Origin: Trichococcus pasteurii
Lineage (GTDB): Bacteria > Bacillota > Bacilli > Lactobacillales > Aerococcaceae
Length of the DNA stretch: 64,000 bases
Assembly: GCF_900112935.1 (NCBI RefSeq)
Contig: NZ_FONM01000008.1
Coordinates: forward strand, 1-64,000
Direction of reading: 5' to 3'
Shown: positions 1-64,000 of the stretch, in pieces
Layout: the number at the start of each line of letters is the position of its first letter
Numbering within the stretch: the first letter of the stretch is position 1
Translations under genes and position numbers: made by a program
Notes under the pieces: generated by a model
What the model saw: only the letters and a program-made list of their open reading frames with translations
The model's database searches: none
What the model was told of the DNA's origin: nothing

Positions 1-1
1 C

Positions 2-316
2 AGCAAGGATGTTGTTGAAAAAGCCTTCGGCAATTTAAAAGAGCGCCTCAACTTCAGAAGAATGCAAGTTTCATCCGAATTGTCCCTGAATGGGAAGCTT
101 TTTGTGGAATTCATCGCCTTAATCTACTTATCCTACGTGAAAAAGAAGATGCAGGATGCCGAGCTATTTAACCAATGGACCCTTCAAGGTGTACTGGACG
201 AACTGGACATGATTGAATTATTTGAGGCCCCCGGGCACGGTCGCGTGTTGGGAGAGGTTACGACGAAGCAGAAGGAATTATACGAGGCGTTAGGCGTTGC
301 CCTTCCCTCGTTATAA
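2..316 (+). CDS. IS1634/IS4-type transposase, C-terminal part only
   Basis: The reading frame is open from base 2 to a TAA at 314-316 and gives about 104 residues; the 5' part lies outside the window. The start, SKDVVEKAFGNLKERL, resembles the conserved region of IS1634-type DDE transposases that carries the third catalytic acid (E of VEKAFG). The rest matches the helical tail of that family. Transposases of this family insert a DNA copy of their own element. The gene ends cleanly, so it may be an intact element cut by the window edge. It marks the left border of the accessory cassette that follows. Family assignment is from memory of sequence patterns. Confidence 0.75.
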   Translation, partial: SKDVVEKAFGNLKERLNFRRMQVSSELSLNGKLFVEFIALIYLSYVKKKMQDAELFNQWTLQGVLDELDMIELFEAPGHGRVLGEVTTKQKELYEALGVALPSL

Positions 317-461
317 ATTCCGGGAATTCAGGTTATAAGTGGATATTTATTGATATAATCAAATTAGCATTATTTTGACTTCTTTTTATTATTTGGAAAA
401 TTGAGTATTACTCTAATATTTTTCAAGTTTTGATTAAATTAATTGAATGAAGGTGATAGGA

Positions 462-1691
462 ATGGATAGTCAACTAGCTGAGCAACTAACCATCATTTTC
501 CCAGACAAAGTGATACCTGATAACATTCAACAATTTTACAGAAAAATTGAAGACCACCATATTTTAGATGATATATCGGCATATTCCGTTCTGTATCAGG
601 ATAAGGAAAAATTAAAAAAACTGCTAAATTTACATGGATTTTCCTGCAATTGGCCAACAAAAGCCATAAACCATATGGGCCATAAACAGGGAGTGGGTAC
701 TTCTCCTGATCAAGAAAATGCAAACGTTATCAAGTTGGGTGCGGATAACCAAAGTAAGACCCTTACGGATACTCCGGCTTGGGATGATGATTTTGATCTT
801 GATGATTTTTTGGAGTCCGAAGAGTTTTCCACGAGCATGCAACAAAATGCTGATTTAAGTGACTTTAGGTTTAATAAAGAAATGATACGTGACTATCAAC
901 AGGATAACCAAGAGGCTTTGAAGGAAGCAATCGTAGAAAATAATCAACGTTTGGTATGGAAAATTGTGAAGATGTACAGGCGCCACAATACTTCGATCAG
1001 CTTAACGGAGGAAGACCTGATGATATCAGGGAATATAGGCCTTCTAAAAGCTATTGAGAGATTTGATCCCGACATGGGTTTTGAATTTTCCACATATGCG
1101 ACGAACTGGATACGACAAAGCATATCAAGAGATATCATGGATTTTGGATATATGATTCGACTCCCTGTACACTTAGGAGAAAAGTTGAATAAACTGAATC
1201 GTGTCGAGAGTGAGTTTCAAATCAAATATCCAAACTATTCAATTGAGGAGATTTGCTCTGCTTTGGAGATTGATAAAGAGGAGTACTTGAAACTCAAGAC
1301 GTACGAATATCAATACCGAAATATGTCCAGTATTGATAAAGCCATAGGTCCAGATGGGGATACTGCGCTAATAGACTTACTCCAGAATAATCATGCTGTC
1401 TCATCGGATGATTCAGAAAATGAATTACTGAAAGCACCTGAGGAACTGACGGTCAGCAAAGCGGTAGCGCAAGAAATCAATAGCTTGTTGATTGATACTT
1501 TGACCGAGAGAGAATGCAGTGTTGTAAAAATGAGGCTTGGACTGGATGGCGAGGAAGAACATACTCTGGAGAAAATTGGAGAAAAATTTGGCGTGACCAG
1601 GGAACGCATTCGACAGATTGAATCAAAGGCTCTGGAGAAAATAAGAAATCATATGAACTTTTTATTAGCTACGAAGGGGGATTACTTGTGA
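462..1691 (+). CDS. Sigma-70 family RNA polymerase sigma factor with an unusual N-terminal domain
   Basis: The protein has 409 residues from the ATG at 462, which follows AAGGTGA by about 6 bases; an in-frame ATG at 447 has no ribosome binding site. Sigma region 2 is clear at about residues 155-227 (NQRLVWKIVKMYRR, GLLKAIERFDPDMGFEFSTY, ATNWIRQSISRDI). Region 3 follows, and region 4 with its promoter -35 reading helix is at the C-terminus (VTRERIRQIESKALEKIR). So it is a full region 2-3-4 sigma of the primary/stress type, not a short ECF sigma. Residues 1 to about 140 are not a recognisable region 1.1 and include an acidic linker (DDDFDLDDFLESEE). Its stop overlaps the start of the helicase gene, so the two are co-translated. 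It may direct RNA polymerase to this cassette or sense polymerase takeover by phage; both are inference. Confidence 0.9.
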   Translation: MDSQLAEQLTIIFPDKVIPDNIQQFYRKIEDHHILDDISAYSVLYQDKEKLKKLLNLHGFSCNWPTKAINHMGHKQGVGTSPDQENANVIKLGADNQSKTLTDTPAWDDDFDLDDFLESEEFSTSMQQNADLSDFRFNKEMIRDYQQDNQEALKEAIVENNQRLVWKIVKMYRRHNTSISLTEEDLMISGNIGLLKAIERFDPDMGFEFSTYATNWIRQSISRDIMDFGYMIRLPVHLGEKLNKLNRVESEFQIKYPNYSIEEICSALEIDKEEYLKLKTYEYQYRNMSSIDKAIGPDGDTALIDLLQNNHAVSSDDSENELLKAPEELTVSKAVAQEINSLLIDTLTERECSVVKMRLGLDGEEEHTLEKIGEKFGVTRERIRQIESKALEKIRNHMNFLLATKGDYL

Positions 1692-4600
1692 TTCAAATAC
1701 TAACAGACCAGACACTACTAAACTATTCAACTGATCAAAAAACCTCAGATAGGAAAACAATCTATGTCTTGAAAGGATTCGACATCTCGCAGATTGAGTC
1801 TTTAAGTAATAAGCTGTTTCAGTTTCCTGTCTATGAGAACCTAGAAATATTACTTAAAAATAAAGCGAAAATGACAGTGGACATAGTGCTTAAAGCAACT
1901 GCAGCGGAATCAGAATATTATTGGTGTACCTACGAAGAATTTATGACAGCACAAGATACCCTCTATGATTTTTTTGAATGTGAATGCATTGAGAATAATC
2001 TGTACAACAAATTATACCCCTATCAAAACACGTTGACTGATATATTCGCGGTTTATGAAGAAATTTACCATAATGATGATGAGGAAATCTCTGCATCTCA
2101 GGAAGAGAAACTAAATGCTGTTTCGATTTACTATGGGAAAATCTACTACAATGCCTCGAATGAAAAGTATTACGTAACCTATGAAGCCCCAAAAATAGAC
2201 TTCAATAAAATCATTCCATTCATCGACAAAAGCAATTTGAAAGTCGTTCCTATAATAAATGATTATTCGAGCGAGGAGGAGCTATATTCATTTGAGTTAG
2301 GCGATAGCGAAGATGAATTTCTTCATTTTACCGAAAAAATGGAAAATGGAAATATAGTTAAGAAAGTCAGGATATTTTTTGCTGATGAAAGAGGGAGCTT
2401 GCCCAACAACTATGATGAGCGGATCGCAATCATACAGTACCTTGCTGGGGAGGAATACCAGATATTTCTGGCTACGAAACAATTAAACTCACGAACAATC
2501 GAGCGCGAAAATGAATACAAAGAAATTTTGAAGGCCTATTGGGGTTATGACTCTTTTAAAGATTTAAAGATGTACAAGGACATTGAGACATTGGGGAAAG
2601 AAACGATTGAAGTGTCTCAAGCTCAGATTATTGATGATATCATTGAGCAATCGGAAAATTCTATCCAAGGTCAAAGTTTTCGAGACGTATATGTTACTTC
2701 TTCCACTGGATCCGGAAAATCTGTCATGTTTCAAATACCAGCGCTGTATTTAGCCAACAAGTTTAAAGATGACGGTTTTTTAACAATCGTAATCTCGCCT
2801 TTGATTGGCTTGATGGATGATCAAGTAAAAAGTATGGAGCTGCGCAATATAAGTAATGCTAAAACGATCCATTCAAACTTATCCCAAATGGAAAAAGAAG
2901 ATATTATTTCGGGAGTACAAGCCGGTACGGTAGACATCCTGTATATATCAACGGAGACTTTGCAAAGTCGCTCGGACATCGGGATGCTGATTGGACAACG
3001 AAGAGTCGGCTTGTTGGTTGTGGATGAGGCCCATATTGTAACGACTTGGGGGAAATCATTCCGTGCGGATTACTGGTATATGGGTTCTTACTTGGCAAAA
3101 ATGAGGAAGAAGCAAACTTTCCCCATCGTGACTTTTACTGCGACTGCAATATACGGCGGTAAAGAAGACATGTACTTAGAAACAAGAGACAGCTTGAACA
3201 TGGTCAATCCAATCGCTTATTTCGGTTATGTAAAACGCGATGATATCCTCATGTGTGTGCAGTCATCACAAAAAGAGTTTACAAAATATTCCCGAGAATA
3301 CATCAAAACAAAATTTGAAATAATGGGCAAACGTTTAACGAGCTTTGATCGCAAAAAGGAAAAAACGCTTGTCTATTTTCCTACCGTCAGAACTTTGAAC
3401 ATGTTCAACAGTCATTTAAAGCAGAATTATTCTTCGGTTGCGGAAAAGACAGCGCTTTATTATGGTAGCCTAGATAAACATGAGAAAAAAGAGAGCCTAA
3501 AGGAATTTAAAGACGGTGACGCTAAAGTGATGTTGGCGACTAAAGCATTCGGGATGGGAATAGACATACCCGACATCCACAATGTGTATCATTATGCACC
3601 TACAGGAAATGTCATAGATTACATTCAAGAAATTGGTAGAGCTGCGAGAAGTTTGCCTGAAGGTTATGCTTGGTTCGATTTTTTGCCGCAAGATTTCACA
3701 GAAGTAAAGAGATTGCATGGTATGTCTACTATAAAGAAACAGCAATTGATTGAGGTAATGAGAAAGATCGTTTCTCTTTATGAGCAAAAGAAAAACAGAA
3801 ATATCGTGGTCAGTGCCGATGATTTCAAATACATATTCAATCAGAATGAATTAGAGGATTCGGATATCGACAATAAGCTGAAAATAACCTTATTGATGAT
3901 CGAGAAAGATTTTGAATCCACGAAAAAATTGAGCTATTCACCATTTGTTGCCAGGCCTAGAGCCATGTATGGGAATGAGCTTGTTTTTCTCTCAAAAAAA
4001 GGAAAAAAATTATTGGAGTCATCAAAACTGAAAAAGTATTTTACGGAAGAAAAGCAACTTGATACTGACTATTATGATTCGATTTGTCAGATGAACTTCA
4101 AACAATTATGGGAAGACAGATATCCATCCATGTCTTTTCCACAATTCAAATATAAGATGTACACAGAAGTGGATGAACTAAAGGATCAAAAGATTCTCAA
4201 AGAAATCAGTCCTGCCATGGGCGTAGAAATCAATTATTTAAAGAATGATGTCCAAACCGTCATTGCGAGTATAAACCTCGTGCTGGCTGCCCTGGAAGAA
4301 TTTCTACGAGGGAAAGTCTATTCCAAAACGTATTTCAATGAAAAAATGATCAGTGAATTTTTACAAACTAAGCTGGGTATTCAAAACAGATTTGAAGCAC
4401 TAGGTTTGAGTAGTGTACTTCTGAATTCACTTATACAGGTCAGCAAGATAAAGAATGCCGGGTACATAAAGGCTCGTGATGAGCGCGGTGACCTATATAA
4501 TGTAACTCCGCATTATATGACCTACTTTGACCAAATGAAAAGAACAATCAATGATTTATTCTATGGGGAAAAATTTGCTGATAAGTATGATGACAAGCTC

Positions 4601-4984
4601 GTTTTTTATGCCCAACGGAGCAGCAAAAACGAGAAGCTAGAGTTGGAACAGGTATTGTTGGGTGTCGCTGAAGCAGCGGGAGCATTGTCATATGAAATCA
4701 TAAGTGGAAATTCCCCGCAAATCTATATCCGCATAAACAGCATATATCAATTAGAAAAAGTTATTAAGGCCCCTCAAAAATACAACAACCTGATTCTGAA
4801 AAGCGTTCATGAACGGCACAATATCAGTGTTGAACTGTTGTCCTATCTTTTTAAAATGGAGAAGGAAGGCGCAACCAAAGACGAAAAGCTTCGAAATTAT
4901 ACAGAAAAATTCTGGGATGTCATCGAGGATTACTTCTTAGGGAAGTTACCTGATTCTGTTCAGGCCAAGTTGTATAGGAATTAA
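1688..4984 (+). CDS. Large RecQ-like superfamily 2 DNA helicase
   Basis: The 1098-residue protein starts at a GTG that overlaps the sigma stop codon (GTGA), with AAGGGGGA about 7 bases upstream. All SF2 motifs are visible: Walker A TGSGKS at 340-345, motif Ia ISPLIGLMDDQ, DEAH box at 446-449, motif III TFTATA, motif V ATKAFGMGIDIPD and motif VI QEIGRAAR at 647-654. The motif Ia and V wording is RecQ-like. It is nearly twice the length of a housekeeping RecQ. The first 320 and last 400 residues are unrecognised, and I do not see the RecQ zinc-binding or HRDC domains. ATP-driven DNA unwinding is the expected activity. Its place between a sigma factor and a nuclease-fold protein suggests that they act together. 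Confidence 0.9.
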   Translation: MIQILTDQTLLNYSTDQKTSDRKTIYVLKGFDISQIESLSNKLFQFPVYENLEILLKNKAKMTVDIVLKATAAESEYYWCTYEEFMTAQDTLYDFFECECIENNLYNKLYPYQNTLTDIFAVYEEIYHNDDEEISASQEEKLNAVSIYYGKIYYNASNEKYYVTYEAPKIDFNKIIPFIDKSNLKVVPIINDYSSEEELYSFELGDSEDEFLHFTEKMENGNIVKKVRIFFADERGSLPNNYDERIAIIQYLAGEEYQIFLATKQLNSRTIERENEYKEILKAYWGYDSFKDLKMYKDIETLGKETIEVSQAQIIDDIIEQSENSIQGQSFRDVYVTSSTGSGKSVMFQIPALYLANKFKDDGFLTIVISPLIGLMDDQVKSMELRNISNAKTIHSNLSQMEKEDIISGVQAGTVDILYISTETLQSRSDIGMLIGQRRVGLLVVDEAHIVTTWGKSFRADYWYMGSYLAKMRKKQTFPIVTFTATAIYGGKEDMYLETRDSLNMVNPIAYFGYVKRDDILMCVQSSQKEFTKYSREYIKTKFEIMGKRLTSFDRKKEKTLVYFPTVRTLNMFNSHLKQNYSSVAEKTALYYGSLDKHEKKESLKEFKDGDAKVMLATKAFGMGIDIPDIHNVYHYAPTGNVIDYIQEIGRAARSLPEGYAWFDFLPQDFTEVKRLHGMSTIKKQQLIEVMRKIVSLYEQKKNRNIVVSADDFKYIFNQNELEDSDIDNKLKITLLMIEKDFESTKKLSYSPFVARPRAMYGNELVFLSKKGKKLLESSKLKKYFTEEKQLDTDYYDSICQMNFKQLWEDRYPSMSFPQFKYKMYTEVDELKDQKILKEISPAMGVEINYLKNDVQTVIASINLVLAALEEFLRGKVYSKTYFNEKMISEFLQTKLGIQNRFEALGLSSVLLNSLIQVSKIKNAGYIKARDERGDLYNVTPHYMTYFDQMKRTINDLFYGEKFADKYDDKLVFYAQRSSKNEKLELEQVLLGVAEAAGALSYEIISGNSPQIYIRINSIYQLEKVIKAPQKYNNLILKSVHERHNISVELLSYLFKMEKEGATKDEKLRNYTEKFWDVIEDYFLGKLPDSVQAKLYRN

Positions 4985-5034
4985 TATCAAAACATCTGGA
5001 GAACATGACCATAAACCAAAAAGGAGCCCATCCC

Positions 5035-6156
5035 ATGAATGATACTATTTTCGATTTTCTGAGATCTTATGTGCCCAGTGACAAAAGAGACCCCAAAGAG
5101 GATTACCTGACGCAATTGTTTGCATGGTTGCTGATAAAAGTTAAAGGTTTAGACCTGAAGTATTGTGAGTACCTATTGAAAAAAATACCGAACAGCACAT
5201 TTACTGTAACTGATTCTGACACCATCACTGTAGAGACGCAAAGAACGCTGGATAATGGGAAACGGATTGATTTGCTGATTAAAGTAAATGAAAATGGGTT
5301 CATTTGTGAGCATAAAATCTACAGTATGCTATCACCAAATCAAATTATGAATTACAGTAGCATGGCGCCTAGCATAGGAAAGGGGCAATTCCATACGGTG
5401 CTGATTACTTTAGGCACTTATCAATGGACACAGCCGGCGGACGTACGTATTTTGTGGAGCAGCTTATATCGGGATTTCCTGCAGATGGAAATAAAAAATT
5501 ATGTAGATGATTCAGTTGATTATTTTATGTTGGACCAAACACTAAACTTTATGCAGAACAATAGTCTCGGGACATATGGAGAAATCACTCCGGGGGCGAT
5601 AGCGGGGTATTGGGAAACGTTTGGGCTTAAAAATGTTGTCAATAATCTTGTTGAAAATCTAAGAGTCCGGGAATGGGATTCAAAGTGCAAAAATTTACAA
5701 CATTGCAACACGCAAGGTTTTACTGAACCAATCTTCCGCAAGGAGCGATGGGGCAGAGTAGGACTTGAAATGTACAGCAATTGGAGTCCGGGAATCTTTG
5801 CGGGTATCCTGTGGGATTATTCGAATCATGGGATAGAACCTTTAAACGAAAAGAACGGTGGTCCTGATGTTGTTATCCTAGTGGATCTTCCTGAAGTAGG
5901 CTACGCCCAAGTTACCAGTACTCAAGCATGCACGGATTATTTTCAGAAACTGAACCAAAACCATGGTGATTTCGATCTGATTCATTTCCCTGAGCCAAAA
6001 GATCACTGGAGATTAATAGTTCTTAGAAAATCATTGGGTGATGTATTGCAAGGAAAGCAAGGTCAAAAAGAACAGGAAAATGCATTGTACGAAACATTTT
6101 GTGATGGAATCAAACTACTGACAAAGGACGGAGATTTGGGGAGATTGAATTGGTAA
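5035..6156 (+). CDS. PD-(D/E)XK nuclease-superfamily protein
   Basis: The protein has 373 residues. The ATG at 5035 is preferred because AAAGGAG lies 9 bases before it; an upstream ATG at 5005 has no such signal. The core reads E22 (PKEDYLTQLFAWLL), then D79 in KRIDLLIKV, then E92-x-K94 in CEHKIY. This is the E...D...ExK pattern of PD-(D/E)XK nucleases, fitting a type seen in defence-associated proteins. The C-terminal 200 residues are not recognised. It begins 50 bases after the helicase gene with no terminator, so it belongs to the same operon. It probably cuts DNA in concert with the helicase (inference). Confidence 0.8.
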   Translation: MNDTIFDFLRSYVPSDKRDPKEDYLTQLFAWLLIKVKGLDLKYCEYLLKKIPNSTFTVTDSDTITVETQRTLDNGKRIDLLIKVNENGFICEHKIYSMLSPNQIMNYSSMAPSIGKGQFHTVLITLGTYQWTQPADVRILWSSLYRDFLQMEIKNYVDDSVDYFMLDQTLNFMQNNSLGTYGEITPGAIAGYWETFGLKNVVNNLVENLRVREWDSKCKNLQHCNTQGFTEPIFRKERWGRVGLEMYSNWSPGIFAGILWDYSNHGIEPLNEKNGGPDVVILVDLPEVGYAQVTSTQACTDYFQKLNQNHGDFDLIHFPEPKDHWRLIVLRKSLGDVLQGKQGQKEQENALYETFCDGIKLLTKDGDLGRLNW

Positions 6157-6222
6157 ACGCCAAATAATATTTCATCAGCACGGAGTATCTGAGGGAAGTC
6201 CGAATCAAGTAGCAGTTCAATT

Positions 6223-6230
6223 CCCCCCCC
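6223..6230. repeat. C8 homopolymer tract
   Basis: Eight consecutive C residues lie in the AT-rich gap between the nuclease-like gene and the TIR/SEFIR gene. A 7-bp inverted repeat (AATTCAC/GTGAATT) follows at 6243-6261. Tracts like this can slip during replication and change promoter spacing. That is a possibility here, not something the single sequence shows. Confidence 0.4.
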
Positions 6231-6378
6231 ATGATTACTATCAATTCACTACTGGTGAATTATCTTATTGTCAATTTCGCAGCTATCTTTTTTGCCGTCT
6301 ATTTGGGTTGTTTAATGAATTTGAAAATTTGGTGTTAATATTTTGAAATCAAAATTGTGCTATGTGGAGGATCAAAAG

Positions 6379-7305
6379 ATGAGAAACATCTTTATATCAT
6401 ACAGTTGGGATAATGAATCTCATAAAAGTTGGGTAAAAGAATTTGCAGACTTTCTTTCATCTAAAGGTTTTGAAGTTGCTTTAGATCAGGATGATCTTGT
6501 CCTAGGAGATGAGCTACCTGAGTATATGGAGGTTCAAATTAGAAGTGCAGATTACATCTTAGTAGTATGTACTCCAGAATATAAAAGGCGAGCTGACGAA
6601 AGAATCGGTGGAGCAGGCTACGAGAGTAGTTTGATTGCAGGAGAGCTCTACGCAAAGCAGCAAAAAAGAAAATTTATCCCAGTATTAAGGAAAGGGACAT
6701 GGGAATCAGCGCAACCGTCCTTCTTGATTGGAAAAATGGGTGTGGAGTTCTGTTCTGGTAAATTTGAGGGGATATCGATGGATAATCTTCTTGCTACGTT
6801 AAATCAAGGTGAAAACACAACACCAGCATGGAAAAAAAGATATAGTCAAAGTTCAGTATCCGCTAAAAAGCAAGAGTCTGATAGTATCAATGAGTATGTA
6901 GATATAAAAATTACAGGAATACTTATTGATCAAGTCACATTACCTAAAATGGATGGCACTCAAGGCAGCGCTCTTTATAAAGTTCCATTTGGATTAAGCG
7001 CAAGACCAAGTGGAACTTGGGAAAAACTATTTATTCAAAATTGGAATTATCCATCCCGTTTTACAACCATGCACCGTCCGCGAATTGCCAGTGTGGTTGG
7101 GAAAACTGTGGTATTGAACGGGACTACCATTGAAGAAGTTGAAAAATATCATAAAGCTACACTTATACTTGCGGTGAATGCGGCGAATATTCAGGAACGT
7201 AGGATGTTAGAGGAACAAATGAATCGACAAGAATTGGAAAGAAAAAGAGAACAAGAGCACCGAAATCACATTTCCGATATTGCTTCCAAAATAACATTTG
7301 ATTAA
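6379..7305 (+). CDS. TIR/SEFIR-domain protein
   Basis: The protein has 308 residues from the ATG at 6379, which follows GTGGAGG by 8 bases; a TTG at 6343 is unsupported. Residues 1-125 form a TIR/SEFIR-type domain: FISYSWDNESHKSWVKEFADFL, then DQDDLVLGDEL, then ADYILVVCTPEY, then ESSLIAGELYAKQQKRKFIPVL. The SYSWD opening is typical of SEFIR and bacterial TIR defence proteins. E82 or E89 lies about where NAD-cleaving TIR domains carry the catalytic glutamate. Residues 185-285 are an unknown domain, and the tail is a charged helix rich in Glu, Arg and Gln. The domain is common in abortive-infection systems. It sits on the same strand, 220 bases after the nuclease-like gene, and may have its own promoter. 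Confidence 0.8.
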   Translation: MRNIFISYSWDNESHKSWVKEFADFLSSKGFEVALDQDDLVLGDELPEYMEVQIRSADYILVVCTPEYKRRADERIGGAGYESSLIAGELYAKQQKRKFIPVLRKGTWESAQPSFLIGKMGVEFCSGKFEGISMDNLLATLNQGENTTPAWKKRYSQSSVSAKKQESDSINEYVDIKITGILIDQVTLPKMDGTQGSALYKVPFGLSARPSGTWEKLFIQNWNYPSRFTTMHRPRIASVVGKTVVLNGTTIEEVEKYHKATLILAVNAANIQERRMLEEQMNRQELERKREQEHRNHISDIASKITFD

Positions 7306-7368
7306 TGTAATATCGGGATGCATGCATCAATCTGACAAGAAATTTAAAAACGTTCAGAATATATAAAA

Positions 7369-7430
7369 AATAAGTGTATCGGAACCTGAAAGTCCTAGGC
7401 GCAGGGCTTTCAGGTTCCGATACACTTATT
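7369..7430. repeat. Near-perfect 28-bp hairpin between TIR and Lys-rich genes
   Basis: Two 28-base arms (7369-7396 and 7403-7430) are complementary except for one T-G wobble and enclose a 6-base loop (AGGCGC). The ends are AAAATAAG on the left and CTTATT on the right, so it could act as a terminator for the TIR gene. The stem is much longer than usual for a terminator, and only a short T-rich stretch follows. It could also be a small non-autonomous inverted-repeat element or a structured RNA. Confidence 0.7.
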
Positions 7431-7498
7431 GGATTGGTATGTAAGCGCATAATTTTTGGCGGGGTGTATGATTATTAGTATTTGAAAGGAGCCAGACA

Positions 7499-8047
7499 AT
7501 GTCAGACAGCATAATTCGTGTAGGCAGAAGAGGCAGCAATTTTATCGACGCTAATCTCTTGGTATTTCCGACTAAGAAATATCCAAAAACCAAAAAGCGT
7601 GCTGGGAAAAAAGCAGCTGTACCGAAAGGAAAGAAAGCCAAACCAATCATAGTAAGTAAAGTAAACAAAGAAAAGCAAACGCTTTGCTTGATTAAGTATA
7701 GTCAAATGATTGCGGATGACCTAGAAAATCAAGGGAAGTATAAGCGGATGTTCTATGCATTTTATCCAGACTATCCTAAAGAAAACTTTAAAAAATTTGT
7801 GAATATGTATTATGCAGTCGTTAAAAATAAAAAATTCAAGTACGTGGCTCAATCTCAAGAAATCCGGCATTTACTCTCATATTTCACCAAGGAAGCCGAG
7901 CACGAATTATTGATACGATTCATTAATAAATTGTATCACTTTGAAAGTGAGCATCCCGATTCGGTCACGCCACGTGTGAAAAAACGCTGCAACCAACTGT
8001 TGGTAAGTAAAAATCATACAGAGCTTTTTGGCATCACCATGGGCTAG
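7499..8047 (+). CDS. Lys-rich hypothetical protein of the accessory cassette
   Basis: The 182-residue protein starts at an ATG preceded by GAAAGGAG about 9 bases upstream. I do not recognise its family. Residues 25-62 are strongly basic (KKYPKTKKRAGKKAAVPKGKKAK), like a nucleic-acid-binding tail. The remainder, from about residue 65, is predicted helical with many aromatic and Lys residues. No signal peptide or membrane segment is visible. It follows the TIR gene across the long hairpin and is closed by a strong terminator, so it may be the last member of the cassette or a passenger gene. Confidence 0.6.
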   Translation: MSDSIIRVGRRGSNFIDANLLVFPTKKYPKTKKRAGKKAAVPKGKKAKPIIVSKVNKEKQTLCLIKYSQMIADDLENQGKYKRMFYAFYPDYPKENFKKFVNMYYAVVKNKKFKYVAQSQEIRHLLSYFTKEAEHELLIRFINKLYHFESEHPDSVTPRVKKRCNQLLVSKNHTELFGITMG

Positions 8048-8243
8048 ATAGATCGATTTCTTTTTTGTGCGCACTCTCCGCTCCTGGACTTATGTAGTGA
8101 AGTTTGACGGCATGGAAATCCTGAAACCGATTAGCTTTGATTTGAAGCGAATGGTGAAGGCCAAGAGCGACTGAATTCTCTGGGACGATTTCGCTATTAT
8201 TCCCTAGGCATAGCCACTTCTCTACAGCAAAATTCGATAGACC

Positions 8244-8297
8244 CAGTAAGCCCCTAGTTCCCGACATCAGATCGGTGACTAAGGGCTTGCTGTTTTT
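8244..8297 (+). terminator. Rho-independent terminator
   Basis: A 16-bp stem (8244-8259 with 8277-8292, a few G-T pairs) is followed by TTTTT. It ends transcription of the accessory cassette. The rest of 8048-8386 shows no gene that I can support. Confidence 0.75.
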
Positions 8298-8479
8298 ATT
8301 TTGGGGGCATAGCTACACGTGCCTCATATGTATTTCGAGAATGATTCGGTCAACCTTTTCAGAAAGCGCCCGCATAAATTAATTACCGAAAGAGCGTCGT
8401 AAAGCCCCTTGCTTTAGCTTTGGGGATATAAGACGTGCACTTGGTTGTATTATATATATGATTGATGTATAATGTGTGT

Positions 8480-8890
8480 ATGGAAAATAAAATATACAAA
8501 TCAAATAATGACGTCATTTATTCTTGTACCTACCATGTTGTCTGGTGTCCAAAATATCGGCGAAAGGTCCTTGTCGGACCAGTAGCGGCACGCTTAAAGG
8601 AGCTCATTGTAGAAACGTGCACCGCTCTATCCGTCGAAATTCAGGAAATGGAGATCATGCCAGACCACGTTCATCTTATATTGGATATAGACCCACAATT
8701 CGGGGTTCACAAAGCAGTCAAACGCATCAAGGGAGTATCTTCCCGCGTGCTGAGACAGGAGTTTAAGGAACTGACGACGAAGCTACCCACTCTTTGGTCG
8801 AACAGCTATTTCGTTTCCACGGTGGGTGGGGCACCGCATGAAATGATTCAGCAATACATCCAAAGCCAAAAGACCTCACAACGCCAGTAA
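8480..8890 (+). CDS. tnpA: IS200-type TnpA single-strand transposase (HUH/Y1)
   Basis: The protein has 136 residues from the ATG at 8480; a TTG at 8462 and an ATG at 8465 are in frame and no start has a strong ribosome binding site. The HUH motif is H63-V-H65 in MPDHVHLIL, and the catalytic tyrosine is Y126 in MIQQYIQSQ. The N-terminal YHVVWCPKYRRKVL is the usual signature of the family. TnpA excises and inserts the element as a single-stranded circle. It precedes tnpB by 34 bases on the same strand, the usual IS605 layout. All key residues are present, so it looks functional. Confidence 0.95.
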   Translation: MENKIYKSNNDVIYSCTYHVVWCPKYRRKVLVGPVAARLKELIVETCTALSVEIQEMEIMPDHVHLILDIDPQFGVHKAVKRIKGVSSRVLRQEFKELTTKLPTLWSNSYFVSTVGGAPHEMIQQYIQSQKTSQRQ

Positions 8891-8924
8891 ATACAAAGTA
8901 ATCATCAAGAAGGGAGGAACACGT

Positions 8925-10439
8925 ATGGCTAAAAGCAAAACAGCTTCATTTGTCGTAGAGCTGCGACTGGTCACGTATCAAAATGAACAAGCAGTGCTGG
9001 ATAAGCGTTTCAAAATCGCTGAAAAACTGTATAATAAAGTCTTATACCATGCGCGGACGCAGCTGACAGAATTGTATAAGAACCGTCGATACCAAGACGT
9101 GCTGGCAGAACGCCGCTTGGCTATCAAAGCAAAGGACAAGAAACATGAGAGCGCGTGCAACAAGGAGTTGCAAGCTATCCAAAAGACCTTCGGGATGACG
9201 GAATACGCTTTGCATGCTTACATCGGACGGCTGCGCGAGGCGTATAAGAAGCATATCGACAGCTTCACAGCACAGAAAATCGCTTCTACGGTCTGGACAA
9301 GTGTGTCCTCCCTTCTGTATGGCAAAGGCAAAAAGGTACGCTTCAAAAAGTTCGGACAGCTGGAATCGTTGGAAGGCAAGTCGAACGCTACGGGCATACG
9401 CTTCAAAGGCGACCGTTTGGAGTGGAACGGGCTGGTTCTGCCCGTCACTATCCGTGCCAACGATTTATTTGTTCAGGAATCCCTTTCCTTGCACCGGGTG
9501 AAATACTGCCGTATCGTACGCAAGGCGTTCAAGGGCGGCAATCAGTACTTCCTGCAACTGGTGTTGGAAGGTATCCCGCCAGTGAAACGCAACAATAATA
9601 CAGGGATGCCTCGCCGAAAACCCGCTCCGAATGCGGAAGTGGGCATCGACATCGGCACCTCTACGGTGGCGGTGGCAGGTGATGACGGCGTCATCTTGAA
9701 GGAATTATTTCCAGAAGGAGCGTCCTATGACCGCGCGATTCGTCTGTTGCAACGAAAACTGGACCGGAGTTGCCGTACAACAAACCCCGCCAACTTTAAT
9801 GTCGACGGCACCGTCAAGCAGGGGGTCAAGTTGACCTGGGTACGGAGCAGGAACTACATGAAAATAATGTTTCGCTTGAAGGACCTCTACCGCCGTCGGG
9901 CGGTGGACTTAAAGGAAGCTCACAACAAAACCGCCAATGCCATCCTGGCACTGGGTAATCAGGTTTATGTGGAGGCCATGGATTTCCGCGCATTGATGAA
10001 GCGGGCCAAAGAGACCACAGTCAATAAAGGCGGGCGATTCAATCGTAAGGGGCGCTACGGCAAGTCCATCGGCTATCATGCGCCGGCTATGTTGGTCGGC
10101 ATCGTGAAGCAAAAAGCACCCCAAGAAGGGGGTGCGCTGTACGAGGTGGATACCTTTAAATTCCGTGCCAGCCAGTATAACCACGCAAATGATACGTATA
10201 TCAAAAAGACACGTGACGAACGTACGACCTTTGTTGGTGGGCAGCTTGTCCAACGGGATCTGTACAGTGCATTCCTCCTGAAAAATAGCCAACCGACACG
10301 CAATGAAACTGACCGCAAAAAATGTAGCACGACGTTCGCCACCTTCATGGCGCACCACGACACCTGCATCCAGACACTCTGCCAATCAACCGGACGCCAG
10401 TCCCGCAATTTCGGACTGCGAGACTTTCAATTTGCTTAA
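8925..10439 (+). CDS. tnpB: TnpB-family RNA-guided nuclease without a visible zinc ribbon
   Basis: The 504-residue protein starts at an ATG with AGGGAGG upstream. RuvC-like acids are in place: D242 (VGIDIGTSTVAVAG), E350 (VYVEAMDF) and D445 (VQRDLYSAF). The N-terminal half has the helical, basic character of TnpB. The paired CxxC motifs normally found between the second and third RuvC acids are absent, and the protein is about 100 residues longer than a typical TnpB. TnpB proteins cut DNA under guidance of an RNA made from the element's right end and help retain the element. Intact catalytic acids suggest activity, but this subgroup may differ from the studied ones. Confidence 0.85.
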   Translation: MAKSKTASFVVELRLVTYQNEQAVLDKRFKIAEKLYNKVLYHARTQLTELYKNRRYQDVLAERRLAIKAKDKKHESACNKELQAIQKTFGMTEYALHAYIGRLREAYKKHIDSFTAQKIASTVWTSVSSLLYGKGKKVRFKKFGQLESLEGKSNATGIRFKGDRLEWNGLVLPVTIRANDLFVQESLSLHRVKYCRIVRKAFKGGNQYFLQLVLEGIPPVKRNNNTGMPRRKPAPNAEVGIDIGTSTVAVAGDDGVILKELFPEGASYDRAIRLLQRKLDRSCRTTNPANFNVDGTVKQGVKLTWVRSRNYMKIMFRLKDLYRRRAVDLKEAHNKTANAILALGNQVYVEAMDFRALMKRAKETTVNKGGRFNRKGRYGKSIGYHAPAMLVGIVKQKAPQEGGALYEVDTFKFRASQYNHANDTYIKKTRDERTTFVGGQLVQRDLYSAFLLKNSQPTRNETDRKKCSTTFATFMAHHDTCIQTLCQSTGRQSRNFGLRDFQFA

Positions 10440-10649
10440 CAAATGGATATAGCAACCAAAAGGTTCAGCTGCGAGCCTTCAACGTTAATGGTGCCACTGG
10501 GCGCCTTGTTGAGAAAGTCTACGGGCTATTGGGAATAGAACGGAAATAGAAAAACGACATCCCCATTTTTGTGGAAATGCCGCCAGTACGGTCCGTGACG
10601 TCCCAACCGCCCTTGGAACCCCCTGGATTTATCCATGGGGAGCAGTCAG
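10440..10649 (+). ncRNA. Probable right-end guide RNA (omega RNA) region of the element
   Basis: The 210 bases between the tnpB stop and the element's right boundary hold several GC-rich inverted segments and the terminal hairpin. In studied IS605-type elements this is where the guide RNA of TnpB is encoded, with the guide read from the DNA just outside the right end (here from about 10650). The placement is by analogy, and the RNA itself is not proven by sequence alone. Confidence 0.5.
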
Positions 10650-10697
10650 ATATGTGACAAAAGTATATAGACTGTGAGGTAGGAGAGTGATGATAGG

Positions 10698-11654
10698 GTG
10701 CGAAATGTAAGCAAAATGATGGTTATAATTGTCTCTGTTTGTGTCATCGCGGTTTCATCCATCTATTATAATTATAAATTCGTCAGATACGACAGTGAAA
10801 AAATTGTTTTTGGAGCCACTTATATGACCATGAACAACAGCTTTTACAAGGCCATAACAGATGAAATAGAAAAACAAATCAATGATCGTGGGGATATCTT
10901 ATACACCCGTGATCCAGCTTTGGATGTCGATAAACAAAACGAACAAATCAATGACTTGATCGAGATGGGGATTGATGTATTGATCATCAACCCGGTTGAT
11001 TATTCGAAAGTGAATGATTCTTTGAAAAAAGCCAAAGAAAAAGGTATCAAGATTATTGTCATTGATGCGCAGCTGGATGACGATACGATTGCGGATACGA
11101 CGGTTTTGTCCAATAATTATGATGCTGGCGTGCAATGTGCCAAGGATATGATGCGCAATCTGTCTTCGGCAAAGATTGTGCTTTTAAAACACAGTGCTGC
11201 TTTATCGTCTGTTGACCGGATCAACGGTTTTCTGGATACGATCAAAGATAATCCTAATTATACGGTTGTTGCAAGTGAAGAGTGTTTGGGCCAAACGGAA
11301 GTCGCGATGCCCGTAATGATGGAAATCATTGATAAAAAAATCGATTTCGATGTTGTGATGGCTTTAAATGACCCCAGTGCATTGGGCGCTTTGGCTGCAA
11401 TAAAAGATAAACAAATCAATCATGAAGTACTGGTTTATGGCGTGGATGGTTCCCCGGATATGAAAAAACTATTGATTGACAGTGATGAAGTCCAGGGAAC
11501 TGCAGCACAATCGCCTACTACGATGGGGGCTAAAGCGATTGAAGCAGCTTATAAAATTGTTAATGATGAAAAATATGAGAAGTCGATTGTTGTGCCGGTT
11601 ACCTTAATAACCAAGAACAACATCAGCGAATATGATATTTCGGGGTGGCAATAA
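10698..11654 (+). CDS. Membrane-anchored sugar-binding sensor protein (RbsB-like fold)
   Basis: The 318-residue protein starts at a GTG at 10698 after AGGAGAG; an in-frame ATG at 10716 is the alternative. One hydrophobic segment at residues 6-25 has no convincing lipobox, so it is probably an uncleaved anchor. The rest is a periplasmic-binding-protein type I fold (FGATYMTMNNSFYKAITDEI, MGIDVLIINPVDY, VYGVDGSPDMKK) of the ribose/xylose-binding kind. It is joined to the kinase gene by a one-base overlap (TAATG) and no ABC permease is nearby. It probably binds a sugar outside the cell and passes the signal to the kinase, as described for XylFII-LytS in Clostridium. Confidence 0.85.
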   Translation: MRNVSKMMVIIVSVCVIAVSSIYYNYKFVRYDSEKIVFGATYMTMNNSFYKAITDEIEKQINDRGDILYTRDPALDVDKQNEQINDLIEMGIDVLIINPVDYSKVNDSLKKAKEKGIKIIVIDAQLDDDTIADTTVLSNNYDAGVQCAKDMMRNLSSAKIVLLKHSAALSSVDRINGFLDTIKDNPNYTVVASEECLGQTEVAMPVMMEIIDKKIDFDVVMALNDPSALGALAAIKDKQINHEVLVYGVDGSPDMKKLLIDSDEVQGTAAQSPTTMGAKAIEAAYKIVNDEKYEKSIVVPVTLITKNNISEYDISGWQ

Positions 11655-12952
11655 TGATCAATTTAGAGACGAAGCATATAGCTTATATTCATAATTCCTT
11701 ATTGCTACTGAATTTTATCATCGTATTGTTTAATGCCTCCATCTTTTTGCTTTCGACAAAATACTTGCAGGCCCACGGATATGCCTCTGCGTTTTTGGAA
11801 AACCTGTCTTATGTCCCTCCGGCTCCGGAAAAGACTTTTTTTGGGGCGATCCTGTTGTTCTTGGTATTACTGGCGAGCATGTACTTCCGCACGAAAGACA
11901 GTTATATCGTTTATTGGCTGATTTATCTGGAAATTATCGTAATGATAACGTTGATAATCGTTTTGAACGGCAGTTACAATGGTATCGTGTTATTGGTGTT
12001 CGCTGATATTTTGTACAACACAAAGAAAATTAAATATTGGCCGGCATTGCTGATCATCAGCTTTGGCCTGCTGATCATCTCTGATTATGCCATTCTTTCG
12101 CTCATTGTCAGAATGCCATCGATTGAAACCTATATCAATTTTTATCCCAGCGGAGCCAGAACGTTGATCTTGTTCTTCAGAAATATCCTTGCCTCGCTGA
12201 ATATCGTAGGCTTCATTTCTTTTCTGGCAACTTCTTTATTTGTCCAACAAAAAGAAAAACAACGTGTCGGAGAACAATTGGCGATGGTCTCACGCGTAAA
12301 TGTCGAATTGAAGAATTATGCCAATCTGACTGAAAAAATCGGTGAAGATAACGAACGGAAAAGAATCTCCCGAGAAATACACGATACGCTGGGCCATGCT
12401 CTAACCGGAATATCTGCGGGTGTGGATGCCTGCATTGCCATCATTGATATTGACCCGGAAAAAACGAAACAGCAATTGCTGCTGGTCAGTGATGTTGTCA
12501 GGATGGGCATTAAAGATGTGCGGCGTTCCTTATATAAATTGCGCCCGGGCGTTTTGGAAGACAGCACGCTAAAAGATGGGTTGACCAAAATGATTGCCGA
12601 ATATGAAGGCGTGTCCAATCTGAAAATAGATTTATATTACAAATGGGATAATGTTGATATTGAAAATACGAAAGAGGACATTATTTTCAGGATGATCCAA
12701 GAATCCATCACCAATGCTTTGCGGCATGGGCACGCCACAGAGATTGAAATCAATATGTTCGTCTACGATGATGAATATGTCATCATCATCCAAGATAATG
12801 GTACGGGCTGTGAAAGCATTAAATGTGGTTATGGGTTAAAGCAGATGTGTGAACGCGTATCGATTTTAAACGGTACGATCAGATTTTCTGGCGAGAACGG
12901 TTTTAGAACTGCCATAGAAATACCGATCGAAAGGGGAATAAATTATGATTAA
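11654..12952 (+). CDS. Membrane sensor histidine kinase (NarL/DesK-type)
   Basis: The protein has 432 residues from the ATG at 11654, which overlaps the preceding stop; an in-frame GTG at 11645 is less likely. About six hydrophobic segments fill residues 10-195. The HisKA_3 dimerisation helix carries the phospho-accepting H243 (RKRISREIHDTLGHALTGI). The ATP-binding domain follows, with the N-box near FRMIQESITNALRHG and the G-box at DNGTGC. It lacks its own sensor domain outside the membrane and so probably relies on the binding proteins on either side. It phosphorylates the response regulator encoded next, with which it overlaps by 8 bases. Confidence 0.92.
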   Translation: MINLETKHIAYIHNSLLLLNFIIVLFNASIFLLSTKYLQAHGYASAFLENLSYVPPAPEKTFFGAILLFLVLLASMYFRTKDSYIVYWLIYLEIIVMITLIIVLNGSYNGIVLLVFADILYNTKKIKYWPALLIISFGLLIISDYAILSLIVRMPSIETYINFYPSGARTLILFFRNILASLNIVGFISFLATSLFVQQKEKQRVGEQLAMVSRVNVELKNYANLTEKIGEDNERKRISREIHDTLGHALTGISAGVDACIAIIDIDPEKTKQQLLLVSDVVRMGIKDVRRSLYKLRPGVLEDSTLKDGLTKMIAEYEGVSNLKIDLYYKWDNVDIENTKEDIIFRMIQESITNALRHGHATEIEINMFVYDDEYVIIIQDNGTGCESIKCGYGLKQMCERVSILNGTIRFSGENGFRTAIEIPIERGINYD

Positions 12953-13625
12953 AGTAATGATTGCCGATGATCAAGAGTTGATAAGACAGTCCCTGGAAAT
13001 TGTCCTGTCAACGAAACCCGATCTTGAAGTTGTAGCCACTGTTGCGGATGGTTTTGAGGTGTTGGAAAGCATCAAGAAATGCAAACCGGATGTCATTCTG
13101 ATGGACATCCGGATGCCCAAAATGGATGGCGTCTACTGCACGAAGATGGTGAAGGAACAATATCCTGAAATTAAAATCATTATCCTGACTACTTTCGATG
13201 ACAATGAATTTGTGTTCAGTGCTTTAAAATACGGCGCCAGCGGGTATTTGTTGAAAGGCGTCAGCATGGACGGCTTGCACCAAGCCATTCTGACCGTCAT
13301 CAATGGGGGCGCGATGATCAACCCGGATATCGCCACTAAAGTGTTCAAAAAATTCTCGCAAATGGCAACCAGCAGTTATGCGATCCAAGTGGATGACAAA
13401 AATGCTGCGGATATCTCCAACCGTGAGATGAAAGTCATCCAACAAGTGGGATTCGGCCTTTCCAACAAAGAAATATCGCAAAAACTGTTCCTGTCGGAGG
13501 GGACGGTCCGGAATTACCTCAGCACCATCTTGTCCAAATTGGATTTAAGGGATCGGACACAACTGGCTATTTGGGCAGTCCAAACGGGTCAAACGACAAA
13601 AGATTTCGGTAATGAACATGACTAA
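12945..13625 (+). CDS. NarL/LuxR-family response regulator
   Basis: The 226-residue protein has a receiver domain with the phospho-acceptor D54 (VILMDIRMPKMDG) and acidic pair D8/D9 (ADDQ). A LuxR-type helix-turn-helix is at residues 155-215 (ISNREMKVIQQVGFGLSNKE, LSEGTVRNYLSTILSKL). It starts inside the kinase gene and its end overlaps the following binding-protein gene. It probably activates the PTS operon downstream and perhaps its own operon; clusters of TGTCA/TGACA half-sites at 14917-14928 and 15236-15264 are candidate targets (inference). Confidence 0.93.
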   Translation: MIKVMIADDQELIRQSLEIVLSTKPDLEVVATVADGFEVLESIKKCKPDVILMDIRMPKMDGVYCTKMVKEQYPEIKIIILTTFDDNEFVFSALKYGASGYLLKGVSMDGLHQAILTVINGGAMINPDIATKVFKKFSQMATSSYAIQVDDKNAADISNREMKVIQQVGFGLSNKEISQKLFLSEGTVRNYLSTILSKLDLRDRTQLAIWAVQTGQTTKDFGNEHD

Positions 13626-14910
13626 AATGAAAAAGCTATTCTTCGCTTTGATAGGCTGCGTTCTGTTGATGATCTATCTGTTTGTCAGATCTCAGAGGGA
13701 AATCACGATTACGCTAGGGATGTTCACCGGCAGCAATTGGGATGTCTACAATGCGGAAAGTTATAAAGTGATTGATGATGCCATCGAAAAATTTGAAAAG
13801 GAACATCCTAATGTAACGATAGAATATAAGAGCGGCATCTTGAAACAAGATTACTCAGCCTGGTTGGCATCCAATATCGCCAGCGGGGAGCAACCGGATG
13901 TTTTTATGGTATTGGCTGAAGATTTTAATAAGCTGTCTTCTTTAGGGGCATTAATGCCGTTGGATGATTTGATCAAAGCTAACAACGTAAGTACCGATAT
14001 CTTCTATGAGAGTGCGCTCAGTTCGGGCAGTTACCAAAATACGCAATATGCCTTGCCCTATGAGATCAATCCGACCATGATGTGCGTCAATCGCGATCTG
14101 TTGGAAAAGGAAGGCATTGCTATACCTGAGGGAAATTGGACGATCGAAGAATTTTATCAGATATGTGCACAAGTAACCAAGGATACTGATGGTGATGGCA
14201 CGATTGATCAATACGGCTCCTATGGTTTCAAATGGCAAGATGCGGTCAATGGTTATGGCATCAGTCTATTTGATGAGGCGGGTGCATCAAGCAATCTGAA
14301 TCAAAGCAATGTAAGGGAAGCTTTATCCTATATTCAAAAACTGAAGGATCTGAATAAGGGCTATCAAGTATCGTCAGAGGACTTCGATAAAGGCAATGTC
14401 GCTTTTTGCCCGTTGACGTTTGCCCAATACCGGACCTATCAACCCTATCCTTATCGCGTCAGTAAATATTCTACTTTCAAATGGAGTTGCTTGGCGATGC
14501 CGGGGACAACCGCTAATCAAAAGACTTCCCAAATAGCCACCTCTTTGATAGCCATAAATTCCAAAACGACACAGCAACAATTAGCCTTTGAATTTCTTGA
14601 AACCTTGACGATTGACCAAGAAATTCAACAGGAACTATTTGAAAATTCTCAAGGGGCTTCCGCTTTGAAGAGTGTGATGGCCAGCGACAGCACCAAAGCG
14701 CTGCTGGATCAGGATGCCATGAGCAATTATTCCTTAAAACAAGATGTGCTGGATGATATCATCGAAAATGCGGTGATTGAACCGAAATTCAAAAAGTACA
14801 ACAATGTCATTGAAAGATGCGATTATCTGATCACGAATGCTTTGAATGAAAATAAAATTGATGATGAGTTGGTCGACATCGAAAAAGAAATCGATAATCT
14901 TTTAAAATAA
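13612..14910 (+). CDS. Extracellular solute-binding protein, family 1 (sugar)
   Basis: The protein has 432 residues and its start overlaps the response-regulator gene by 14 bases. The N-terminus is a hydrophobic anchor; LIGC resembles a lipobox, but hydrophobic residues continue after the Cys, so the type of anchor is uncertain. The body is a MalE/UgpB-type binding protein (DVFMVLAEDFNKLSSLGALMPLDD, YALPYEINPTMMCVNRDLLEKEG). Proteins of this type normally deliver sugar to an ABC permease, but none is encoded here. Its position in the two-component operon suggests a second sensing role or delivery to a remote permease. Confidence 0.88.
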   Translation: MNMTKMKKLFFALIGCVLLMIYLFVRSQREITITLGMFTGSNWDVYNAESYKVIDDAIEKFEKEHPNVTIEYKSGILKQDYSAWLASNIASGEQPDVFMVLAEDFNKLSSLGALMPLDDLIKANNVSTDIFYESALSSGSYQNTQYALPYEINPTMMCVNRDLLEKEGIAIPEGNWTIEEFYQICAQVTKDTDGDGTIDQYGSYGFKWQDAVNGYGISLFDEAGASSNLNQSNVREALSYIQKLKDLNKGYQVSSEDFDKGNVAFCPLTFAQYRTYQPYPYRVSKYSTFKWSCLAMPGTTANQKTSQIATSLIAINSKTTQQQLAFEFLETLTIDQEIQQELFENSQGASALKSVMASDSTKALLDQDAMSNYSLKQDVLDDIIENAVIEPKFKKYNNVIERCDYLITNALNENKIDDELVDIEKEIDNLLK

Positions 14911-14990
14911 TCGGAATGACAAATGTCACACGGAGGATGAGGTTTGTTAAGTCCGAGGAATCCGCGGTATACTGCACCACGAATAGAAGT

Positions 14991-15038
14991 TGTATCAAAG
15001 CCAGAACAGGATTTTCTGGCTTTGATACAGCTTTTTTT
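14991..15038 (+). terminator. Rho-independent terminator of the sensor operon
   Basis: A perfect 16-bp stem (14991-15006 with 15014-15029) with a 7-base loop is followed by seven T residues at 15032-15038. Confidence 0.92.
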
Positions 15039-15051
15039 GTATTTATGTGCA

Positions 15052-15207
15052 GAGATAGCCCGCCAAAATCCCTTTGGCGGGGCAAAATGTCCAAGGGCAA
15101 CGCGAGATAGCCCGCCAAAACCCTGATGGCGGGGAAAAACGTCCGCGGACAATACGAGATAGCCCTCCAAACCCAATTTGGCGGGGAAACGCACCGCCAA
15201 ACCGCAG
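15052..15207. repeat. Three tandem copies of a 52-bp palindromic repeat
   Basis: The word GAGATAGCCC recurs at 15052, 15104 and 15156, an exact 52-base period. Each unit contains a palindrome of the type CCCGCCAAA...TTTGGCGGGG; the third unit is the most diverged and carries an extra CCGCCAAA word. The copies lie between the terminator of the sensor operon and the PTS promoter. They resemble REP-type intergenic repeats. No gene is seen here. Confidence 0.85.
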
Positions 15208-15274
15208 TCCGGTAGTGAACATTTTTAATTATTTCGTGTCAAATGTCACATGAATGTGTTGACACGCGACACGA

Positions 15275-15288
15275 TGCAAGCGCTTCGA
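15275..15288 (+). promoter_or_regulatory. cre-like site upstream of the mannose-family PTS
   Basis: TGCAAGCGCTTCGA matches the catabolite-responsive element pattern recognised by CcpA. It lies 50 bases before the IIA start, so glucose repression of the operon is likely. TTGACA at 15259-15264 could be a -35 element, but no well-spaced -10 box follows. Confidence 0.65.
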
Positions 15289-15338
15289 TGGGTGGTATTC
15301 TTTAGAGGTTAATTCATATACGAGTAGGAGGAAATAAT

Positions 15339-15764
15339 TTGAAATATGTGGTTCTGGTAAGCCACGGTGATTTTGCGACGGGCTTAAAGACATCGTTGGA
15401 TATGCTGGCTGGAAAACGGGATGATGTGATCGCAGTTGGATTGCCTGACGGGAAAACAGCGGATGAGTTTGCTTTGATGTTCAAGGAAGGCATTCAAGCT
15501 GTGACTGCGGATGATGAAATCATCTTGCTTGCTGATATTGTAGGCGGCTCACCTTTGACAACTTCATTGAATGTTTTAGCGGATGCAGGCAAACTTGCCA
15601 ATACAATCACTATCGGCGGCATGAACTTGCCACTGGCTTTAACTTCCGTTTTGATGAAAGACAGCTTGGATAAAGAAACTTTTACTGCTACGGTCGTATC
15701 CGAAGCGAAAGAAGCTTTGCAAGAATTCAAATTAGAACAACCAGAAGAAGACGACGAAATTTAG
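15339..15764 (+). CDS. PTS mannose-family IIA component
   Basis: The 141-residue protein starts at a TTG with AGGAGG 7 bases upstream. The phosphorylated histidine is H9 (LVSHGDFATG), and the family signatures DIVGGSPLTTS and GGMNLPLAL follow. It takes phosphate from HPr and passes it to IIB. It is the first gene of a four-gene operon that encodes IIA and IIB as separate proteins rather than fused as in ManX. The substrate cannot be told from this gene. Confidence 0.93.
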   Translation: MKYVVLVSHGDFATGLKTSLDMLAGKRDDVIAVGLPDGKTADEFALMFKEGIQAVTADDEIILLADIVGGSPLTTSLNVLADAGKLANTITIGGMNLPLALTSVLMKDSLDKETFTATVVSEAKEALQEFKLEQPEEDDEI

Positions 15765-15778
15765 AGGAGGAAAGAGAA

Positions 15779-16273
15779 ATGACAGTATCATTTATTCGGA
15801 TTGATGATCGCATGATTCACGGGCAAACATGTACGCGTTGGGCAAAAGAGTTCCCTTGTGACGGGTTGGTAGCTGTGAATGATAAGGCGGCTCAGAGCGA
15901 CGTTCTAAAAGCGGCCTATAAGAGTGCCAGCGGTTTAAAAACGTTCATTTGGACCAATGAGGAATGGCAACAAAAAAATCAAAAAGTATTGGACAGCAAA
16001 GATCGATATTTCCTGATCACCAAAGATCCTTTGGACATGAAAAAGATTTTGGTGGATCAAAAATTCAAACCCGGAATCGATACTGTGATCGTAGGTCCGT
16101 GCAATGACCGTGAAGGTGCTACGAAATTGGGAAATAACCAATCGATCACACAAGCAGAAGCAGAGGCCTTTGAAGCAATGTATCAAGCTGGTTATAAAAT
16201 TAAATTTGCCTTACTGCCTGATGTTTCAATCGGAACATGGGAAAACTTCAGAAGCAAATTTGGTTTTAAATAA
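15779..16273 (+). CDS. PTS mannose/fructose/sorbose-family IIB component
   Basis: The 164-residue protein has the active-site H14 in RIDDRMIHGQ, the hallmark of the family, and the WAKEF segment that follows. It phosphorylates the incoming sugar during transport through IIC/IID. It follows IIA after 14 bases, with AGGAGG before the ATG. The family includes mannose, fructose, sorbose and amino-sugar transporters, and sequence alone does not fix the substrate. Confidence 0.93.
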   Translation: MTVSFIRIDDRMIHGQTCTRWAKEFPCDGLVAVNDKAAQSDVLKAAYKSASGLKTFIWTNEEWQQKNQKVLDSKDRYFLITKDPLDMKKILVDQKFKPGIDTVIVGPCNDREGATKLGNNQSITQAEAEAFEAMYQAGYKIKFALLPDVSIGTWENFRSKFGFK

Positions 16274-16297
16274 AAAAACAAAAGGGGAGAAGAAATT

Positions 16298-17131
16298 ATG
16301 ACAATTAGTTGGATTCAAGCAGCTATGCTAGGGCTGTTCGCCTGCTTATCAAGTATGCCTGGTTTAGGTGGTACATCATTCGGAAATTATACATTAGGTC
16401 GTCCTTTAATCGGTGGTTTAGTATCAGGTATTATTTTAGGCGATATCCAAACGGGTATTTTAGTCGGCGCGGCAATGCAAATCGTGTACATCGCATTGGT
16501 CACTCCTGGCGGAACGGTCTCAGCTGACGTTCGCGCAGTCAGTTATATCGGTATTCCGCTTGCAATGGTAGCTTTGAAAAGCTATGGTTTGACGGCTCTT
16601 AGCGTAGAAGGTGCAGCACTAGCTACATCATTCGGTACGATGGTCGGGACTTTGGGTACCGTATTATTTTACGGAACTGCAACGGCTAACTTGGCTTGGC
16701 AACACATCGGTTGGAAAGCGGTAGAAAAAGGAGAATTCCGTAAGTTATATGCAGTCAATATGGGCTTGCCTTGGATTTCCCATTTCTTCTTTTCGTTTAT
16801 CCCAACCTTGATCATGTGTAAATTGGGAGCTGATGTTGTTGAGTTGATCAAAACAACCTTACCGATGGATGGTTTGGCAATGAAAACCTTATTCACAGTC
16901 GGATCCTTGCTTCCTTGCGTCGGGATTGCGATTCTGTTGAAACAAATCGTTACCAAAGCAGTAGACTTTATTCCCTTCTTCTTCGGCTTTACTTTGGCTG
17001 CTTCATTAGGGATCAACTTGGTTTCAGCGACAGTGGTTGCGGCTATGTTTGCATTAATCAACTATCGTATCAAACTGTTGTCATTGCAAAGAATGGTATC
17101 AGTGAGCGGCGATGAAGAGGAGGACATTTAA
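16298..17131 (+). CDS. PTS mannose-family IIC membrane component
   Basis: The 277-residue protein has multiple membrane segments and the family patterns GGLVSGIILGDIQTGILVGAAMQ and VSADVRAVSYIGIP. With IID it forms the sugar channel. AAAGGGGAG precedes the ATG. The gap to IIB is 24 bases and the IID gene follows at once, so all four components are expected to be expressed together. Confidence 0.93.
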   Translation: MTISWIQAAMLGLFACLSSMPGLGGTSFGNYTLGRPLIGGLVSGIILGDIQTGILVGAAMQIVYIALVTPGGTVSADVRAVSYIGIPLAMVALKSYGLTALSVEGAALATSFGTMVGTLGTVLFYGTATANLAWQHIGWKAVEKGEFRKLYAVNMGLPWISHFFFSFIPTLIMCKLGADVVELIKTTLPMDGLAMKTLFTVGSLLPCVGIAILLKQIVTKAVDFIPFFFGFTLAASLGINLVSATVVAAMFALINYRIKLLSLQRMVSVSGDEEEDI

Positions 17132-17132
17132 G

Positions 17133-17966
17133 ATGGCGAAGGAATTAAGCAAAAAAACGTTAACTAAATCTTTCCACAATTGGTATTACGGAAACTTGAC
17201 CTGTTTCTCCCAAGAACATATGCAAACATTTGGATATTTATGTTCGATGTTGCCGATCGTTGAAGAACTCTATGATAAAAAAGAAGATCAAGAAAGATCG
17301 ATGAAGACCTATACTGCCTTCTTCAATACGGAACCTCAAATCGGTACAGTCGTAGTCGGTATTACTGCTGGCTTGGAAGTCGCTCGTGCCAATGGTTCAG
17401 CGGATGTCGATGATGAAACGATCAATGGTTTGCGTGCTGGTCTGATGGGACCTTTGGCGGGTATCGGCGATTCCCTGATCGTTGGGACTTTGATTCCGAT
17501 TTTGCTTGGTATCGCACTGGGCTTGTCCACTGATGGTTCGCCATTAGGTGCAATTTTCTATATGATCGTATGGAATCTGATTGCCTACTTCGGGATGAAA
17601 TTCCTTTACTTCAAAGGCTATGAATTAGGCGGTAAAGCTGTTGATTTCTTGGTAGGACCACAAGGGTTGGCGTTACGCGAATCGATCACTTTATTAGGCG
17701 GAATGGTCATCGGGGCGGTTGCTGCTACTTGGGTAAGTGTCAAAACATCGTTCGCGTTGGTTGGGTCGGACGGAAACAGCATTTTGACGCTGCAGGACAA
17801 ATTCGATTCCGTATATCCGGGATTATTGACTGCTTCATTTGTAGTAGGCTGCTGGTATTTGCTGTCCAAAAAGAACATGTCACCGATTAAAGTCATGTTG
17901 ATTTTGGTAGTCGTTGCCTTTGTCGGCGTTTTGGTAGGATTCTTCAACCCAGGATTGACTTATTAA
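17133..17966 (+). CDS. PTS mannose-family IID membrane component
   Basis: The protein has 277 residues from the ATG at 17133, one base after the IIC stop; its ribosome binding site (GAGGAGG) lies in the IIC end. An in-frame ATG 21 bases upstream is less likely. The N-terminal FHNWYYGNLTCFSQEHMQTFGYL and ADVDDETINGLRAGLMGPLAGIGDS are characteristic of IID. It completes the transporter. The operon has no catabolic enzyme, so the sugar phosphate must be processed by enzymes encoded elsewhere. Confidence 0.93.
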   Translation: MAKELSKKTLTKSFHNWYYGNLTCFSQEHMQTFGYLCSMLPIVEELYDKKEDQERSMKTYTAFFNTEPQIGTVVVGITAGLEVARANGSADVDDETINGLRAGLMGPLAGIGDSLIVGTLIPILLGIALGLSTDGSPLGAIFYMIVWNLIAYFGMKFLYFKGYELGGKAVDFLVGPQGLALRESITLLGGMVIGAVAATWVSVKTSFALVGSDGNSILTLQDKFDSVYPGLLTASFVVGCWYLLSKKNMSPIKVMLILVVVAFVGVLVGFFNPGLTY

Positions 17967-17985
17967 TCCAAAGAAATATTGTGGG

Positions 17986-18013
17986 GCCGTCTCTTGCGAG
18001 ACGGCTCTTTTTT
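17986..18013 (+). terminator. Terminator of the mannose-family PTS operon
   Basis: An 8-bp stem (GCCGTCTC/GAGACGGC) with a TTGC loop is followed by a T-rich run (TCTTTTTT). Confidence 0.9.
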
Positions 18014-18030
18014 CGGGGAAGAGCAGAGGG

Positions 18031-18380
18031 TGCCTGGTAACCGGAGGAGCGCGACTTGAAATAGTCGTCAGCTCCGGTTAGGCTTCGCTCCCCGGAGAAC
18101 AACGGTAACTTTCAGCCCTACCTTCGACGAAGCCAGCCTTATCGGAGAAGCAAGACGAAATGTTGGGCGAATTCCGGCGAATCCTGCGTTCACCGGAGGA
18201 GGACAGGGTGTGCCTGGTAGCCGGAGGAGCGCGACGGAACTGGGTCGTCAGCTCCGGTTAAGCTTCGCTCCCCGGAGAACAGCGGTAACTTTCATCCCCA
18301 CCTTCGACGAAGCTGGCCTTATCGGAGAAGCAAGACGAAATGTTGGGTGACCTCCGGCGAGGCCTGCGTTCACCGGAGGA
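18031..18380. repeat. Tandem pair of 180-bp CTCCGG-rich repeats
   Basis: Two copies with an exact 180-base period (TGCCTGGTA at 18031 and 18211) and high identity along their length. Each contains several CTCCGG, CCGGAG and TCGGAG words that can pair with one another. No open frame of interest is seen. The array fills the gap between the PTS terminator and yccF. It appears related in vocabulary to the repeats at 21549, 29943 and 38022. Confidence 0.9.
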
Positions 18381-18497
18381 AAGACCGTGAGCAAATCGCG
18401 AGCAAATCATAGACCAGGGGTGAAAAATTCAGTACTTAGTCTGATGCCTTTGCGTGCAGCAGGGATTATAATGTAAGGGAAAGAGAGGTTGAGGATC

Positions 18498-18866
18498 ATG
18501 AATTTCTTAATGAATCTGATTTGGTTTGTGTTAGGTGGTTTCATCAGTTTTATTTCTTGGATCGTTATCGGAATCCTATGGTGCCTGACCATCGTCGGGA
18601 TCCCTATTGGCATGCAATGCTTCAAGTTCGCGGTGATGGCGGCTGTGCCGTTCGGTAGGGAAATCCGCATCAGCGAAAGCGGCACGTCTTTAGTGTTGAA
18701 TATAATCTGGATGCTGTTGGGCGGCTTGGCATTGGCTGCTGAGGAAGTCATCCTGGGCATCGCCTTCTGTCTGACTATCGTAGGCATTCCGTTCGGGCTG
18801 CAGCACTTCAAACACGCCAAGCTGGCATTGTTTCCGTTTGGGGCGGAAATCTATCGGGTTGCATAA
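18498..18866 (+). CDS. yccF: YccF-family inner membrane protein
   Basis: The protein has 122 residues from the ATG at 18498 (AGGTTGAGG upstream); an in-frame TTG at 18489 is less likely. Two repeats of the YccF domain are visible, each with a hydrophobic helix pair followed by CLTIVGIPIGMQCFKFA or CLTIVGIPFGLQHFKHAKLALFPFG. The family is widespread and of unknown function. It is a single-gene unit. A short diverged copy of its 3' end is found at 20350-20403, beyond the next two genes. Confidence 0.9.
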   Translation: MNFLMNLIWFVLGGFISFISWIVIGILWCLTIVGIPIGMQCFKFAVMAAVPFGREIRISESGTSLVLNIIWMLLGGLALAAEEVILGIAFCLTIVGIPFGLQHFKHAKLALFPFGAEIYRVA

Positions 18867-18920
18867 CAGGCAATATCATTGTCGGATGAGTACGCTACCG
18901 AAGACTCTATTTTAAAAAGC

Positions 18921-18973
18921 AATGAGGCCCTTTATTTCCAGTCAATCACTGGGAATAAAGGACCTCATTTTTA
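18921..18973. terminator. Bidirectional terminator between yccF and the oxidoreductase gene
   Basis: A 22-bp stem with two wobble positions (18921-18942 and 18948-18969) has A-rich sequence on its left and TTTT on its right, so it can end transcription from both convergent genes. Confidence 0.9.
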
Positions 18974-18989
18974 CGGTTCAATGCAATAA

Positions 18990-19859
18990 TTAATTTTGCG
19001 TAATGCCATTTACGATTTGGCTCAAACCCTCATCGACCGGGGTTGCTGGACGGCCAAGGAGTTTTTCGAAATCATTGCTCTCAACATCCAGGGAGCCAAC
19101 TCGAATGCTTCTTTGGATTTCAACAAGGATAGGGATGACGAAATCCGGCACCCCGGCAGCCTGCATAATATCAGCATAAGTAGCGTCATCAACCTGTTGG
19201 ACAGTTATTTCTTTGCCCAATACACTTCCGAGGGCGGCTGCTATTTCTTCCTGAGTCAATACTTTGCCAGAAAGCTCGTAGATTGTATTTTCGTGCCCTT
19301 TACCGGAAAGTACAGCAGCCGCAGCCTCTGCATAATCTTGTTGAAGTGCCCAGCCGACCTTGCCGTTTTCTGCTGATGTGACCCATGGAGCTCCTGCCAG
19401 GACACCTTGAATACTTGAAATTTCATTCTCCAAGTACCAGTTGTTGCGTAAGAATGAGTAGGGAATCCCTGTTTTCAAAATTGCTTCTTCTGTGGCCTGA
19501 TGCGTTGGAGCGAATAAATTTTTACTTTCTTTTGCATTCGCTAAACTGGTGTACGCGATGAAACCGACGCCGGCGCGTTCTGCCGCAGCTACCGCGTTGG
19601 CGTGCTGGCGAATTCTTGTTTCGTTATCCCCATCCGCAGAGACAAGCAATAAACGATCAACACCCGCAAAAGCAGCATCCAATGTTTCCGGATGATCAAA
19701 ATCCCCTTGGCGGACTTCCACTCCACGAGCCCTTAATTCTTCCGCTTTTTCTGGATTACGAACACTGACAGCCAGTTGACTTGCCGGTACAGTCTTCAAC
19801 AGCGTTTCTACAACCTTCGAGCCGAATTTTCCTGTTGCTCCCGTTACTAATAATTTCAT
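18990..19859 (-). CDS. NmrA-like NAD(P)-binding oxidoreductase (QorB/YtfG type)
   Basis: The protein has 289 residues from the ATG at 19859, with GGAG 9 bases upstream; a TTG at 19874 is in frame but less likely. A Rossmann nucleotide-binding motif opens the protein (VTGATGKFGSKVV). The later pattern IPYSFLRNNWYLEN is typical of the QorB/NmrA-like atypical short-chain dehydrogenases, which act as quinone reductases or redox sensors. It is divergent from an HxlR regulator, a common pairing in which the regulator controls the reductase in response to electrophiles. Confidence 0.88.
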   Translation of the reverse strand: MKLLVTGATGKFGSKVVETLLKTVPASQLAVSVRNPEKAEELRARGVEVRQGDFDHPETLDAAFAGVDRLLLVSADGDNETRIRQHANAVAAAERAGVGFIAYTSLANAKESKNLFAPTHQATEEAILKTGIPYSFLRNNWYLENEISSIQGVLAGAPWVTSAENGKVGWALQQDYAEAAAAVLSGKGHENTIYELSGKVLTQEEIAAALGSVLGKEITVQQVDDATYADIMQAAGVPDFVIPILVEIQRSIRVGSLDVESNDFEKLLGRPATPVDEGLSQIVNGITQN

Positions 19860-19942
19860 ATGGCATTTCTCCAATTCTTTTGTTTACTTATTTAATGTAA
19901 ACTAATAGTATAGCAATAGACAGATTTTTGAAAGTAGGCACT

Positions 19943-19965
19943 TTTTTATGACCTAGTCATAAAAA
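19943..19965. promoter_or_regulatory. Palindromic operator candidate for the HxlR regulator
   Basis: TTTTTATGAC and GTCATAAAAA form 10-bp arms around CTA, in the divergent gap between the oxidoreductase and HxlR genes. A second inverted repeat, GTTTAC-N9-GTAAAC, is at 19882-19902, in the oxidoreductase leader. HxlR proteins bind such palindromes as dimers. The assignment is from position and symmetry. Confidence 0.6.
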
Positions 19966-19995
19966 CAGTACCATTGTGGAAGAGAGGCGTTTATT

Positions 19996-20346
19996 ATGGC
20001 AAGAAGTTGGTTCGGCGACCCCGCAGATGAACAATTGGAGGCGACGGTTTGTCCCATCACGCAAACGCAAGACATCATTGCGGGCAAATGGAAAATCATC
20101 ATATTATGGAATCTAAGCACGCAGACGAGACGTTTTAATGAACTTCAACGATTGTTGCCGAATATTTCAAAAGGGATATTAACAAGGCAATTGCGGGAAT
20201 TGGAAGAAGATCAGATGGTTCATAGAGAAGTCTATAAAGAGGTTCCGCCGAAAGTAGAATATTCCTTAACACCTTTGGGGCAAAGTTTTATTCCGATACT
20301 GCAGAGTATGGGCGAGTGGAGTAAGAAAAATTTGGTGAGTAAGTAA
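19996..20346 (+). CDS. HxlR-family winged-helix regulator
   Basis: The 116-residue protein carries the HxlR signature: a Cys near the N-terminus (VCPITQTQDIIAGKWKIIIL), then RRFNELQRLLPNISKGILTRQLREL, then EVPPKVEYSLTPLGQSF. Several members use the N-terminal Cys (here about residue 18) to sense electrophiles or oxidants. It is divergent from the NmrA-like gene, which it probably represses. AGAGAGG precedes the start. Confidence 0.92.
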   Translation: MARSWFGDPADEQLEATVCPITQTQDIIAGKWKIIILWNLSTQTRRFNELQRLLPNISKGILTRQLRELEEDQMVHREVYKEVPPKVEYSLTPLGQSFIPILQSMGEWSKKNLVSK

Positions 20347-20349
20347 AAA

Positions 20350-20403
20350 TTCGCTGTGATTGTGGCAGTGCCGTTCGGAGCGGAAATCTACCAGGGTGGG
20401 TAA
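20350..20403 (+). pseudogene. 3' scar of a second yccF-like gene
   Basis: Directly after the HxlR stop, 17 codons in frame read FAVIVAVPFGAEIYQGG and then stop. This matches the C-terminal part of YccF (FAVMAAVPFG and FGAEIYRVA in the intact protein at 18498-18866), and the nucleotides around GCGGAAATCTA are also alike. The rest of the gene is missing. The pattern suggests that the oxidoreductase/regulator pair replaced most of a second, diverged yccF copy. The remainder of 20404-20793 holds a probable terminator and no gene. Confidence 0.7.
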
Positions 20404-20460
20404 CAGTTGCGTTCAGAATCTAGCGACTCTGATTTTGTAAATATATTTATCGGTTTGTAG

Positions 20461-20530
20461 CGGGAATTGATTGTCGAGGGTGAGTCTGGTGTTTTCTGAC
20501 TTGCATGAGACGGATCAGTTCCCGTTTTTT
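20461..20530 (+). terminator. Probable terminator after hxlR/yccF scar
   Basis: CGGGAATTGAT and ATCAGTTCCCG pair across a long internal loop and are followed by TTTTTT. The long loop makes it less certain than the others. Confidence 0.55.
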
Positions 20531-20793
20531 GTGTTGGATGCAAATAGATGATATATGTTAATGGAAGCAGCTTTTTGGCGTAGGATTCTGCCATTTGGTT
20601 AATCCGATTTGTAAATGATAACGAAATCATTTATAAATCAGATATATAAGATAGAGCGTCTGGCTGCCGGTTAAATGCCTGATTGTAAAATAATTGACTG
20701 TCTAAATCATCCGTTGACAACGCCCTATTTCTTGCGTAAGCTGTGAACTAAATTTAAGCTTAAGGCAGAAATGCAGACGAAAGGGATGGGGAT

Positions 20794-21459
20794 ATGAAGG
20801 CGGTACTATTTGATTTGGATGGTGTGATCACCGATACAGCGAAGTTTCATTTTTTGGCTTGGCGCGACTTGGGAGCGGAGCTGGGAATCGAAGTGGATGA
20901 GGCGTTCAACGAGGAGCTGAAGGGGGTAAGCCGCATTGATTCGCTGGAGCGCATATTGGCGCAAGGCGGGATTGCAGATAAATATTCCACAGTAGAAAAA
21001 GATGAATTGTGCGTGAAAAAGAATGCCCATTACTTGGAATTGATAAAGGAAATGACGCCGGATGACATTTTGCCGGGCATCATTCCGCTGTTGGAGGAAC
21101 TGAAGGCTGCCGGCATCAAAATGGTTGTGACTTCTGCCAGCAAGAATGCACCGGGAATCCTTGATTTGTTGCAGGTGCGTCCTTACTTCGACGGCATCGT
21201 CGATCCGGCGACTGTTAAGGCTGGCAAACCTGCTCCGGATATTTTTCTGGCGGGCGCTCAGCTTGCGGGTGCCGATCCGGCTGACTGTGTAGGGGTCGAA
21301 GATGCGGCTTCTGGCGTTGAAGCCATCAAAGCTGCCGGCATCGTGGCGGTTGGGGTTGGCGATAAGCAGGTTTTGGCTTTGGCTGATCGCGTGCTGCCGA
21401 GCACCGCTGATCTGTCGCTTGCCGTTTTGCAGGAAGCGTGGGCGGAAAGCCACAAGTGA
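20794..21459 (+). CDS. pgmB: Beta-phosphoglucomutase
   Basis: The 221-residue HAD-family protein has the nucleophile motif D7-L-D9 (FDLDGVITDTA), the PgmB-type cap (KGVSRIDSLERILAQGG), the SASKNAP motif and the acidic VGVEDAASGVEAIKAAG loop. It interconverts beta-glucose 1-phosphate and glucose 6-phosphate, usually after a disaccharide phosphorylase. No phosphorylase is nearby. It forms a single-gene unit upstream of the glycan locus; a direct role there is not shown. Confidence 0.93.
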   Translation: MKAVLFDLDGVITDTAKFHFLAWRDLGAELGIEVDEAFNEELKGVSRIDSLERILAQGGIADKYSTVEKDELCVKKNAHYLELIKEMTPDDILPGIIPLLEELKAAGIKMVVTSASKNAPGILDLLQVRPYFDGIVDPATVKAGKPAPDIFLAGAQLAGADPADCVGVEDAASGVEAIKAAGIVAVGVGDKQVLALADRVLPSTADLSLAVLQEAWAESHK

Positions 21460-21494
21460 CGGACGGATAGCTTTTTCAAAGATCGATAAAAGTG

Positions 21495-21521
21495 GACTTG
21501 CCAGGCGGCAAGTCTATTTTT
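21495..21521 (+). terminator. Terminator of pgmB
   Basis: Perfect 8-bp stem GACTTGCC/GGCAAGTC with loop AGGC, followed by TATTTTT. Confidence 0.9.
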
Positions 21522-21548
21522 GTTGTCATTTTTTTGGTGCGGATTTGC

Positions 21549-21732
21549 TGTGGTGGCCTCGCCGGAGCAGAGGCGAGCGCAAATCTATCACCTCCGACGA
21601 GCCTCTGTTCGTCGGAGGACAGCATGCGGCCGCGCACCCAGCTCCGGCCAACATTCGCTCGCAGGAGGAGAGCAAATCACCGGCACCGCAACTCCGTTGA
21701 GAAGGGCACTCATCGGAGGAAGTGCCCGCTCC
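21549..21732. repeat. CTCCGG-rich intergenic repeat, single copy
   Basis: About 184 bases that align along their length with 29943-30126, with scattered substitutions. Shared words include GCCGGAGCAGAGGCGAGCGC, CAGCTCCGGCCAACATTCGC and ACTCCGTTGAGAAGGGCACTC. It occupies the space between the pgmB terminator and the promoter of the glycan locus. Translations of this stretch are shadow frames. Confidence 0.9.
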
Positions 21733-21742
21733 CGCGGATACC

Positions 21743-21758
21743 TTAAAAAATGTCGGAT
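21743..21758 (+). promoter_or_regulatory. Shared operator TTAAAAAATGTCGGAT, copy 1
   Basis: This 16-base word lies 106 bases upstream of the GH2 gene. It recurs identically at 28328 before the symporter gene, and its first 13 bases recur at 34382 before the NagZ-like gene. It is the best candidate binding site for the AraC regulator of the locus. Confidence 0.6.
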
Positions 21759-21833
21759 ATACACTATCAAATGGCATGGAATGCATGACGGGATAAGGCT
21801 AAACTGTAAAGTGAGCGTGGGGACACCTGCAAA

Positions 21834-21847
21834 TGAAAGCGTATACC
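21834..21847 (+). promoter_or_regulatory. cre-like site before the GH2 gene
   Basis: TGAAAGCGTATACC fits the CcpA-binding pattern and lies 17 bases before the GH2 start, where a bound repressor would block transcription. Confidence 0.65.
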
Positions 21848-21863
21848 GGAGAGGGTGGATGGA

Positions 21864-24332
21864 ATGATAGAGAAAAAATTTAATGACAAGTGGAAATTCT
21901 GGGAGAACAAAGACTCCTTTGCGTTGGTTTGGAACGTGCCGGAGACGGCCAAGGAAATCACGGTGCCCCATGATGCGATGTTTGAAAAGAACCCGCACGC
22001 GGAAAGCCTGAACGGCGGCAACACAGGTTATTATGACGGCGGATTCTATAACTATGTGAAGACGCTCCACGCTCCGGCCGAGTACAAGGAAAAGACGGTC
22101 ATCCTGAAATTTGAAGGCGTGTATATGAACGCCATGGTGTACATAAACGGCGAGCTAGCGGGCAAAAACATGTTCGGGTATTCGACTTTTTACGTTCCGC
22201 TGAATGATTTTCTGCGCTACGGCGAAGAAAACGAGATCCGGGTCCAAGTCCGCAACGGCGCGATGACCAACAGCCGCTGGTATTCCGGTGGGGGGATCTA
22301 TCGGGATGTCTACTTGTTGGTTTCGGATGTGACGCATCTGGTGCCGGAAGGGATCCAGATCAAAACGGCAGAAGCCGATGAAACATTAGCGGTATTGGAC
22401 ATAGCGACAGAAGTGAAGACACGGAAGTATGCTCCAAGCCGAGTTGTATTGGAAACCGTGATCCGCGATGCGGAAGGCAATGAAGTGGCGAAAGCACGCT
22501 CGCCTTTTGTGTTGTTTGAGCAAGAGGAGCGGGTCATCAAACAGCGCGTGACCGTGGACAACCCGGAACGCTGGTCGGACGAAAATCCGAGCTTGTATAC
22601 TTGCGTAAGCAATCTTTACGTTGACGGAAAATTGGCGGATGAAGCGGAAACGACTTTCGGCATCCGCACGTTGCAAGTAGATGCGAGACGCGGGCTGCGT
22701 GTGAACGGTGAAACGGTGAAACTCCGCGGAGCCTGCATCCATCACGACAGCGGTCTGCTTGGGGCGGCCACATACGAGGATGCCCAATTCCGCCAGATCA
22801 AAATGCTGAAGGAAGCAGGATTCAATGCGGTCCGTATGTCCCATCACCCGATGGCGCCGGCGATGCTGCGGGCCTGCGACAGTCTGGGCATGTACGTGAT
22901 GGACGAAACCTTCGACATGTGGAACCGGATGAAATCCGACTACGATTACGGCCTCTATTTCCAGGAATGGTGGGAAAAGGACGTGACGGCGATGGTCCGC
23001 AAGGATTTCAACCATCCGGCGGTGATCCTGTATTCGGTCGGCAATGAAATCCCGGAAATCGGGACCCCGCACGGCGCGAAAGTCTGCCACGAATTGTGCG
23101 CCAAAATTAAAGAGTTGGACGTCACCCGTTTCACATTGGCCGGCATCAACGGCGTCTTTGCGGCCGGAGACAAGGTCGATCAGATTGTCAGCGATGTTGT
23201 TTCGGACCTGCAGCAGTCAGGCGAAATCGAAGGCAACGTCAATGATTTCATGACGCTGATGGACGGCCATCTGGACGAAATCGTTGTGCATCCGGCCATC
23301 TCGGAACGTTTGGAAATGGCCTGCAGCGCCACCGATATCGCGGGCTACAACTATATGACGGCCCGTTACGAAGGCGACAGAGAAGCTTATCCGAACCGCA
23401 TCATGGTCGGCAGCGAAACATACCCGCCGGAAATCGCCCGCAACTGGGACCTGGTCGAAAAACTGCCGCAAGTGATCGGCGATTTCACCTGGACCGGCTG
23501 GGATTACCTGGGTGAAGCTGGCGTCGGCGTGCCGGCCTATCAATGGGGCGAAGGCGGCTTTGGTGCCAAATTCCCTTGCCAATTGGCTTATGTCGGGGAT
23601 TTCGACATCACCGGGATCCGCCGCCCGCTCTCCTATTTCCGCGAAATCGTCTTCGGGCTGCGGAATGATCCGTACATCACCGTCCAAAACCCGCACCGCT
23701 ACGGTGAGCATCTGATCAAAACGCCTTGGATCATGAGCGATAACGTGTCGAGCTGGACATGGAACGGCTGCGAGTGGAACCCAGTGATTGTGGAAGTGTA
23801 TGCGCCAGGAACGGAAATAGAACTGTTCCGCAACGGGGAATCGTTGGGCAAACAAGCTTCCGGCAAAGCGGTGGGCTATCGTGCGTTATTCGAAACGGCT
23901 TATGAGCCGGGCACACTGATGGCTGTCGCCTACGAAAATGGCCAGGAAATCGGCCGGATGGACTTGACGACTGCCGGCGATGATCGCACGTTTGTATTTG
24001 GCCAAGCGGAAATCATGGATGAACTCGTCTATGTTCCGGTTGCCTACTGCGATGCGGCTGGGACGGTGGCGACAGATGCCGACCAGACGATCCGTTTGAC
24101 GGTTTCCGGTGATGCAGAGCTGATCGGCTTCGGCAGCGGCAATCCGAAACCGGCAGTCAATCCGGAAAAACAAGTGACGCAAACATTCCTTGGCCGAGCG
24201 ATGATCATCCTCAAAAAAACTGCCGCTGCCGAAAATGTCGTCTTGACGCTTACTGCAGCGAACGGGGCTACGGAAAGGCTCAAGCTGGCGCTGTCTGAAG
24301 CAGACGCAAAACCAAAAACTACGATTTCCTAG
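21864..24332 (+). CDS. Glycoside hydrolase family 2 (beta-galactosidase-like)
   Basis: The protein has 822 residues from the ATG at 21864 (GGAGAGGG upstream); an in-frame GTG at 21855 is less likely. Domains in order are: N-terminal sugar-binding domain (1-180), immunoglobulin-like domain, TIM barrel (about 280-590), then DUF4982-like and GH2 C5-type domains at the end (VEVYAPGTEIELFRNGESLG; GDAELIGFGSGNPKP). The acid/base is E395 (SVGNEIPE) and the probable nucleophile is E518 (VGSETYPPE). No signal peptide, so it acts inside the cell on imported oligosaccharides. Linkage could be beta-galactoside, or another beta-glycoside. Confidence 0.88.
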   Translation: MIEKKFNDKWKFWENKDSFALVWNVPETAKEITVPHDAMFEKNPHAESLNGGNTGYYDGGFYNYVKTLHAPAEYKEKTVILKFEGVYMNAMVYINGELAGKNMFGYSTFYVPLNDFLRYGEENEIRVQVRNGAMTNSRWYSGGGIYRDVYLLVSDVTHLVPEGIQIKTAEADETLAVLDIATEVKTRKYAPSRVVLETVIRDAEGNEVAKARSPFVLFEQEERVIKQRVTVDNPERWSDENPSLYTCVSNLYVDGKLADEAETTFGIRTLQVDARRGLRVNGETVKLRGACIHHDSGLLGAATYEDAQFRQIKMLKEAGFNAVRMSHHPMAPAMLRACDSLGMYVMDETFDMWNRMKSDYDYGLYFQEWWEKDVTAMVRKDFNHPAVILYSVGNEIPEIGTPHGAKVCHELCAKIKELDVTRFTLAGINGVFAAGDKVDQIVSDVVSDLQQSGEIEGNVNDFMTLMDGHLDEIVVHPAISERLEMACSATDIAGYNYMTARYEGDREAYPNRIMVGSETYPPEIARNWDLVEKLPQVIGDFTWTGWDYLGEAGVGVPAYQWGEGGFGAKFPCQLAYVGDFDITGIRRPLSYFREIVFGLRNDPYITVQNPHRYGEHLIKTPWIMSDNVSSWTWNGCEWNPVIVEVYAPGTEIELFRNGESLGKQASGKAVGYRALFETAYEPGTLMAVAYENGQEIGRMDLTTAGDDRTFVFGQAEIMDELVYVPVAYCDAAGTVATDADQTIRLTVSGDAELIGFGSGNPKPAVNPEKQVTQTFLGRAMIILKKTAAAENVVLTLTAANGATERLKLALSEADAKPKTTIS

Positions 24333-24345
24333 AAAGAGTGAAGAT

Positions 24346-26220
24346 ATGATACAAAATCCAATTCTGCCGGGTTTCTACCCGGATCCATCAATCTGCCGGG
24401 TTGGCGACGATTTCTATCTCGTCACTTCCAGCTTCAGTTACTTTCCGGGCGTGCCGATCTTCCACAGCAAGGATTTGGAGCAGTGGGTACAGATCGGCCA
24501 TGTGCTTGATCGACCGGAACAGTTGCCATTGACGCATGAAATGATCTCGGCCGGCATTTTTGCCCCAACAATCCGTCATCATGAAGGCACGTTCTACATG
24601 ATCACGACCAACATGAGCATGGGCGTCGTCAATTTTGTCGTGACTGCCACCGATCCTGCCGGTCCGTGGTCGGACATGCACATCATCAAAGGCGCGGACG
24701 GCATCGATCCTTCCTTGTTCTGGGACGAAGACGGAAAGTGCTATTACACAGGGACGACCCGTTTCGATGACGAAGCGGGCTCCAGGCAAGGCATTTGGTG
24801 CTCCGAGATCGATCTGGAAACTTTCGAATTGATCGGCGAGCGCCACATCATCGGAACCGGGGCCCAGATAAACGCAGAAGCCCCGGAAGGTCCGCATTTG
24901 TACAAAAAAGACGGCTATTATTATTTGATGATCGCGGAAGGCGGGACCGAACATTTCCATGCGGTCACGATCAGCCGCAGCGAGTCGATTTTCGGGGAAT
25001 ATGAGAATCATCAAGGCAATCCGATCCTGACCCATCGCCACCTCGGAACAGGTTATCCGGTCTGGAATGTGGGCCATGGGGATTTGGTCGAACTGAAGAA
25101 TGGCGATTGGTATATGGTTTGTCTTGGTTCGCGATTGAGCGAGGGCCAGCATAAACTGCTGGGCCGCGAAACCTTCCTTGTGCCGGTTGTGTGGGAGGAC
25201 GGCTGGCCTGTCGTCAGCAAAGGCACAGGCAAAGTGGAGTGGACCTATCCCTCCCCGGGGCTGCCGAACTGGCAACCGGCTGGGCGTGCAGTCAATGATT
25301 TCAAGGCACCTGTCGTGGAGTATTTCGAAAATGAACTTGGCTTTGACTGGAACTTTTTGGGGACGCCCCGGGAAGAATTCGCCAAGGTTGAAGCGGGCCG
25401 TCTGCGCTTGAAGTTGTTGAAGAACGCGCTGGTCCCATGGGAATTCGACAATACGGACGGGAGCGTCTTCAGCCGCATCTCCAAGATCGGCAAAACAAAA
25501 GAGAACGTCAGCTTCGTCGGCAGACGCCAGCAGCACCTGGATTTCCAGGCAACGGTCACGATCCATTTTTCGCCTGAGGAAAACGAGGCGGCGGGCATCA
25601 TTATCCTGCAGAATGACGCCAACCAATTGCGTCTGGAAATCACGGAAGGCCAAGAGGGCAATCCGGTCGTGCGCTGTATGCGGGTGGTCTCACATTACGA
25701 CCAAGCCGGCATCCAGCACTTCACCGAAGCGCAGTTAGGCGAAGTCCTCGCGGCTCCGAATCAATCGGATCTTGTCCTGCAAGTGAAGGGAAACGGCTCA
25801 CGCTACAATTTCTCAGCAGGGCTATCTGCAGACAAAATGGAGTCGGTTGCGGATGAGGTGGACGGGTCCTTCCTGGGTTCGGAAACAGCGGGCGGTTTTG
25901 TCGGCACCTATATCGGCCTGTTTGCTTCCGGAAACGGACAAGCGAAAGAGAAATACGCAGCATTCGACACCTTCATTTACGAGGCTTCGAACTGGAAGGA
26001 GAAACCAAGCAATGATGGATGTGCTGACACTAAAAATAGAAGCCTTGATCGGCGAAATGACTTTGGAGGAAAAAATCGGGCAGCTGCAGCAATGCGGGCC
26101 ATCTCTGGTGGGTGCCTTCGAGGTCAGCTTCGAGGAACTGCTGGATATGATGTTCGACGGTCGGATCAGTCAGGAAGAATTCGGAAGGCTGATGAGCACG
26201 GCCGAAAAAGACTTCCATGA
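24346..26220 (+). CDS. Glycoside hydrolase family 43 (beta-xylosidase/arabinofuranosidase type) with an overprinted tail
   Basis: The 624-residue protein starts 13 bases after the GH2 gene. The N-terminal five-blade propeller shows the catalytic base in GFYPDPSI, the modulating acid in GIDPSLFWDED and the catalytic acid in EAPEGPHLYK. The C-terminal beta-sandwich ends naturally near FDTFIYEASNW. The frame then runs on for about 69 residues of low-complexity, Arg-rich sequence that lies over the start of the next GH3 gene in another frame. This overlap of 209 bases is unusual and suggests loss of the original stop codon. No signal peptide; the enzyme trims imported xylo- or arabino-oligosaccharides. 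Confidence 0.88.
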   Translation: MIQNPILPGFYPDPSICRVGDDFYLVTSSFSYFPGVPIFHSKDLEQWVQIGHVLDRPEQLPLTHEMISAGIFAPTIRHHEGTFYMITTNMSMGVVNFVVTATDPAGPWSDMHIIKGADGIDPSLFWDEDGKCYYTGTTRFDDEAGSRQGIWCSEIDLETFELIGERHIIGTGAQINAEAPEGPHLYKKDGYYYLMIAEGGTEHFHAVTISRSESIFGEYENHQGNPILTHRHLGTGYPVWNVGHGDLVELKNGDWYMVCLGSRLSEGQHKLLGRETFLVPVVWEDGWPVVSKGTGKVEWTYPSPGLPNWQPAGRAVNDFKAPVVEYFENELGFDWNFLGTPREEFAKVEAGRLRLKLLKNALVPWEFDNTDGSVFSRISKIGKTKENVSFVGRRQQHLDFQATVTIHFSPEENEAAGIIILQNDANQLRLEITEGQEGNPVVRCMRVVSHYDQAGIQHFTEAQLGEVLAAPNQSDLVLQVKGNGSRYNFSAGLSADKMESVADEVDGSFLGSETAGGFVGTYIGLFASGNGQAKEKYAAFDTFIYEASNWKEKPSNDGCADTKNRSLDRRNDFGGKNRAAAAMRAISGGCLRGQLRGTAGYDVRRSDQSGRIRKADEHGRKRLP

Positions 26221-28204
26221 AGAGGATCTGCGTGCCGGAAAGATCGGTTCGTACAATGGCGTCGGGGATGCTCTGACAGCGAACCGGCTCCAGAAAATAG
26301 CCATGGAGGAAAGCCGTTTGGGCATTCCTTTGCTGTTCGGCTATGATGTGATCCATGGATTCCGGACAGTTACGCCGATTCCGTTGGCTGAAAGTTGCGC
26401 GTGGGATCCTGAACTGTGGCAGAAAACGGCTAGGATGTCTGCGGAAGAAGCGACGGCAGCGGGCGTTCACATGACGTTCGCCCCGATGGTGGATGTCGCG
26501 AAAGATGCGCGCTGGGGCCGTGTCAGTGAAGGCGCCGGCGAGGACACTCTGTTGAACGGCGACTATGGTGCAGCCAAGGTACGGGGATTTCAAGGCCAGA
26601 ACTTGTCGCAAGCGGACGCGATGGCAGCCTGCCTGAAGCACTTTGCGGCATATGGGGCCGGAGAAGCAGGCAAAGATTATAATCGGGTGGATATGTCCGA
26701 GCAACGATTGCGGGAGGAATATTTGCCTGCCTACAAAGCCAGCGTCGATGCCGGGGCACGTGCGGTCATGCCTGCTTTCAACGATCTGAACGGCGTGCCG
26801 TGCACCGTGAACGAATGGCTGTTGCGGGATGTTTTGCGGGACGAATGGGGCTTCGACGGCATCACGGTAAGCGATGCGAATGCCATCGCTGAGTGCGTGA
26901 ACCATGGCGTCGCAGCGGACCGGCAAGCGGCAGCCAAAGAAGCGCTGCAGGCAGGGATCGATATGGATATGACTTCGAATGTCTACGCTGAGAACCTTGC
27001 CGGACTGATCGAAGCCGGTGAACTCGCAGTAGATTTACTGGACCAAGCCGTGTACCGCATCCTCAAGCTTAAAGTCGAACTTGGCTTGTTTGAAAAGCCT
27101 TATCGGACGGATGAAGAAAAAGAAAAGGCGACATTGGTAAGGCCGGAGTACCGGGCGCTTGCCCGTGAAGCGGCAACCAAATCGATGGTTTTGTTGAAAA
27201 ATGAGTCTGTCTTGCCGCTGAATCCGCAGCAAAAAATCGCCGTCTTCGGTGCGCTTGCAAACGATCCGGGCCAGATGACAGGCGCTTGGGCAATCGGTGC
27301 ACAGGAAAAGGACTGCGTCAGTATGATTCAGGCCATGGATGCACAGGGAATTGCTTACGCCTATCATCCAGGCATCATCGACGGGAACGTGGCGACGGCT
27401 GAAATCAACCAAGCAGCGGAAACCGCGGATGTGGTGATTTTGGCCATCGGCGAGCAAAAAGAAGAGAGCGGGGAAGCCGCAAGCAAGGGCGACATCTCAT
27501 TGCCAGCCGTCCAACTGGAGCTCTCAGAAGCGCTGCTTCGGACAGGAAAACCGGTTGTTGCCGTGCTGTTCAACGGCAGGCCGCTGGCGATTCCGACCAT
27601 TGCGGAACAAGTCCCTGCCATCCTTGAGGCGTGGCATCCGGGGATCGAAGCCGGGAACGCGATCTTGGATATTCTCTATGGCGCGGTGAATCCGAGCGCC
27701 AAGTTGACGACAACCTTTCCTTACGCAACGGGACAATGCCCGCTGTACTATGACCACATTTCCACCGGACGTCCTGGCGGGAAGTCGAAATTCACATCGA
27801 AATATTTGGACACGCCGCTTGAACCCGTGTATCCGTTCGGCTATGGTTTGAGCTATACGACGTTTTCGTACAGTGATCTGCAGGTGGAAAAAGCAGGGGA
27901 TGCGGTCCGGCTTACGGTGACCGTCTCGAACAGCGGCGCGCGTGAAGGCGAAGAAATCGTCCAATGCTACGTGCAAGACATTGTGGCCAAACGGGCGCGT
28001 CCGGTCAAGCAGTTGAAAGCCTATCGCAAGGTCTTGCTTCAGCCTGGGGAATCGGTCGTAGTGGAATTTGCAGTGCCGTTCGAAAAATTGGGCTACTATG
28101 ATCAGAAAATGGACTACGTTTTGGAGGCTGGCGAATTCGCATTTTTTGTGGGCGGAAATTCCAGGGACGGCCTTTCGGAAACGATTCATCTATCATTCAT
28201 TTAA
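26012..28204 (+). CDS. Glycoside hydrolase family 3 (BglX-like beta-glycosidase)
   Basis: The 730-residue protein starts at the first of two consecutive ATG codons, with AAGGAG 10 bases before. The in-frame open sequence further upstream lies inside the GH43 gene and is not used. The catalytic nucleophile is D288 (ITVSDANAIAE). The (alpha/beta)6 sandwich (KSMVLLKNESVLPL) and a C-terminal fibronectin III domain (PVKQLKAYRKVLLQPGES) are present. It is cytoplasmic and likely removes terminal beta-glucose or beta-xylose. It closes the GH2-GH43-GH3 operon. Confidence 0.93.
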   Translation: MMDVLTLKIEALIGEMTLEEKIGQLQQCGPSLVGAFEVSFEELLDMMFDGRISQEEFGRLMSTAEKDFHEEDLRAGKIGSYNGVGDALTANRLQKIAMEESRLGIPLLFGYDVIHGFRTVTPIPLAESCAWDPELWQKTARMSAEEATAAGVHMTFAPMVDVAKDARWGRVSEGAGEDTLLNGDYGAAKVRGFQGQNLSQADAMAACLKHFAAYGAGEAGKDYNRVDMSEQRLREEYLPAYKASVDAGARAVMPAFNDLNGVPCTVNEWLLRDVLRDEWGFDGITVSDANAIAECVNHGVAADRQAAAKEALQAGIDMDMTSNVYAENLAGLIEAGELAVDLLDQAVYRILKLKVELGLFEKPYRTDEEKEKATLVRPEYRALAREAATKSMVLLKNESVLPLNPQQKIAVFGALANDPGQMTGAWAIGAQEKDCVSMIQAMDAQGIAYAYHPGIIDGNVATAEINQAAETADVVILAIGEQKEESGEAASKGDISLPAVQLELSEALLRTGKPVVAVLFNGRPLAIPTIAEQVPAILEAWHPGIEAGNAILDILYGAVNPSAKLTTTFPYATGQCPLYYDHISTGRPGGKSKFTSKYLDTPLEPVYPFGYGLSYTTFSYSDLQVEKAGDAVRLTVTVSNSGAREGEEIVQCYVQDIVAKRARPVKQLKAYRKVLLQPGESVVVEFAVPFEKLGYYDQKMDYVLEAGEFAFFVGGNSRDGLSETIHLSFI

Positions 28205-28209
28205 TGGGG

Positions 28210-28248
28210 AAGGCGCGCTGAAGATATATCGGCTGCGCCTTTTTTTTA
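28210..28248 (+). terminator. Terminator of the GH2-GH43-GH3 operon
   Basis: AAGGCGC pairs with GCGCCTT and is followed by eight T residues. Confidence 0.9.
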
Positions 28249-28327
28249 ATTTCAAATATAAATTTTTCGAATGTGAAAAGTTTATAAAACAACAAAGTAA
28301 ACCCTTTCTGAAATAAAATGAGCAATA

Positions 28328-28343
28328 TTAAAAAATGTCGGAT
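28328..28343 (+). promoter_or_regulatory. Shared operator TTAAAAAATGTCGGAT, copy 2
   Basis: Identical to the 16-base word at 21743. It lies 88 bases before the symporter start codon, upstream of a probable -10 box (TATAAT at about 28384). Confidence 0.6.
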
Positions 28344-28430
28344 TATCAGTAAATAATAACATGGCTGTTTGGTAAGCGGTTTTATATAATGTGATTATCA
28401 AGCTTGATAGAAAAAAAGGAGTGATATGTT

Positions 28431-29855
28431 ATGGCAGAAAAGACAGAAGCAACAGTGTTGATGGAAACAGCCACAAAGGCACCAAAAGAAAAAGTCAGTA
28501 ACTTATTTGCCTGGTCGCACGCTACGTCAGTAAGTGGAACCGCTATGTTGATAGCAGCTATTATCGGAAGTTATTTCTCAGTTTACATGACGGACACAAT
28601 GATGATTCCGGCAGCGGCAGCATCCATGATCATGTTCGTTGCGACTTTATGGGATGCGATCAATGACCCGATGATGGGCGTCATCGCTGACCGAACCAAA
28701 TCAAAATGGGGACGTTATCGCCCATACTTTGTGGTTGCACCGATCCTGCTTACTATTTTCGGGACACTGATCTGGTTGAATCCCGACTTTTCGACAAACG
28801 GGAAAATCATCTACGTGCTGTTGACGTATATCGGCTACGGCATGACGGTCACAATGTACACGATGCCGCAAATGGCCGTCTTGCCTGCGCATGTAAAGAC
28901 AGATGATCAAAGAAACAAAGTCATCATGATGGGAGCAGGATCGACCGCGGTCATGTTCACTATCGGCGCATCCTTCACCCCACAAATGAAAGCGTTCTTT
29001 GAAGGCGCATTCGGAGTGTCAAACGGCTATATTCCATTGATGATTGTGCTTGGATTGATTTCCTGTCTCTCGTTCTGGGGATTGTTCGCAACCGCAAAAG
29101 AAAAATATATCGCTCCCGTGAGTGATACGCCGCTTACGCAAGATTTGAAAAAAATATTGCGCCACAAGGAATTGTCTCCATTCGTGATCGTTTGGATCAT
29201 GGCTTCAATGGGGTACGGCCTGATGTTTGCGAGTTCCGTATTCTATGTCATGTATTACTTGGGCCGTCCGGATCTGATTTCCATCTACATGCTGGTCGTT
29301 TCCATGGGTGCCTTGGTTTCGATGGTTGTCTTGATGCCGATCTGCATGCGCATCTTCAAAACAGCCCAGAGAACATTGGTAGTCACGCAAATCGCAGCAA
29401 TCATCTGCTATGTGACGCTGTTCTTCGTCGGCAGTAAGAGCATGACGTTGCTTTATGTCATCACTTTCATCGCTACATCCGTGGCATCCATGTCAAATGC
29501 ACTGGTCAACGTATTGGTGAACGATGCCATCGATTATGTCCAATTCAAAGACGGTATCGCCGCAAACGGCGTCATCTCGTCCATCAAAGGATTTGCGCAA
29601 AAATGCGGGAATACCGTGACAAACTCAGGTATTCTGGCTGTGCTTGCTTGGGCAGGCTACAGAGCCGGTGAAATCGGCAACCAACCGGAGAGCACGATGT
29701 TTGCCATCAACTTCCTGCGTTTCGGCGCGCCAGCCATCATCGGCGGCATCCTGCTAATCGCCTTGAAGTTCAATCCGGTCGAAAAACACCGCGCTGACAT
29801 TCTGGAGATGAAAGAGTTGATCCGCGATCATAGCGAAGACAATCATGATGCATAA
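28431..29855 (+). CDS. GPH-family sugar:cation symporter
   Basis: The 474-residue protein has about twelve membrane helices. The GPH (glycoside-pentoside-hexuronide) signatures are clear: the ATLWDAINDPMMGVIADRTKSKWGRYRPY segment of the first half and the DAIDYVQFKDGIAANG region of the second. Members such as XynP and MelB import xylosides or galactosides with Na+ or H+. It has no fused IIA domain. It is in its own transcription unit between two glycosidase operons with a shared operator, so it probably imports the substrate of these enzymes. Confidence 0.92.
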   Translation: MAEKTEATVLMETATKAPKEKVSNLFAWSHATSVSGTAMLIAAIIGSYFSVYMTDTMMIPAAAASMIMFVATLWDAINDPMMGVIADRTKSKWGRYRPYFVVAPILLTIFGTLIWLNPDFSTNGKIIYVLLTYIGYGMTVTMYTMPQMAVLPAHVKTDDQRNKVIMMGAGSTAVMFTIGASFTPQMKAFFEGAFGVSNGYIPLMIVLGLISCLSFWGLFATAKEKYIAPVSDTPLTQDLKKILRHKELSPFVIVWIMASMGYGLMFASSVFYVMYYLGRPDLISIYMLVVSMGALVSMVVLMPICMRIFKTAQRTLVVTQIAAIICYVTLFFVGSKSMTLLYVITFIATSVASMSNALVNVLVNDAIDYVQFKDGIAANGVISSIKGFAQKCGNTVTNSGILAVLAWAGYRAGEIGNQPESTMFAINFLRFGAPAIIGGILLIALKFNPVEKHRADILEMKELIRDHSEDNHDA

Positions 29856-29942
29856 TCAGAAGTAATTTTAGTCTTAAAAAAGGGTGCTGTCTCCAAAAAG
29901 GGGCAGCACCTATGTTGGTTTATTGATGGGTAGCGTGATCTC

Positions 29943-30126
29943 TGGGGTGGCTTCGCCGGAGCAGAGGCGAGCGCAAATTTCTCACCTCCGATGAGTCCTC
30001 GTTCGTCGGAGAACAGCATCCGATCCAGCGCCCAGCTCCGGCCAACATTCGCTCACAGGAGGAGGGCAAATTACCGGAACCGCAACTCCGTTGAGAAGGG
30101 CACTCACCGGAGGAAAGCACCAGCTC
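29943..30126. repeat. CTCCGG-rich intergenic repeat, single copy
   Basis: Close relative of the copy at 21549-21732, in the same orientation, again placed in the gap after a gene (here the symporter). A hairpin at about 29880-29912 (GGTGCTG/CAGCACC) precedes it. No gene is seen between 29856 and 30222. Confidence 0.9.
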
Positions 30127-30175
30127 CGATCAGGGTGGCCTAGCCGGAGATGAGTATCCCGCCGCTATCTCCGCG

Positions 30176-30213
30176 CAAAAAAACGGGCCGCCTCGGAAGC
30201 GAGGCGACCCATT
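30176..30213 (-). terminator. Terminator of the AraC regulator gene
   Basis: On the minus strand GGGTCGCCTCG pairs with CGAGGCGGCCC across CTTC and is followed by a run of T. Confidence 0.88.
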
Positions 30214-30222
30214 ATAAAAAGT

Positions 30223-31338
30223 TTAAATGAATGGATTGAAAGTATCCTCGGTGTGCGCGTGTTGTTTGCGGTATTGCACCGGTGAAATCTGATAGGTTGT
30301 GCGGAACACGCGCGAAAAATGATCGGTCGACTTGTAGCCTACCTGCGTTGCGATTTCGCTGATTTTCAGGTTGGAGTTCTCCAGATATTCGATCGCATGC
30401 GCCAAGCGCAAGCGTCGGACCAGATCGGTGAAATTGTAGCCGGTGTTTTCCCGGATCATCGTCGACAGATAAGGCTCGCTGTAATGGAATTCTTCGGCCA
30501 ATCGGGACAGCGACAGCTCCTGGTAATGGTGCTGGATGTACTGCAGGATGACGGAAAAATCGGTGCCGATGTGATAGTTATGGAATTGCATGCTCTCGCT
30601 GTAATTGCGCAGCAAGTTGGAGAACATCAAGTTGATCCAATTGATGCAGCAACTGTTGCTGTAGTTGTCGTAGCGATGGCATTCAACCATGGCATTGCGG
30701 ATAAGCGGTTTCAGCTGGTCGTTCTGATCGGTTTTGAATAAAAGGAAATTGGGACTCGTATCATCCTGAAGGATTTTGCGGAAAAAGTAAGAAAGCAGAT
30801 CCTTTCCTGACAACAACGAGAAGAAGATCGTGTCGAAGGAACTTTTACGGAGCATAATCGTGTAAACAATCGATTCATCAACAATCAAAATATCATGCTT
30901 TGAGGAAGGCGCAATGATGCACAGTTCCCCTTCCTGCAAGGTGGATATTTCATCCTCAAAAGTGAACCGACAGCTACCCCGCACGACGTAATTGATTTCA
31001 AAAAAGTTATGCGTATGCGGATTCGGACGGGTGAACTTGGGATGGCGGATAACAAACACATCCCGTTTGTGAGGAATGATATCCGTTTCGACGACAGAGG
31101 ACGTTGAAGGGATCTGCGGCGTCAGGAAAAGCACAAAAGAATCGATGATATCCTCAAACTCATCATCCGACATGTTCTCGAAAATGCCGGTTACATTGGG
31201 TATTTCGAGCGTCTGTTTCAACAAACCTTTTCGGTAAAGATAATCCGTCATTTCGGTAAACTGCATGCGTTTGCCGGCTTGGCGGTAATAATCGGTCATT
31301 TGTTTTTGAAATTCACCGTACGTGATATAGTAGGGCAT
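30223..31338 (-). CDS. AraC-family regulator of the glycan locus
   Basis: The 371-residue protein has AGGGAGG 11 bases before its ATG. An N-terminal cupin-like sensing domain is visible (RHPKFTRPNPHTHNFFEINYVVRG, LQEGELCIIAPSSKHDI). The C-terminal pair of helix-turn-helices is typical (LSRLAEEFHYSEPYLSTMIRENTGYNF; ISEIATQVGYKSTDHFSRVFRTTYQISPVQYR). It is divergent from the GH78 gene and in the middle of the locus. It probably binds a sugar and activates the surrounding operons through the TTAAAAAATGTCG motif. The link to the motif is inference. Confidence 0.9.
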   Translation of the reverse strand: MPYYITYGEFQKQMTDYYRQAGKRMQFTEMTDYLYRKGLLKQTLEIPNVTGIFENMSDDEFEDIIDSFVLFLTPQIPSTSSVVETDIIPHKRDVFVIRHPKFTRPNPHTHNFFEINYVVRGSCRFTFEDEISTLQEGELCIIAPSSKHDILIVDESIVYTIMLRKSSFDTIFFSLLSGKDLLSYFFRKILQDDTSPNFLLFKTDQNDQLKPLIRNAMVECHRYDNYSNSCCINWINLMFSNLLRNYSESMQFHNYHIGTDFSVILQYIQHHYQELSLSRLAEEFHYSEPYLSTMIRENTGYNFTDLVRRLRLAHAIEYLENSNLKISEIATQVGYKSTDHFSRVFRTTYQISPVQYRKQHAHTEDTFNPFI

Positions 31339-31467
31339 AATTTTTTGATCCTCCCTATCAGAGCTAGATTAGCGGTTGTTGGAAAAGTATAGCAGACAAA
31401 TTTTTGTTATTCAAGAAGGCTTAGATTACAGCAATCATTGGAAATAAATCAAGAACGAGCAAAAAAA

Positions 31468-31481
31468 TGAAAACGGAGGCA
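31468..31481 (+). promoter_or_regulatory. cre-like site overlapping the GH78 ribosome binding site
   Basis: TGAAAACGGAGGCA fits the CcpA-binding pattern and contains the GGAGG of the GH78 gene. The overlap could be chance because a ribosome binding site imposes part of the sequence. Confidence 0.4.
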
Positions 31482-31485
31482 AATC

Positions 31486-34359
31486 ATGAAGATACAGAAA
31501 TTACGCACCAACTATTTGGAAAATCCGCTGGGCTACTTGTTGGATACACTGAGCCTGTCCTGGATCGTGTCCGGCAAAAATGAGCCGGGCATGGAGACGA
31601 AAGTAGTGGTGGCAGCGGATGCTGCCTTCGCAGAAGTCCTGTTCGAAAGCGACTGGATCGAGGGAATCAACGCGTTGGACTTCCAACCGGAACTCAGCTT
31701 GCTGCCGCAAACGCGCTACTATTGGAAAGTTCAAGTGCAAGCAGGCGATGAACTGCTAGCTGAAAGCGAGCCGGCTTGGTTCGAAACAGCGAAACCGCTG
31801 GGATCGTGGACGGCGCAATGGATTACACCTGGCGAGGATCAAGCAGCGCAGCCGATTGTGAAAAAGCAATTTGTGCTGGAAAAAGAAGTCGCGGCTGCGC
31901 GTTTGTACATCTGCGGCTTGGGCTTGTATGAATTTGAGGTGAACGGACAGTGGACGCACGACGAGTACCTCCTGCCGGGCTATCACGCGTATGACTTTTG
32001 GCAACAATACCAGACGTTCGACGTGACGGACAGTCTCAAAAGCGGCGGCAATGCGCTCGGGATCATGCTCGGGGATGGCTGGTTCAAAGGCCGTTTCGGC
32101 TTTGACGGCGGCTACACGAATCTGTACGGGGAGCAACTGAAGCTGATCGCCGAACTGCACCTTGCCTACGCGGATGGAACAACCGAAACCATCGGCAGCG
32201 ATGACTCCTGGCTGACACAACCGGGCCCGGTACTGAAAAGCAGCATCTACGACGGAGAAGTCTACGATGCGCGCAAAGAAGTTGTCGATTGGTCCGTTTA
32301 TACGGAAGACCTCGCGGGATGGCAGCCAGTCACTGTGCTGCCGGATGCAACGGACCGGCTTTCCGCCCGCTTGAGCCCGGCTCTGAAATATGTCGAAAGC
32401 TTGGTTCCGGAAGTGATCCAGTCACCTGCCGGCGAAACGATCCTTGATTTCAAACAGAACATGGTCGGTTGGATAGCCTTCAAGACGCAGGCGCCAGCCG
32501 GAACGGAAGTCGGCTATGAAGTGGGGGAAGAACTGCAGGATGGCTGTTTCTACAACGACAACCTGCGGACTGCGGAAGCGAAGTTCACCTACATCAGCGA
32601 CGGAAACGAAAGAGTCGTCCGTCCGCACTTCACATTTTATGGCTTCCGCTACGCAAGACTGAGTGGCTTCGATCACGATGTCAATCCGGCCGATTTCATC
32701 GGCTACGTGATCCATAGCGACTTGGAAGTGACCGGGAAAATCGAGACGGCGAATCCCCAAGTGAATCAATTGATTAAAAATGCGCTTTGGGGACAAAAAG
32801 GCAATTTCCTGGATGTGCCGACGGATTGCCCGCAACGGGATGAACGGATGGGCTGGACAGGCGATGCGCAGATTTTTGCCCGCACAGCCAGCTACAACAT
32901 GTACACACCGGCGTTCTACCGGAAATTTATGCACGATCTGCGTCTGGAACAGGAACAATTGGACGGATCGATCCCTTTCGTCGTGCCGATGCTGAAACCG
33001 AAAAATTCGGAAGGCGGATTTATGGGAGCCGGGGCCGCGGCTTGGAGCGATGCCGCGACCGTGATTCCGTGGGTGCTGTATGAACAGCACGGCGATCTCT
33101 CGCTGTTGCGGGAGCAGTACGCCACGATGGTCGATTGGGTGGAATATGTCTACCGCGAGGATGAGCGCAGCGGTTCGAACAGACTTTGGACGACAGGGTT
33201 TCAGTTCGGCGATTGGCTGGCATTGGACGGAAAGAACCCGAACGCCCCGATTGGCGGAACCGATACGAAACTGGTCGCTTCTGTCTACTATTATTATTCG
33301 TCAACCCTTACGGCCAAGGCTGCCGCAGCGTTAGGCAAGCAGGCGGATGCCGAAAAGTACACGGCCTTGGCGGAAGATATCAAAGCCGCCATTCAGGCTG
33401 AATTTTTGACTGCGAAAGGGCGATTGGCTGTGAATACGCAGACCGCCTATGTCCTGTTCCTCTATTTCGATCTGGTCCCGCAAGCAAGCCTGAGCCGGGT
33501 CATTGACGATTTCGAAGCGAAACTGTTGGAGGATGATGTCCATCTAAAAACCGGCTTTGTCGGGACGCCTTATCTGTGCGAAGCGCTCACGAAGAGCGGT
33601 TTGACGGAGTTGGCCTACAGCATTTTGCTGAACGAGGATTATCCGAGCTGGCTGTACGCGGTAAATCTCGGCGCAACCACGATCTGGGAACGCTGGAATT
33701 CCGTCTTGCCGGACGGGAAAATCAGCGGCACCGAAATGAACTCGTTGAACCATTACGCCTACGGATCGATCGTCGAGTGGCTTTACCGTTCGGTGCTGGG
33801 CGTTCAAGCCGATCCGAAGCAAGCAGGCTACCGTCATTTTTATCTGAAACCTGCCCCAAGCGCGCAACTGGGCGCCGCAAGCGGGGAATACGCCTCCTCT
33901 TCCGGCAAAATCAAGAGTGCTTGGCGCATCCTGGAAGACGGGCAACTGCATTTCGCCTTCGAGGTGCCGACCCAAAGCACAGCTACAATCGAGCTTCCGC
34001 ACTGCTTAGTCGATGAAATCGCGGGCCAATTGCAGGGCCTGGGCATTGCCCAAACGGAAATCATCCAAATAGGCGACAGCGTATCGTTTACGGTAGCCGG
34101 CGGAGCGTATGCATTTACCTACACACCGTTGAAAGCTTACAATGTCAACTATTCCATCGCGATGACATACAAAGAACTCTTGGCAATCAAAGCGACCCGC
34201 ACGGTGATTTTCGACCATCTGCCGATGCTGAAAGGGAATGACCTGGCGCTGAACCAGTTGGATAGCCCGTTCGAAACTTTTTCCTCGGTCCCGATTGTGC
34301 AGCATTTTGTGAATGACCGCGTTCTCGGAGAAATCGATGAGGCATTGGCAAAACTTTAA
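31486..34359 (+). CDS. Alpha-L-rhamnosidase, glycoside hydrolase family 78
   Basis: The 957-residue protein has the GH78 domain order: N-terminal fibronectin-like and sugar-binding domains (1-330), a concanavalin-like domain, then the (alpha/alpha)6 barrel with the catalytic motif DVPTDCPQRDERMGWTGD at about 443-460. The beta-sandwich rhamnosidase C domain follows. An extra 75 residues at the end (after FTYTPLKAYN) are not recognised. There is no signal peptide, so rhamnosides are cleaved inside the cell. It is divergent from the AraC gene. Its presence points to rhamnose-bearing plant glycans or glycosides as substrates of the locus. Confidence 0.93.
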   Translation: MKIQKLRTNYLENPLGYLLDTLSLSWIVSGKNEPGMETKVVVAADAAFAEVLFESDWIEGINALDFQPELSLLPQTRYYWKVQVQAGDELLAESEPAWFETAKPLGSWTAQWITPGEDQAAQPIVKKQFVLEKEVAAARLYICGLGLYEFEVNGQWTHDEYLLPGYHAYDFWQQYQTFDVTDSLKSGGNALGIMLGDGWFKGRFGFDGGYTNLYGEQLKLIAELHLAYADGTTETIGSDDSWLTQPGPVLKSSIYDGEVYDARKEVVDWSVYTEDLAGWQPVTVLPDATDRLSARLSPALKYVESLVPEVIQSPAGETILDFKQNMVGWIAFKTQAPAGTEVGYEVGEELQDGCFYNDNLRTAEAKFTYISDGNERVVRPHFTFYGFRYARLSGFDHDVNPADFIGYVIHSDLEVTGKIETANPQVNQLIKNALWGQKGNFLDVPTDCPQRDERMGWTGDAQIFARTASYNMYTPAFYRKFMHDLRLEQEQLDGSIPFVVPMLKPKNSEGGFMGAGAAAWSDAATVIPWVLYEQHGDLSLLREQYATMVDWVEYVYREDERSGSNRLWTTGFQFGDWLALDGKNPNAPIGGTDTKLVASVYYYYSSTLTAKAAAALGKQADAEKYTALAEDIKAAIQAEFLTAKGRLAVNTQTAYVLFLYFDLVPQASLSRVIDDFEAKLLEDDVHLKTGFVGTPYLCEALTKSGLTELAYSILLNEDYPSWLYAVNLGATTIWERWNSVLPDGKISGTEMNSLNHYAYGSIVEWLYRSVLGVQADPKQAGYRHFYLKPAPSAQLGAASGEYASSSGKIKSAWRILEDGQLHFAFEVPTQSTATIELPHCLVDEIAGQLQGLGIAQTEIIQIGDSVSFTVAGGAYAFTYTPLKAYNVNYSIAMTYKELLAIKATRTVIFDHLPMLKGNDLALNQLDSPFETFSSVPIVQHFVNDRVLGEIDEALAKL

Positions 34360-34381
34360 AGCGATGCGTTGCCCAAATATC

Positions 34382-34394
34382 TTAAAAAATGTCG
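34382..34394 (+). promoter_or_regulatory. Shared operator TTAAAAAATGTCG, copy 3
   Basis: The same 13 bases as at 21743 and 28328, placed 111 bases before the NagZ-like gene. A candidate -10 (TATAAT) follows at about 34450. Confidence 0.6.
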
Positions 34395-34492
34395 TGAACG
34401 TGAAAAGAATGGACCCTATGCGCTTGCGTTAATGGGTCGGGAACTGCTGTATAATTAGCGTTAAGAAGGAATAACAGTAAAGGTGTGATTTG

Positions 34493-36202
34493 ATGGTACG
34501 TTTAACAGAAAAGCCGTTTTTTTTATCGGATGACCAAATTTCTTGGGTAGAAAATACACTAAGCGAGATGACAGTGGAAGAAAAAATCGGGCAAATTTTC
34601 TGCCCAATCGCCGGGAATCCGGAAGATCAGGCATTGACGGAATTTGTGCAGAAATATCAACCGGGCGGCATGATGTTCCGCCCGATGCCGGCAAAAGCGA
34701 TCAGACAGGCGCATGGGGTTCTGCAGAACGAAAGTAAAATCCCATTGTTGTTGGCGGCCAATCTCGAAGCTGGTGGAAACGGGATCTGCTCGGACGGAAC
34801 GTATTACGGCCGTCCGATGGGTGTCGCGGCGACAGCTGATGAGCAGGAAGCCTATCGATTGGGCTTTGTTTCCGGCCGTGAAGCGCAGGCTGTCGGCTGC
34901 AACTGGGCGTTTTCCCCGATCGTGGACATCGACATGAACTTCAAAAACCCGATCACGAACGTCAGGACGTTCGGCTCGGACGTCGATCAAGTGATCGGTT
35001 TTTCCCGTCAGCAAATGAAAGGCCTGCATGAGAACGGCATTGCGACGGCAGTCAAACATTTTCCGGGCGACGGCGTGGACGAGCGTGATCAGCATCTGGT
35101 GAGCACCGTGAACAGTCTGTCCGTTCCGGAATGGGATGAAAGTTACGGCAAAGTCTACAAAGCAATGATCGAAGAGGGCGCGTTGTCCGTCATGATCGGT
35201 CATATCCTGCAGCCGGCCTACAGCAAAGCGCTCAATCCCGCTTTGGCGGACAAAGATATTTTGCCGGCTTCCTTGTCGACGGAATTGGTGAACGGCTTGC
35301 TGCGCGACCGCTTGGGCTTCAATGGCGTAGCGGTGACGGATGCGACACCGATGATCGGCTACAATGCGGCGATGTCCCGCAAGAAGGCGATCCCGACAAC
35401 GATCAATGCAGGCTGCGACATGATCCTGTTCAACAAGAACATCGACGAAGATTACCAAGCGATGCGCGATGCAGTAAACTGCGGCGACGTATCGATGGAT
35501 CGGCTGGATGAAGCGGTCACCCGCATTCTGGCGATGAAAGCCAGCATGGGCTTGGTGGATAAGCAGCAAACAAACAGCCTGATCCCTGATGTGGAAGCGT
35601 TGGACAGCGTGGGCTGTCAGGAGCATCTTGATTTGGCAAGAAAGAGTGCGGACAAAGCCATCACCTTGGTGAAGGACACGCAAAATCTGCTGCCGATCTC
35701 ACCGGAGAAAACACCGCGTGTGCGGGTCTATATGCTGGAAGACCGATTGAGCGGTGGCTTTAAGGATGGCGGGGCTTCCGAGGGGTCCTTCATAGGAAAA
35801 CTGAGCGAAGCCGGCTTTCAGGTAGAAACATTCAATTATGAACAATTGAACTTCCATGAAATCTTTGAGGAGGGCGTGGACGATCTGAAGGCGAAAGTGG
35901 ATCTGGTCATCTATGTGGCGAATTACGATACCGCGAGCAACCAGACGACACGCCGGATCGATTGGATCCGTCTGATGGCGGCCGACGCACCTTGGTTTGT
36001 TCAGGATGTCCCAACCTTGTTCGTATCCTTGGCGAACCCGTACCATCTTTTCGATGCGCCGATGATCCGGACCTACATCAACGGCTACTCTGCAAACGAC
36101 ACGGTCAACGAAATACTCGTGGAAAAATTGATCGGCAAGTCCGAATTCCAAGGCAAGAGCCCTGTCGATCCGTTCTGCAGCGTCTGGGGCACGAACTTAT
36201 AA
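34493..36202 (+). CDS. Glycoside hydrolase family 3, NagZ-like subgroup
   Basis: The protein has 569 residues from the ATG at 34493 (AAAGGTG upstream). The motif KHFPGDG-x4-D-x-H is at residues 188-201, the His/Asp acid-base loop that sets NagZ-type GH3 apart from beta-glucosidases. The nucleophile is D283 (AVTDATPM). A C-terminal domain of about 190 residues follows, as in the longer Gram-positive members. NagZ enzymes release beta-linked GlcNAc, and some relatives are phosphorylases or act on other sugars. In this locus a plant-glycan substrate is also possible. It is followed 12 bases later by an esterase gene in the same operon. Confidence 0.85.
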   Translation: MVRLTEKPFFLSDDQISWVENTLSEMTVEEKIGQIFCPIAGNPEDQALTEFVQKYQPGGMMFRPMPAKAIRQAHGVLQNESKIPLLLAANLEAGGNGICSDGTYYGRPMGVAATADEQEAYRLGFVSGREAQAVGCNWAFSPIVDIDMNFKNPITNVRTFGSDVDQVIGFSRQQMKGLHENGIATAVKHFPGDGVDERDQHLVSTVNSLSVPEWDESYGKVYKAMIEEGALSVMIGHILQPAYSKALNPALADKDILPASLSTELVNGLLRDRLGFNGVAVTDATPMIGYNAAMSRKKAIPTTINAGCDMILFNKNIDEDYQAMRDAVNCGDVSMDRLDEAVTRILAMKASMGLVDKQQTNSLIPDVEALDSVGCQEHLDLARKSADKAITLVKDTQNLLPISPEKTPRVRVYMLEDRLSGGFKDGGASEGSFIGKLSEAGFQVETFNYEQLNFHEIFEEGVDDLKAKVDLVIYVANYDTASNQTTRRIDWIRLMAADAPWFVQDVPTLFVSLANPYHLFDAPMIRTYINGYSANDTVNEILVEKLIGKSEFQGKSPVDPFCSVWGTNL

Positions 36203-36214
36203 GGAGGCAAGAAG

Positions 36215-37147
36215 ATGATTGTTGAAACGCTAAAATTGTATCCGGAACGGGCAGACGTCACGTTGACGACTTATGTCCTGCAGGATTCGCCGGAATTGTT
36301 GGACGGCGCAACCCGCCCGGCCGTGCTGATCTGCCCAGGCGGCGCTTATCTCTCCTGTTCCGACCGGGAAGCCGAGCCAGTGGCGATGCGGTTTGCGGCG
36401 ATGGGCTATCATGCCTTTGTGCTGCGCTATTCCGTTTACTTGGATAAGCACGAACCTTTTGAATCCATTTTTGGTGGAGTTGAAAGGCGGGAGCATACAG
36501 TCTTTCCTGCCGCGATCCGGGACATCGGCAAAGCCATGTTGACGATTCATCAAAACAGCGAAGCGTGGCTGGTCGATACAGATCGCATCGCTCTCTGCGG
36601 CTTTTCGGCAGGCGCGCACAATGCCGCGACCTATTCGGTCTATTGGGACAAACCGATTCTGACCGAGCATTATCAAGTGTCGGAAGAAAGTCTTCGTCCC
36701 GCTGCCACAATTCTTGGGTATACGTTAAGCGACTACATCTTTATGAAAGAAACAGAAAAAGATGAAATGGCAACCTTGCTGTTCGATGCCTCCGCAATGT
36801 CGCTGCTGGGGGAAGCATCCTCGAGTGATGACAGATTGAAGGAAGTGAGCCCGGCGTTGTTGGTGACAGAAAAAACACCGCCCATGTTCTTGTGGGCAAC
36901 CGCATCAGATGCGTTAGTCCCGGTCGGGCACACTCTGCGGATGGGCATGGCATTGTCAGAGAACAAAATCCCGTTCGAGATGCATGTATTCGAAGAAGGG
37001 CAGCACGGATTGAGCCTTGCCACGCAAGCCACAGCGAACGCCAAAACGCTGGTCGATCAGAATGCCGCCAAGTGGATCGATCTGGCGGACGCCTGGCTGT
37101 TGAAACGGTTCAGATTTGAACTGCAGGATGAAACCAGATGGGGTTAG
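36215..37147 (+). CDS. Alpha/beta-hydrolase, acetyl-xylan-esterase-like
   Basis: The 310-residue protein has AAGGAGG before its ATG. The oxyanion segment CPGGAYLSCSDREAEPVA, the nucleophile S131 in CGFSAGAHN and the C-terminal His in EEGQHGLSLA form a typical serine-hydrolase set. It resembles the small BD-FAE/Aes-type esterases often encoded with glycosidases, which remove acetyl groups from sugars. No signal peptide, so it acts on imported oligosaccharides. The exact ester substrate is not determined. Confidence 0.85.
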   Translation: MIVETLKLYPERADVTLTTYVLQDSPELLDGATRPAVLICPGGAYLSCSDREAEPVAMRFAAMGYHAFVLRYSVYLDKHEPFESIFGGVERREHTVFPAAIRDIGKAMLTIHQNSEAWLVDTDRIALCGFSAGAHNAATYSVYWDKPILTEHYQVSEESLRPAATILGYTLSDYIFMKETEKDEMATLLFDASAMSLLGEASSSDDRLKEVSPALLVTEKTPPMFLWATASDALVPVGHTLRMGMALSENKIPFEMHVFEEGQHGLSLATQATANAKTLVDQNAAKWIDLADAWLLKRFRFELQDETRWG

Positions 37148-37240
37148 GAACATTCAGATTGTGATCAAAAAAGATGGATAACAGACAGATATTCTTCTTT
37201 CTGCACTCTCCGGAAATCAATTAAATGTGGGAAATGCATC

Positions 37241-37287
37241 AAAAAAGTTAAGGGGTGTGTCGAACGAGGCACCCCTTAACTTTTTTC
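37241..37287. terminator. Bidirectional terminator
   Basis: A perfect stem AAAAAAGTTAAGGGGTG / CACCCCTTAACTTTTTT separates the convergent esterase and phosphatase genes. Confidence 0.95.
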
Positions 37288-37315
37288 GTTTAAACAGATT
37301 TGTTTTCAAAAAACT

Positions 37316-37885
37316 TTAGAACCCGTGCCGTTCGACTTCCAACAGCGCGAAGGTTTTCGCCTCTGGATCGTATTCGTACTTGAAGACGCAGCAGTTGGTG
37401 ATGCCATCCTTCATCACTTCATGGGGATCATGCCAAGCTCGCAGGAAGTGGATGCAGGCGCCGGCGTGGGAAACGGCGAGCACAGTCTGGTGGTCGTCCT
37501 GTTCCATGATTTCGGTGCAGGTCCGGACCATCCGTTCCATTACCTGATCACCGGATTCGCCGCCGTATTGCACGAAGAAGGTACTTTTGTCTTTGGGATT
37601 CAGATCTTCGCTTTCGCCTTCGAAGGTTCCGAAATGCATTTCCTTCAGGCCTTTCAGGCGTTGGTAGGGCATCAATTCGTTCGTCACGATTTCCAGCGTA
37701 TCGCAGGCGCGCTCGGCTGTTGAACTATAGGCGTGGTCGAGGTCGATCTCATCAAAATAGGCGCTGGCGATTCCTGCTTGCTGGATGCCGAGCTCCGTCA
37801 AAGGCGAATCGCATGCGCCCTGGATTTTTCTGCGGACATTGAAAAGGGTCTGGCCATGGCGCATCAAGTACAATGTTTTTTTCAT
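37316..37885 (-). CDS. Phosphoglycerate-mutase-like histidine phosphatase
   Basis: The protein has 189 residues from the ATG at 37885, which follows AGGAGG; the frame continues upstream only into repeat DNA. The phosphate-accepting His is H10 (LMRHGQTLFNVRRKIQG). The second His lies in VSHAGACIHF and the acid in KEMHFGTFEGES. Members are broad phosphatases or 2,3-bisphosphoglycerate-independent side enzymes, and the precise substrate is unknown. Single-gene unit. Confidence 0.9.
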   Translation of the reverse strand: MKKTLYLMRHGQTLFNVRRKIQGACDSPLTELGIQQAGIASAYFDEIDLDHAYSSTAERACDTLEIVTNELMPYQRLKGLKEMHFGTFEGESEDLNPKDKSTFFVQYGGESGDQVMERMVRTCTEIMEQDDHQTVLAVSHAGACIHFLRAWHDPHEVMKDGITNCCVFKYEYDPEAKTFALLEVERHGF

Positions 37886-38021
37886 TTGGGTTCCTCCTGG
37901 GCTGTGAAGCGTATACAAATCAATTATACTACTTGCTTCGGGGGACAAGTCAACAAGGAGTGTCTTATCGTACTCTCCACTCTCTCTCATATGGCTGACG
38001 TGATGCGCCGCGCTGGTTTTT

Positions 38022-38357
38022 TCCTCCGGCGAACGGAGGCTACGCCGGAGCACGCCTCACATTATAAGTCTGTGCTCCGACGAGAACTGGCTCGCAGGAG
38101 AAGAGCCCGCAAGATACCGCTGTACTCCGATGGGAGAACCCTCACAGGAGGAGCGTACCGATTCCGGCGCTCAACTCCGGTCTGCGGCACCCGAACGTCC
38201 TCCTCCGGCGAACGGAGGCTACGCCGGAGCACGCCTCACATTATAAGTCTGTGCTCCGACGAGAACTGGCTCGCAGGAGAAGAGCCCGCAAGATACCGCT
38301 GTACTCCGGTGGGGGAACCCTCGCCGGAGGAGCGCACCGATTCCGTCGCTCAGCGCG
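38022..38357. repeat. Tandem pair of 179-bp CTCCGG-rich repeats
   Basis: TCCTCCGGCGAACGGAGGCT begins at 38022 and again at 38201, and the 130 bases after each are nearly identical. Part of the unit (GCTCGCAGGAGAAGAGC onward) aligns with the copies at 21549 and 29943, so all belong to one family. The pair lies between the phosphatase gene and the promoter of the MFS gene. No gene is seen in it. Confidence 0.92.
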
Positions 38358-38393
38358 GGAATTCGCTCGCCGCAAATATTTTTTCGAAAACCC

Positions 38394-38424
38394 TTGACCT
38401 AGAGTTCACTTCAGGTGTTATGCT
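38394..38424 (+). promoter_or_regulatory. MerR-type promoter with a 19-bp spacer
   Basis: TTGACC (38394-38399) and TATGCT (38419-38424) are 19 bases apart, the over-long spacing typical of promoters activated by MerR-family regulators. The spacer contains an inverted repeat, ACCTAGAGT-TC-ACTTCAGGT, the usual operator shape. The regulator is not encoded in the window. Confidence 0.75.
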
Positions 38425-38487
38425 TAGCCTAACAAGTTAGCGATTACAAATTTACGAGGTGCTTTGTCGCGGAAAGGCGGTATTCAT

Positions 38488-39702
38488 TTGAAAAAAGACC
38501 TGCTATTGAAAATTTCCATCCTCTCGGCCTCGTTAGTCGTGGTGTCGGGAGGGGCCATCGCTGCCAATATTCCGGCCATGGCGAAAACGTTCGCGGATGT
38601 TCCGCTCCAAACTGTGGAAATGCTGTCGACCATCCCGTCCCTGTTCATCATTATTTCGGTATTGATGAGCAATCTGTTCGCGCGTTATTTGGGTTACAAA
38701 CGCACGATCCTGATCGGAATCGCAATCGTCCTCGTCTCCGGCATCATCCCGGCGCTGATCGGCAATTTCTGGATCATTTTAGTTTCGCGGGCGCTCTTCG
38801 GTTTCGGTGTGGGCATGTTCAATTCACTCCTTGTCGCAATCATTAGTCATTTTTACGAAGGTGACGAGAGGGCGGCCATGATCGGTTACCAGAGTGCCTT
38901 CGAAGGGTTGAGCGGTATGTTTATGACTTTCGCCGTCGGACAGCTGCTGAAGGTCCATTGGCAAACCTCCTTTTGGGTCTATCTGATCGCATTGCCCGTC
39001 TTCATCCTGTTCCTGCTATTCGTCCCGAATGTCGCTTATGACGAAATAGGGAAAGAAAAGCCTGCGGACGGGGAAATGAAATCATCGGCCTTTCAAAAAA
39101 ACAGCGAGCCCGCTCTCAGCAAACGAGACTTCCTGGGTTACATCGTGCTGCTGGTCATAGCCGTCATCATTTATATGTCCATCGCAGTGAAAGGGACGAC
39201 ATTGATGACCACATTGGGCTACGGCGATGCGACGGACGGCAGCAACATCCTGGCGCTGATCGGGGTGGGGGCCATGTCAGCCGGATTCCTTTTCGGGAAG
39301 GTGTACCGGATCACACGTACTTACACGCTGCCGATTTCCTTCTCCGTCATGAGCGTCGGCATGTTTTTGATCGCGTCATCGAACAGTGTGTTGCAGACCA
39401 GCATCGCAGCAGTCGTCTGCGGCTTTTCCTTCAGGACGTTCCTCCCTTATCTTTTCAACAAGGTCAGCACGTCCTCCGCCGGCAATGCGGCTTACCGGAC
39501 TTCACTCATTCTGGTAGGCTTCAATATCGGCGCGGCCTTCTCACCATACGGCATCGTGGTATTGGAGCGGCTGTTCCAAGTGACCTCGGTGCGCGGTATC
39601 TTCTATATCGAAGCGGCGATTCTGCTTGGATTGGCGGTCTTCAGATTTGTGGTGAACTTGAGGAAACCAAGGGAAAATGCGCAGATAGCTGCGGCAGAAT
39701 AG
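38488..39702 (+). CDS. MFS transporter (probable drug or metabolite exporter)
   Basis: The protein has 404 residues from a TTG at 38488 that follows AAAGGCGG; an in-frame TTG at 38464 is the alternative. Twelve membrane helices are visible, with the loop motif FARYLGYKRTILIG between helices 2 and 3 and RALFGFGVGMFNSL in helix 4, as in DHA-type exporters. The MerR-type promoter supports induction by a toxic compound, as for Bmr or Blt. The substrate is unknown. Confidence 0.88.
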   Translation: MKKDLLLKISILSASLVVVSGGAIAANIPAMAKTFADVPLQTVEMLSTIPSLFIIISVLMSNLFARYLGYKRTILIGIAIVLVSGIIPALIGNFWIILVSRALFGFGVGMFNSLLVAIISHFYEGDERAAMIGYQSAFEGLSGMFMTFAVGQLLKVHWQTSFWVYLIALPVFILFLLFVPNVAYDEIGKEKPADGEMKSSAFQKNSEPALSKRDFLGYIVLLVIAVIIYMSIAVKGTTLMTTLGYGDATDGSNILALIGVGAMSAGFLFGKVYRITRTYTLPISFSVMSVGMFLIASSNSVLQTSIAAVVCGFSFRTFLPYLFNKVSTSSAGNAAYRTSLILVGFNIGAAFSPYGIVVLERLFQVTSVRGIFYIEAAILLGLAVFRFVVNLRKPRENAQIAAAE

Positions 39703-39724
39703 AATGAATAATAAAAAAAGACAT

Positions 39725-39772
39725 AAAAAATCACCCGCGAAGGATCTTGAGGTCCTTTGTGGGTGATTTTTT
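39725..39772. terminator. Bidirectional terminator
   Basis: AAAATCACCCGCGAAGGA pairs with TCCTTTGTGGGTGATTTT between the convergent MFS and ferredoxin-like genes, with T and A runs on either side. Confidence 0.92.
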
Positions 39773-39782
39773 GGGTAGAAGG

Positions 39783-40124
39783 CTATTTTTTAGTCTCATC
39801 CGGAGGGCAATCATTTTTTTCCTCAGGGCTGTCTTCAGTTTGTTCGGGCTTCATCGCTCCCAGGGGAAAGGTCGGCAAGATTTCTTCGGAGCCTTTCAAG
39901 CGGTACTTCAGCGCTCCGGATGGACAAGTGTGGATGACGCGCGCCACTTCTTCGGGCGTATCCGCATCAGCCAAAATCCAAGGTTTTCTTTTCGTGTCAA
40001 AGATGGCATTGTTCCCCCGCACGCAGTTGCCGGAGTACGTGCAGACGCTTAAATTGAAGTAGACATCGACCTTTTCTCCTGTATATTTCCGATAGCCACT
40101 CGCTAATAGTTCAGACTCGTTCAT
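39783..40124 (-). CDS. YjdI-like divergent ferredoxin (Fer4_19 family)
   Basis: The protein has 113 residues from the ATG at 40124, with GGGGAG 8 bases upstream; the longer in-frame opening to 40226 has no ribosome binding site. The Cys pattern CTYSGNC and HTCPSGALKY matches the single-cluster 4Fe-4S YjdI family. The C-terminal 25 residues are acidic and Pro-rich with one more Cys. Its role is probably electron transfer or iron-sulfur storage; partners are unknown. Confidence 0.85.
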   Translation of the reverse strand: MNESELLASGYRKYTGEKVDVYFNLSVCTYSGNCVRGNNAIFDTKRKPWILADADTPEEVARVIHTCPSGALKYRLKGSEEILPTFPLGAMKPEQTEDSPEEKNDCPPDETKK

Positions 40125-40332
40125 AATAATGGCTCCCCTCTCGGACCGCATTTTGATAGCGGATTCATTTGTGACTATTATATCACTTTGGCCATGAAAT
40201 CCGTAAAGGAATACTTCTTTAGGCAAAGGTGGCCATACACGATGATAAGTAGTAGACTAAGTATGGAGAGCAGGGGGATTTATCGATATCCTTGTGCGTA
40301 ATGAAAGAACAAAAAGATTGGGGTGAGAACAA

Positions 40333-40458
40333 ATGGACGCAGATAGTAGTCAGGGTATAGCAGACAACCCACCTAGGCGCGGTTTTAGCCTGAATGGTTC
40401 CGTGTGGAGCCAGCCATCAGGTCTGTTTGTATCCTCAGCCCAATCGCAGATAATATAA
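40333..40458 (+). CDS. Possible 41-residue leader peptide upstream of mgtE
   Basis: An ATG at 40333 follows GGGGTGAG by 7 bases and opens 41 codons ending in TAA. The peptide begins MDADSSQGIADNPPRRGF and has no hydrophobic segment. It ends 70 bases before mgtE. Proline-containing leader peptides are known to control Mg2+ transporter genes in enterobacteria (MgtL), but this peptide is not similar to them. The same bases also fold into RNA stems, so the frame may be incidental. Confidence 0.35.
   Translation: MDADSSQGIADNPPRRGFSLNGSVWSQPSGLFVSSAQSQII
40360..40432 (+). promoter_or_regulatory. Structured leader RNA of mgtE
   Basis: GCAGAC (about 40360) can pair with GTCTGT (about 40421), enclosing a hairpin CCTGAATGG...CCATCAGG at 40389-40421. 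A competing hairpin AGGC...GCCT uses the same CCT bases at 40389, so two exclusive folds are possible, as in a switch. I could not fit the M-box (Mg2+ riboswitch) consensus. The gap 40125-40528 holds no other gene that I can support. Confidence 0.45.
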
Positions 40459-40528
40459 ACTGGAAACTTGTCGTCTCGAATCCGTCTGTTATGCCTTCAA
40501 AAAGAGGAATCAAATTGGAGGTATGGAC

Positions 40529-41866
40529 ATGGAATTGAACGAAATGTTATTGAATGCAGTAGAAAACAAAAATGTTTCAGAATTGAAGGAGCTCTTCGGC
40601 GATCACTATCCAGTGGATGTCGCGACGGCTCTGTTTGAGTTTGAAGATGAAGAATTGGCAGCTTTGCTCAATCTGTTGGAAGCGAAGGAAATCGCCGCCA
40701 TCATAGAGGAAGCGGAAGAGGAACTCCAACAAGGCATGATCGGTTTGTTGGACTCGAAGAAAATCGTCAAGTTCTTCGCCTACATGTCGCCCGATGACAT
40801 TGCCGATATCCTTGGAATGCTCGGTGTCGGGCAACGCAAAGAAATATTGGGAATGATGAAGAAAAGCGACTCGAATGAGATCCAGATGCTTTTGGGGTAT
40901 GGTCCGGACACCGCCGGGGGGATCATGACGACGAAGTACATCGCTTTGAAAAGCGGGCTCAGCATGAAAGATGTGCTGCAGGAAATCCGACGCATCGGCC
41001 CTAAGACAGAAATCATCGAAACGATTTTTGTCGTCGATAAGGCGAATGAACTGATCGGTTCGGCTGACTTGCGGGATATTTTGGCCTCCGCTGAAGATGT
41101 CAGCTTGGAAGAGATCATGAATGACAATGTCCTTTCGGTCCGCCCGGAAACCGATCAGGAGGAAGTCTCTCTTATCGTTTCAAAATACGATCTGAAGGTC
41201 ATCCCTGTCGTGAACCGCCGAAACGTCATCCTCGGCATCATCACGATTGATGACATCATCGACGTTATCGTCGAAGAACAAACAGAAGACTTGCTGATGC
41301 TGTCAGGGGTAAGCAAGGATGAAAAGGTCGGCAACAAAATCAGCACTTCTGTTGTCAGAAGGCTGCCTTGGTTGGTCATCAATTTGATGACTGCCTTCCT
41401 GGCTTCCTTTACGGTCGGGATGTTCGAGGATGTCATCATCCAAGTGGTCGCGCTTGCTGCTGCCATGCCAATTGTTACCGGAATGGGTGGAAATGCCGGC
41501 TCCCAGACGTTATCCGTGGTCATCCGGAGCATCGCCTTGGGGGAAGTCGATATAAAAAACGATTGGAAATATGTTTTCAACGAGGTCGGCTTGGGATTGA
41601 TCAACGGGTCGGTGACCGGATTGATCACCGGCATCATTCTTTACTTCAGATATGATAATTTCTTTTTGGGACTCATCATTCTGATAGCTATGATCGGAAA
41701 TCTCATCATCGCAGGCTTCTTCGGGTTCTTGATTCCGTTGGCTTTGAAAAAATGGGATCTGGATCCGGCGATTTCTTCCTCCATTTTCCTGACCACGGCG
41801 ACTGATGTATTCGGCTTCTTCCTCTTTTTGAGCTTGGCGAAAATATTCTTGCCGCACTTGTTGTGA
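40529..41866 (+). CDS. mgtE: MgtE magnesium transporter
   Basis: The protein has 445 residues from the ATG at 40529 (TTGGAGG 7 bases before); an ATG at 40523 is too close to that site. The domain order is the N-terminal helical MgtE_N domain, two CBS domains (IMTTKYIALKSG; IMNDNVLSVRPETDQEEV) and five membrane helices with PIVTGMGGNAGSQTLSVVIR lining the pore. The cytosolic domains close the channel when Mg2+ is high. Single-gene unit with a structured leader. Confidence 0.97.
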   Translation: MELNEMLLNAVENKNVSELKELFGDHYPVDVATALFEFEDEELAALLNLLEAKEIAAIIEEAEEELQQGMIGLLDSKKIVKFFAYMSPDDIADILGMLGVGQRKEILGMMKKSDSNEIQMLLGYGPDTAGGIMTTKYIALKSGLSMKDVLQEIRRIGPKTEIIETIFVVDKANELIGSADLRDILASAEDVSLEEIMNDNVLSVRPETDQEEVSLIVSKYDLKVIPVVNRRNVILGIITIDDIIDVIVEEQTEDLLMLSGVSKDEKVGNKISTSVVRRLPWLVINLMTAFLASFTVGMFEDVIIQVVALAAAMPIVTGMGGNAGSQTLSVVIRSIALGEVDIKNDWKYVFNEVGLGLINGSVTGLITGIILYFRYDNFFLGLIILIAMIGNLIIAGFFGFLIPLALKKWDLDPAISSSIFLTTATDVFGFFLFLSLAKIFLPHLL

Positions 41867-41889
41867 GAGGCATGCATAAAGGATTATCC

Positions 41890-41928
41890 GAGAGGCGCTT
41901 ACGAGAAGCGGCCTCTCTTTCTTTCGAT
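41890..41928 (+). terminator. Terminator of mgtE
   Basis: CGAGAGGC...GCCTCTC stem with an inner CGCTT/AAGCG pairing, followed by TTTCTTTC. Confidence 0.75.
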
Positions 41929-42005
41929 TTATGGCAGGTGTTATATAATGTAAGCAAATCAGTTTTCTTGCAAGTGGCCCGATGACATTTTGGAGGGGAT
42001 GGACG

Positions 42006-43325
42006 ATGTTCAACAGAAATCACAGCATGAAAGTCCTTTTTGCAACACTAATAATAGTGACGGCTATAGCCGGCTGCGCGAAGGAACCATACAGGGATTC
42101 CGCGGTCGAAGAATCGGTGGCAACCAAAGATGCTCTTCATACATTGGATGTATTCCATATAGCTTTTGCCCCCGGAGCGGATGAAACGGAGCGAACGTTC
42201 AGTTGGCATACCCGGGGCATGAACAAAAAAGGCGTAGTGAAGCTGAGCCAGCTGGATGAAGAAGGCAATGTCCTGTCGAGTGAAACGTTTGAGTCAAATG
42301 TCGAAGCTATTTTGCGCGGCTTTTCAAGACACAAAGCCACCATCACCGGACTGGAGGAGAACCAGCTTTATTCCTACCGTTTCGGCGATGGCCACCGGGC
42401 CTGGTCAGAATCCTATACCTTCCGGACGCAGTCGAACGAGGACGGTGACTTCAACTTCCTGTTCTTCGGCGATCCGCAGATTGGAGCGGGCGATGGCACC
42501 CAAATCGATGCGGCCGGCTGGGACCGGACGGTGACGACCGCGACGGAGATGTTTCCCGATACGGCCTTTCTTGTATCATCAGGAGATCAGGTGAACACAG
42601 CCTACAATCTGAAACAATATGATGGCTGGTTCTTCCCTGAAGAGCTGACCAACTATCCCATCATGCCCATTGTCGGTAACCATGATGCTGCCTCGTTTGC
42701 GGATTATTTTAATGTACCGAATGAAACAGGCTTGGGAGGGAATTCCGAAGGCAGTGATTTTTACTTTTCCTATGGGAGCACCTTGTTTCTGACGCTGAAT
42801 ACCCAAACGAACGACACCGAAGAGCATCGGGAAGCGATGGAGCAGGCGATCGCGGCAAATCCGGATGCCACCCATCGGATCGTACTCTTGCACAAGTCGC
42901 TCTACAGCAGCGCGGACCATGCGCTTGATGAAGATGTCCTGGCTTTGCGGACTGGGCTGGTGCCGGTTTTCGATGAATTGGATATAGATGCCGTTCTGAT
43001 GGGCCACGACCACGTGTATGTGCGAACCTACCAGATGAAAGGCGATGTGGTAGTTGGTGAAATCACCTACAATGAGGATGGCGCGGTCGTCGATCCAGAC
43101 GGCGCCGTCTATTTGACCGGCAACTCGGCTTCCGATTCGAAATATTACGAGATGCGGGAGCTGTCGGTTTATGAACGCTACTCCGCAGTCGCCCTCCAGC
43201 TTGAGGAGCCGACCTACATGAATGTCGAAGTGACTGACGATTCGCTCACTTTCACCACGTACAAAGTTTCCAATCTGTCTGTGGTGGATGCGTACAGTAT
43301 CGTCAAGACGGTTGGGGAAGAGTAA
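42006..43325 (+). CDS. Lipoprotein metallophosphoesterase (purple-acid-phosphatase-like)
   Basis: The protein has 439 residues from the ATG at 42006 (TTGGAGGGG upstream). A lipoprotein signal is present (LFATLIIVTAIAGC), so it is anchored outside the cell. A fibronectin-like domain precedes the calcineurin-type phosphoesterase domain. Metal-binding motifs are in order: FGDPQIG, SSGDQVN, PIVGNHDA, LLHKSL and MGHDHVYVR. It likely hydrolyses extracellular phosphate esters. A diverged fragment of its last codons is found at 44131-44190, beyond the toxin-antitoxin pair. Confidence 0.9.
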   Translation: MFNRNHSMKVLFATLIIVTAIAGCAKEPYRDSAVEESVATKDALHTLDVFHIAFAPGADETERTFSWHTRGMNKKGVVKLSQLDEEGNVLSSETFESNVEAILRGFSRHKATITGLEENQLYSYRFGDGHRAWSESYTFRTQSNEDGDFNFLFFGDPQIGAGDGTQIDAAGWDRTVTTATEMFPDTAFLVSSGDQVNTAYNLKQYDGWFFPEELTNYPIMPIVGNHDAASFADYFNVPNETGLGGNSEGSDFYFSYGSTLFLTLNTQTNDTEEHREAMEQAIAANPDATHRIVLLHKSLYSSADHALDEDVLALRTGLVPVFDELDIDAVLMGHDHVYVRTYQMKGDVVVGEITYNEDGAVVDPDGAVYLTGNSASDSKYYEMRELSVYERYSAVALQLEEPTYMNVEVTDDSLTFTTYKVSNLSVVDAYSIVKTVGEE

Positions 43326-43486
43326 ATAGATAAATAATAGGGATTGAAAATAACAATTAAAAACATTCAAAATTTTATAGTTCTTTAGCTAGGAATAGCT
43401 GAGATTGTCTAGTAGTGATTTTTGATTTGGAAATATATCAAATATGATATATAATGAAAATGAAAACAAATCTGACAGGAGCTTCT

Positions 43487-43849
43487 ATGAAAAAGTATGA
43501 AGTAGAGATTTATGAAGATGCAAAAGGCTCTAGCCAAATAATGGACTGGATTAAAGAACTTGATAGCAATCCGACTAAAGAAAACAAATCCACTCTAAAA
43601 AAGCTGTACTATCAAATTGAACGCCTCGAATATGATGGGACTTTTGTTGGAGAACCTATCGTAAAACAGATTGAAGGGAAGCTTTGGGAACTACGTCCAA
43701 TTCCTAACCGAGTCTTCTTGGCAACCTTAGAAGATAATCATTTGATTTTACTACATCAATTCAGGAAAAAGACGCAAAAGACGCCCAAAAGAGAAATTGA
43801 ACAAGCCAAACGTGAGTTAGCAGATTGGCTAGAACGTAAGAAAGGATGA
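43487..43849 (+). CDS. higB: HigB-like type II toxin
   Basis: The protein has 120 residues from the ATG at 43487 (AGGAGC 7 bases before). It belongs to the RelE/HigB phage-Gp49-like group: EGKLWELRPIPNRVFLATLEDNHLILLHQFRKKTQKTP is the family core, with basic residues expected to cut mRNA on the ribosome. It overlaps or abuts the antitoxin gene, in the reverse order (toxin first) typical of higBA. A promoter with TATAAT lies at about 43450. AT-rich relative to its neighbours. Confidence 0.9.
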   Translation: MKKYEVEIYEDAKGSSQIMDWIKELDSNPTKENKSTLKKLYYQIERLEYDGTFVGEPIVKQIEGKLWELRPIPNRVFLATLEDNHLILLHQFRKKTQKTPKREIEQAKRELADWLERKKG

Positions 43850-43854
43850 TCTTT

Positions 43855-44130
43855 ATGAAATGGACAGACGTAAAGAAAGAAATCACCAGCATTTCTCCAG
43901 AAGATAAAAATCTCATCGAATTGATGGCCTTATTAGCCAGTATCCGTAAAGAAAAGAATATGACTCAAAAAGAATTGGCTGAGAAAGTTCATGTTTCTCA
44001 AGCTCAGATAGCTCGTTTAGAAAATTTCTCTTATGTTCCATCGCTCAAGACGGTTACAAAAATTGCAGATGGTTTAAATCTAGAGATTACGTTCGTTGAT
44101 AAAAATACCAAACAACCGGTACGGAATTAA
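43855..44130 (+). CDS. higA: HigA-like XRE-family antitoxin
   Basis: The protein has 91 residues from the ATG at 43855, which has GAAAGGA 8 bases upstream; an ATG at 43846 overlapping the toxin stop is the alternative. The helix-turn-helix is MTQKELAEKVHVSQAQIARLENFSYVPSLKT. It is expected to neutralise the toxin and repress the operon. Immediately after its stop codon, in the same frame, begins the phosphoesterase scar. Confidence 0.92.
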   Translation: MKWTDVKKEITSISPEDKNLIELMALLASIRKEKNMTQKELAEKVHVSQAQIARLENFSYVPSLKTVTKIADGLNLEITFVDKNTKQPVRN

Positions 44131-44190
44131 CTTCAGAATGAATCCTCTTTTGTCGATGACTACAGCATTGTGAAGTCGATAGAGGAATAA
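44131..44190 (+). pseudogene. 3' scar of a phosphoesterase gene
   Basis: Twenty codons in frame end in VDDYSIVKSIEE and a stop. This matches the C-terminus of the intact phosphoesterase (VDAYSIVKTVGEE at 43290-43325), although many codons differ at the nucleotide level. It is therefore a relic of a diverged homologue, not a recent duplication. It begins at the base after the higA stop codon. Confidence 0.75.
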
Positions 44191-44200
44191 TAAGGACAAT

Positions 44201-44249
44201 CAAAAGGCAAAAAGCTGGTCTCTTTTGGAGATTGGCTTTTTGCCTTTTG
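44201..44249 (+). terminator. Terminator after the toxin-antitoxin pair
   Basis: A 15-bp perfect stem CAAAAGGCAAAAAGC / GCTTTTTGCCTTTTG. Confidence 0.9.
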
Positions 44250-44331
44250 AGCGATATCAGGATTGCGGGGGCGCGTACGAAATAATCAAATGCAGGTGGG
44301 CTATTCGACTATTTTGCCCTCCTGCGCTTTG

Positions 44332-45456
44332 TTACTTTCTCTTTCGAGATATTTTTTTCTTATGTATCCTCCGTCTCAGTTCCCCATTCACATCCGTGAC
44401 GATCCCTTTGGCGTTGCTGTTGAGGAGGCTGAGACTTCCGGTGATGACTTCATAACGGCTGTCTTCGTAAGGGGCATCGTTTTTGGCGGCCGTGCAGATC
44501 GGATAGGTCGTTCCTTCTACGGGAGCGAGAATTTTTTCGAGGACAATCTTATGTTGCCAATCATCGCCGAAGTCATATGTGTACCGAGCCTGGTCCTTCT
44601 CCACCAGAAAATGATCATGCAGATGCTCCTCGGTTTCAGAGAGGTATGTCTGTTCGTCATCAAAAAAGAGGCTGTCGAAGGGGGCTGAGGCCTCCTCGTC
44701 AGATTCGATGATGACATTTTTTTGGCGGACGCCGTTCGATTTTTGGACCCTGAAGTCGTGCAGATGGTCCTCTTGCCAATCGAAAAGGATCTGGATGATT
44801 TTATGCAGTTCCAGGAAAGTGCTGGCGCTATTGACCTGAACCTTCCGCCAGACAGGCACTCCGACGTTTTCAAGAGTGATTTTGAAGGAATAGATTTGTG
44901 GCTGCGTATGCGCTGTTGGCGTTTTGGATTTCCCGGAGGATGGATTCAATAGCTGCATTAAATCATCTAATTGTCTTTTTAAATCGTCATATTTTTCACC
45001 CTTCTCAGGTGATAAATCCATGATTCGGTTGAACTCAGCCAATAGGGCCTCTGCGGGAGATAACGTTCTGTTCAGGGTGATTGTGTATTCAGTTGGAACA
45101 TCCTGAACGGAAATGTACGTTGCCGAATCCCCGGGTTTCTTGAAGAAGTCTTTGAGGGATGTGTCCTTCTCGTAGGAGCTTTCTTCAAAAAGAGAGGTAT
45201 TCTCAGAGTCTTCGTTATACATAAAGGGATCTTCAGCCACTTGATCAGAGGTGGGTTGCTGCTTAATGGTGACACCGGACTGCTTTTTGCCGTTCGAGCG
45301 TACGATCTGGAAGGAATGATTTTTAGGGGCCTCTTCCTGGAAGGCTTTCAAAATCTCCTGATGCAGCTGCTCAAATGTTGAACTGTCTTCAACTCGAATT
45401 GTGTGTGAACTTGGACCGGTCAACGGTTGTCTTTTTATCGTCATTTCGTAAATCAC
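44332..45456 (-). CDS. Plasmid pRiA4b ORF-3-like protein
   Basis: The 374-residue protein starts at a GTG at 45456 with GAGGAGG 7 bases upstream. The C-terminal half carries the family pattern (YSFKITLENVGVPVWRKVQV, FLELHKIIQILFDWQEDHLHDF, YTYDFGDDWQHKIVLE). The N-terminal 85 residues look like a partial second copy (IRVEDSSTFEQLHQEILKAF, HSFQIVRSNGKKQSG). The family is found on mobile elements and chromosomes and has no established function. Acidic linker in between. Single-gene unit. Confidence 0.85.
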   Translation of the reverse strand: MIYEMTIKRQPLTGPSSHTIRVEDSSTFEQLHQEILKAFQEEAPKNHSFQIVRSNGKKQSGVTIKQQPTSDQVAEDPFMYNEDSENTSLFEESSYEKDTSLKDFFKKPGDSATYISVQDVPTEYTITLNRTLSPAEALLAEFNRIMDLSPEKGEKYDDLKRQLDDLMQLLNPSSGKSKTPTAHTQPQIYSFKITLENVGVPVWRKVQVNSASTFLELHKIIQILFDWQEDHLHDFRVQKSNGVRQKNVIIESDEEASAPFDSLFFDDEQTYLSETEEHLHDHFLVEKDQARYTYDFGDDWQHKIVLEKILAPVEGTTYPICTAAKNDAPYEDSRYEVITGSLSLLNSNAKGIVTDVNGELRRRIHKKKISRKRK

Positions 45457-45616
45457 ATGAAAGCCTCCTCGGCAAATGAAATTACATTACTATGTGTGTT
45501 GGTATCCCTATCATAACCAATAATGGGATCGGGAAGCAACTTGATATTTTGCGGATGAGCATGCAGAAAATCGGTTTTTATTCTTAAAAGGCTATTCTTC
45601 CAACGTGCACCAAAGT

Positions 45617-45669
45617 CAATTTTGTGACATATTCACAAAATTGTTTCAGTGTGTATCTGGGTGTATGAT
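45617..45669 (+). promoter_or_regulatory. Promoter with a perfect 11-bp palindrome over its -35 box
   Basis: CAATTTTGTGA-CATAT-TCACAAAATTG (45617-45643) is a perfect inverted repeat. Its right end overlaps TTGTTT (45641), which is 17 bases from TATGAT (45664). The half-site TTGTGA...TCACAA recalls Rex and Crp/Fnr sites, but the 5-base centre is shorter than either. A further palindrome, GGTTGCAACC, follows in the leader at about 45684. The promoter serves the two unknown genes downstream. The rest of 45457-45765 shows no gene. Confidence 0.65.
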
Positions 45670-45765
45670 AGATACATCGAAAGGTTGCAACCGTTTCGGA
45701 TATCCATTTGTTTTTTTGAGCACTGTCCCTTGGGATTTATCATTCAGAGGAATGGAGTGTCGAGA

Positions 45766-46056
45766 ATGACCAGACAAAAAAATCAGATAATGATCCAAAG
45801 TAAGTTCATTTGTCAGGAATGCGGAGCGCAGATGGTGCTTTACCGCAAAAGGGCGGAGCAGCGTAAATTGGGGCATGTCAAACATATGCATTGCCCGAGT
45901 TGCAAGGAAACAAGGGCCTTCACGGAAATCAAGGATTGGGACCGGAATGTCGTTTTTTGGCAAGATTACCAGGAGGCGCTAGTGGCCGAAGTGGAAACGG
46001 ATGAACTCTGGGAGACACTCTGGCTGCGCAGTTCCGAATCATTGTTACACGGCTGA
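45766..46056 (+). CDS. Small zinc-ribbon protein, unknown function
   Basis: The protein has 96 residues from the ATG at 45766; the frame is open further upstream but only through the promoter region. Two Cys pairs, CQECG and CPSC, 30 residues apart are likely to bind zinc. The C-terminal part is acidic and aromatic (WDRNVVFWQDYQEAL). I do not recognise the family. It is followed 17 bases later by another unknown gene, with AGGGAGG between, so the two form an operon. Confidence 0.7.
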   Translation: MTRQKNQIMIQSKFICQECGAQMVLYRKRAEQRKLGHVKHMHCPSCKETRAFTEIKDWDRNVVFWQDYQEALVAEVETDELWETLWLRSSESLLHG

Positions 46057-46073
46057 AAGGGAGGCAGACAAGA

Positions 46074-47141
46074 ATGGATGAAGATAATATTTTTGAGGGC
46101 CATGAATTTGAGGCGAAAGCTGATTTTGAAATGGATTGGCAAGACTTATTGGACGAATTGCGCGATTACGGAACGACGGAGGAGCGATTGAACGAATTGG
46201 CAGCTCTGGATGAAGGCTTTCCGTTCCTGGAACTGAATTTCCAAGAACTGCGCTATCTGAATTTGATGGATGAACAGTCCTATGTTCGCGAAAACGAATC
46301 TGCAGAATTCTACACAAGCATGGCAAACACCTACGGCACCAGGGTGTTTGATGGTGTTGAATATGCCGTCATGGATGATTTCGCCTATCACTATTTCCAT
46401 GAAATGATGACGGTTGAAGCAGTGGACCGCCAAGGCAGGCAGTTCGTCATGATTTACGGAATGCCCGATAATTGGGAGGAAATTGAGAGACAGGCAAAGG
46501 AAAAAGACTGGGACCCCGGTGATGAGGATGAAATGGCGGCAGCTGAAGGCACCGAAATGTGGACGCACGCGGATATGGTCATCAGCATGATCGATTTCCG
46601 CAACGAAATCATCAATCGGGCAGCGCTTGAGTTGCGCAAAAACGGAGTCCTGCTGGAACTGAATTTCCTATCCAAACGGATGTTCATTGACGATGTGCTC
46701 GTATCGAGGGCAATCACCCTTCAGATGCCGGGCATAATCGCGGCCTTTGAAAAGGTCTCCACGAACTTCAGCGAGGTCGACCATTTTGCGTTTTCGATGG
46801 ATGAGAAAAGGATCTGCATCTTTTATGCCGACACGGATGAAACAATCGACCACATGCTTTCGACTTGCGGAAGAATAGCGCACGGATCGGCAAAACGCAG
46901 TGGAATCGGTGAAGTTTGTTATGACACTTTTTTGGATCGGGTCGAGCGTGCGCTGTTTGAACTGATTTTCCTTGTCAATAAAACCACTGATGAACTGGCT
47001 TTTGTGACCGGGGTTGAGATACAACGATTGGATGCGATTCGGTCAGGAGAACTGGAGTTGGGTGAACTGACCTTGGACGAGATCAACCGCCTGATGCTCA
47101 GTTTTCCAGAATTGCTGAATTTTGATTGGCTATTTGCTTAA
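46074..47141 (+). CDS. Acidic protein of unknown function with a possible C-terminal helix-turn-helix
   Basis: The 355-residue protein is strongly acidic throughout and has no signal peptide or membrane segment. The last 60 residues (ELAFVTGVEIQRLDAIRSGELELGELTLDEINRLMLSFPEL) resemble an XRE-type helix-turn-helix. The central part is not recognised. It may be a cytosolic sensor or regulator working with the small zinc-ribbon protein encoded just upstream. Function unknown. Confidence 0.7.
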   Translation: MDEDNIFEGHEFEAKADFEMDWQDLLDELRDYGTTEERLNELAALDEGFPFLELNFQELRYLNLMDEQSYVRENESAEFYTSMANTYGTRVFDGVEYAVMDDFAYHYFHEMMTVEAVDRQGRQFVMIYGMPDNWEEIERQAKEKDWDPGDEDEMAAAEGTEMWTHADMVISMIDFRNEIINRAALELRKNGVLLELNFLSKRMFIDDVLVSRAITLQMPGIIAAFEKVSTNFSEVDHFAFSMDEKRICIFYADTDETIDHMLSTCGRIAHGSAKRSGIGEVCYDTFLDRVERALFELIFLVNKTTDELAFVTGVEIQRLDAIRSGELELGELTLDEINRLMLSFPELLNFDWLFA

Positions 47142-47273
47142 AGACAAACGGTGCCATAGCTCCTCGATTGTATCAATATTTTCCCTTTCCAGCTGAAAAA
47201 CGCTTGTAAATATGCCGTCAAAATGGTACATTCTCACTATAATCTAATGTTCGGAAGAGAGAAGGGAATCAAC

Positions 47274-48437
47274 ATGAATTATGTATTTATCTCACCCCAT
47301 TTTCCAAGTAATTTCAAGAATTTCGCAGTCGGTCTGAAGCGTGCGGGCGTGAATGTTTTCGGCATCGCCAGCGAACCGTATGAATTATTGGATGCTGACT
47401 TGCGCGAGAGCCTGACCGAGTATTTCCGCGTCAATGATATGGAAAATTATGACGAAATGCTGCGCGCGGTGGCTTACTTGACTTACAAGCACGGCAAAAT
47501 GGACCGTATCGAATCGCACAATGAATACTGGTTGGCACAGGATGCGCGTCTGCGCACTGATTTCAACGTGTTCGGCTTCAAAAATGAGGATATGGCCTTC
47601 GTAAAACTGAAGTCAGCCATGAAAGAAAAATTCAGCGAAGTCGGCATTCGGGTAGCGCGCGGGCGCGTCATCGGTGACTATCACGATGCCCTCGGGTTAT
47701 GCCACGAATACGGCTTTCCGGTCTGCATTAAGCCTGATTCAGGCGTAGGTGCGGCGGACACGCACAAAATCCGTTCCGAAGAGGAACTAGGGCACTTTTT
47801 CCATGTGAAGAATCCTTATGAGTCCTACATTCTGGAGGAATTCATCGACGGAAAGATCGTCACGTATGACGGTCTGACCGATGCCGCGGGTAATATCCTT
47901 TTTGATGCCACGCTTGTTTACGAAAAAGCCGTGTTGGAAATCGTCGAAAAGAATGCGGATATGTTCTACTATGTCGACCGCAATATGCCGGAAGACTTGC
48001 GCGAAATCGGAACCAAGCTCGTTCAGGCCTTCAATGTCCGTGAGCGTTTCTTCCATTTTGAGTTTTTCCGTTTGCCTGACGGCAGCCTTGTTGCCCTGGA
48101 GGCCAACCTGCGTCCGCCTGGCGGGCATACGATGGACATGTGGAACTGGGCGAATGACGTCGATCTCTATGCCGCTTATGGCGAACTGGTCGCGACCGGA
48201 AATTTCACGGCGCAGATGCATTTTCCTTATTACTGCTGCTACGTCAGCCGCAAGGGCGTCCATCCTTACCGCTTCACACATGAGGAAGTGATGGCCCGTT
48301 ACGGTGGCAACGTGGTCCTGTTTGAAGAAATGCCGGGGATTTTTGCGGCTATTATGGGGGATTTCGGCTACGTGATCCGTGCGGCAGAATATCAAGAACT
48401 GATGGACATCATCCACATGATTTCCGTAACCGAATAG
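47274..48437 (+). CDS. ATP-grasp family ligase
   Basis: The protein has 387 residues from the ATG at 47274 (GAAGGGAA upstream); the frame is open to 47223 without support. The pre-ATP-grasp domain is residues 1-110. The ATP-grasp core shows FPVCIKPDSGVGAADTHKI, ESYILEEFIDGKIVTYDG and, for metal binding, FFRLPDGSLVALEANLRPPGG. It should couple ATP hydrolysis to joining a carboxylate and an amine or thiol. It is paired with an esterase gene 15 bases downstream. Substrates are unknown. Confidence 0.88.
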   Translation: MNYVFISPHFPSNFKNFAVGLKRAGVNVFGIASEPYELLDADLRESLTEYFRVNDMENYDEMLRAVAYLTYKHGKMDRIESHNEYWLAQDARLRTDFNVFGFKNEDMAFVKLKSAMKEKFSEVGIRVARGRVIGDYHDALGLCHEYGFPVCIKPDSGVGAADTHKIRSEEELGHFFHVKNPYESYILEEFIDGKIVTYDGLTDAAGNILFDATLVYEKAVLEIVEKNADMFYYVDRNMPEDLREIGTKLVQAFNVRERFFHFEFFRLPDGSLVALEANLRPPGGHTMDMWNWANDVDLYAAYGELVATGNFTAQMHFPYYCCYVSRKGVHPYRFTHEEVMARYGGNVVLFEEMPGIFAAIMGDFGYVIRAAEYQELMDIIHMISVTE

Positions 48438-48452
48438 ACTGGGGGAAATAAG

Positions 48453-49202
48453 ATGCACGTAGAATATTCATCACAATGGAGCGGTCACCTAAACCGTGAG
48501 ATGCGTTTCAATCGCTATGGACATGCTGGTAAACCGATCATCGTCTTCCCATCATCCGGGGGAAGCCACAACGAATACGCGGACTTCGGCATGATTGAAG
48601 CTTGCCAGTGGTTCATCGACCAAGGCTTGGTGCAGTTTTATACGCCGGACAGCGTCGACAACGAATCCTGGCTGTGCGAATGGAAAAGTCCGTACGACCG
48701 CGCCAACATGCACGAACGCTATGACCGCTACATCATCGAGGAACTGGTGCCGCACATCAAGCATCAGACGAACCATCAGGGACCGATGATTGCGACCGGC
48801 TGCAGCATGGGCGGCTACCACAGCCTGAACTTTTACCTGCGCCATCCGGACGTTTTCGACAGCGTCATCGCGCTGAGCGGGCTCTACGATGTCCGTTACT
48901 TCTTTGGAGACTACCATGACCGCAACGCTTATGAGAACTCCCCGATCGACTACCTTTGGAATCTGAACGACGGCTGGTTCCTGGATAAATACCGTTCCGG
49001 AAACATCATCGTTGCGACCGGCCAAGGCAACTGGGAAGAAGTCAGCATCAAAGACACGAAGAAAATCGAAGAAGCCCTGCGCTTCAAGAACATCCCCGCC
49101 TGGATCGACTTCTGGGGCGAGAACGTTCACCACGACTGGGAATGGTGGCGCGTCCAGATGCCATATTTCCTCGGCAAACTGAATGAGCAAGGCAAACTAT
49201 AA
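48453..49202 (+). CDS. Putative esterase (alpha/beta-hydrolase, esterase D-like)
   Basis: The 249-residue protein has GGGGGAA before its ATG. The nucleophile Ser is in ATGCSMGGYHSLNF, preceded by the oxyanion region IIVFPSSGGSHNEY. The acid is likely in NIIVATGQGNWEE or nearby and the His is in GENVHHDWEWW. Cytosolic; no signal peptide. The pairing with an ATP-grasp enzyme suggests opposing or successive steps on one small molecule (inference). Confidence 0.85.
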   Translation: MHVEYSSQWSGHLNREMRFNRYGHAGKPIIVFPSSGGSHNEYADFGMIEACQWFIDQGLVQFYTPDSVDNESWLCEWKSPYDRANMHERYDRYIIEELVPHIKHQTNHQGPMIATGCSMGGYHSLNFYLRHPDVFDSVIALSGLYDVRYFFGDYHDRNAYENSPIDYLWNLNDGWFLDKYRSGNIIVATGQGNWEEVSIKDTKKIEEALRFKNIPAWIDFWGENVHHDWEWWRVQMPYFLGKLNEQGKL

Positions 49203-49256
49203 GAAGAAACTTCCGTCCTTTCGGCATTTTGCCGGGAGGGCCTTTTTGTTGCGCGT

Positions 49257-49391
49257 AAAGATGGATAACTGGCAGTTATCCATCTTTTTCAGCCGTCAGA
49301 CACCCGAAAAGATGAATTCATAAATCTTATTCATCTTTTTCGCAAGTAAGACACTCAAAACCATGAATACTTTTCTGTTATTCATGGTTTT
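49257..49391 (+). repeat. Three hairpins with an exact 50-base period
   Basis: Inverted repeats start at 49257, 49307 and 49357. Their arms are AAAGATGGATAACT, AAAAGATGAAT and AAAACCATGAATA, each with the matching right arm and A-rich/T-rich edges. The arms differ in sequence yet keep complementarity, and the spacers share AGACAC. A terminator-like hairpin (49210-49248) comes before them and a GC-rich one (about 49392-49411) after. They follow the esterase gene and precede the PRD regulator gene. No gene is seen between 49203 and 49687. Confidence 0.85.
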
Positions 49392-49568
49392 CCGCGCGGC
49401 TTATGCCGCGGAATGATGAATGACGGAGTCAAAAATGAAATTCTCTCGAATTCAGGATGCAGCAGCTTCAAAATTGATTATAATAATACTATTGTTCTGG
49501 ATTGTCCAGAAAAAATAGACAAACGCTAGTAGCTGCAGCACGCCTTCAATCATTCATTTCCATTGGTA

Positions 49569-49582
49569 TGAAAGCGTTTTTG
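49569..49582 (+). promoter_or_regulatory. cre-like site before the PRD regulator gene
   Basis: TGAAAGCGTTTTTG matches the first ten positions of the CcpA-site pattern and is off in the last two. It lies about 105 bases before the start codon. Confidence 0.55.
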
Positions 49583-49687
49583 GAATTGGGTCCAGTCGAT
49601 TTTCGATTTCGGGAAAATGGTTGGACCGAGATAAGCTTCAAATGAAAAGGGTTGCAAGCTATACTAGGTTTCGTAAGGAGGGTGTAC

Positions 49688-51751
49688 ATGTACGACAATC
49701 GATTATTGATTCTCCTCAAAAAAATCATCGCCATGCCGCAGATGCATTATTGGGAATTGGGATTGAAGATGAACGAGCCGACGAACGTGCTCATGCAGGA
49801 CTTAGCTACCTTGAATGAGTTGTTGGCCAAAAATGATTTTCCAACGGTGTCAGTTGATCCGGAAAAATACACCGTGCCCAAATCCTTGATTGCCATGGAG
49901 GATGCGCTTCAAAAAGTTTTTGCTTCACCGCAGATTTATCTCGATGAAGAGGAGCGGATGTATATGCTTTACCTGTATACATTCATCCGCAAAGATTTTA
50001 TTTCCAATTTTCACTATCAGGATCTATTGAAAGTAAGCAAGAACACGACATTGGCCGATATCAAACGGCTGCGCTGCAAGTTGTCTGAGTACGGAACTAC
50101 CTTGGAATATCAGCGTTCGAGAGGGTACTTTTTGGAGGGGAATGAGGCCGATAAACGGCGGATGGCTTTCCACAGCATCAGCCAGCTGTTGCGCCACGCT
50201 TCCGGAAATTGGGCATTGAACTATATTGCGGAAGATTGGCAGGAAACGATCAATCTTGAGCCGGTCATCCGGATCATCAAGGCCTACGCAAACGAACACA
50301 ATATGCATTATGTGGAAGAACGGATCCGTGACTCGCTTTATCTTATCCTTTACACGAGGATCCGGGTAGCGCGTGTCCAAGGTCACCTGACTTTTACAGA
50401 GAAGCAGCAAGGAGTTCTGTCGGCAAGCCCGTTATGGGAGTTGGCAGAGAAGGTTTACCGCCACTTGTTCAAGGATTTCGAGATTCAAGGGGAGAAAGAG
50501 GAAATTGGCTTCATCGTGATGCTTTTCCTGGGAACGATCGAGGGCAAATGGGAAAGCAGCGAAGATGAAGCCCTCAAAAAAATCACAATGGCCATCATTT
50601 CCGAAATGGAACGGATCGCCGTCGTATCTTTCGAAAGGAAAGAGGAACTCTTCCGAAACCTGTATCTTCATCTGGTGCCTGCCTATTACCGCATTCTTTT
50701 CGGAATCGAGCTTGATAATGTCTTGACGGAAATGATCCAGGCCAAACACAAAAGGTTGTTCATTTTGGTGAAGCGTGCGCTTAAGCCGTTAGAAGAATAT
50801 TCGGAAGGTGCGATGACCGATGATGAGATCGCTTATTTCACGATCCATTTCGGCGGCGAGATAGAAGGCCAAATCAATAAGAAGAGTACGTATCGGGCCG
50901 CGGTCATTTGTCCGAGCGGCATCAGTTCTTCTTTGATTCTGCTGTCGGAGCTGCGCCAAATGTTCGGAAACATCAGTTGGGTAGATGGACACAATTTGGA
51001 AAGTTTTTACGATCTCGATTCGAAGGAATATGATCTCGTCTTTTCAACCGTATATGTCGAATCCGCCAAACCCGTATTCATAGTGAACCCGATGATGAAC
51101 GCGGAATCAAAAAGGCACCTGATCCGCGCAGTACTGGATGCTTTTCCGGTAGACAGTTATTTAGGGCCGGACCTGAATGCGCTCATAGCGATCATCAAGA
51201 AACATGCAAAAATTGAAAATGAAGGGGCCTTACGGAACGAGTTGAGCATGACTTTGAATCCAACAGATGCCTACGGAAGGAGATATACGCCTATGTTAAA
51301 AGATTTATTGGTAGCGGATACGATTCAATTTGCCGATCAGTGCGCTGATTGGGAGCAGGCGATCCGTTTTGCAGGAAACCCGTTATTGGAAAATGACACA
51401 ATCTCGAGCGATTATATCGCAGCGATGATCAATAAAGTGAAAGAATTTGGTCCATTTATCGACTTGGGGAAAGGTGTTGCCATCCCGCACGCCAGACCGG
51501 AGGAAGGGGTCAACCGCATCGGTATGTCGATGCTGCGGCTCAAGGAACCGGTGAATCTATTGGGGGATGAGGCCCATGCAGTGGATACGATCATCTGTAT
51601 CGCAGCTATCGACAACAAAACCCACCTGAAGGCATTGTCGGAATTGACCAGCATCCTGAGTTCAGAAGATAAATTGTCGGAATTGAAAGCAGCAACTACC
51701 AGCAAAGAAATCATAAATATGTTCAGTGAAGGGGAGAAAGTCAATGGTTAG
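49688..51751 (+). CDS. PRD-containing transcriptional regulator with PTS EIIB and EIIA domains
   Basis: The protein has 687 residues from the ATG at 49688, which follows AAGGAGGG; an earlier in-frame start at 49652 is less likely. In order: N-terminal helix-turn-helix region (1-170), two PRD domains (about 180-400), an EIIB-like domain (RAAVICPSGISSSLILLSEL) and an EIIA domain with phospho-His H601 (GVAIPHARPEEGV). Such MtlR/LicR-type regulators are switched by phosphate from HPr and EIIB. It overlaps the IIB gene and should control its own operon. The EIIA domain may also supply the IIA step, since no separate IIA gene is present. Confidence 0.9.
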   Translation: MYDNRLLILLKKIIAMPQMHYWELGLKMNEPTNVLMQDLATLNELLAKNDFPTVSVDPEKYTVPKSLIAMEDALQKVFASPQIYLDEEERMYMLYLYTFIRKDFISNFHYQDLLKVSKNTTLADIKRLRCKLSEYGTTLEYQRSRGYFLEGNEADKRRMAFHSISQLLRHASGNWALNYIAEDWQETINLEPVIRIIKAYANEHNMHYVEERIRDSLYLILYTRIRVARVQGHLTFTEKQQGVLSASPLWELAEKVYRHLFKDFEIQGEKEEIGFIVMLFLGTIEGKWESSEDEALKKITMAIISEMERIAVVSFERKEELFRNLYLHLVPAYYRILFGIELDNVLTEMIQAKHKRLFILVKRALKPLEEYSEGAMTDDEIAYFTIHFGGEIEGQINKKSTYRAAVICPSGISSSLILLSELRQMFGNISWVDGHNLESFYDLDSKEYDLVFSTVYVESAKPVFIVNPMMNAESKRHLIRAVLDAFPVDSYLGPDLNALIAIIKKHAKIENEGALRNELSMTLNPTDAYGRRYTPMLKDLLVADTIQFADQCADWEQAIRFAGNPLLENDTISSDYIAAMINKVKEFGPFIDLGKGVAIPHARPEEGVNRIGMSMLRLKEPVNLLGDEAHAVDTIICIAAIDNKTHLKALSELTSILSSEDKLSELKAATTSKEIINMFSEGEKVNG

Positions 51752-52034
51752 ATTTGGAGCAGCGTGTGGTTCAGGTTTGGGTTCGAGTTTTATGGTGGAA
51801 ATGAACATTCAATCGATCTTAAGGGAACTGGGGGTAAGCGACAAAGTAACGGTGCAGCATTACGATCTAAGTTCTGCAAGTCCAGGTGAAGCGGATGTGT
51901 GGTTCGTTGGGCAAGACCTGGAGAATTCTGCGGGACATCTCGGCGATGTGCGCTTCTTGAAAAGCATTATTGACATGAATGAACTGCGCGAAAAAGTGAC
52001 GCAAGCATGCAAAGACAAAGGTTTGGTCGGATAA
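51744..52034 (+). CDS. PTS ascorbate-family IIB component
   Basis: The protein has 96 residues from the ATG at 51744, overlapping the regulator by 8 bases. The phosphorylated residue is C8 (FGAACGSGLGSSF), characteristic of ascorbate/galactitol-type IIB. It phosphorylates the substrate brought in by the IIC gene that follows after 27 bases. Confidence 0.92.
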   Translation: MVRFGAACGSGLGSSFMVEMNIQSILRELGVSDKVTVQHYDLSSASPGEADVWFVGQDLENSAGHLGDVRFLKSIIDMNELREKVTQACKDKGLVG

Positions 52035-52061
52035 AAATAAAATAGAAGAGGTGTAGAGATT

Positions 52062-53423
52062 ATGAATGGACTATTAGATATCCTGATTGACATTGCCAGT
52101 ACCCCTGCCATTTTAGTAGCATTGATCGCTGTTTTGGGTTCCGTTCTTCAAAAGAAATCAACCACAGATATCGTCAAAGGCGGCGTGAAAACGTTCGTCG
52201 GCTTCCTGGTTGTTACGGCAGGAGCGGGCGTTATCGTCGGTGCGTTGGAGCCTTTTGGGGAAATGTTCAAAGTAGCCTTCAACATGCAAGGTGTTATCCC
52301 GAATAATGAAGCAATTGTAGCAGTCGCATTGGATCAATACGGCACAAGTACAGCCCTTATCATGTTATCAGGTATGATTTTCAACATCCTGATTGCCCGC
52401 TTCACTAAATTCAAATACATCTTCTTGACCGGGCACCATACGCTTTACATGGCGTGCATGGTTGCCGTAATCATGTCCGTTGCCGGCTTCACTTCTGTGT
52501 CGCTTGTTCTATTAGGTGGATTGGTGCTAGGCATCATCATGTCTGTATCGCCAGCATTGGTTCAACGCTACATGGTTGAATTGACAGGCAATGACTCGGT
52601 AGCTTTGGGACACTTCAGTGCCGTCAGCTATGCTTTGAGTGGATATGTCGGTAAGTTAATCGGAAACAAAGAAAAATCTACGGAAGATATCAAATTCCCT
52701 AAGAGCCTTGGTTTCCTTCGTGATTCAACCGTCAGCATCGCGATTACGATGACTGTCCTCTACACCATAGTTGCCTTGTTTACAGGCTCTGCATACATCC
52801 AAGAAAACTTAAGCGGCGGGACGAACTATCTTATCTTCGCTTTGCAACAATCCGGTTCATTCGCTGCCGGTGTGTTCGTAATCCTTGCTGGTGTTCGTCT
52901 GATCCTGAATGAAATCGTTCCAGCATTCAAAGGAATTTCTGACAAGTTAGTACCTAATGCAAAACCAGCATTGGACTGCCCAATCGTTTATCCTTATGCA
53001 CCAAATGCCGTATTGATCGGCTTCTTCTCAAGCTTTGTAGGTGGACTTGTCAGCATGGTCATCATGATTTTCACTGGCGGTGTCATCATCCTTCCGGGTG
53101 TAGTCCCACACTTCTTCGTTGGAGCGACTGCCGGTGTCATCGGGAATTCTTCGGGCGGATTAAGAGGAGCAATCGCTGGTTCATTCCTGCAAGGTATGTT
53201 GATCAGCTTCTTGCCTCTATTCCTTATGCCGGTATTGGGTGAATTAGGCTTTGCGGGTTCCACATTCTCAGATGCCGATTTTGCTTCATCAGGCATCATT
53301 CTTGGCAGCCTGGCTAATATGGGCGGTAAAACAGCAATCATGATCGGTATCGCAATCGTCATTGCAATCATGCTGGCTTTGACTGCACTCGATAAAAATA
53401 AAAAAGCAGTGAACGCAGAATAA
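52062..53423 (+). CDS. PTS ascorbate-family IIC permease (UlaA-like)
   Basis: The 453-residue membrane protein matches UlaA (DIVKGGVKTFVGFLVVTAGAGVIVGALEPF, FLTGHHTLYMACM, HFFVGATAGVIGNSSGG). UlaA imports ascorbate as the phosphate. Here the operon lacks the ascorbate catabolic enzymes UlaD-G and instead carries transketolase subunits, so the substrate may be a different sugar or sugar acid. The name is therefore by family only. Confidence 0.92.
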   Translation: MNGLLDILIDIASTPAILVALIAVLGSVLQKKSTTDIVKGGVKTFVGFLVVTAGAGVIVGALEPFGEMFKVAFNMQGVIPNNEAIVAVALDQYGTSTALIMLSGMIFNILIARFTKFKYIFLTGHHTLYMACMVAVIMSVAGFTSVSLVLLGGLVLGIIMSVSPALVQRYMVELTGNDSVALGHFSAVSYALSGYVGKLIGNKEKSTEDIKFPKSLGFLRDSTVSIAITMTVLYTIVALFTGSAYIQENLSGGTNYLIFALQQSGSFAAGVFVILAGVRLILNEIVPAFKGISDKLVPNAKPALDCPIVYPYAPNAVLIGFFSSFVGGLVSMVIMIFTGGVIILPGVVPHFFVGATAGVIGNSSGGLRGAIAGSFLQGMLISFLPLFLMPVLGELGFAGSTFSDADFASSGIILGSLANMGGKTAIMIGIAIVIAIMLALTALDKNKKAVNAE

Positions 53424-53440
53424 AGGAGGATATTGAATAG

Positions 53441-54277
53441 ATGGATAGCACAGCAATAAAAAACTTTGCAGCCCAGATTCGTTATTATACCTTAAAAGAA
53501 TTGAACTATATGGGGTACGGGCATTACGGCGGCAGCCTCTCGATCGTGGAGACCTTAGCAGTGCTCTATGGAAATCAATTACAAGTCAGTCCGGAAACTA
53601 AGGATGACCTGAACCGCGATTTCTTCGTTCTTTCCAAAGGTCATGCTGGTCCTGCGCTGTACGCAACCCTATTTTTGAAAGGTTACATCTCGGAAGATTG
53701 GCTTTATACATTGAACCAGAATGGCACAAATTTACCGTCGCATCCGGACAAAAATAAAACACCAGGTGTGGATATGACAACTGGATCGCTGGGCCAAGGC
53801 ATTTCCGCCGCTACGGGGATTGCATATGGTAACAAGATTGCTGGCCGAGAAAACTACACTTATTGCATCGTGGGTGACGGCGAATTAAATGAAGGGCAAT
53901 GCTGGGAAGCAATCCAGTTTGCCGCTCATAGACAGCTTGATCATTTCGTCCTGTTCATCGACGACAACAAGAAACAACTGGATGGTTATACGACTGAAAT
54001 CTGCAATCCGTTTGATTTCGAAGCTAAATTCGCTGCCTTCGGATTCCACACACTGAAGGCTGACGGTTCATCGGTTGAAGAAATCAACGAAGCGATTGAA
54101 AGAGCTAAATCCCTAACCGACAAACCAATTGCCATCGTCCTGGATACGGTAAAAGGTCAAGGAGTTCCGTTCATCGAAGACATGTACAGCAACCACCACC
54201 TTCGCTTGGATGATGCAGCGAAGGCCGCCATCGAAGCGACTACTGAAAAAATCGGCATTGAGATAGGAGTGAGATAA
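53441..54277 (+). CDS. Transketolase, N-terminal subunit
   Basis: The 278-residue protein is the thiamine-diphosphate-binding half (YGHYGGSLSIVETLAVLYG, FFVLSKGHAGPALYA, GSLGQGISAATGIAYGNKI, VGDGELNEGQCWEAIQFAAH with the Mg2+/ThDP motif). Split transketolases are encoded as two adjacent genes. AAAGGAGG lies before the start. It is expected to form a complex with the next gene product and to interconvert pentose- and hexose-phosphates derived from the PTS substrate. Confidence 0.94.
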   Translation: MDSTAIKNFAAQIRYYTLKELNYMGYGHYGGSLSIVETLAVLYGNQLQVSPETKDDLNRDFFVLSKGHAGPALYATLFLKGYISEDWLYTLNQNGTNLPSHPDKNKTPGVDMTTGSLGQGISAATGIAYGNKIAGRENYTYCIVGDGELNEGQCWEAIQFAAHRQLDHFVLFIDDNKKQLDGYTTEICNPFDFEAKFAAFGFHTLKADGSSVEEINEAIERAKSLTDKPIAIVLDTVKGQGVPFIEDMYSNHHLRLDDAAKAAIEATTEKIGIEIGVR

Positions 54278-54279
54278 GG

Positions 54280-55248
54280 ATGACTTTTGAAGCGAAAATA
54301 GGGAAAACAGAATTGCGTGAAGTATACCGTAAATTCTTGTTGGATAAAGCGAGAAAAGACGACAGCATCGTTGTGCTTGAAGCAGACTTATCGAGCTCGA
54401 TGTCCACAGATAAAATCAAGGAAGAGTTGGGCGATCGCTACATCAACGTCGGAATCATGGAGGCGCAGGAAGTATCTTGCGCAGCTGGGCTTTCTGTAGC
54501 TGGGTTCAAACCCTATATCCATACTTTCGGGCCATTCGCCAGCAGACGGGTATTCGACCAGATCTTCATCTCGGTCGCTTATGCCGGAACGAATGTGACC
54601 ATCATCGGATCGGATGCGGGCGTCACCGCGGAAGCCAATGGCGGAACGCATATGCCTTTCGAGGAGTTGTCCTTATTGCGTGCCATCCCGGATGCGCATG
54701 TCTATGAAGCCAGTGATGACAAGTGCTTACAGGCTATCCTGGAAGAAACGTACCGTACGGACGGCTTGAACTACGTGCGGATGATCCGTAAAAATGCGAT
54801 CGAAATCTATCCGGAAGGCGAAACTTTTGAAGACGGCTACAAGTTGTTGCGGGAAGGCTCCGACGTCAGCATTGTGGCTTCGGGAATCATGGTAGCAGAT
54901 GCCCTGCAAGCTGCGGATCGATTAGCGGAAGCTGGTATTTCAGCAACGGTCATCGACCTTTATCGGGTCAAACCCGTGAATGAGGCGGCTTTATTGAAGG
55001 CAGCTGAAACGGGCGCAATCGTAACTGCGGAAAACCACAATGTCATCGGTGGCATCGGCAGCGCTGTTGCCGAAACATTGGCCGAGCTGAAGCCGACTTT
55101 ACAATATCGCGTAGGCGTCCGCGAAGCTTTCGGGCAAGTCGGGAAGGCGGATTATCTGAAGGAACAATACGGTCTGACCGTGGAAAATATCGTCGCACAG
55201 GCCAAAAAATTGGTGGATCAAAAAAATAAGGTTGGCGTGAACGTGTAA
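54280..55248 (+). CDS. Transketolase, C-terminal subunit
   Basis: The 322-residue protein carries the pyrimidine-binding domain (DSIVVLEADLSSSMSTDKIKEELGDRYINVGIMEAQEVSCAAGL, YIHTFGPFASRRVFDQI) and the transketolase C domain (VIDLYRVKPVNEAALLKAAE). The catalytic glutamate that activates thiamine diphosphate is in GIMEAQE. It begins 2 bases after the N-subunit stop. Together they make one functional transketolase or a transketolase-like enzyme with another substrate. Confidence 0.94.
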   Translation: MTFEAKIGKTELREVYRKFLLDKARKDDSIVVLEADLSSSMSTDKIKEELGDRYINVGIMEAQEVSCAAGLSVAGFKPYIHTFGPFASRRVFDQIFISVAYAGTNVTIIGSDAGVTAEANGGTHMPFEELSLLRAIPDAHVYEASDDKCLQAILEETYRTDGLNYVRMIRKNAIEIYPEGETFEDGYKLLREGSDVSIVASGIMVADALQAADRLAEAGISATVIDLYRVKPVNEAALLKAAETGAIVTAENHNVIGGIGSAVAETLAELKPTLQYRVGVREAFGQVGKADYLKEQYGLTVENIVAQAKKLVDQKNKVGVNV

Positions 55249-55255
55249 CATGCGA

Positions 55256-55301
55256 AAAGGAACAGAAAGCAGGGAATGTCCTGTTTTCCGTTCCTTTTTT
55301 T
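55256..55301 (+). terminator. Terminator of the PTS/transketolase operon
   Basis: AAAAGGAAC...GTTCCTTTTTTT with an inner CAGG/CCTG pairing. A second weaker hairpin with T residues follows at about 55321-55353. Confidence 0.88.
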
Positions 55302-55454
55302 GATTAATCTAAATAAGATTAGGGGTCGTCTCATCGCGAGGGGACTCTTTTTCCGTGGCGACTCCAACACCCAGCACAACCAAGCCGCTGTTCGGTTTTT
55401 CCTGTCAAACCTGTTCGGAATCGTGTGCTTTTCAGGCCGTGGCTGCGGTGATAG

Positions 55455-55771
55455 ACTGTGTCTATGAATCACAGCCATACAGAAAAAAAGCAAAGAAGAG
55501 GAAAGTACTGGTTGGATAGTCCTTCAGAGAGCTCTTGGTCGGTGGAAAAGAGCGGACGGCAGCACAGGAAAAATGGCCTCGGAGTTGATGCGTTGACAGG
55601 GATTTTCCTGCAGACGTATCCGGACGCCCCCGTTAGTCAGGCAACGGTATCGAGCGCAGCAAAAGGCTCTGTACCGGTTGAGGCGGCAAGCGCAAGCTTT
55701 TCGCGAAAAAAGGTGGAACCACGATCTAACAGTCGTCCTTTCTGGAACAATCCAGGAAGGGCGGCTTTTTA
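55455..55771 (+). promoter_or_regulatory. T-box leader with a probable ATG (Met) specifier
   Basis: Stem I motifs are present: AAAGTACTGG (55502), the distal CAGAGAGC...GGTCGGTGGAAAAGAGC, and a lower helix GAGG (55498-55501) with CCTC (55577-55580). The specifier, placed before the conserved purine (G55576), reads ATG at 55573-55575. The T-box sequence AAGGTGGAACCACG is at 55710-55723. The terminator is a 14-bp stem (55732-55745 with 55752-55765) followed by TTTTT. Uncharged tRNA would favour readthrough into the operon. The tRNA-end-binding base is A55717, which would pair with U73, whereas bacterial tRNA-Met usually has A73, so the amino acid is not certain. Confidence 0.9.
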
Positions 55772-55795
55772 TTTTACATTTTAGGAGGAAAACAT

Positions 55796-56842
55796 ATGAC
55801 AGAGACGAATAGAAAACAATTGATTTTTGACACTTTCGACAACAAGGAAACGGAGCGTGTGCCGGTTGGCTTTTGGTTTCACTTTGTTTTCGGTGATGCT
55901 CAATTCCGTGGTTTGGAGGACAGATCGATTTTGGATCGAGTGATCGCGGGGCACAAGGAATTCTATGACGCCTTCAAACCCGATTTCGTAAAGATCATGA
56001 GCGATGGCTTTTTCGGGCATCCGAGTCTGTTGGAAAAAAGGATTGAAATAGCGGATGACCTCTACAACGTCCAAGCAGTTGGGCCGAATCACCCTTGGAT
56101 CACGGAGCAGGTCAAGACGGTGAAACGGATCAAGGAATCCTTCAACGGCGAAGTCGCAACTTTCTATAATATCTTTTCGCCGGCGAACTATATCCGGATC
56201 GCCTTCGAAGCATGGGACAAGGATCCCGAAAAATTCACCCGTTTCTTCGAAACCGAACCGGAAGCCCTCGCTTATGCGGCGAACGAAATCGCAAAAGACA
56301 TCGCAGTCTTGACCCAGAGAGTCATTGAAGAGGCGGGCACGGACGGCATCTATCTGAGCGTGCAGAACGTCCAAAGCAGCACTGCCACCAAAGAAGCCTA
56401 TCAAAATTATATCGCGCCTAGTGAATTGGCGGTATTGGCGGAGGCGAACAAAGTCAGCGACTACAATATCCTTCATATCTGCGGCTATGAGCATCATCAA
56501 AACGACTTGTCGTACTACCGGGATTATGAAGCAAAAGCCTACAACTGGGCGGTACACACCGAAAAAATCAGCCTGAAGGAAGGCAAAGATTTCTTCGGCA
56601 ACAAAGCGGTGATCGGCGGCTTCGACAATAACACCGGTACATTGTTGGACTCGGGGAACAAGGTGGACATCGCCCAATTCACGGTCGACATCATCCACGA
56701 AATTGGCGATACAGGGGTCATCATCGGAGCGGATTGCACTGTCGATCCGCAGATTGAACTGGATCGTTTGGAATTGGTAAGGCAAACGGCGGCGGGTGTC
56801 TCAGGCAAAAACAACAAACAAACGACGTCGCTGCAAAAATAA
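55796..56842 (+). CDS. UroD/MtaA-family protein, probable methyltransferase
   Basis: The 348-residue protein has TAGGAGG before its ATG. The fold is that of uroporphyrinogen decarboxylase (RKQLIFDTFDNKETERVPVGFWFHF at the start). Unlike UroD it carries a zinc-binding set H227-x-C229 (ILHICGYEHH) and C314 (IIGADCTVD), the pattern of MtaA/MtbA corrinoid-dependent methyltransferases. It is the first gene behind the T-box leader. It may transfer a methyl group to a thiol such as homocysteine; this is inference from motif and regulation. Confidence 0.82.
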   Translation: MTETNRKQLIFDTFDNKETERVPVGFWFHFVFGDAQFRGLEDRSILDRVIAGHKEFYDAFKPDFVKIMSDGFFGHPSLLEKRIEIADDLYNVQAVGPNHPWITEQVKTVKRIKESFNGEVATFYNIFSPANYIRIAFEAWDKDPEKFTRFFETEPEALAYAANEIAKDIAVLTQRVIEEAGTDGIYLSVQNVQSSTATKEAYQNYIAPSELAVLAEANKVSDYNILHICGYEHHQNDLSYYRDYEAKAYNWAVHTEKISLKEGKDFFGNKAVIGGFDNNTGTLLDSGNKVDIAQFTVDIIHEIGDTGVIIGADCTVDPQIELDRLELVRQTAAGVSGKNNKQTTSLQK

Positions 56843-56991
56843 AACAGGACGGCAGGAGCGGTGTTCGCCAAAGCCGGTCAACCCTGATAGACAATCGGTA
56901 TTATTTTTAAAATAAGCACCGTGTTAGAATCAGACACATACTAAAAACGATAGCCATTCCGGTAAGCCGGAGTTCAGGAAGGAGGGGTCCC

Positions 56992-58032
56992 ATGGTCGGG
57001 ATCGTCATCATCGGTTGCGGGGATGTTTCGAAACAGCGGCACGCCCCTCTAAGCGATAAAAACGAAAAAGTCGATCTGGTTGGATTCTATAACCGTACGA
57101 TCGCAAAAGCAGAAGCTTTCCAAAAGAAGTACGGCGGAAAAGTCTATCGGACTCTTGAGGAAATCTGGGAAGACGGAACGGTCGATGCCGTCATCGTCGC
57201 AACGAACGAACAATCGCACAGCCCCATCACCATTGCTGCGCTCGAAGCCGGTAAGCATGTGCTGTGTGAAAAGCCGATGGCGGATTCGGTGGCCGAGGCC
57301 GAACGCATGCAGCAGACAGCCGAAAAAACGGGGAAAAAGCTGATGATCATCCATAACCAACGACTTTATCCCGCACATCAGCTGCTGAAAAAGTTGCTGA
57401 CGGAAGGGACACTCGGAAAGATTCATGCTTACCGGACGACATTGGCCAACCAAGGTCAGGAAAATGACGGTTGGGGTACGGCGGTCCCCGATTTCTACGA
57501 TCAGATCGGCCATACGAACGGCGCTCTGGCGCAGGTGGGCGTCCACCGTATCGATTTGTTGAACTACTTATTCAGCGAAGATCCCGTCATTGCAGTGCTG
57601 GCCCAGACCGCGACACAAGGCAAGCAGTTGGCGGACGGAAGCCCGGTTCCTTATGAGGATTATGCAGTGTTGCAACTCCAACATCGCTCGGGCATCCAAG
57701 GAACCTTGCTGACCCACTGGTTTGATTATTCGAACGAAAGGCAGACCGTCATCTACGGCGAAAAGGCCACGGCCGTAACTTATGCGGACGGGCATCCGGT
57801 GGCACTTTACCGGAAGAACGGGGGAAAGACCTACCTGGATGATCCCTCGCAAGACGGTTTCTATACAGAACCATTGACACCGATCGTCGACAAGTTTGTC
57901 GAAAGCATCGAACAGGATACAGTTCCCTTCGTGACAGCGGAACAGGGGATAACGGCATTGCGTATTCTGGCCGCCGCTTACCGCTCGCAAGCAATACAGA
58001 CATGGATACCCATCGAACAGGAGGATGCATAA
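56992..58032 (+). CDS. Gfo/Idh/MocA-family oxidoreductase
   Basis: The 346-residue protein has AGGAGGGG before its ATG. The nucleotide-binding N-terminus is VGIVIIGCGDVSKQRHAP, and the family motif EKP is in GKHVLCEKPMADS. The C-terminal substrate domain contains a likely catalytic region near GALAQVGVHRIDLLNYL. It oxidises or reduces a sugar, polyol or related compound using NAD(P). It lies between the two UroD-like genes, and its stop overlaps the region of the next start. Confidence 0.92.
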   Translation: MVGIVIIGCGDVSKQRHAPLSDKNEKVDLVGFYNRTIAKAEAFQKKYGGKVYRTLEEIWEDGTVDAVIVATNEQSHSPITIAALEAGKHVLCEKPMADSVAEAERMQQTAEKTGKKLMIIHNQRLYPAHQLLKKLLTEGTLGKIHAYRTTLANQGQENDGWGTAVPDFYDQIGHTNGALAQVGVHRIDLLNYLFSEDPVIAVLAQTATQGKQLADGSPVPYEDYAVLQLQHRSGIQGTLLTHWFDYSNERQTVIYGEKATAVTYADGHPVALYRKNGGKTYLDDPSQDGFYTEPLTPIVDKFVESIEQDTVPFVTAEQGITALRILAAAYRSQAIQTWIPIEQEDA

Positions 58033-58033
58033 C

Positions 58034-59137
58034 ATGACAGAAACATTTAATGGAAGAAAACGAATAGAAGCGGCACTCAAGAAGCAACCATTGGACAGAC
58101 CGGCCATTTCCGGTTGGCGTCACATGCCGTTGGTGGATCGGGATGTTGAGGCGTTCGCCGAAGCGACGATCGCCTTCACGGATGAGAATGATTGGGACCT
58201 GATCAAGCTGATGTCGCAAGGCCAATTCTTCGCTGAAGCCTACGGAACGCCAATCACCTTCTCGACGGATGCGAAAGAATGGGCAGGCAAAATACTGGAC
58301 TATCCGATCCGGAGCGCGGAAGATTTGACCCGTTTGGTGCCTCTCAAGGCGGACAATCCGGTGATCCAGCGCGAAGCCGCTTTTGCCAAGAAAATCGTGG
58401 AGCACTACAAAGGCGAAAAAGTGGTCGTCGGCACCGTGTTCTCGCCCTTGTCATGGGTGAAGCAATTTGCGCCAGGTAACGATTCGATCGCGCATATCGT
58501 CGACGGACCTGAAGAAAGCCCAATCGCAGATTTTCTGGAGCACCACCGTGAGGAATTGAAGACAGCGCTCGATGTGCTGCATGCCTCGAATAAAGTATTT
58601 GTGGACGAATTGATCGCTGCCGGCGTGGACGGCTTCTTCATCGCCGAGCAGTACAGCCAACGCGGCGATATCTCCGAAGCGGACTACGCAGCTTTCGCCA
58701 AACCTTATACGGATGACCTTTTGGCTTACATCAACGACCGCACGTGGTTCAACATCCTGCATGCACACGGGCATGTCGATCTGGCTGTGGAACGGTTCAT
58801 TGATTACGATGTTCAGGCAATAAACTGGGAAGACGGAAGCGATCACGCTGAGGACCCGACCCGTTTGAGTTTCCGGAAGCTGCGGGCACTGACGGACAAG
58901 CTGCTGATCGGCGGTATCTCGCCGAAAACCGATCTGACGTTTTCGAACAATGCCCAGGAAGTCGAGGACTTGCTGGTCGATCGATTGGCGGACGTCCTCG
59001 CCGAAACAGGTGATACGGGCATCGTATTTGCACCGGGCTGCGCAATTTCATTGGATGCTAACCCGGATTTTTATCAACGCATCAACGCCGCCGCCCAAAA
59101 AGTGAGCGCGACAACCATAAACGCAACGAACCATTAA
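58034..59137 (+). CDS. Second UroD/MtaA-like protein with variant metal ligands
   Basis: The protein has 367 residues from the ATG at 58034 (AGGAGG 9 bases before); the ATG at 58025 is too close. It is related to the first UroD-like protein but distant. At the zinc-site positions it reads H243-x-H245 (ILHAHGHVD) and C336 (APGCAISLD), so one Cys is replaced by His. It may bind a different metal or act as a partner of the first protein. It ends 33 bases before the ABC transporter genes. Confidence 0.82.
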   Translation: MTETFNGRKRIEAALKKQPLDRPAISGWRHMPLVDRDVEAFAEATIAFTDENDWDLIKLMSQGQFFAEAYGTPITFSTDAKEWAGKILDYPIRSAEDLTRLVPLKADNPVIQREAAFAKKIVEHYKGEKVVVGTVFSPLSWVKQFAPGNDSIAHIVDGPEESPIADFLEHHREELKTALDVLHASNKVFVDELIAAGVDGFFIAEQYSQRGDISEADYAAFAKPYTDDLLAYINDRTWFNILHAHGHVDLAVERFIDYDVQAINWEDGSDHAEDPTRLSFRKLRALTDKLLIGGISPKTDLTFSNNAQEVEDLLVDRLADVLAETGDTGIVFAPGCAISLDANPDFYQRINAAAQKVSATTINATNH

Positions 59138-59170
59138 ACGAATCGTAAACATACAGGAGGAGTAAATCAT

Positions 59171-60043
59171 ATGAAGAAAAGAAGATTATTGACGACAGTA
59201 AGTTTATTGGGGGCAGCCTTTTTGGCCGGCTGCGGCCAGACGGATGCGGAAACAACGAGTGAGGCAACGAGCAGTTCCGCAGCTGAGGCGGTGGAAGTGA
59301 CAACAGTGACAGTGGCGCATACGCAAAGTTCCGCACCGATGAATTATGTGGATGAAAACGGCGAATCCACTGGCTATGAAGTCAGCGTTTTGAAGGCCAT
59401 CGACGAGCTGTTGCCGCAGTATGAATTTGAATATGTGCCGACTTCCGACGAGGATCTGCTGATTGGGATCGAATCCGGCAAGTACGATGTCGGAACGAAA
59501 GGCGCTTGGTATACAGAGGAACGCGCTCAAAAGTTCATTTTCCCTGAGAATTATATCGGCGCCAGCAGCATCGGCGTGCTGATCCGTTCGGAAGATGCCG
59601 AAGAAATCACCGATTTGGAGTCGTTTGCGGCTGCGGGCAAGAGCCTGGTTCCGATTTCGCCGAATAATGCCCAGTACAACGTGATCGAGGACTTCAACGC
59701 GGAGCATCCGGATACGCCGATTGAACTGACTGCAGCAGATGTATTCGAAATTTCCGATGCCTATACTTGGTTGTTGGAAGGACGCTATGATGGCTACTTC
59801 GCCGTCAAGACCGCTTATGAAGTGAACGTGCTGGCGGAAGGCGCGCCGTACAGCCAATATAAGGATGATTTCTCTTACTTTGTCTACGAAGCGCTGCCGA
59901 CTTGGCCGTTGTTCAACAAAGAACAGCAGGAACTGGCCGATGCATACGATGAAGCCTTCCTGCAATTGGAAGAGGACGGTACAATCGATGATTTGATGAT
60001 CGAGTTCCTTGGCGAAAACACATTCCAATACGTGAAGGAATAA
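59171..60043 (+). CDS. Amino-acid ABC transporter binding lipoprotein (family 3)
   Basis: The 290-residue protein has a lipoprotein signal (LLGAAFLAGCGQ) and a Ser/Thr/Glu-rich linker. The family 3 binding-protein core follows (APMNYVDENGESTGYEVSVLKAIDEL, GIESGKYDVGTKGAWYTEERAQKF). It binds a polar or amino-acid-like solute outside the cell for the permease encoded next. AGGAGGAG precedes the ATG. The T-box control of the operon suggests that the ligand is linked to the amino acid sensed by the leader. Confidence 0.92.
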   Translation: MKKRRLLTTVSLLGAAFLAGCGQTDAETTSEATSSSAAEAVEVTTVTVAHTQSSAPMNYVDENGESTGYEVSVLKAIDELLPQYEFEYVPTSDEDLLIGIESGKYDVGTKGAWYTEERAQKFIFPENYIGASSIGVLIRSEDAEEITDLESFAAAGKSLVPISPNNAQYNVIEDFNAEHPDTPIELTAADVFEISDAYTWLLEGRYDGYFAVKTAYEVNVLAEGAPYSQYKDDFSYFVYEALPTWPLFNKEQQELADAYDEAFLQLEEDGTIDDLMIEFLGENTFQYVKE

Positions 60044-60094
60044 CAACAGGAGCGCCACGGAGGATGACAAGACAGACAAGGAGGAGGCTAAAAG

Positions 60095-60805
60095 ATGAAT
60101 CGTCCATTCGACATCACTTATATTTGGAAGGCAGTGCCAGAAATTCTATCCGGTTTGGGCGTAACGCTGCAATTTTTGATCGGTACGATCGTGATCGGGG
60201 GGCTTTTGGGCTTCCTGGCGACCTGGGCAAGGCTCAGCGGTCCGAAATGGCTGCGGGCAATCGTCCATAGCTACATCTGGATCATCCGCTGCACGCCTTC
60301 GATCGTCATGATGTTCTTGGTCTTTTACGGCTTGCCGGAGGTGCTGTTGGGTGTCTTCGATGTCGATATCAACAGTTGGAATCGCCTCAACTTTGTCGTC
60401 ATCGCCCTGTCGCTCCTGTTTTCGGCGCCTTGTTCGGAAATCATGCGTTCGGCTTACTTGGCAGTCGCTAAAGTGCAGCGTGAGGCTGCCCTCAGTATCG
60501 GCCTCACCGAAGCGCAAGCGTTCAGAAGGATTGTTTTGCCCCAGGCTCTTGTGAGTGCGTTGCCGAACCTCGGCAATTCGTTCATTCTGTTGATGAAGGA
60601 GGGGGCTTTGGCCTACACGATCGGCATCGTCGACATCATGGGCAAAGGCCAACTGATCATCGCGCGCAATCTCGGCGGTTATTCGATCGAGACCTACATC
60701 GCATTGGCGGGCATCTATTGGCTGCTGACACTGGCGATCGAGAAGACATTCAAGCTGGCGGAAGACAAATTGTCGGCAGGAAAACAACCGTTGCGTGCGG
60801 CATAA
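60095..60805 (+). CDS. Polar amino-acid ABC transporter permease 1
   Basis: The 236-residue HisM-type permease has about five membrane helices and the EAA loop that contacts the ATPase ([25 protein letters not shown]). AAGGAGG lies before the ATG. It forms the membrane channel together with the next gene product. Confidence 0.93.
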   Translation: MNRPFDITYIWKAVPEILSGLGVTLQFLIGTIVIGGLLGFLATWARLSGPKWLRAIVHSYIWIIRCTPSIVMMFLVFYGLPEVLLGVFDVDINSWNRLNFVVIALSLLFSAPCSEIMRSAYLAVAKVQREAALSIGLTEAQAFRRIVLPQALVSALPNLGNSFILLMKEGALAYTIGIVDIMGKGQLIIARNLGGYSIETYIALAGIYWLLTLAIEKTFKLAEDKLSAGKQPLRAA

Positions 60806-60823
60806 GAGAGAGGAGCGAGACGC

Positions 60824-61621
60824 ATGACCATTGATTTACCTTATGTGCAGGAAATTCTGATCCTTGTGTTGAAGGGTATTCCGACAACGCTGCGCTTGAC
60901 CTTCATCCCATTGCTCATCGCGCTGCCGTTCGCTTTCCTGATCGCGGTGGCGAGACAGCGGAACGTCAAGGGGCTGGCCCGTTTATCCCAAATTTACGTG
61001 TCCTTCATCAGAGGGACGCCCTTGATCGTCCAGATTCTGGTGATGTACAGCCTTTTCCCGAGTCTGTTGAACGCTCTCGTGAAAAGTCGGGGGCTCGATT
61101 ACGACGTTTTCGGCATTAATCCGATCTATTATGCCTATATCGTTTTTACGTTGAATACGGTCGCGATCCTGTCGGAGGTTTTCCGTTCGGCCCTCGAAAC
61201 GGTCGACAAACGCCAACTTGAGGCGGCTCTTTCAATCGGCCTGCTGCCGATTCAGGCATACCGTCGGATCGTGATTCCGCAAGCGCTGGTGGCGGCAACG
61301 CCGAACTTGTGCAACAGCACCGTCAATCTGCTGAAATCGACCTCGCTGGCCTTTCTGATGTCGGTTCAGGACATCACGGCCATCGCCAAGACTGAAGCAG
61401 CATTCGGCTACAACTATCTGGAGTCTTACCTTGTGATTTTCATTGTGTACATCGTCCTTTGTTCGCTCGTTCAGGTGGTTTTCCAATTGCTGGAGCAGCG
61501 TTTGTCCCTCTACAAGCGCGGACGTAAAATTACGGTGAAATCAGAAAATGATAAGCAACCGGAGTATTTTGAAGACGCACGAAAGGAGCGATACCATGCT
61601 GGCATTGAGGAATATTCATAA
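60824..61621 (+). CDS. Polar amino-acid ABC transporter permease 2
   Basis: The 265-residue protein is a second HisM-type permease ([22 protein letters not shown] loop [24 protein letters not shown]). Its C-terminal 30 residues are charged and run 26 bases into the ATPase gene. Two different permeases imply a heterodimeric channel. Confidence 0.93.
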
Positions 61622-62336
61622 AAAATTCGGCGAACTGGAAGTCTTGAAAGGTGTGGATATCGCAGTCGAAAAAGGCGATATCGTCGTGATTCTGGGCCCA
61701 AGCGGCTCGGGCAAGACGACATTGCTGCGCTGCATCAACTTTCTGGAGCGCGCCGACGAAGGCTCCTTGCATTTCGACGAAATCCAGACCGATTTCTCGA
61801 AAGCAAGCAAGAAGGACATCAATGCGGTGCGGAAAAAATCTGCATTCGTTTTCCAGAATTACGGCCTGTTCGACAACAAGACGGTATTGGATAACGTCAC
61901 TGAAGGCCTGATCGTCGGACGCAAAATTCCCAAAAAAGAAGCCATCGAAGCGGCCATCCGCGCCTTGGAAAAGGTCGGGCTGAGCGACCGCTTGGCCTAC
62001 TATCCTTCGCAACTATCCGGAGGCCAACAGCAACGGGTGGGCATCGCCCGCGCCCTCGCGGTCAACCCGGACGTCATCCTGTTCGACGAGCCCACTTCGG
62101 CTTTGGATCCGGAACTTGTGGGCGAAGTGCTGCATGTGATCCGCAAACTGGCGGAGGAAGGCACCACTATGGTCATTGTCACGCATGAAATGACCTTCGC
62201 CAAGGAAGTGGCCAACCGCGTCATCTTCATGGATCAGGGGGTCATTGTGGAGGAAGGCGCCCCTGAAGCTATTTTCGGCAATCCGAAAGAAGCCCGCACC
62301 AGAGGGTTCCTGCAGCGGATTTTGGCCCGCGCTTGA
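61596..62336 (+). CDS. Polar amino-acid ABC transporter ATPase
   Basis: The protein has 246 residues from the ATG at 61596 (GAAAGGAG upstream), inside the end of the permease gene. Walker A is GPSGSGKTT, the signature LSGGQQQR, and Walker [16 protein letters not shown]. It powers uptake. It is the last gene of the T-box operon. Confidence 0.96.
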
Positions 62337-62357
62337 TCTAACTGGCAGCTCCCTTAT

Positions 62358-62396
62358 TTAGCTCGTCCTACCGTTCGCAACGGGGGCGAGCTTTTT
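62358..62396 (+). terminator. Terminator of the T-box operon
   Basis: AGCTCG pairs with CGAGCT around an inner CCGTT/AACGG stem, followed by TTTTTGTTTT. Confidence 0.85.
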
Positions 62397-62552
62397 GTTT
62401 TCATTGGAAGTATCGGCGTTGCCTATCACAGTTGTTCGGAAATCGGAATTATCCTAAAGCATCCTGTGATGGTAAGCTACTTGTACATACATATCAAAGA
62501 AATGAATTCCAACATAGGGATAAAAATAATGAGAATCGTCAGGAGGAACAGT

Positions 62553-64000
62553 ATGTTAAAAGATAAATGGGTCATCACGACAACGCTAGCGATAAGTTTG
62601 GTGTTGGCGGGCTGTTCGACCGGGGATGCCGCAAACACAGAAAGCAGCGAAGGAGCAACAGCTTCATCCACACCCGCCGCAGCCGAGCAAATCATCACAA
62701 TCACGAATACGGGGGAATTGGCTTCCTTGGACAATGCCGTTTCCGCCGACAATTCCAGCCTGGTGGTGCTTGAGAACGCAAATGAAGGTCTTTACCGCGT
62801 CGGGGACGATGGCGCGTTTGAATTGGGTATCGCAGCCGAAGAGCCTGTTGTCAGCGAGGACGGGCTGGAATATATCTTCAAGATCAGGGAAGATGCGAAT
62901 TGGTCGAACGGTGATCCGGTGACTGCGCAGGATTTCGTCTATACCTACCAAAAAATCGTCGATCCGGCGACGGCTTCCCCAAACATCAATAAACTGTACC
63001 CGTTGAAGAACGCCGAAGCGATCAACAACGGGGAGTTGGACAAAGCGGAACTGGGAGTCGAAGCGATCGATGAGAAGACCGTGAAGTTCACTTTGGGCAA
63101 TCCGACCGCTTATTTCAAGGATTTGTTGGGGACGTCTTCCTACTTGCCGCAGAATCACCAAGTGGCGAGCGAGTTGGGCAGCGCCTACGGAACGAACAGT
63201 GAAAACACTGTGTACAATGGACCTTTCGTCGTGGAAGGTTGGGAAGGCACGGATCTGAACTGGTCGATGGTTCCAAACGAAGCTTATTGGGACGCGGAAA
63301 ACGTCCAATTGGATCAGATTAACTGGGAAGTCAGCAAAGAAATCGCCACGAACATCAACTTGTTCGAATCCGGTGAAGTCCAGTTGACGCAGATCAGCAA
63401 TCCTTACATTGAACAATATGCAGGATCCGACGCTTTGGTGACGGAACCGAAAGCTCTGTCCGGCTATGTCTGGTTTAACCAAGGCCGCACGAGCACAGCC
63501 AATGTCCATCTGCGGAAAGCTCTTTCTACTTCGTTCGACAAGGAAGCGTATGTGGATACCGTTTTGAATGACGGTTCCGTGCCTTCGAATGGTTTTGTGC
63601 CTTCCAATTACGCGTACAATCCTGAAACCGATGAAGATTTCCGCGAAGAGAGCGGCGATTTGGCAGTCTACGATCTGGAAACGGCACAGGCCGAGTGGGA
63701 AACCGCGAAGGAAGAGCTCGGAATCGAAACATTGTCGATCGAATTGCTGACTTCCGATACCGAAACTTCCAAGACGACTGCCGAATTTCTGCAATCACAA
63801 TGGCAACAGAACTTGCCCGGTTTGACGATCACGATCCGCAATGTACCATTGAAGAGCCGGATGGAATCGACCACGAACGGTGATTACGACATCGCCTACG
63901 GAACGTATACCCCGAGTTACGCCGATCCGATTGCCTTTCTGGAGATGTATGAATCCACAAGCGGCCTGAACAGTTCGCGCTTTGCGGATGAAGGTTACGA
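62553..64000 (+). CDS. Peptide ABC transporter binding lipoprotein (OppA-like, family 5), truncated by window end
   Basis: The frame is open from an ATG with AGGAGG upstream through the last base of the window (over 480 residues). A lipoprotein signal is clear (LAISLVLAGCSTG), followed by a low-complexity linker. Family 5 patterns include NANEGLYRVGDDGAFELGIA, NWSNGDPVTAQDFVYTYQKI and HLRKALSTSFDKEAYVDTVL. It should bind oligopeptides for an Opp-type transporter, whose other genes may lie beyond the window. It has its own promoter region after the terminator at 62358-62396. Confidence 0.93.
   Translation, partial: MLKDKWVITTTLAISLVLAGCSTGDAANTESSEGATASSTPAAAEQIITITNTGELASLDNAVSADNSSLVVLENANEGLYRVGDDGAFELGIAAEEPVVSEDGLEYIFKIREDANWSNGDPVTAQDFVYTYQKIVDPATASPNINKLYPLKNAEAINNGELDKAELGVEAIDEKTVKFTLGNPTAYFKDLLGTSSYLPQNHQVASELGSAYGTNSENTVYNGPFVVEGWEGTDLNWSMVPNEAYWDAENVQLDQINWEVSKEIATNINLFESGEVQLTQISNPYIEQYAGSDALVTEPKALSGYVWFNQGRTSTANVHLRKALSTSFDKEAYVDTVLNDGSVPSNGFVPSNYAYNPETDEDFREESGDLAVYDLETAQAEWETAKEELGIETLSIELLTSDTETSKTTAEFLQSQWQQNLPGLTITIRNVPLKSRMESTTNGDYDIAYGTYTPSYADPIAFLEMYESTSGLNSSRFADEGY

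What the first reader, a model, noticed from the sequence alone, without database searches (positions are those of the whole stretch)
462..8047. Sigma factor + RecQ-like helicase + PD-(D/E)XK protein + TIR/SEFIR protein: candidate new defence system
A full-size sigma-70 gene overlaps a 1098-residue RecQ-like helicase, followed by a PD-(D/E)XK protein, then a TIR/SEFIR protein and a Lys-rich unknown. The cassette is AT-rich and bordered by an IS1634-type transposase and an IS605 element. Helicase, nuclease and TIR modules are common in defence islands, but a dedicated sigma factor in the core operon is unusual and I recognise no named system with this set.
Basis: partly seen in the sequence, partly recalled or inferred. 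Interest (0 to 1): 0.85.

Follow-up and report, generated by a model that had tools for sequence, protein, structure and literature searches.

The report
Mobile sigma factor plus helicase pair
A transcription start factor and a DNA-unwinding enzyme travel together as a two-gene unit through many bacterial genomes, mostly among antiviral genes, and I found no named antiviral system that matches the pair; the nuclease and TIR genes next to it here are separate neighbours.

Summary
The sigma-70 gene (462-1691) and the 1098-aa RecQ-like helicase gene (1688-4984) are a pair: in 74 of 75 other genomes with enough upstream sequence, in five phyla, the sigma gene lies beside the helicase gene (63 co-directional, 6 with one SF1-helicase gene between, 5 divergent), against 1 of 21 ordinary RecQ loci. 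These sigmas form a lineage apart from housekeeping SigA; some carry restriction-enzyme domains (a degenerate HsdR nuclease domain, or the DpnI winged helix). Surroundings are strongly enriched in defence genes. In Trichococcus the pair sits in a defence hotspot; the sister species has it there without the nuclease, SEFIR and Lys-rich genes, which are independent cargo (the SEFIR protein matches the named bSEFIR system). PADLOC knows only the helicase, as a "possible alternative Cas3", yet no CRISPR array lies near any of 80 loci. Most likely it is an antiphage module in which the sigma couples a DNA-acting helicase to RNA polymerase or promoters. Function is inferred, not shown. MZA, another system with a sigma factor, is a partial precedent.

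The parts
462..1691 (+). Core gene 1: sigma-70 family factor of a separate lineage. N-terminal helical domain (about 6-62), disordered acidic linker, regions 2, 3 and 4 kept; no region 1.2 match
   Evidence: ORF opens at 447, ribosome-binding-like AAGGTGAT before 462
1688..4984 (+). Core gene 2: RecQ-like SF2 helicase, 1098 aa: unknown N-domain (1-265), RecQ core (266-665, Walker A, DEAH and motif VI intact), unknown C-terminal region (666-1098)
5035..6156 (+). PDDEXK_4 nuclease-like gene, about 50 bases after the helicase; accessory or neighbour, not conserved with the pair
   Evidence: (PDC-S26 models, best 2e-8)
6379..7305 (+). SEFIR/TIR gene, relative of bSEFIR; independent neighbour
   Evidence: (bSEFIR 6e-57)
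7499..8047 (+). Lys-rich unknown protein; also found at the same hotspot in another Trichococcus without the pair
   Evidence: 82% DNA identity to L142
2..316 (+). 3' end of an IS1634-family transposase at the contig edge
   Evidence: 100% identical to annotated IS1634 transposase
8387..10649 (+). IS200/IS605 insertion (tnpA 8462-8890, tnpB-like 8925-10439), absent from the sister species
10650..12952 (+). Right flank of the defence hotspot: periplasmic-binding-protein and histidine-kinase genes shared across the genus

Best explanation
A mobile two-gene antiphage module. The RecQ-like helicase is the DNA-acting part. The sigma factor is its dedicated partner and ties it to transcription: it keeps the RNA-polymerase-binding and SigA-type promoter-reading elements but has a replaced N-terminus, and brings the helicase to RNA polymerase or promoter DNA of the invader, where unwinding blocks phage gene expression or replication or exposes DNA to nucleases encoded nearby (type I restriction, HNH, NERD, PD-(D/E)XK). 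Shown: conserved pairing, intact helicase and sigma motifs, separate lineages, defence-island location, mobility, restriction-type domains fused to the sigma. Inferred: defence function, physical contact of the two proteins, promoter targeting, fate of the DNA.
For: Pairing: 74 of 75 testable loci, three gene orders, 36 of 63 adjacent pairs overlapping; control 1 of 21. One supported helicase clade of 87 rows holds the module sigmas; relatives outside it lack them. Sigma and helicase distances correlate, r = 0.82, highest of 2000 permutations 0.11. Module sigmas are split from 30 SigA by one branch, support 99. Sigma fusions: HSDR_N (6e-12) and DpnI_C (2e-22, 2e-18, 6e-6). 107 nearby genes hit 180 PADLOC models at 1e-20 against 12 for 107 control genes. 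Trichococcus hotspot holds PglX/PglZ/DrmD, DISARM, Druantia or SIR2 genes in other genomes. Patchy: 2 of 13 genus genomes. Also on plasmids.
Against: No experiment. Linked genes inherited together correlate without touching. The sigma may only express the operon. The HsdR-like domains fused to the sigma lack the full D-ExK site. No shared promoter motif was detectable upstream. Defence-island company does not prove defence function.
Confidence: 0.42

Rival explanations
1. Expression switch: the sigma only transcribes its own operon (helicase and accessory genes), keeping it on or turning it on when a phage disables the host SigA. The helicase alone does the defence.
For: Polymerase-binding and DNA-reading elements are SigA-like and intact (TRERIRQIE helix identical to the host SigA). 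Divergent arrangement with 55-77 bases between start codons in three of five divergent loci. MzaA is a sigma in a validated system (PMC9523054).
Against: SigA-like specificity gives little reason for a dedicated sigma; no promoter motif above shuffled sequence; restriction-type domains fused to the sigma; pairing restricted to one helicase clade although downstream genes vary.
Confidence: 0.3
2. Sensor or decoy: the sigma mimics SigA so that phage anti-sigma proteins or phage takeover of RNA polymerase engage it, which releases or activates the helicase.
For: Primary-type sigma with rewired N-terminus, divergent from SigA; strict pairing with the helicase.
Against: No direct evidence; the near-invariant promoter-reading residues are not needed for a pure decoy.
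Confidence: 0.12
3. Not defence: a plasmid or island maintenance, transfer or repair function that sits in islands because it is mobile.
For: Found on plasmids and beside integrases; RecQ enzymes act in repair; one outgroup relative lies in a prophage beside a tape-measure gene.
Against: About 15-fold excess of defence models nearby; HsdR and DpnI domains fused to the sigma; third genes are often nucleases, restriction genes or helicases.
Confidence: 0.12
4. One reading: sigma, helicase, PD-(D/E)XK and SEFIR act together.
For: The genes run the same way and the nuclease start is about 50 bases after the helicase stop.
Against: Sister species has the pair alone at the same site; nuclease in none of the other 80 loci, SEFIR in one on the opposite strand; SEFIR matches a named stand-alone system.
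Confidence: 0.04

Closest known systems
MZA system (MzaABCDE), sigma factor MzaA
   Same: Sigma-70 family gene inside a defence operon; MzaA is the best defence-library match of this protein (137 bits PADLOC, 217 bits NCBIfam).
   Different: Score far below the MzaA cut-off of 800 and limited to the general sigma part; MzaB-E absent; partner here is a RecQ-like helicase.
PADLOC model C3a193, 'poss. alt. Cas3'
   Same: Full-length match of the helicase (474 bits, residues 16-1086).
   Different: Model of one protein, not a system; no CRISPR array near any of 80 loci.
RecQ helicases (RecQ, RECQL5, WRN, BLM)
   Same: Helicase core 266-665 with all SF2 motifs; fold match Z 25-36.
   Different: Below RecQ equivalog cut-off (192 of 640 bits); N- and C-terminal regions match no solved structure by sequence; no RQC or HRDC Pfam match.
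PsyrTA and Dpd (DpdF) RecQ-like helicases
   Same: RecQ-like helicase of a defence system.
   Different: Only the core aligns; the partner here is a sigma factor.
Type I restriction (HsdR)
   Same: HSDR_N domain fused to some of the sigmas; hsdM/S/R genes nearby in about a dozen loci.
   Different: Fused domain lacks the full catalytic site; no fixed link to hsd genes.
bSEFIR
   Same: Window gene 6379-7305 matches it (192 bits).
   Different: It is a neighbour, not part of the pair.

Membership tests
MZA | MzaA above curated cut-off | tested here: not met
   217 bits against 800
MZA | MzaB-E genes in the operon | tested here: not met
   No Mza hit for the helicase or the other window genes at 5005-8047; only sigma and helicase recur in most loci
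CRISPR with alternative Cas3 (C3a193) | Helicase of this family | tested here: met
   474 bits, near full length
CRISPR with alternative Cas3 (C3a193) | CRISPR array nearby | tested here: not met
   0 of 80 loci and none in the window by a simple repeat scan; 2 of 20 control stretches gave arrays
RecQ | SF2 helicase core of RecQ type | tested here: met
RecQ | RQC and HRDC domains, equivalog score | tested here: not met
   192 bits against 640; no RQC or HRDC Pfam match
PsyrTA | PsyrT-type helicase plus PsyrA partner | tested here: not met
   Core-only match to PsyrT, no PsyrA hit among the window genes scanned
Housekeeping SigA | RpoD C-terminal model above cut-off, region 1.2 | tested here: not met
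   191 bits against 354, host SigA 414; no Sigma70_r1_2 match in 12 of 13 module sigmas scanned
Functional sigma-70 factor | Regions 2 and 4 with polymerase and promoter contacts | tested here: met
   Pfam matches and near-invariant residues; SigA fold Z 15.6
Antiphage system | Protection against phage | not testable with these tools
   Needs an infection experiment
bSEFIR (window 6379-7305) | bSEFIR protein model | tested here: met
   6e-57, profile 35-286 of 412
bSEFIR (window 6379-7305) | Abortive response on infection | not testable with these tools
   Needs an infection experiment

The most novel reading that the evidence does not exclude
Promoter-guided immunity: a sigma factor, freed from housekeeping duty and given a new N-terminus, acts as the targeting subunit of a defence helicase, so that foreign DNA is attacked at its own promoters when transcription starts.
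Probability: 0.25. Interest if true: 0.9.

Novelty: new variant of a known kind. Interest (0 to 1): 0.62.

Why it matters
Sigma factors are the cell's promoter readers; one that is strictly tied to a defence-island helicase, and that has more than once acquired restriction-enzyme domains, suggests immunity linked to transcription initiation. The only precedent I know of for a sigma in a defence operon is MZA, and its role there is, to my knowledge, unknown. The pair is small (4.5 kb), widespread in Bacillota, and can be cloned and tested directly.

Tried and rejected
Four-gene system: rejected by synteny in the sister species and absence elsewhere. CRISPR link suggested by the C3a193 name: no arrays. 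MZA membership: score and partners fail. Consensus-type promoter shared upstream of sigma genes: no excess over shuffled sequence (mean 8.89 in both). Known domain in the helicase N- or C-terminal regions: no credible sequence match to PDB (both) or Pfam (N-region); the structure comparison was filled by the helicase core, so a known fold there is not excluded. Phage-borne copies: only core-type RecQ matches in phage records; three IMG/VR relatives are sigma-less and fall outside the sigma clade. Literature for a named sigma-RecQ system: none in the open-access library, which lacks most subscription papers. The careful sigma tree did not finish; the quick one is quoted.

Full report
Observation. 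The sigma start at 462 is plausible (ribosome-binding-like AAGGTGAT); the nuclease and SEFIR genes probably start at 5035 and 6379. The window begins at base 1 of a contig, so the left border is a contig edge inside an IS1634 transposase, confirmed by 100% identity to annotated IS1634 proteins.

The unit is two genes. Using a helicase alignment, 201 relatives were found in one-genome-per-species assemblies and the best 80 fetched with flanks. A sigma-70 gene lies next to the helicase gene in 74 of the 75 loci that have upstream sequence: 63 upstream on the same strand (36 with overlapping ends, 25 within 25 bases), 6 about 2 kb upstream with a 655-aa-type SF1 helicase gene between, 5 divergent. 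The six remaining loci are five cut by contig ends and one true absence (L115). Among 21 loci of ordinary RecQ-type hits with 1.5-kb flanks, one had a sigma hit. The same pair is on an Enterococcus faecium conjugative plasmid, Lactiplantibacillus plasmids and an Exiguobacterium plasmid. No other gene family recurs in more than 15 loci.

Lineages. In the helicase tree, 87 rows form one supported clade in which 82 have the sigma, four are contig-cut and one lacks it; the relatives outside it have none, apart from L008, where a sigma of more SigA-like type lies downstream. In two outgroup genomes the helicase instead follows a NERD nuclease gene, intact in one and apparently broken in the other. 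Sigma and helicase pairwise distances correlate at r = 0.82; this shows co-inheritance, not contact. The module sigmas are separated from 30 SigA proteins by one branch (support 99, quick unrooted tree). Hosts cover Bacillota, Spirochaetota, Ignavibacteriota, Deferribacterota and Melainabacteria.

The sigma. It scores 191 bits against the RpoD model while the host SigA scores 414. Regions 2 and 4 are intact: R385, E386, R387, R389, Q390, W221, Q224 and R228 are invariant in 69 sequences, and the TRERIRQIE helix that reads the -35 element is identical to host SigA (role from established sigma-70 knowledge). Region 1.2 has no Pfam match in 12 of 13 scanned. The N-terminus varies: HSDR_N in a Peptoniphilus (6e-12), DpnI_C winged helix in three lactobacilli, region 1.1-like helices elsewhere (by eye). 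Aligned with real HsdR proteins, three fused HSDR_N-type domains have lost part of the D-ExK site. AlphaFold gives a confident helical N-domain and SigA-like core for the window protein.

The helicase. Walker A, DEAH and motif VI residues are invariant or nearly so. The predicted structure (mean pLDDT 87) matches RecQ enzymes over about 266-665. The N-terminal 265 and C-terminal 430 residues are conserved in the family but match nothing known by sequence. PADLOC holds one near-full-length model, C3a193 'poss. alt. Cas3'; no CRISPR arrays were seen near 80 loci.

Surroundings. Of 107 sampled genes within 3 kb of the pair, hits at 1e-20 fall on 180 PADLOC models; 107 genes from 20 arbitrary stretches of genomes of the same phylum hit 12 (models are redundant, so this is a ratio of model hits, not of genes). 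Downstream genes vary: type I HsdM/S/R in about a dozen loci, HNH_2, SLFN_AlbA, NERD-UvrD, DrmD-like SNF2, type II restriction enzymes.

The site in Trichococcus. Between a LacI-type regulator and a binding-protein/histidine-kinase operon, genus members carry different cargo: PglX, PglZ and DrmD plus the pair (G398, T. alkaliphilus), DrmA/DrmB and a cytosine methylase (G407), DruE (G409), a SIR2-like gene and the Lys-rich gene (G405), an ABC transporter (G406), almost nothing (G399). Two of 13 genus genomes have the pair. In G398 the pair stands without the nuclease, SEFIR and Lys-rich genes. These window genes are therefore separate cargo; the SEFIR protein is a bSEFIR relative with 45% identical full-length homologues on E. 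faecalis plasmids beside a recombinase gene; the nuclease has no close relative in the 75 other family genomes.

Mechanism. What is shown is a strictly paired, mobile, defence-island unit with intact helicase motifs and a promoter-reading sigma with a replaced N-terminus. I consider a coupling role most likely (sigma brings the helicase to polymerase or promoter DNA), because the N-terminus has more than once taken up restriction-type domains and because the sigma stays with one helicase clade whatever the other genes are. A pure expression role is nearly as plausible and the upstream sequences do not decide it. Antiphage activity itself is inferred.

Known or new. No paper in the held library names a sigma-RecQ system; MZA is the precedent for a sigma in a defence operon. 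I file it as a new variant: a candidate defence system with an unusual partner, not a new kind proven.

Noticed in passing
window 7369-7430: Near-perfect hairpin with arms of 28 bases right after the SEFIR gene (-47.5 kcal/mol, z -11); present only here in the 13 genus genomes. Possibly a two-way terminator or element end.
   Followed up: partly
window 8925-10439: The tnpB-like ORF of the IS605 element scores below the Pfam OrfB_IS605 cut-off (25.1 against 30.5); an atypical or decayed TnpB.
   Followed up: no
window 55484-55743: T-box leader RNA (113 bits).
   Followed up: no
L077, L079, L080, L083, L086, L088, L092, L099, L102, L112: A 655-671-aa SF1 (UvrD/Schlafen-type) helicase gene joins the pair in ten loci of gut-type Bacillota, in six of them between sigma and helicase genes: a possible three-gene subtype.
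   Followed up: partly
L009:648-1298 and L010:1116-1298: Outgroup helicases without sigma are preceded by a NERD-domain nuclease gene (NERD 2e-34 in L009; only a short fragment in L010), a sigma-free sister arrangement.
   Followed up: partly
L144:10131-11567: An M28/M42-type peptidase gene between a PglX/PglZ/DrmD set and the sigma-helicase pair in T. alkaliphilus.
   Followed up: no
upstream of sigma in L058, L060, L065: By eye, a shared inverted repeat (ATATTGNAATAT-like) over the -35 position and an extended -10-like TGGTA.TAT: a possible operator.
   Followed up: no
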